NCBI GenBank assembly: GCA_021778575.1
Contig: JAJYCH010000034.1
Span: 1-14,646, forward strand
Origin: Planctomycetota bacterium
GTDB lineage: Bacteria; Planctomycetota; Planctomycetia; Isosphaerales; Isosphaeraceae
Direction: 5' to 3'
DNA length: 14,646 nt
In this document: piece after piece, positions 1-14,646 of the stretch
How the letters are laid out: every line of letters starts with the position of its first letter
How positions within the stretch are numbered: position 1 is the stretch's first letter
The notes under the pieces: model-generated
Seen by the model: only the letters and a program-made list of their open reading frames with translations
The model's database searches: none
What the model was told of the DNA's origin: nothing
Translations under genes and position numbers: made by a program

Positions 1-2
1 AT

Positions 3-1148
3 CGGAAGCCCGGCTTGATCGCCCGGACATTTGGCTGGGGTGCGGTCTCGGCGGTTATCGCCTGGCTGGTGGTCTGGCCCTGGTATGCGTTTGTCGAGGG
101 CAACGGCGGTTACTCCGCCCTGCTCCGCCATCAGCGCAGTTACCTGGGAGGGTTCGCGGCCTGGTTGCCGAATTTTCAGATCCAGGTCTCTCAGGCGGTT
201 GCACTCTCAGGCGATCCCTGGTTGGTCTATCCAGCGGCGGCGCTGGCAAGCCTTACCCCCTGGATTGGCCGAAATCCTCTCTGGATGGATTTGTTCACCT
301 TGCGTTCCTGGTCTCGCATCAAAGTCATTGTCGGGACGATTGGGCTGATTTCTGTCAGCGGAAAGTTCGTTGAGTCTCCCTATCTGATGGGCTTCGTCGC
401 GTTCCCCTGGTTGCTCTGGAAACCGGGTAATCGCGTGGTGTGGCTCTCCTGGTTGGTGCTGGTTGTCAGTTCGCCGTTTTACCATCCTTACGCCCGACTT
501 TGGTTGCCGCTCCATGCGAGCCACTGGTTGGTGATGAGTTGGATTATCGCCGAGGGCTTACCCTCAATAGGGCTTCTGAATCCGAGATCCGAAACGAGCG
601 AAAAGGTTGATCCGAAGCTGCTCAAAGCCTTAGTCGTATCCATACTCTCGATCATTGCCTGGTGCCTCGTTAGCCAGCTACCCGCCATGACTTCTCAGGT
701 CATTCGTCTGGCAAAACCACAGCCCGACCTCCTCGCGCCCAGTGACTCGCTTCGCCAGGCGTCGTACCGGCTCTCGGTGCTTTTGCCGGATGAGGTCCGT
801 GGTTTACAACTCCTGGTCCGTCCGCCAGTCACGTATTATCTGGCCGGTCGATTACCGATCGCTCGTCTGCCGGGCTCGGAGGCTCTGCGGAAGCCCGGCA
901 CGCCGGGAGTCTGGGCTCTGGTCGATTCGGCGATCTTGCGTTCCGAGCTGGGTCCGCCTCCGGGGGGCAGCGAACGACTTCAGCTCGTCCCGTTCGAAGA
1001 GTTCTGGGAAGTTGTCGAAGAATATCCAACCCAGCTCAGCCTGCCGACCGCGCTTGACCTTGATCCGGGTCTGGCGCGATCGAGCACGGCCGACCGGAAC
1101 TGTTCGCTCTGGCTCTTGCGACCTCGCCAACGGGGACCGAAACCATGA
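3..1148 (+). CDS. GT39-like membrane glycosyltransferase, C-terminal part (5' partial)
   Basis: The frame is open to the left edge, so this is the end of a longer gene; the TTG at 15 is just the first start-like codon in view. About 380 residues are visible. The first two thirds are a series of hydrophobic segments separated by Trp/Pro-rich loops (WPWYAF near the start, and SSPFYHPYARLWLPLHA around residue 155), as in the C-terminal membrane half of GT-C enzymes of the dolichyl-phosphate mannosyltransferase/ArnT type (GT39/PMT_2). The last ~150 residues are soluble and would lie outside the membrane. Such enzymes move a sugar from a polyprenyl-phosphate donor to an extracytoplasmic acceptor. 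The catalytic N-terminal Asp-containing loop is outside the window, so donor and acceptor cannot be inferred. The stop codon overlaps the next start as ATGA, which suggests translational coupling to pncB. The family call is by general resemblance; a different GT-C family is possible. Confidence 0.7.
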   Translation, partial: RKPGLIARTFGWGAVSAVIAWLVVWPWYAFVEGNGGYSALLRHQRSYLGGFAAWLPNFQIQVSQAVALSGDPWLVYPAAALASLTPWIGRNPLWMDLFTLRSWSRIKVIVGTIGLISVSGKFVESPYLMGFVAFPWLLWKPGNRVVWLSWLVLVVSSPFYHPYARLWLPLHASHWLVMSWIIAEGLPSIGLLNPRSETSEKVDPKLLKALVVSILSIIAWCLVSQLPAMTSQVIRLAKPQPDLLAPSDSLRQASYRLSVLLPDEVRGLQLLVRPPVTYYLAGRLPIARLPGSEALRKPGTPGVWALVDSAILRSELGPPPGGSERLQLVPFEEFWEVVEEYPTQLSLPTALDLDPGLARSSTADRNCSLWLLRPRQRGPKP

Positions 1149-2497
1149 CCGCCGAAACCCCCGTCTCCCTCTGGCCCGACCCGGATGCACTCGGAACGGT
1201 GACCGACCTCTACCAACTGACGATGATGGCTGGCTACGCCGCCGCCGGAATCGACCAGTCGGACGCGACCTTCGAGCTGTTCGTCCGGAAACTACCGCCG
1301 AATCGGTCGTACATGATCTTCGCCGGGCTGGAGCAGGCGGTCGGCACGCTGCTCGGCCTCCGGTTCAGCGACGAACAGGTCGAGGGGATTCGCCACTGGC
1401 CGGTTTTCTCGGCGATCGACCCGACCTGGTTCGATTCTTTGAAGCAATTTCGATTCACCGGCGATGTCTGGTCGGTCCCTGAAGGTTCGGTCGTCTTCGC
1501 CAATGAGCCGTTGCTCCGCGTGACGGCTCCGCTGGCTCAGGCTCAACTGGTCGAGACGATCTTGCTGGCGTCGCTCGGCTATCCGACGCTGGTGGCGTCG
1601 AAGGCGAGCCGGATCGTCGAGGCGGCTCGTGGTCGGTCGGTGGTCGACTTCGGAGCCCGGCGCGGTCATGGGCCTCAGGCGGGATTCTTGAACGCCCGGG
1701 CGTCGTATCTCGCCGGATTTTCGGCAACGAGTCACGTCGAGGCCGCCCGACGGTTGCAGATCCCGGCGGTCGGGACGATGGCGCACGCCTGGGTTCAGTC
1801 GTTCGGAGACGAGCCGACCGCATTCGCGACTTTCGCCCGGCTCTTTCCTCGGGCGACGACCTTGCTGGTCGACACCTATGACATCGAGCAGGGGGTCCGC
1901 AACGCCGCCGCGATCGAACCGGCGATCCAGGCGATCCGGATCGACAGCGGCGATCTCGTCGCCGCGTCGAAGTCGGCTCGCGCGATCCTCGACTCGCTCG
2001 ATCGGACCGGCGTGAAAATTCTGGTCAGCAACGACCTCGACGAGAACAAGATCGCCGAGCTTCTCGACGCCGGTGCGCCGATCGACGCGTTCGGAGTCGG
2101 CACCGAACTGATCACCAGCCGCGACGCTCCGGCGATCTCGATGGTTTACAAGCTGGTTGAACTCGATGGTGTCGGCCGGATCAAGAAGAGTGCGGGCAAA
2201 CGAACTTACCCGATGGCCAAGCAGGTTTACCGGTCGACAACCAGCGCTGGAAAGTTCGCCGGGGATCGGGTGACCCGCGCCGACGAGTCCGCCGACGGCA
2301 CCTCGTTACTGGTCCCGGTGATCCAGTCCGGTCGGCTGGTCGGGAACCTTCCCGGCCTCGACGCGATCAAGGAGTATTGCCGGGCTCAACGCGAATCGTT
2401 ACCCGACAGGTTCCGCCAGATCGAGGCCGATACGTCGTACCCGCTCGATTACAGCGAGGCGCTGGAGGCTGAAGCGGTGAAGCTTGGTTTGAAGTAG
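1145..2497 (+). CDS. pncB: Nicotinate phosphoribosyltransferase (NAD salvage)
   Basis: This 450-residue protein has the full NAPRTase signature set: TDLYQLTMMAGY at 20-31, the RRGHG loop at 172-176, GTMAHAWV at 210-217 with His214 matching the transiently phosphorylated histidine of the family, DTYDIEQGV at 243-251, IRIDSGDL at 264-271, VSNDLDE at 294-300, and FGVGTELITS at 316-325. The enzyme joins nicotinate and PRPP, with ATP hydrolysis, to give nicotinate mononucleotide in the cytosolic Preiss-Handler salvage route to NAD. The length is normal for bacterial enzymes. The ATG overlaps the upstream stop codon (ATGA), so it is probably translated from the same message as the glycosyltransferase gene; no strong independent Shine-Dalgarno is seen. 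The functional link to the glycosyltransferase is unclear. Downstream lies a 197-nt leader before parB. Confidence 0.95.
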   Translation: MTAETPVSLWPDPDALGTVTDLYQLTMMAGYAAAGIDQSDATFELFVRKLPPNRSYMIFAGLEQAVGTLLGLRFSDEQVEGIRHWPVFSAIDPTWFDSLKQFRFTGDVWSVPEGSVVFANEPLLRVTAPLAQAQLVETILLASLGYPTLVASKASRIVEAARGRSVVDFGARRGHGPQAGFLNARASYLAGFSATSHVEAARRLQIPAVGTMAHAWVQSFGDEPTAFATFARLFPRATTLLVDTYDIEQGVRNAAAIEPAIQAIRIDSGDLVAASKSARAILDSLDRTGVKILVSNDLDENKIAELLDAGAPIDAFGVGTELITSRDAPAISMVYKLVELDGVGRIKKSAGKRTYPMAKQVYRSTTSAGKFAGDRVTRADESADGTSLLVPVIQSGRLVGNLPGLDAIKEYCRAQRESLPDRFRQIEADTSYPLDYSEALEAEAVKLGLK

Positions 2498-2539
2498 GTG
2501 CTGGTGGTCCCGTGTCCCACTGGATTTCGTCGGTTGAGC

Positions 2540-2568
2540 TTTACAGCTTCGGTGGTCAGCGATACCAT
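2540..2568 (+). promoter_or_regulatory. Possible sigma70-type promoter for parB
   Basis: TTTACA (2540-2545) and TACCAT (2563-2568) are separated by 17 nt, with 5 of 6 and 4 of 6 matches to the housekeeping -35 and -10 hexamers. Transcription would start near 2575 and leave a leader of about 120 nt before the parB GTG. This is a by-eye match in a GC-rich genome and could be chance. Confidence 0.35.
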
Positions 2569-2678
2569 CCCGCGCCTGTTCGAGAGGGTTTCCGGACCTT
2601 CTGGACAGTGCGACCGACCATCACGAGGCGGGCACGGATGCCACGCCCCTCGGGGCCTTCGGGCTTCGCCGACTCGTC

Positions 2679-2685
2679 AAGGAGG
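2679..2685 (+). promoter_or_regulatory. Shine-Dalgarno of parB
   Basis: AAGGAGG lies 9 nt upstream of the GTG at 2695. It fixes the parB start there rather than at the in-frame ATG at 2512, which would add 61 residues unlike any ParB N-terminus. Confidence 0.85.
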
Positions 2686-2694
2686 ATCTTCACC

Positions 2695-3585
2695 GTGAGC
2701 GTGAAACAGCGCCGACTGGGACGCGGACTTGATTCGCTGCTGGGAACCGAGGAAGGAGGCTTCGAAGCCTCGTCGCTCGAAAAAGCCGACCTGATCCAGA
2801 TTCCCGTCGATCGAATCGATCCCAATCCGTTCCAACCGCGACGTTACTTCGATCCGGCCGAGATCGCCGCGCTGGCCGGTTCGGTCAAGCAGCACGGGAT
2901 GCTCCAGCCCATCATTGTCCGGGCCGTCGACGATCGCTATCAACTGATCGCCGGCGAACGCCGGCTCCGGGCCAGTATCGAGGCCCAGCTCGCCACGATC
3001 CCGGCTCGAGTGATGGAACTCGACGACCGCAAGGTCAGCGAACTGGCGATGGTCGAGAACCTCCAGCGCGAGGATCTCAACGCGCTGGAAAAGGCGACCG
3101 CCTTTCGCGATTATCTGTCCCGTTACGGGGGGACCCAGGAAGAACTGGCCGGTCGGCTCGGGCTGGATCGATCGACGCTGTCGAACCTGATCCGGCTCCT
3201 CGAACTTCCCGAGGAAATCCAGTCGGCGGTGATGACCAAGGTGATCAGTCAGGGGCATGCCCGGGCCTTGCTTGGTCTCGCGGATGAGGACCAACGGATC
3301 GCCGCCTGCCGTCAGGTGATCGCTCAAGGATTGACGGTTCGACAGACCGAGGCGCTGGTGGCTACGGGAGTGCCGACCCCATCGAAGAGTCGGGTCCGGA
3401 AGGATTCAGGCGAGTCGACCACGACCCGGGCTCCGCATTTCGTCGAACTCGAAGAACACCTGAAGGTTCGATTCGGGACGCCCGTGGCCGTCCGGCCCAG
3501 GAGCAAGGATCGCGGCCAGATCGTTATCGAGTATAACTCGAAGGACGAGTACGACCGGGTCTCCGAGCTGATTCGAGGCTCCTGA
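2695..3585 (+). CDS. parB: ParB/Spo0J-family chromosome-partitioning protein
   Basis: ParB is a CTP-dependent DNA clamp that loads at parS sites, spreads along DNA and, with ParA and SMC, positions and segregates the chromosome origin region. From the GTG start the protein has 296 residues. It begins with the usual RRLGRGLDSLLG (6-17), which contacts ParA. The nuclease-like/CTP-binding domain (about 34-125) holds GERRLRA at 88-94 and ENLQRE at 121-126, the two conserved CTP-pocket boxes. A helix-turn-helix follows at about 147-170 (EELAGRLGLDRSTLSNLIRL), and the C-terminus (about 250-296) fits the dimerisation domain. The length is typical. No parA is next to it; the upstream neighbour is pncB. 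A parS-like site lies 2.2 kb downstream at 5811-5826, supporting a chromosomal ParB rather than a plasmid one. Start chosen from the AAGGAGG at 2679. Confidence 0.95.
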   Translation: MSVKQRRLGRGLDSLLGTEEGGFEASSLEKADLIQIPVDRIDPNPFQPRRYFDPAEIAALAGSVKQHGMLQPIIVRAVDDRYQLIAGERRLRASIEAQLATIPARVMELDDRKVSELAMVENLQREDLNALEKATAFRDYLSRYGGTQEELAGRLGLDRSTLSNLIRLLELPEEIQSAVMTKVISQGHARALLGLADEDQRIAACRQVIAQGLTVRQTEALVATGVPTPSKSRVRKDSGESTTTRAPHFVELEEHLKVRFGTPVAVRPRSKDRGQIVIEYNSKDEYDRVSELIRGS

Positions 3586-3909
3586 GTCCTCGTGAACGCT
3601 CGGCCGCCACCAGGTTTGGTGCCAGCGGTCCCTGATTGGATTTGAGAAGTAGACCTCCCGTTTTTCGTGAAGTAGGACGAAAAACGGGAGGACAATTGAG
3701 ATCTCGCGGACCGGGGTTGTCGTCGACCAGGGAAGTTGCGCAGTTTTTTCCAGGGAAGTCGCTCCATGAGCAAACCATCGCTCCGTCTGGCATCGTCTTT
3801 GCTGTGACTTGTCATTCCTTTTGAACGTTCGCCACGGTCGAACTTCTTCGACGCGCCCGGTGGTCGAGCGGCTCGGACCATCCTTCCGACTGTCGATTTC
3901 GAGGATTCG
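3586..3909 (+). other. 324-nt intergenic region with a strong hairpin
   Basis: I see no convincing gene here. The stretch holds a perfect 14-bp inverted repeat (3654-3691), an 8-bp palindrome GAACGTTC (3823-3830), and a weak short reading frame starting at TTG 3696. At its end, GAGGA (3901-3905) serves the next gene's ATG. No -35/-10 pair with good spacing stood out. Confidence 0.6.
3654..3691. repeat. Perfect 14-bp inverted repeat / hairpin downstream of parB
   Basis: CCTCCCGTTTTTCG at 3654-3667 is exactly complementary to CGAAAAACGGGAGG at 3678-3691, with a 10-nt loop. The RNA would fold into a very stable stem about 70 nt after the parB stop. Neither strand shows a T-run after the stem, so it is not a classical intrinsic terminator. 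It may block exonucleases at the parB 3' end, act as a T-less terminator, or hide the GGGAGG in its right arm. Confidence 0.8.
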
Positions 3910-4602
3910 ATGCTCCAGAGCCTGGGCAATGACACGCTCGCCGACCAGCTTTTGCGGATCGCCTGTGAGCCTGATCTGCGCCAGGGGCTCTATGATCGGC
4001 TGGGGGAGTACTGTCACCAGTGCCGGAATCGACTCAATAGTCTCAAGCTCAGCCTGTACCTGATCATGAGGCACTCGTCGGGGATCGCGAACCGCCCCTG
4101 GGAATCGATCGACCGGCTCTACCAGGATCTCGAACGGCGGATCGACCAGATTCAAACGCTTTGCCGACCGCTCCGGCTCTCGCCGGTCACCCTGGGTCTC
4201 GACCTGCTGATCGACGATCGTCGCGAGGGCTGGGAATCGCTCCTGGGCCGATCGGGAAAGACTCTCGTGATCGCCCGACCAACCGATCGCGCTGTGGTCG
4301 GCTTCGACGTCGAGTGGCTGGGGCAGGGGCTCGATGCCTTCGTCGCCTGGCGAGCCAGCGTGAGCGGCGGTTCGGTCGCGACCGTGCGCTGGTGGGCCGA
4401 ACTGGGGCTTGTCCATCTGGTCTGGGAAGAATCCGGGGTGCCGATCCAACTCGCCGGGGCTTTGTCCTCCGAGATTGATGCCCTGTGGGCCTTTCCACTT
4501 CTCGCTCGAATCATTCTGGCTCATCACGGTGAGTTCCGGCTGCAACTCGACTCCGGATATCGACTCGAAATGACCTGGCCGACCGTTCCTTCTTCGCCTT
4601 GA
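3910..4602 (+). CDS. Degenerate histidine-kinase-like protein (DHp present, ATPase motifs lost)
   Basis: The protein has 230 residues, with no signal peptide or membrane segment. Residues 30-52 read like the dimerisation/phospho-acceptor helix of NtrB-type kinases, with His36 in HQCRN (compare HEIRN). A second helix follows at about 65-90. The C-terminal half aligns by eye with a HATPase_c fold, but the nucleotide-binding residues are gone. The N-box region GLDAFVAW (140-147) lacks both Asn residues, the G1 position reads EESGVP (173-178) instead of D-x-G-x-G, and the G2 glycines are missing. The tail LLARIILAHHGE (197-208) and the final strand LEMTWP keep the kinase-like ending. It is therefore likely catalytically dead for ATP but able to dimerise and carry or receive a phosphate, as in a phosphotransfer (Spo0B/ChpT-like) or scaffold protein. 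The receiver protein 18 nt downstream is the obvious partner. The ATG has a GAGGA 4 nt upstream. Fold assignment is inference. Confidence 0.7.
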   Translation: MLQSLGNDTLADQLLRIACEPDLRQGLYDRLGEYCHQCRNRLNSLKLSLYLIMRHSSGIANRPWESIDRLYQDLERRIDQIQTLCRPLRLSPVTLGLDLLIDDRREGWESLLGRSGKTLVIARPTDRAVVGFDVEWLGQGLDAFVAWRASVSGGSVATVRWWAELGLVHLVWEESGVPIQLAGALSSEIDALWAFPLLARIILAHHGEFRLQLDSGYRLEMTWPTVPSSP

Positions 4603-4620
4603 GCCTTCCGGATCGAATTC

Positions 4621-5025
4621 ATGCACGTTTTCCACCGATCGGGAAGAAACTCTTTTCTTCCCGAGAACCCATTTATCTTGCTTGTCGACGACGACGAGGC
4701 AAGCTGGCGACCGCTGGCCGAACTGGTCCGGCATGCCGGTTTCACGAGCGTCGCCGTGGGTTCGGCGGCCGACGCGCTGGCTTGCTGTCGTCGACGTCGG
4801 CCGGACATCCTGGTCACCGACCTGGTGATGCCTCGTCGCGATGGGCGGGCGCTGGCCGTCCGGGTCCGGAAACGGTTTCCCGGCGTCCCGATCGTCCTGG
4901 TGACCGGACAGAACCTCGATCATCCCGACTGGATCGTCCCGAGCGGCCTGTTCGAGAAGATCTTTCCCAAACCACTCGACTTCGATCGCTTCATCACGAT
5001 CATCGCCCGGATGATGCCGGCTTGA
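4621..5025 (+). CDS. Stand-alone receiver-domain response regulator
   Basis: This protein of 134 residues consists of a REC domain and little else. Acidic pocket Asp23-Asp24-Asp25 (LVDDD), phosphorylation site Asp67 (VTDLVMP), the switch Thr95 (LVTG) and the conserved Lys117 (FPKP) are all present, so it should be phosphorylatable. There is no output domain, as in CheY/Spo0F/DivK-like proteins, so it must act by protein contact or phosphotransfer. It starts 18 nt after the kinase-like gene and probably shares its transcript. No Shine-Dalgarno precedes ATG 4621, and a 10-bp hairpin covers codons 7-15. A TTG at 4678 (residue 20) is the only other plausible start and would shorten the first beta strand. 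Residues 1-17 are not part of the REC fold. The stop codon overlaps the -35 element of the following tRNA promoter. Confidence 0.85.
   Translation: MHVFHRSGRNSFLPENPFILLVDDDEASWRPLAELVRHAGFTSVAVGSAADALACCRRRRPDILVTDLVMPRRDGRALAVRVRKRFPGVPIVLVTGQNLDHPDWIVPSGLFEKIFPKPLDFDRFITIIARMMPA
4639..4664. repeat. 10-bp perfect inverted repeat at the 5' end of the response-regulator gene
   Basis: TCGGGAAGAA (4639-4648) pairs exactly with TTCTTCCCGA (4655-4664) across a 6-nt loop. It sits just after the proposed start codon, where a stem could slow initiation, mark mRNA processing between the two signalling genes, or hint that the true start lies downstream. Confidence 0.6.
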
Positions 5026-5050
5026 CCGCGATGGCAGACAACTCTATGAT
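5022..5050 (+). promoter_or_regulatory. Sigma70-type promoter of tRNA-Pro
   Basis: TTGACC (5022-5027) and TATGAT (5045-5050) each match the housekeeping consensus at 5 of 6 positions and are exactly 17 nt apart. Transcription should start near 5057, about 10 nt before the mature tRNA. The -35 element overlaps the TGA stop of the response-regulator gene. A 7-bp inverted repeat GATGGCA/TGCCATC (5030-5036, 5050-5056) brackets the -10. Confidence 0.7.
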
Positions 5051-5067
5051 GCCATCTTGAAGAACGA

Positions 5068-5142
5068 CGGGGCGTAGCGCAGCCTGGCTAGCGCGCCTGC
5101 CTTGGGAGCAGGAGGTCGTGGGTTCGAATCCCGCCGCCCCGA
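5068..5142 (+). tRNA. tRNA-Pro(TGG)
   Basis: A complete cloverleaf can be drawn. The acceptor CGGGGCG (5068-5074) pairs with CGCCCCG (5135-5141) with discriminator A5142. The D stem is GCGC (5077-5080) with GCGC (5091-5094). The anticodon stem is CCTGC/GCAGG (5096-5100, 5108-5112) around loop CTTGGGA, giving anticodon TGG at 5103-5105. The variable loop has 5 nt, and the T arm GTGGG/CCCGC encloses TTCGAAT. The C1 start and TGG anticodon are standard for bacterial proline tRNA, which reads CCA and by wobble other CCN codons. CCA is not encoded; TTA follows, so the tail is added after transcription. The next gene converges on it, ending 19 nt away, with no terminator visible between them. Confidence 0.97.
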
Positions 5143-5161
5143 TTATTACCGCCGAAACTTC

Positions 5162-5740
5162 TCAGACCGGGTGACTGACCATCCCCTTCTCGCCGCACTG
5201 AAACGCCGCGAGCAGAACGAAGGCAAACCCGAACAACAGCCCGCCACCCACCCATCCCCCAGAGATCACCGCTCCCGGTGCCAGTATCCCCAGCGCGAAT
5301 CCCGCGGCCACCAGCGCACCCGCTAGGACCGCAAACGTCTTCATTCCGTAAAGGAAGATGAACGGTAAGTAGTGGGCTCCCACGATGACCAGGCAGGCGG
5401 GATAGAACCAACCGGGATGAACGATCGCCGCAATTCCAGCGAGTGGAAGCACGAGTGGAATTGTGAAAGCGACCTGAGCCCCCAGTTGCCCGAGTGGGTT
5501 TTCCCGAGAGACCGATCCCGGACGACCACCAAGGCGGAGTAACCCCTGGGTGAGTGGGAAGATCGCCATGCCGCCGATGGCGAGAGCCCAGAAGCCGGTC
5601 TTCGGATCGACAGCGGTCGCAATCGTCGCCGAGGCGAACCAGATCAACGACGAGACGATTTGCCCGACGAAACCACCGAGGTAGACGGTCCGGACTTCCC
5701 GCTGGGCGTCGACAATATGCAAGGCACCGACTCCGATCAT
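5162..5740 (-). CDS. Small polytopic membrane protein, DUF7010-like
   Basis: This is a protein of 192 residues from the ATG at 5740 (a TTG directly before it would add one). It has about five or six hydrophobic segments: near residues 20-42 (GFVGQIVSSLIWFASATIA), 50-68, 88-108, 113-128, 133-158 and 162-182. A short polar N-terminus (VDAQREVRTVYLGG) leads into the first helix. The pattern of a Q/E-R-x-x-Y-x-G-G opening, an early Ser-x-x-x-Trp helix and a late HYLPFIFLYG motif recalls the uncharacterised DUF7010 family, recalled from memory and not verified. No catalytic or transport motif is evident. It is the last gene of the minus-strand group after deoC (about 43 nt gap); no Shine-Dalgarno precedes either start, so the start is uncertain. 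A homologue search would settle the family. Confidence 0.65.
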   Translation of the reverse strand: MIGVGALHIVDAQREVRTVYLGGFVGQIVSSLIWFASATIATAVDPKTGFWALAIGGMAIFPLTQGLLRLGGRPGSVSRENPLGQLGAQVAFTIPLVLPLAGIAAIVHPGWFYPACLVIVGAHYLPFIFLYGMKTFAVLAGALVAAGFALGILAPGAVISGGWVGGGLLFGFAFVLLAAFQCGEKGMVSHPV

Positions 5741-5783
5741 CAAGGAGGAGTGGATTCAAATTCCTTCCCCCGATATTCGGGCC

Positions 5784-6530
5784 TCAGTACGAACTATTAA
5801 CCGGCGCTGTCGTTCCACGTGAAACGACCGGCGATCGGGTCCGCTTCGGCTCGCCGAGCCGGTCGAGCAGGGCGTCGAGGATGTCCGCCGTCTTGCTCAG
5901 ACCCAGTCGTTCGCAACCGAGTTCGGCGAAGGCGAGGGCCGAGTCGAGGTCACGCATCCCACCGGCGGCCTTGACCTTCACCGGGGAAGGGGACTCGCGG
6001 AGCATCAGCAGGATATCCTCGCGGGTGGCTCCGCCCGTGCCGTAGCCGGTCGAGGTCTTCACGTAGTCGGCCTTCACCGCGGCGCAGATGGCGCAGAGGC
6101 GAGCTTTCTGCTCGTCGTTGAGATAGCAATTCTCGAAGATCACCTTCACGATCGCCGAGTGAGCATGGGCGACCGCGACGACTCCGGCGATGTCATCGCT
6201 CACCGCCGCCCATTCGCCGCCGATCACCTGGCCGATGTTGACGACCATGTCGAGTTCCGTCGCGCCGTCGGCGATGGCCTGACGGGATTCGAGAACCTTC
6301 AGGCTCGAAGCATGTCCACCGTGGGGGAAGCCGATCGTCGTGCCGACGTTAACCACCGTTCCCGCCAGAAGCTTCGCCGCCAGGCTCACGGCGAACGGCT
6401 TGATGCAGACGCTGGCCACTCCGTAATCGGCCGCGAGGCGGCAGCCGTCTTCGAGTTCGGCCGTGGTCATCGTGGGAGCGAGCAACGAATGGTCGATCCG
6501 CCGGGCGATCGCGTCGTAAGTCAAGTTCAT
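5784..6530 (-). CDS. deoC: Deoxyribose-phosphate aldolase
   Basis: DERA reversibly cleaves 2-deoxyribose 5-phosphate to glyceraldehyde 3-phosphate and acetaldehyde in deoxynucleoside catabolism, in the cytosol. The 248-residue sequence has RIDHSLLAPT at 11-20, GFPHGGH at 67-73, ELDMVVN at 92-98 with Asp94, the Schiff-base Lys158 in YVKTSTGYG (156-164), and Lys187 in KVKAAGG (185-191); these correspond to Asp102, Lys167 and Lys201 of the E. coli enzyme. The phosphate-binding end reads RLGLSKTADI rather than the common G-T-S type. After LLDRLGE (227) there is a 21-residue polar tail with no counterpart in the barrel. The DNA for tail residues 235-240 is a parS-like site. The gene starts 33 nt after the membrane-protein gene on the same strand and is probably cotranscribed with it. 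No clear Shine-Dalgarno; the start is chosen by the conserved N-terminus. Confidence 0.95.
   Translation of the reverse strand: MNLTYDAIARRIDHSLLAPTMTTAELEDGCRLAADYGVASVCIKPFAVSLAAKLLAGTVVNVGTTIGFPHGGHASSLKVLESRQAIADGATELDMVVNIGQVIGGEWAAVSDDIAGVVAVAHAHSAIVKVIFENCYLNDEQKARLCAICAAVKADYVKTSTGYGTGGATREDILLMLRESPSPVKVKAAGGMRDLDSALAFAELGCERLGLSKTADILDALLDRLGEPKRTRSPVVSRGTTAPVNSSY
5811..5826. promoter_or_regulatory. parS: parS-like centromere site (ParB loading site)
   Basis: CGTTCCACGTGAAACG matches the general bacterial parS consensus TGTTNCACGTGAAACA at every position except the two outermost, which are changed symmetrically (C...G for T...A) so the dyad is kept. A match to the 13 fixed central bases is expected by chance about 0.0004 times in a window of this size with even base use. 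It lies 2.2 kb from parB, inside the 3' end of deoC. ParB binding itself is inference. Confidence 0.85.
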
Positions 6531-6563
6531 GGCTGGTTCTCGGTCCGATGGAGCGATGGGAGA

Positions 6564-7817
6564 TCAAAAATCGGCGACCGAACCGCGAGGGACCCGAGGA
6601 AAGGCTCGTTTCATCGCGAGGTTGGGTCGGAACATCAACAGGATCACCAGCGGCAGATAGAGCACCACCAGCGTTCCACCCGCGTCGAGGTACCAGAACT
6701 GGCTGGCGACGAGCAAGGCGGCCGACAGTCCAATCAGCTCGCCGAGATTCTTTTCCGTGGGCAAGAGTGTCACGGCAATCACCAGGGCCAGGTAGACAAT
6801 CAAGACCGGCAGGCGATAACTGGGCTCGATTCCCGACCAGAAACTACCCAGGGCAGGGGCCTCGACTCCGGGTAAGAGTCCCGCCTCGGCGAGGCTCCGG
6901 GCTCCGAGTGCCCGAGCCCAGGCGTCGAGTCCGGGAACCAGCAGCCCCAGCAACCCGCAGACCGAGGCGACGGCGACGCCACACGCCACGAATCGCCAGA
7001 AGCCTCGTTTCCGGTAGAAACCGGCCCAGAGCGGAATCAAGCCCAGACAGGCGGGCATCCAGCCCGACGCCAGCCCGATCAGCACTCCGGCGACGATCGG
7101 CCGGGTATAGAAAAAGAGCGCCGCGACCACCAGCGCCGCCGGGATCAATTGCCCGGTATCGACGAGCGCGAACCGCGAATACGGCAAGAGCAGGTAACAA
7201 GTCGCCGCCGACAGGCCGGAAATGGGGCGGTCGAAATGCTTCCAACCCACTCCGATCAATCCCAGAACCAGACCGATCTGCGCCAGGCAGGCGAGCACTC
7301 GCTTGAGGATCACCCGAGGCGTCTCGCTGGTCCGGATCGAGGAGCCCAGCGGTGAGTTCTTCATCGCTTCCTCGACGAGCGATTCCCCCGGCGGTTTTTC
7401 GGCCCACTTATCGGGCTTCGAGTCGGCCGGGTTGCGCTTGGTGCCTTCCTCGACGGGTAGGCTGACGGTCTCGGCAATGAACAGACCGATCACTCCGACC
7501 GCCAGGCAAGCCAGTCCCGAGGCGTTCAGATTTGGTTCGAGCAAGGGCCGGCGCGTCAGTCCCAGGTCGAGCAGGCAGCGGACCAGCCAGAGAAACGAAC
7601 CCAGAAAGAGCCAGAAGAACGCCCACCAGGGGGGGTCGCTCCGATGACCGACCAGGATCATCATGCCGGGAGCCAGAACGAAGATCAGCACGAGGTCGAG
7701 GTTGCGGATACTCCAGAACCGGCCGAACTTGAAGAACAAGGTGACGCAGAGCAGGAGGGTCCCGAACACCCAGGTATTTGTCCCGATTCCCAGGTCGGCT
7801 ACCAACGAACCATTCAC
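6564..7817 (-). CDS. Polytopic membrane protein of unknown function (GT-C-like?)
   Basis: This protein of 417 residues starts from a GTG with GAGAGG shortly upstream. The N-terminus has a hydrophobic helix (15-30), then RFWSIRNLDLVL (33-44) leading into further helices to about 118. A charged soluble linker (121-168) follows, then roughly seven or eight more hydrophobic segments (175-400). The stretch from HFDRPISG (194-201) through TRPIVAGVLIGLASGWMP (238-255) to FYRKRGFW (267-274) loosely resembles the mid-region of GT87/DUF2029-type polyprenyl-phosphate-dependent mannosyltransferases, but no N-terminal catalytic acidic loop is visible, so I do not assign a function. It sits between rnc (165 nt away) and deoC (33 nt away) on the same strand. 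It is complete, with normal base use and no sign of frameshift. Confidence 0.8.
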   Translation of the reverse strand: MNGSLVADLGIGTNTWVFGTLLLCVTLFFKFGRFWSIRNLDLVLIFVLAPGMMILVGHRSDPPWWAFFWLFLGSFLWLVRCLLDLGLTRRPLLEPNLNASGLACLAVGVIGLFIAETVSLPVEEGTKRNPADSKPDKWAEKPPGESLVEEAMKNSPLGSSIRTSETPRVILKRVLACLAQIGLVLGLIGVGWKHFDRPISGLSAATCYLLLPYSRFALVDTGQLIPAALVVAALFFYTRPIVAGVLIGLASGWMPACLGLIPLWAGFYRKRGFWRFVACGVAVASVCGLLGLLVPGLDAWARALGARSLAEAGLLPGVEAPALGSFWSGIEPSYRLPVLIVYLALVIAVTLLPTEKNLGELIGLSAALLVASQFWYLDAGGTLVVLYLPLVILLMFRPNLAMKRAFPRVPRGSVADF

Positions 7818-7835
7818 GACTGCCTCTCGATCGCC

Positions 7836-7862
7836 GTACTCCGCCGACCAGCGGAGGAGTAC
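7836..7862. repeat. Inverted repeat in the rnc/membrane-gene gap
   Basis: GTACTCC (7836-7842) pairs with GGAGTAC (7856-7862), and inner GC pairs can extend the stem with a bulge. It is 19 nt upstream of the GTG start of the membrane protein and could form in its leader. A second, weaker pair, TGCGAGG/CCTCGCA (7945-7951, 7969-7975), lies next to the rnc stop. Neither has a T-run, so terminator function is unproven. Confidence 0.4.
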
Positions 7863-7982
7863 TAGCCCGATTCGACTCTCGAAGCGAACCCGAATGGTGG
7901 GCCATTCTAGGGAACCCGGCGCACCCGTCGCAAGAGACTGGATTTGCGAGGCGGGGCAGGGGAGGCAACCTCGCAGTCCGAC

Positions 7983-8708
7983 TTATTCCGCCTCGAACGG
8001 AATCGGTTCGCCGGTCAACTGGCTCAGCGCGTTGAGCGCCGCGCGTTGCTCGGCGTCCTTCTTGTTGCGGCCCCAGGCGGGCGGATAATGCTGCTTGCCG
8101 ATCGAAGCGGCCATCTTGAAGCACTTGGAGTGATCGGGCCCTTTTTCGTCGAGGAGCAAATAAGTCGGGGTCTCGCCGAACTGCCGCTGCGCGATCTGCT
8201 GGAGGTTGCTCTTGTGGTTCGTCCCCATCGAACCTTCGACGGTCTCGTCGATCTCGGCCTCGATGTGCTCTACGATGAACCGGCGGGCCGCTTCCATCCC
8301 GCCATCCAGGAAAATGGCGCCGACCAGGCTCTCGAACACGTCGGCCAGGACGGACGACGGCGTGCTCTCCTGCGAGCCCATTCCCTTGCCGAAAATCAAG
8401 AACTCCTCGAAACCGAGCCGTTCCGAGATCTTGGCGCAGGTCCGTCGCGAGACGACCACGGACTTGATCCGGGTCAATTCGCCTTCGAGATACTCAGGAA
8501 ACTTGAGAAAAAGCAACTCGCAAACAATTGCTCCCAGGATCGCGTCGCCGAGAAATTCGAGCCGTTCGTTCGAGGCCAGCCGGTGGTCGGCCCCCGAGGC
8601 GTGAGTCAGCGCGGAGCGCAGGTACGCCGGGTTCCGGAAGGTGTAACCCAGCACATCCTGGCAGAGCTCGAAGATCGATGGGGCTTCGCGTTGGCTCGGC
8701 TCACTCAT
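7983..8708 (-). CDS. rnc: Ribonuclease III
   Basis: RNase III cuts double-stranded RNA, notably in rRNA precursor processing and mRNA decay. The 241-residue protein has the family signature NERLEFLGD at 47-55, with metal ligands Glu51 and Asp55, and the second acidic pair Asp123 and Glu126 in LADVFESLVGA (121-131). The C-terminal double-stranded RNA-binding domain spans about 165-232, ending in GRNKKDAEQRAALNAL (213-228), the classic G-x-x-K-K-x-A-E helix. The size is normal and all catalytic positions are present. It is the first gene of the minus-strand group and is divergent from the Gly-rich TPR gene, with 199 nt between them. No Shine-Dalgarno is seen before ATG 8708. Unlike many bacteria, it is not next to era, acpP or smc here. 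Confidence 0.96.
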   Translation of the reverse strand: MSEPSQREAPSIFELCQDVLGYTFRNPAYLRSALTHASGADHRLASNERLEFLGDAILGAIVCELLFLKFPEYLEGELTRIKSVVVSRRTCAKISERLGFEEFLIFGKGMGSQESTPSSVLADVFESLVGAIFLDGGMEAARRFIVEHIEAEIDETVEGSMGTNHKSNLQQIAQRQFGETPTYLLLDEKGPDHSKCFKMAASIGKQHYPPAWGRNKKDAEQRAALNALSQLTGEPIPFEAE

Positions 8709-8832
8709 GCTTTTTCGCCAACTCAGAGATCTTCTGGAACCGGAAGGTAACCGATTTCGAAGCTACTCCCATCAGACCCGGAAGTCAACCAGCGGTCCGG
8801 CCGCGGATTCGGGAAAGTGGTCGGCAACCGGA

Positions 8833-8861
8833 TTGCCAAGCGTGAGGGAAATGGAGATAAT
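8833..8861 (+). promoter_or_regulatory. Sigma70-type promoter for the Gly/Tyr-rich TPR gene
   Basis: TTGCCA (8833-8838) and GATAAT (8856-8861), each 5 of 6 to consensus, are 17 nt apart. The start site would be near 8868, giving a leader of about 40 nt that ends in a strong ribosome-binding site. Confidence 0.6.
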
Positions 8862-8891
8862 CAAGAATCGGAACCCGATCGATTCGTAAGG

Positions 8892-8899
8892 AAGGAGGT
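8892..8899 (+). promoter_or_regulatory. Shine-Dalgarno of the Gly/Tyr-rich TPR gene
   Basis: AAGGAGGT lies 8 nt before ATG 8908, an ideal match and spacing. It fixes the start and suggests high expression. Confidence 0.85.
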
Positions 8900-8907
8900 C
8901 GGGTCGC

Positions 8908-9930
8908 ATGTCTCCAGTCGTTCGGCCTTACTGGCTCGTCCTGGTTTTTGGTCTGACCTCACTGGTCCAGGCCCAGCCCATTCTTGCTCTGCCCACAGTG
9001 GTTCTGGCGCTCCACGGCGGCTATGGTCACTCCGGCGGCTCAATCCATGGCTCGTCGGCCGGTTTCGCGGCCAGCGGGTTTTCTCCGAATGGCCACGGTG
9101 GCATGAACCACGGAGTTCCCGGCGGCTTCCTGGCCAGCGGGTTCTCGAATCATTACGGTGGTTACGGCGGTTACGGATCACCCTATGGCTTTGGGGGTGG
9201 TTATGGTTTTGGTCTCGGATATGGTTACGGCTATACCCAGAACTATGGTTACGGCTTCGCCTCGCCCCTGGTGTATAACTACGCGACCGCGATTCCGGTC
9301 ATCTGGCCGGTCTTCGTGCCCACTCCGATCGCCGGTGGTGGATTTGGTGGTAGTGGATTTGGTGGTGGTGGAGGGGGTCGTGGCGGTTTGATGCTTCCCA
9401 TGCCTCCCATGCAAGCCGCCAATCCGAACCCTGCGCCTCGGGCTCGCAACACGGTCCGAGCGAAGGAACTGGTCGAGATCGGCGATCGCTCGTTCAAGGC
9501 GGGGAACATCAAGCGGGCCGAGGAGAAATACCAGCTCGCGGCCCGGACCGATCCCACCATTCCGAACCCACACGTCCATATGGCTCAGGTCTCGCTTTCC
9601 CGGGGCGATTACGTGGCGGCGGCCGATCATTTGCGCGACGCCGTGACCATCGCCGGTGATGGTGGCTGGCTTCTCAATGCTCCCGATATCCAGGCGATCT
9701 TTGGCGAGCCGGCAAACTTCGCGCGGCAACTGGCCCGGCTCGAATCGCACCTCCAGGCCAACCCGACGGATCGTGACGCCTGGTTCGTTCTCGGGGCGGA
9801 GTATTATCTCTCCGGGCGCAGCAAGCAAGCCGCCGACGTCTTTCAGCGACTGACCGATCGAAAGCCTGACGAGGCGCTCGCGGCGTTCATGGACGCCTCG
9901 AAAACCAAGCTTCCCGCCGCCGTGAATTGA
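8908..9930 (+). CDS. Secreted Gly/Tyr-rich protein with C-terminal TPR repeats
   Basis: This protein has 340 residues. The N-terminus has a Sec-type signal peptide with cleavage likely after VQA (residue 22). Residues 37-165 are low-complexity, dominated by Gly, Tyr, His, Ser and Phe (GYGGYGSPYGFGGGYGFGLG at 85-104, later GGGFGGSGFGGGGGG). They contain a doubled unit F-x-A-S-G-F-S (53-59 and 74-80), also visible in DNA as GGCCAGCGGGTT at 9069 and 9132. A Pro/Met/Asn linker leads to an alpha-helical region (183-330) with two to three TPR-like units (AEEKYQLAARTDPTIPNPH, AWFVLGAEYYLSGRSKQAAD). It is probably periplasmic or surface-exposed, with the TPR part binding a partner and the Gly/Tyr-rich part sticky, structural or disordered. 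The strong promoter and ribosome-binding site fit an abundant envelope protein. I do not recognise a named family beyond TPR. Confidence 0.85.
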   Translation: MSPVVRPYWLVLVFGLTSLVQAQPILALPTVVLALHGGYGHSGGSIHGSSAGFAASGFSPNGHGGMNHGVPGGFLASGFSNHYGGYGGYGSPYGFGGGYGFGLGYGYGYTQNYGYGFASPLVYNYATAIPVIWPVFVPTPIAGGGFGGSGFGGGGGGRGGLMLPMPPMQAANPNPAPRARNTVRAKELVEIGDRSFKAGNIKRAEEKYQLAARTDPTIPNPHVHMAQVSLSRGDYVAAADHLRDAVTIAGDGGWLLNAPDIQAIFGEPANFARQLARLESHLQANPTDRDAWFVLGAEYYLSGRSKQAADVFQRLTDRKPDEALAAFMDASKTKLPAAVN

Positions 9931-9953
9931 TCGAATCCGAGTCATCACGAACC

Positions 9954-10907
9954 ATGCCCGAGATTCTTCGCTACTACGCCGCCGCTTGCCAGACCGATTT
10001 GCCCTGTTTGCCCGATCGATCGGGACTTGATGAGCGAGTCACCACGCTCCTGGGAATGATCGATCGGGCCGTGATCGGTTACGAGCCCTTCTTCGATATC
10101 AAGCTCATCGTCTTTCCGGAATTCGCCCACACGCCGCCGATTTATCCGACCGTCGCCGAGCTTCGCGACCGACTGGCGGTTCCGATCCCCAACGACCAGA
10201 CCGATCGCTACCAGGCCAAGGCGAAAGAGCAGGGGATCTACATCCAGACCGGGACTTTTCTCGAAGTCGACCCGAAATGGGCGGGCGTGGTCTTCAACAC
10301 CACCTGCCTGATCGGACCGGACGGATTGCTGGCGAAGTACCGGAAGGTGAACCCCTGGCTCCCCTGGGAGGTTCACGCCAGCCCTCATGACCTTCCGGGC
10401 TACGACGAACCGCTGTTCCCGGTCGTCGAGACCGAGATTGGCCGCCTCGGGGCGGCGATCTGTTACGACTGGCTGTTTCCCGAAGCGATCCGGGCTCTGG
10501 CTGTCGCCGGCGCGGAGGTTCTGATTCGGGTCTCGGCTTACATGGACCCGTGGGGGGCCTCGCCGCCGATGGACTGGTGGACCCTGTTCAATCGGGCTCG
10601 GGCGGTCGAGAACTTCGCCTACGTCGTGGCGGCGAACCAGGGAGCGTCGGCCACGAATTACCCGCCGTTCTCATGGCCGGGCGGAAGCATGGTCGTCGAT
10701 TTTGACGGCCGGATTCTGGCCCAGGCCGACCCTGGTCCGGGTGAAAAAATCGTGGTGGGACCGATCGACCTGGCCAGCCTTCGAGCCGAACGATCCCGAC
10801 GCCGGGGCCATGCTTTCCTCGACCATTTGCGAACCGAGGCGAATCGCGGTAAGTTCGCCTCCTTCTCCCACCCTGGCCCGCCCGGTCATCGCGAGAATGG
10901 CACATGA
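9954..10907 (+). CDS. Nitrilase-superfamily carbon-nitrogen hydrolase
   Basis: This protein of 317 residues has the nitrilase-fold catalytic triad in its usual contexts: Glu56 in VFPEFA (53-58), Lys131 in KYRKVNPW (128-135), and nucleophile Cys170 in AAICYDWLFPEAIR (167-180). RARAVENFAYVVAANQG (214-230) is the conserved late motif. The family hydrolyses amides, nitriles or carbamoyl groups, and some members run the reverse acyl transfer. The PW-x-P-W-E stretch after the Lys recalls aliphatic amidase/formamidase-like members, but the substrate cannot be read from sequence. No signal peptide, so cytosolic. I chose ATG 9954; a TTG at 9927 overlapping the previous stop would add nine residues with no support. 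The stop overlaps the next start as ATGA, implying coupled translation with the FG-GAP giant. The tail after about residue 305 is Pro/Gly/His-rich and probably disordered. Confidence 0.92.
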   Translation: MPEILRYYAAACQTDLPCLPDRSGLDERVTTLLGMIDRAVIGYEPFFDIKLIVFPEFAHTPPIYPTVAELRDRLAVPIPNDQTDRYQAKAKEQGIYIQTGTFLEVDPKWAGVVFNTTCLIGPDGLLAKYRKVNPWLPWEVHASPHDLPGYDEPLFPVVETEIGRLGAAICYDWLFPEAIRALAVAGAEVLIRVSAYMDPWGASPPMDWWTLFNRARAVENFAYVVAANQGASATNYPPFSWPGGSMVVDFDGRILAQADPGPGEKIVVGPIDLASLRAERSRRRGHAFLDHLRTEANRGKFASFSHPGPPGHRENGT

Positions 10908-13900
10908 CTCCGTCTGATCCGAAGCGACCGCAAGACCCCGTTTCCGGCGTCCCACCGATCGCTCCGAGGACCCGAGGCAATTTCCTCCGAATCGTCGTGC
11001 CGGTGATCAGTCTCATCGTGGGGTTGTCGATCGGCCTGGTGGCGCTCAAGCTGATCGACCGACCGCCGCCGAAGGTTGATTGGGCGACCCGCGACGAGAT
11101 CCCGCCCGACCAGCTCAGCACCGTCATCGACGCTCATTATCGCGGCCTGGGAGCGATGGAGCGCTACGAATATGAAATCGCGGCGCACGCCTTCGGTGAG
11201 GTCCACCAGAAAGCTCCCGGCTGGGTTCCCGGCGCGATCAATCTGGCCATCGCCCTGCTCAATCAAGGCGGCGAAGCCGAGGCCCGAGCGAAGGAAACCG
11301 GTCAAGGAGTCGTACCGGTCGAGGCGAAGAAGAATTTCGAGGTCGCCCACCAGCTTCTGACCGAGGTCATTGCCCGTCAACCAAGAAATCCTCACGCGCT
11401 CTATTCGCGGGGGATTATCCTGATGAATGGCGGATCATTCCTCGAAGCCAACGCCGACTTCCGGGCCGTCACCGAAATCGATCCGTTCGACGCCAACGCC
11501 TGGCTCGAACGCGGAGTGACCTTGACCGATCCCGACGCCTCGGTGGGGGTCATCGGTCCCAAATCGAAGCTGCTTCCCGAATTGATCTCCTATTATCGGA
11601 AAGCCCTCGAACTGAATCCCGGCCTGACCACGGCGATGTACAAGCTCTCGCAGGTCCAGGGCTATGCCGGCGACAAGGCCCAGCAAACCAAGCTTTACAC
11701 GCAGTTCATGGCCATGGACCCGGAGAAGAACTTCGCCGGTTCCGGAGACCTGGCCAAACTCGTCTACGGCGAGATGGGACGCTACGCCAAGATTCTCAAC
11801 CCCTTCGGACAGGAAAAGAACGCAGCCGAGACGGTCCCTTCGCCGCAATTTGAGCCGTTGCGCGAGATCCAGGTCATCCTGGCCTCGGCGACTCACTGGG
11901 CCGGACCAGCCGATTTCACCGGCCCCAATGTGATTTTTGGTCGGGCCCGAGCGCGGTTTGGTCAAGGGGTTGCCACGTTCGACGCCAACGGCGACGGCCG
12001 GCTCGATCTGTACTTGACGGCCGCCGTGGTTGGTCCCAAGGGCCTGCATGACGTTCTCTTGATCAATCGGGGCGACTACAAGTTCGAGGACGCCACGGCC
12101 TCGGCCGGGCTCCCCGAGGACCGGGCGGGGCTGGGTGTGGCCGCCGGTGATTTCGACGCCGACAAACGCGTCGATCTGTTCCTGACCGGCGTTGGCGACA
12201 ATCGGCTCTATCGCAACCTGGGTGGAAAATTCGTCGATCTGACCAAATCGGCGGGACTGGCGGATGCTCCCCCGGCGGTGACTCTGACGGCCCGCTGGCT
12301 CGACCTCGATCAGGACGGCGATCTCGACCTCTATGTCGTCAACCACGCCCCTTTGTCGGCTGCCGGCGCGTGTTTCAGCCTGAGCCCTCCAGCCTCGGGA
12401 ATCGCCAATCTTGCTTACCGGAACGATGGCCAGGCGGCCCCGGTTCCCGGCAAGATCAACTCGAACTGGGCCCCTCTGGCGGTCTCCACCGCCGACTTCG
12501 GCGCGACCGAAGGGCTCTCGATCGCTTTCACGCGTGCCTTTCCTGGAGCCGAGCATCTCTCGGCGGGAACGGCGCTGCATACCTCGGTCGCGGCTCTCGA
12601 TATCGACGACGATCGCGACATCGATCTGGTCGTCGGAAGTGATGCGGCCTCGCCCATCGCCATCGTCAACGACCGCGTGGGGCAGTTCCATTCCGAGGTT
12701 CTCAACGAGATCCGCCCCGCCACCGCGATCGTGGGGATGCTCGTCACGGACTCCGACAAGGACGGTCGATCCGACCTGATCGTCGTCGGACCCGCCGGCC
12801 GGGCCTCGGCCTGGCGGAATGCCACGACCCGGGACGAGAAGGGTTGGCATTTCCGCTTTGAATCAATCCCGATGAACGCCCGGAACTGGAGATCCGCGCA
12901 GGCGGTCGACCTCGATCTCGATACCTGGAGCGATCTGGTCGGGCTTCCCGATGATCCGGCGGCGACCATGCTCGCCTGGTCGCGAAATGGTGGTGCTCGG
13001 TTCGAGACCAAGACCCTACCGATCAAGCCCGACGGTCCAATCGACCCCTCGCTCTCGGGCTTCGCGGTCGCCGACCTGGTGGGTGATCCCTTGCCCGACC
13101 TCCTGATCCTTCGTGACGATCTGGCGCCCCGGCTCAGCCGGAACCTGGGCAACGGGATGCACTGGCTGGCGGTTGATCTGGCGGGCCAGTGGCATATCCC
13201 CCACGAACGAACGCGGACGAACTCGGAAGGGCTCGGAGCCCGGCTCTCGCTGGAAGGGCAGGGGCTAAACGTTCCTTTCGATCACACGACGGTCGAGGCC
13301 GGAACCGGACAGTCGGTCACGCCGGTCGTCCTGGGCATGGGCGCACAGAGCCTGGCCCCGCTCCTCCGGGTCCGCTGGCCCGATGGCGTCATCCAGTGCG
13401 AGCTGAACGTGACGGCCGACAAGACGCTCAAGCTCGTTGAGGTCAGCCGGAAAACCGGAAGCTGCCCGGTGCTTTTCACGTGGAACGGTCGACGGTTCGA
13501 GTGTCTGGGCGACTTCCTCGGTGGTGGCGGGATGGGATACCTGGTCAAGCCCGGAGTCTACGGCCAGCCCGATCGTGACGAATCCGTCGGGATCAGCCCC
13601 GAGCAACTCCAGCCGGTCGATGGCGTCTATCGGCTGAGCATCGTCGAGCCGATGGACGAAGTCGCCTATCTCGACAAGCTGACGCTCGACGTCATCGACC
13701 GTCCGCCCGGCATCAGCGCGACGCCCGACGAACGGTTCGCCCCCGAAGGACCTCGACCGACTGGCGAGATCCTCGCCTGGTCGCGGACGATCGAACCGGT
13801 CCGAGCGACCGACCACACCGGGCGTGACGTCACCAGCGAGATTCGCGCCTGGGATCGAAAGACGGTCGACCAGTTTGCCTTGCTGCGTGACTGGACCGGC

Positions 13901-14646
13901 TATACCGAGAACCACTCGCTGATTCTCGACTTTGGCGACCGTCTGTCGGCGTTCGGTCCCGACCGGAAACTGGTCCTCTGCCTGGCCGGGTGGGTCGAGT
14001 ATCCCTATTCGCAGACGAACTACGCGGCGGCGACCGCCGGTGTCGCCCTTCGCCCGCCGGTTCTCGAACGGCAAAAGCCCGACGGAAGCTGGATGATCCT
14101 CAACCCGTGCCCAGGCTATCCCGCTGGATTGCCGAGGATGATGACTCTCGACCTGTCCGGCAAGCTCGGTGGCGAGAAGTGCGTTCTGCGGTTGACCAGC
14201 AACATGGAATGCTACTGGGACCAGGCCTTCGTGGCCCTGGCCGAGGAGACCGCAAAGGTTCGGATCACCCCATTGCCGGTGGCCCGGGCCGAACTTCGCG
14301 ATCGAGGCTACCTCCGCGAGGTCTCGCCCGACGGCCGGCTCCCTCTGCTCTATGAATATGAATATGTCGACCCCGCGCCCCTCGCCCGGATGGATGGCCT
14401 GTTGACCCGGCATGGCGACGTCGTGAAACTCCTGACGGTCGACGACGATCAGGTCTGCACGGTCGGACCGGGAGACGAGGCCCGTCTCGAATTCGAAGCG
14501 AAAAGCCTCCCCGAGCTTCCCGAGGGCTGGACCCGTAGCTACGTGCTGCGGTCCATCGGCTACTGCAAGGATGCCGACCCGTTCACTGCCGGAAGTGATT
14601 CGATCGGCCCACTTCCCTGGCGAGGGATGCCCGAGTATCCATTCTC
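10904..14646 (+). CDS. Large membrane-anchored TPR / FG-GAP / ASPIC-UnbV protein (3' partial)
   Basis: The frame is open for 1,247 codons from ATG 10904 to the right edge. A Pro-rich cytosolic start is followed by one membrane helix (about 27-49), so the bulk is extracytoplasmic. Residues about 80-280 are TPR-like (NPHALYSRGIIL, YYRKALELNPGL). From about 358 to 745 come FG-GAP/VCBS-type repeats with calcium-loop-like motifs: DANGDGRLDLYL (about 360), AAGDFDADKRVDLFL (412), DLDQDGDLDLYVV (466), DIDDDRDIDLVVG (565), DSDKDGRSDLIVV (616), DLDLDTWSDLVGL (668). An ASPIC/UnbV-like segment follows (about 776-850: LGARLSLEGQ, VRWPDGVIQ), then a long C-terminal beta-rich region opening with CPVLFTWNGRRFECLGDFLG (853-872). 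This resembles the CRTAC1-type proteins abundant in planctomycetes, with calcium-stabilised beta-propellers for adhesion or ligand binding. The start overlaps the hydrolase stop (ATGA). The end lies outside the window. Confidence 0.92.
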   Translation, partial: MTPSDPKRPQDPVSGVPPIAPRTRGNFLRIVVPVISLIVGLSIGLVALKLIDRPPPKVDWATRDEIPPDQLSTVIDAHYRGLGAMERYEYEIAAHAFGEVHQKAPGWVPGAINLAIALLNQGGEAEARAKETGQGVVPVEAKKNFEVAHQLLTEVIARQPRNPHALYSRGIILMNGGSFLEANADFRAVTEIDPFDANAWLERGVTLTDPDASVGVIGPKSKLLPELISYYRKALELNPGLTTAMYKLSQVQGYAGDKAQQTKLYTQFMAMDPEKNFAGSGDLAKLVYGEMGRYAKILNPFGQEKNAAETVPSPQFEPLREIQVILASATHWAGPADFTGPNVIFGRARARFGQGVATFDANGDGRLDLYLTAAVVGPKGLHDVLLINRGDYKFEDATASAGLPEDRAGLGVAAGDFDADKRVDLFLTGVGDNRLYRNLGGKFVDLTKSAGLADAPPAVTLTARWLDLDQDGDLDLYVVNHAPLSAAGACFSLSPPASGIANLAYRNDGQAAPVPGKINSNWAPLAVSTADFGATEGLSIAFTRAFPGAEHLSAGTALHTSVAALDIDDDRDIDLVVGSDAASPIAIVNDRVGQFHSEVLNEIRPATAIVGMLVTDSDKDGRSDLIVVGPAGRASAWRNATTRDEKGWHFRFESIPMNARNWRSAQAVDLDLDTWSDLVGLPDDPAATMLAWSRNGGARFETKTLPIKPDGPIDPSLSGFAVADLVGDPLPDLLILRDDLAPRLSRNLGNGMHWLAVDLAGQWHIPHERTRTNSEGLGARLSLEGQGLNVPFDHTTVEAGTGQSVTPVVLGMGAQSLAPLLRVRWPDGVIQCELNVTADKTLKLVEVSRKTGSCPVLFTWNGRRFECLGDFLGGGGMGYLVKPGVYGQPDRDESVGISPEQLQPVDGVYRLSIVEPMDEVAYLDKLTLDVIDRPPGISATPDERFAPEGPRPTGEILAWSRTIEPVRATDHTGRDVTSEIRAWDRKTVDQFALLRDWTGYTENHSLILDFGDRLSAFGPDRKLVLCLAGWVEYPYSQTNYAAATAGVALRPPVLERQKPDGSWMILNPCPGYPAGLPRMMTLDLSGKLGGEKCVLRLTSNMECYWDQAFVALAEETAKVRITPLPVARAELRDRGYLREVSPDGRLPLLYEYEYVDPAPLARMDGLLTRHGDVVKLLTVDDDQVCTVGPGDEARLEFEAKSLPELPEGWTRSYVLRSIGYCKDADPFTAGSDSIGPLPWRGMPEYPF

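Follow-up and report, generated by a model that had tools for sequence, protein, structure and literature searches.

A putative parS site at the end of deoC in an Isosphaeraceae genome, in a lineage that seems to keep ParB and parS without Smc-ScpAB or a cognate ParA

The parB region and its parS-like sequence

The DNA analysed, hereafter the window, is a stretch of 14,646 nucleotides from a planctomycete of the family Isosphaeraceae. The genome to which it belongs is a MAG (5.35 Mb in 883 contigs, 74.9% complete). The features considered are the following:

15–1148, plus strand: protein of no assigned family; in relatives a parS lies upstream, between this gene and an HDAC gene
1145–2497, plus strand: pncB-like nicotinate phosphoribosyltransferase, a conserved upstream neighbour
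2498–2694, plus strand: pncB–parB junction, 197 bases, the place of parA in most Isosphaeraceae; parA absent
2680–2685: AGGAGG before parB
2695–3585, plus strand: parB, 296 aa, with ParB_N, HTH_ParB and ParB_C domains and LGRGL, GERR and ENLQR motifs
3910–4602, plus strand: histidine-kinase-like protein, a conserved neighbour; the label is a guess (no Pfam/NCBIfam match)
4621–5025, plus strand: response regulator receiver
5784–6530, minus strand: deoC, deoxyribose-phosphate aldolase, whose 3' end overlaps the parS-like site
5811–5826, strand not given: putative parS site, CGTTCCACGTGAAACG, with the core GTTCCACGTGAAAC at 5812–5825; proposed from sequence, rarity and synteny in relatives

A tRNA-Pro gene (anticodon TGG, 5068–5142) lies between the response regulator gene and a DUF7010 gene.

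The initial annotation had placed parB at 2695–3585, and the three ParB domains are indeed found there. The closest solved relatives of the window ParB are ParB/Spo0J proteins, and we take its GERR and ENLQR motifs to be the CTP pocket. Eight parS-contacting residues have been named in a ParB structure, of which R173 and G201 tell parS from the Noc site (PMC7383237, excerpts). In our reading of an alignment, matched by motif, the equivalents of six of the eight are kept in the window ParB (Q162, G170, R173, N178, G201 and R204). The two others, K171 and S172, are replaced by L and D, and most of the planctomycete ParBs compared share this.

The 16-mer CGTTCCACGTGAAACG differs from TGTTTCACGTGAAACA at three positions, namely the outermost base on either side and the fifth; the mismatch at the fifth breaks the symmetry of the palindrome. 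It is the sole match to TGTTTCACGTGAAACA in the window at three mismatches or fewer (mean of 0.01 in shuffled sequence). The published parS consensus is TGTTNCACGTGAAACA, whose fifth base is N (PMC7022226, excerpts), and the 14-base core of CGTTCCACGTGAAACG fits it. The agreement at all 14 central positions first reported for the site thus stands against TGTTNCACGTGAAACA but fails against TGTTTCACGTGAAACA, where the fifth base is a mismatch. A special ParB recognition helix for C at this base was considered and found no support: the DRST-type helix is common to ParA-plus, ParA-minus and other planctomycete ParBs. The site starts 2,226 bp past the end of parB and overlaps the last deoC codons, an overlap on which the initial annotation was silent. 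The sequence CTTTTCACGTGGAACG (13472–13487), a degenerate second site kept in the sister species, was rejected as parS because one of its half-sites is broken and it encodes LFTWNG of a long frame (10904–14644).

In its own genome the palindromic core GTTNCACGTGNAAC (the Isosphaeraceae core is also written GTTYCACGTGRAAC) occurs twice, within the 16-mer and on another contig (C484:3953–3966), and its backwards control not at all. Two copies against about 0.3 expected from simple base counting is not a strong excess, so the case for parS rests on synteny. The copy on C484 adjoins an HDAC gene (Hist_deacetyl), with about 0.6 kb left to the end of the contig. Since relatives show the same order, C484 probably abuts the window start, which would place a second parS just upstream of the window.

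Distribution of the core and its distance from dnaA

We compared the deoC end in 17 genomes, G002 and G022 having been added because they bear the core; G012 and G020 have no deoC in the stretch compared. The core is present inside deoC or at most 0.4 kb after it in 13 of the 17, from 8 genera (G000, G001, G002, G009, G017, G018, G019, G022, G026, G029, G030, G031 and G060), and was not found there in G005, G013, G024 and G033, all four ParA-less. The position is kept in most of these genomes, a check that the initial annotation had proposed. A second conserved core position lies, in relatives, between the homologue of the 15–1148 gene and the HDAC gene. Compared by eye, the flanks of the deoC-end core have little in common between genera. 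The outer pair, C..G in the window, is T..G, G..C, A..T, C..T, C..C, G..G or T..A in relatives. Since these bases differ freely, the idea that the outer C/G pair is an informative variant linked to the resident ParB was dropped.

A count over 37 Isosphaeraceae genomes gave 121 cores, while the backwards control gave 5; 36 of these genomes (not G010) have at least one core. In 17 chosen Isosphaeraceae genomes the counts were 43 and 1, with cores in 16 (not G062), and those on the same contig lie within 14 kb of one another. Twenty-nine of the 43 are on the contig of parB, within about 35 kb of it. The remaining 14 belong to G020 (6), G024 (1) and G033 (3), where parB is elsewhere, or lie on other contigs of G000, G001 and G030 (4). 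Position, core match, rarity and synteny bear out the claim of a parS-like 16-mer 2.2 kb from parB. The 16-mer is very probably a parS, that is a ParB docking site, to which the encoded ParB would bind.

Cores scattered evenly over the genome had been named as evidence against such a site. No even scatter is seen in the own genome; scattered cores do occur in G038, G056 and G004, and partly in G012, which has 5 cores, three near parB, one 0.08 Mb and one about 2.3 Mb away. The Isosphaeraceae genome G004 has 19 cores scattered on several contigs, and three of five loci share another conserved arm (L015, L278 and L281; L284 and L287 not clearly). In G038 and G056, from another family of the same class, the perfect palindrome GTTCCACGTGGAAC occurs 24 and 48 times respectively on many contigs, with a control of 0. 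In ten aligned loci it is part of a longer repeat that is conserved and lies mostly away from clear genes (repeat loci L007, L008, L276, L277, L279, L280, L282, L283, L285, L286, L337 and L338). Three and four copies in these genomes precede a parB by 0.4–0.6 kb, and a similar arm accompanies some of them. No more than 4 copies were counted in G047, a genome of the same genus. In G038 and G056 an element carrying parS may have spread through the genome. An Rfam scan of nine loci with dispersed cores gave no match.

The window had also been proposed to be a likely segregation centre and possibly origin-proximal; the latter now appears doubtful. Nine relatives carry dnaA (best PF00308 match) and parB/parS on one contig, and the distance is 0.55–2.15 Mb in eight of them: 0.55 Mb in G020, 0.69 in G036 and G066, 0.92 in G021, 1.03 in G062, 1.06 in G028, 1.95 in G024 and 2.14 in S. 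acidiphila (G026), the contigs of G020 and G024 being taken as circular. In the ninth, G012, it is 11 kb. In the own genome dnaA is on a different contig from the window. For S. acidiphila, G021 and G028 the sampled GC skew favours dnaA as the origin, and for them an origin adjoining parS was rejected, although in S. acidiphila the skew turns from negative to positive a second time between 4.33 and 4.82 Mb. In G020 a switch falls between the 4.38 and 4.65 Mb samples, nearer parS (4.91 Mb) than dnaA, which argues against a simple rule. The skew gave no clear picture in G036, G066, G062, G024 and G012. In P. aeruginosa, the zone around oriC to which parS has to be confined measures about 650 kb (PMC5098823, excerpts).

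ParB and its expected partners

In S. acidiphila and most Isosphaeraceae, parA lies between pncB and parB and overlaps parB. Its absence before the window parB is a point that the initial annotation missed. A cognate ParB (E < 1e-60) is present in 42 of 45 Isosphaeraceae genomes (not G010, G016 and G065). In 10 of these 42, the own genome included, we found no cognate ParA, i.e. no match above paralogue level (G000, G001, G005, G013, G017, G020, G024, G030, G033 and G060). The best match in the own genome is a paralogue, ParA2. In four of the ten (G013, G017, G020 and G024) completeness is 98% or more and contamination 4% or less. Relics of parA were detected upstream of parB in G024 (E 1e-19) and G033 (E 6e-6), E values that come from a tiny search set. 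The ParB tree has 43 rows, i.e. 40 family members and 3 outgroups (G059, with a partial ParB, and G023, with no locus, are left out); on it six changes of the parA label are required, of which well-supported branches force four or more, G020 being on a long branch of unsure placement. The existence of relics and the presence of parA in most genera lead us to read these changes as losses.

In G010 (81% complete) and G016 (92%; L023) neither a cognate ParB nor a cognate ParA was found. G016 keeps two cores, one of them at the HDAC position; G010 has none.

The N-terminal LGRGL peptide contacts ParA in other ParBs, and an N-terminus of the RRLGRGL type is intact in all ten ParA-less ParBs (RRLGKGL in G020). 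The dN/dS of ParB (NG86) is 0.10, 0.05 and 0.13 in three ParA-less pairs and 0.03 in one ParA-plus pair. Values for other genes between G000 and G001 are 0.10 (rnc), 0.24 (pncB) and 0.22 (deoC). Judged by these ratios, ParB is under purifying selection in ParA-less genomes; its constraint is possibly somewhat relaxed without ParA, the single ParA-plus pair making a thin comparison.

The second usual partner also appears to be missing. The SMC hinge model matches once in each of 22 genomes from other families of the class, which we take to be Planctomycetia, in frames of 942–1305 aa, and in none of 37 Isosphaeraceae genomes. ScpB was found in none of 18 Isosphaeraceae genomes, the control genomes being matched in 11 of 14 cases, 9 of them above the cut-off. 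In the same 18 Isosphaeraceae genomes SMC_N reaches at most 57 bits among the matches listed, and the best of those listed for S. acidiphila is RecN. A 1098-aa protein of G012 is Rad50/SbcC-like and far below the Smc cut-offs. MksE was rejected as a replacement condensin (0 of 37 Isosphaeraceae genomes and 4 of 22 others), a weak test since only 1 of 14 control genomes was matched. The condensin search consisted of Smc hinge, ScpB, SMC_N and MksE. From the hinge and ScpB results, the Isosphaeraceae seem to have lost Smc-ScpAB.

ParA2 (C643:1807–2664 in the own genome) has orthologues in 57 of the 59 genomes searched, partial ones in G030 and G041, and was not found in the other two, G007 and G018; it also occurs outside the family at 56–67% identity. 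It is also present where a cognate ParA is kept, and in five of the seven genomes looked at (G024 and G033 being the exceptions) its neighbour is a presumed RNase-H-like gene, so it may have a job of its own. In ParA-less genomes we infer that it is the best candidate partner of ParB.

In the ParA-less G024 and G033 (L180 and L182) the side of the locus with pncB and HDAC is now away from parB: a rearrangement has placed ParA2 next to pncB, which is the place of parA in relatives, about 4–12 kb from a parS core.

Possible roles and known systems

In published work, ParB binds parS, forms a closed clamp with CTP and then slides along to the DNA next to it. The 16-mer would belong to a small group of sites around parB at which ParB is loaded; there a ParB dimer would bind the palindrome, close with CTP and slide, giving a ParB-coated partition complex. 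ParB and parS would have been kept in a family without Smc-ScpAB, and, in the window genus and several other lineages, without the parA of the parAB operon. ParA2 would then be the likeliest partner, through the basic LGRGL N-terminus that ParB retains. That the 16-mer is a chromosomal parS, that ParB–parS has outlasted Smc-ScpAB and the cognate parA, and that ParA2 is the likeliest partner is a reading in which we have good confidence; binding by ParB, clamp loading, the use of ParA2 and a role in segregation are its conditional parts. On sequence grounds, we judge the site to be a new but ordinary parS, and the system in which it stands to be a new variant, ParB–parS without Smc-ScpAB or a cognate ParA.

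What this variant does in ParA-less Isosphaeraceae can be proposed only tentatively. ParB–parS may still be a working centromere without Smc-ScpAB or its own ParA, with clamps loaded at parS sites, some of them far from oriC, and moved or anchored by ParA2, or motor-free; we weakly favour ParA2 over a motor-free role. It is rather unlikely, and still to be weighed seriously, that ParB–parS no longer segregates chromosomes there and has another job with no ATPase partner, e.g. regulating nearby genes, exerting a control akin to nucleoid occlusion or marking the region. The lack of a Smc hinge or ScpB match and of a cognate ParA would fit such a job, as would parS sites far from dnaA in several relatives, parB unlinked from the cores in G020, G024 and G033, the four ParA-less genomes missing the deoC-end core, and a Noc model score of 234.5 bits for the window ParB (below the cut-off of 315). 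However, a role without a partner would not obviously need the N-terminus that all ten ParA-less ParBs keep intact, and the residues kept are those for parS rather than for the Noc site.

We consider it very improbable that parA and smc were simply missed, parA being unassembled or too diverged and Smc too diverged for the hinge model. The own genome is indeed only 75% complete and in 883 contigs, and the ScpB search covered 18 genomes of the family, none of its positive controls being from another family of the class. But in seven genomes a single contig shows pncB followed by parB with no parA between them (gap of about 170–340 nt), the near-complete G020 and G024 have no cognate parA genome-wide, and the hinge model gives one match in each of the 22 genomes of other families. 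It is scarcely credible that the 16-mer arose by chance in the coding tail of deoC and is no ParB site, because the core, which lies in the deoC frame in the window and the sister species and encodes VSR in that frame in 6 of the 17 genomes, is in another deoC frame in 3 and outside deoC in 4, and because the position beside the HDAC gene is conserved too and cores far outnumber controls across the 37 genomes.

The surprise of this site is its surroundings: ParB and its docking sites are kept in a branch that has seemingly lost both usual partner machines. The Isosphaeraceae appear to be a natural experiment, with repeated loss of the cognate ParA and no Smc hinge or ScpB found in the family genomes searched, while ParB and parS stay, which makes it testable what ParB–parS does alone and whether another ParA can take over. 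This bears on the need for parS near oriC and on chromosome inheritance in planctomycetes, many of which are without FtsZ. ParB has been described as the adaptor that joins parS to ParA and to Smc, its two machines (PMC8494293, excerpts). The literature looked at, including excerpts of PMC5352709 and PMC7203096, contains nothing seen on parS or Smc loss in Isosphaeraceae.

The nearest precedent is Streptococcus pneumoniae, which likewise has ParB and parS without ParA. It has an Smc linked to ParB, whereas no Smc hinge or ScpB match was obtained in Isosphaeraceae, and its CpsD, a Walker-type ATPase, is involved in ParB–parS movements (PMC7022226, excerpts). Noc, which acts at NBS in nucleoid occlusion, is like the window ParB a relative in the ParB-fold CTPases; in contrast to Noc (Q173/R201-type), the window ParB keeps the equivalents of R173 and G201 and stays under the NCBIfam Noc cut-off. 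With bacterial chromosomal parS (TGTTNCACGTGAAACA) the Isosphaeraceae sites share the 14-base core, the clustering and the linkage to parB, but their outer bases are unconstrained, the fifth base is often C and in several genomes they are far from dnaA. Compared with the ParABS system of S. acidiphila and most Isosphaeraceae, which keep a parA overlapping parB as the window genus does not, the own genome has the same locus order, a ParB about 70% identical, and parS at the deoC and HDAC positions.
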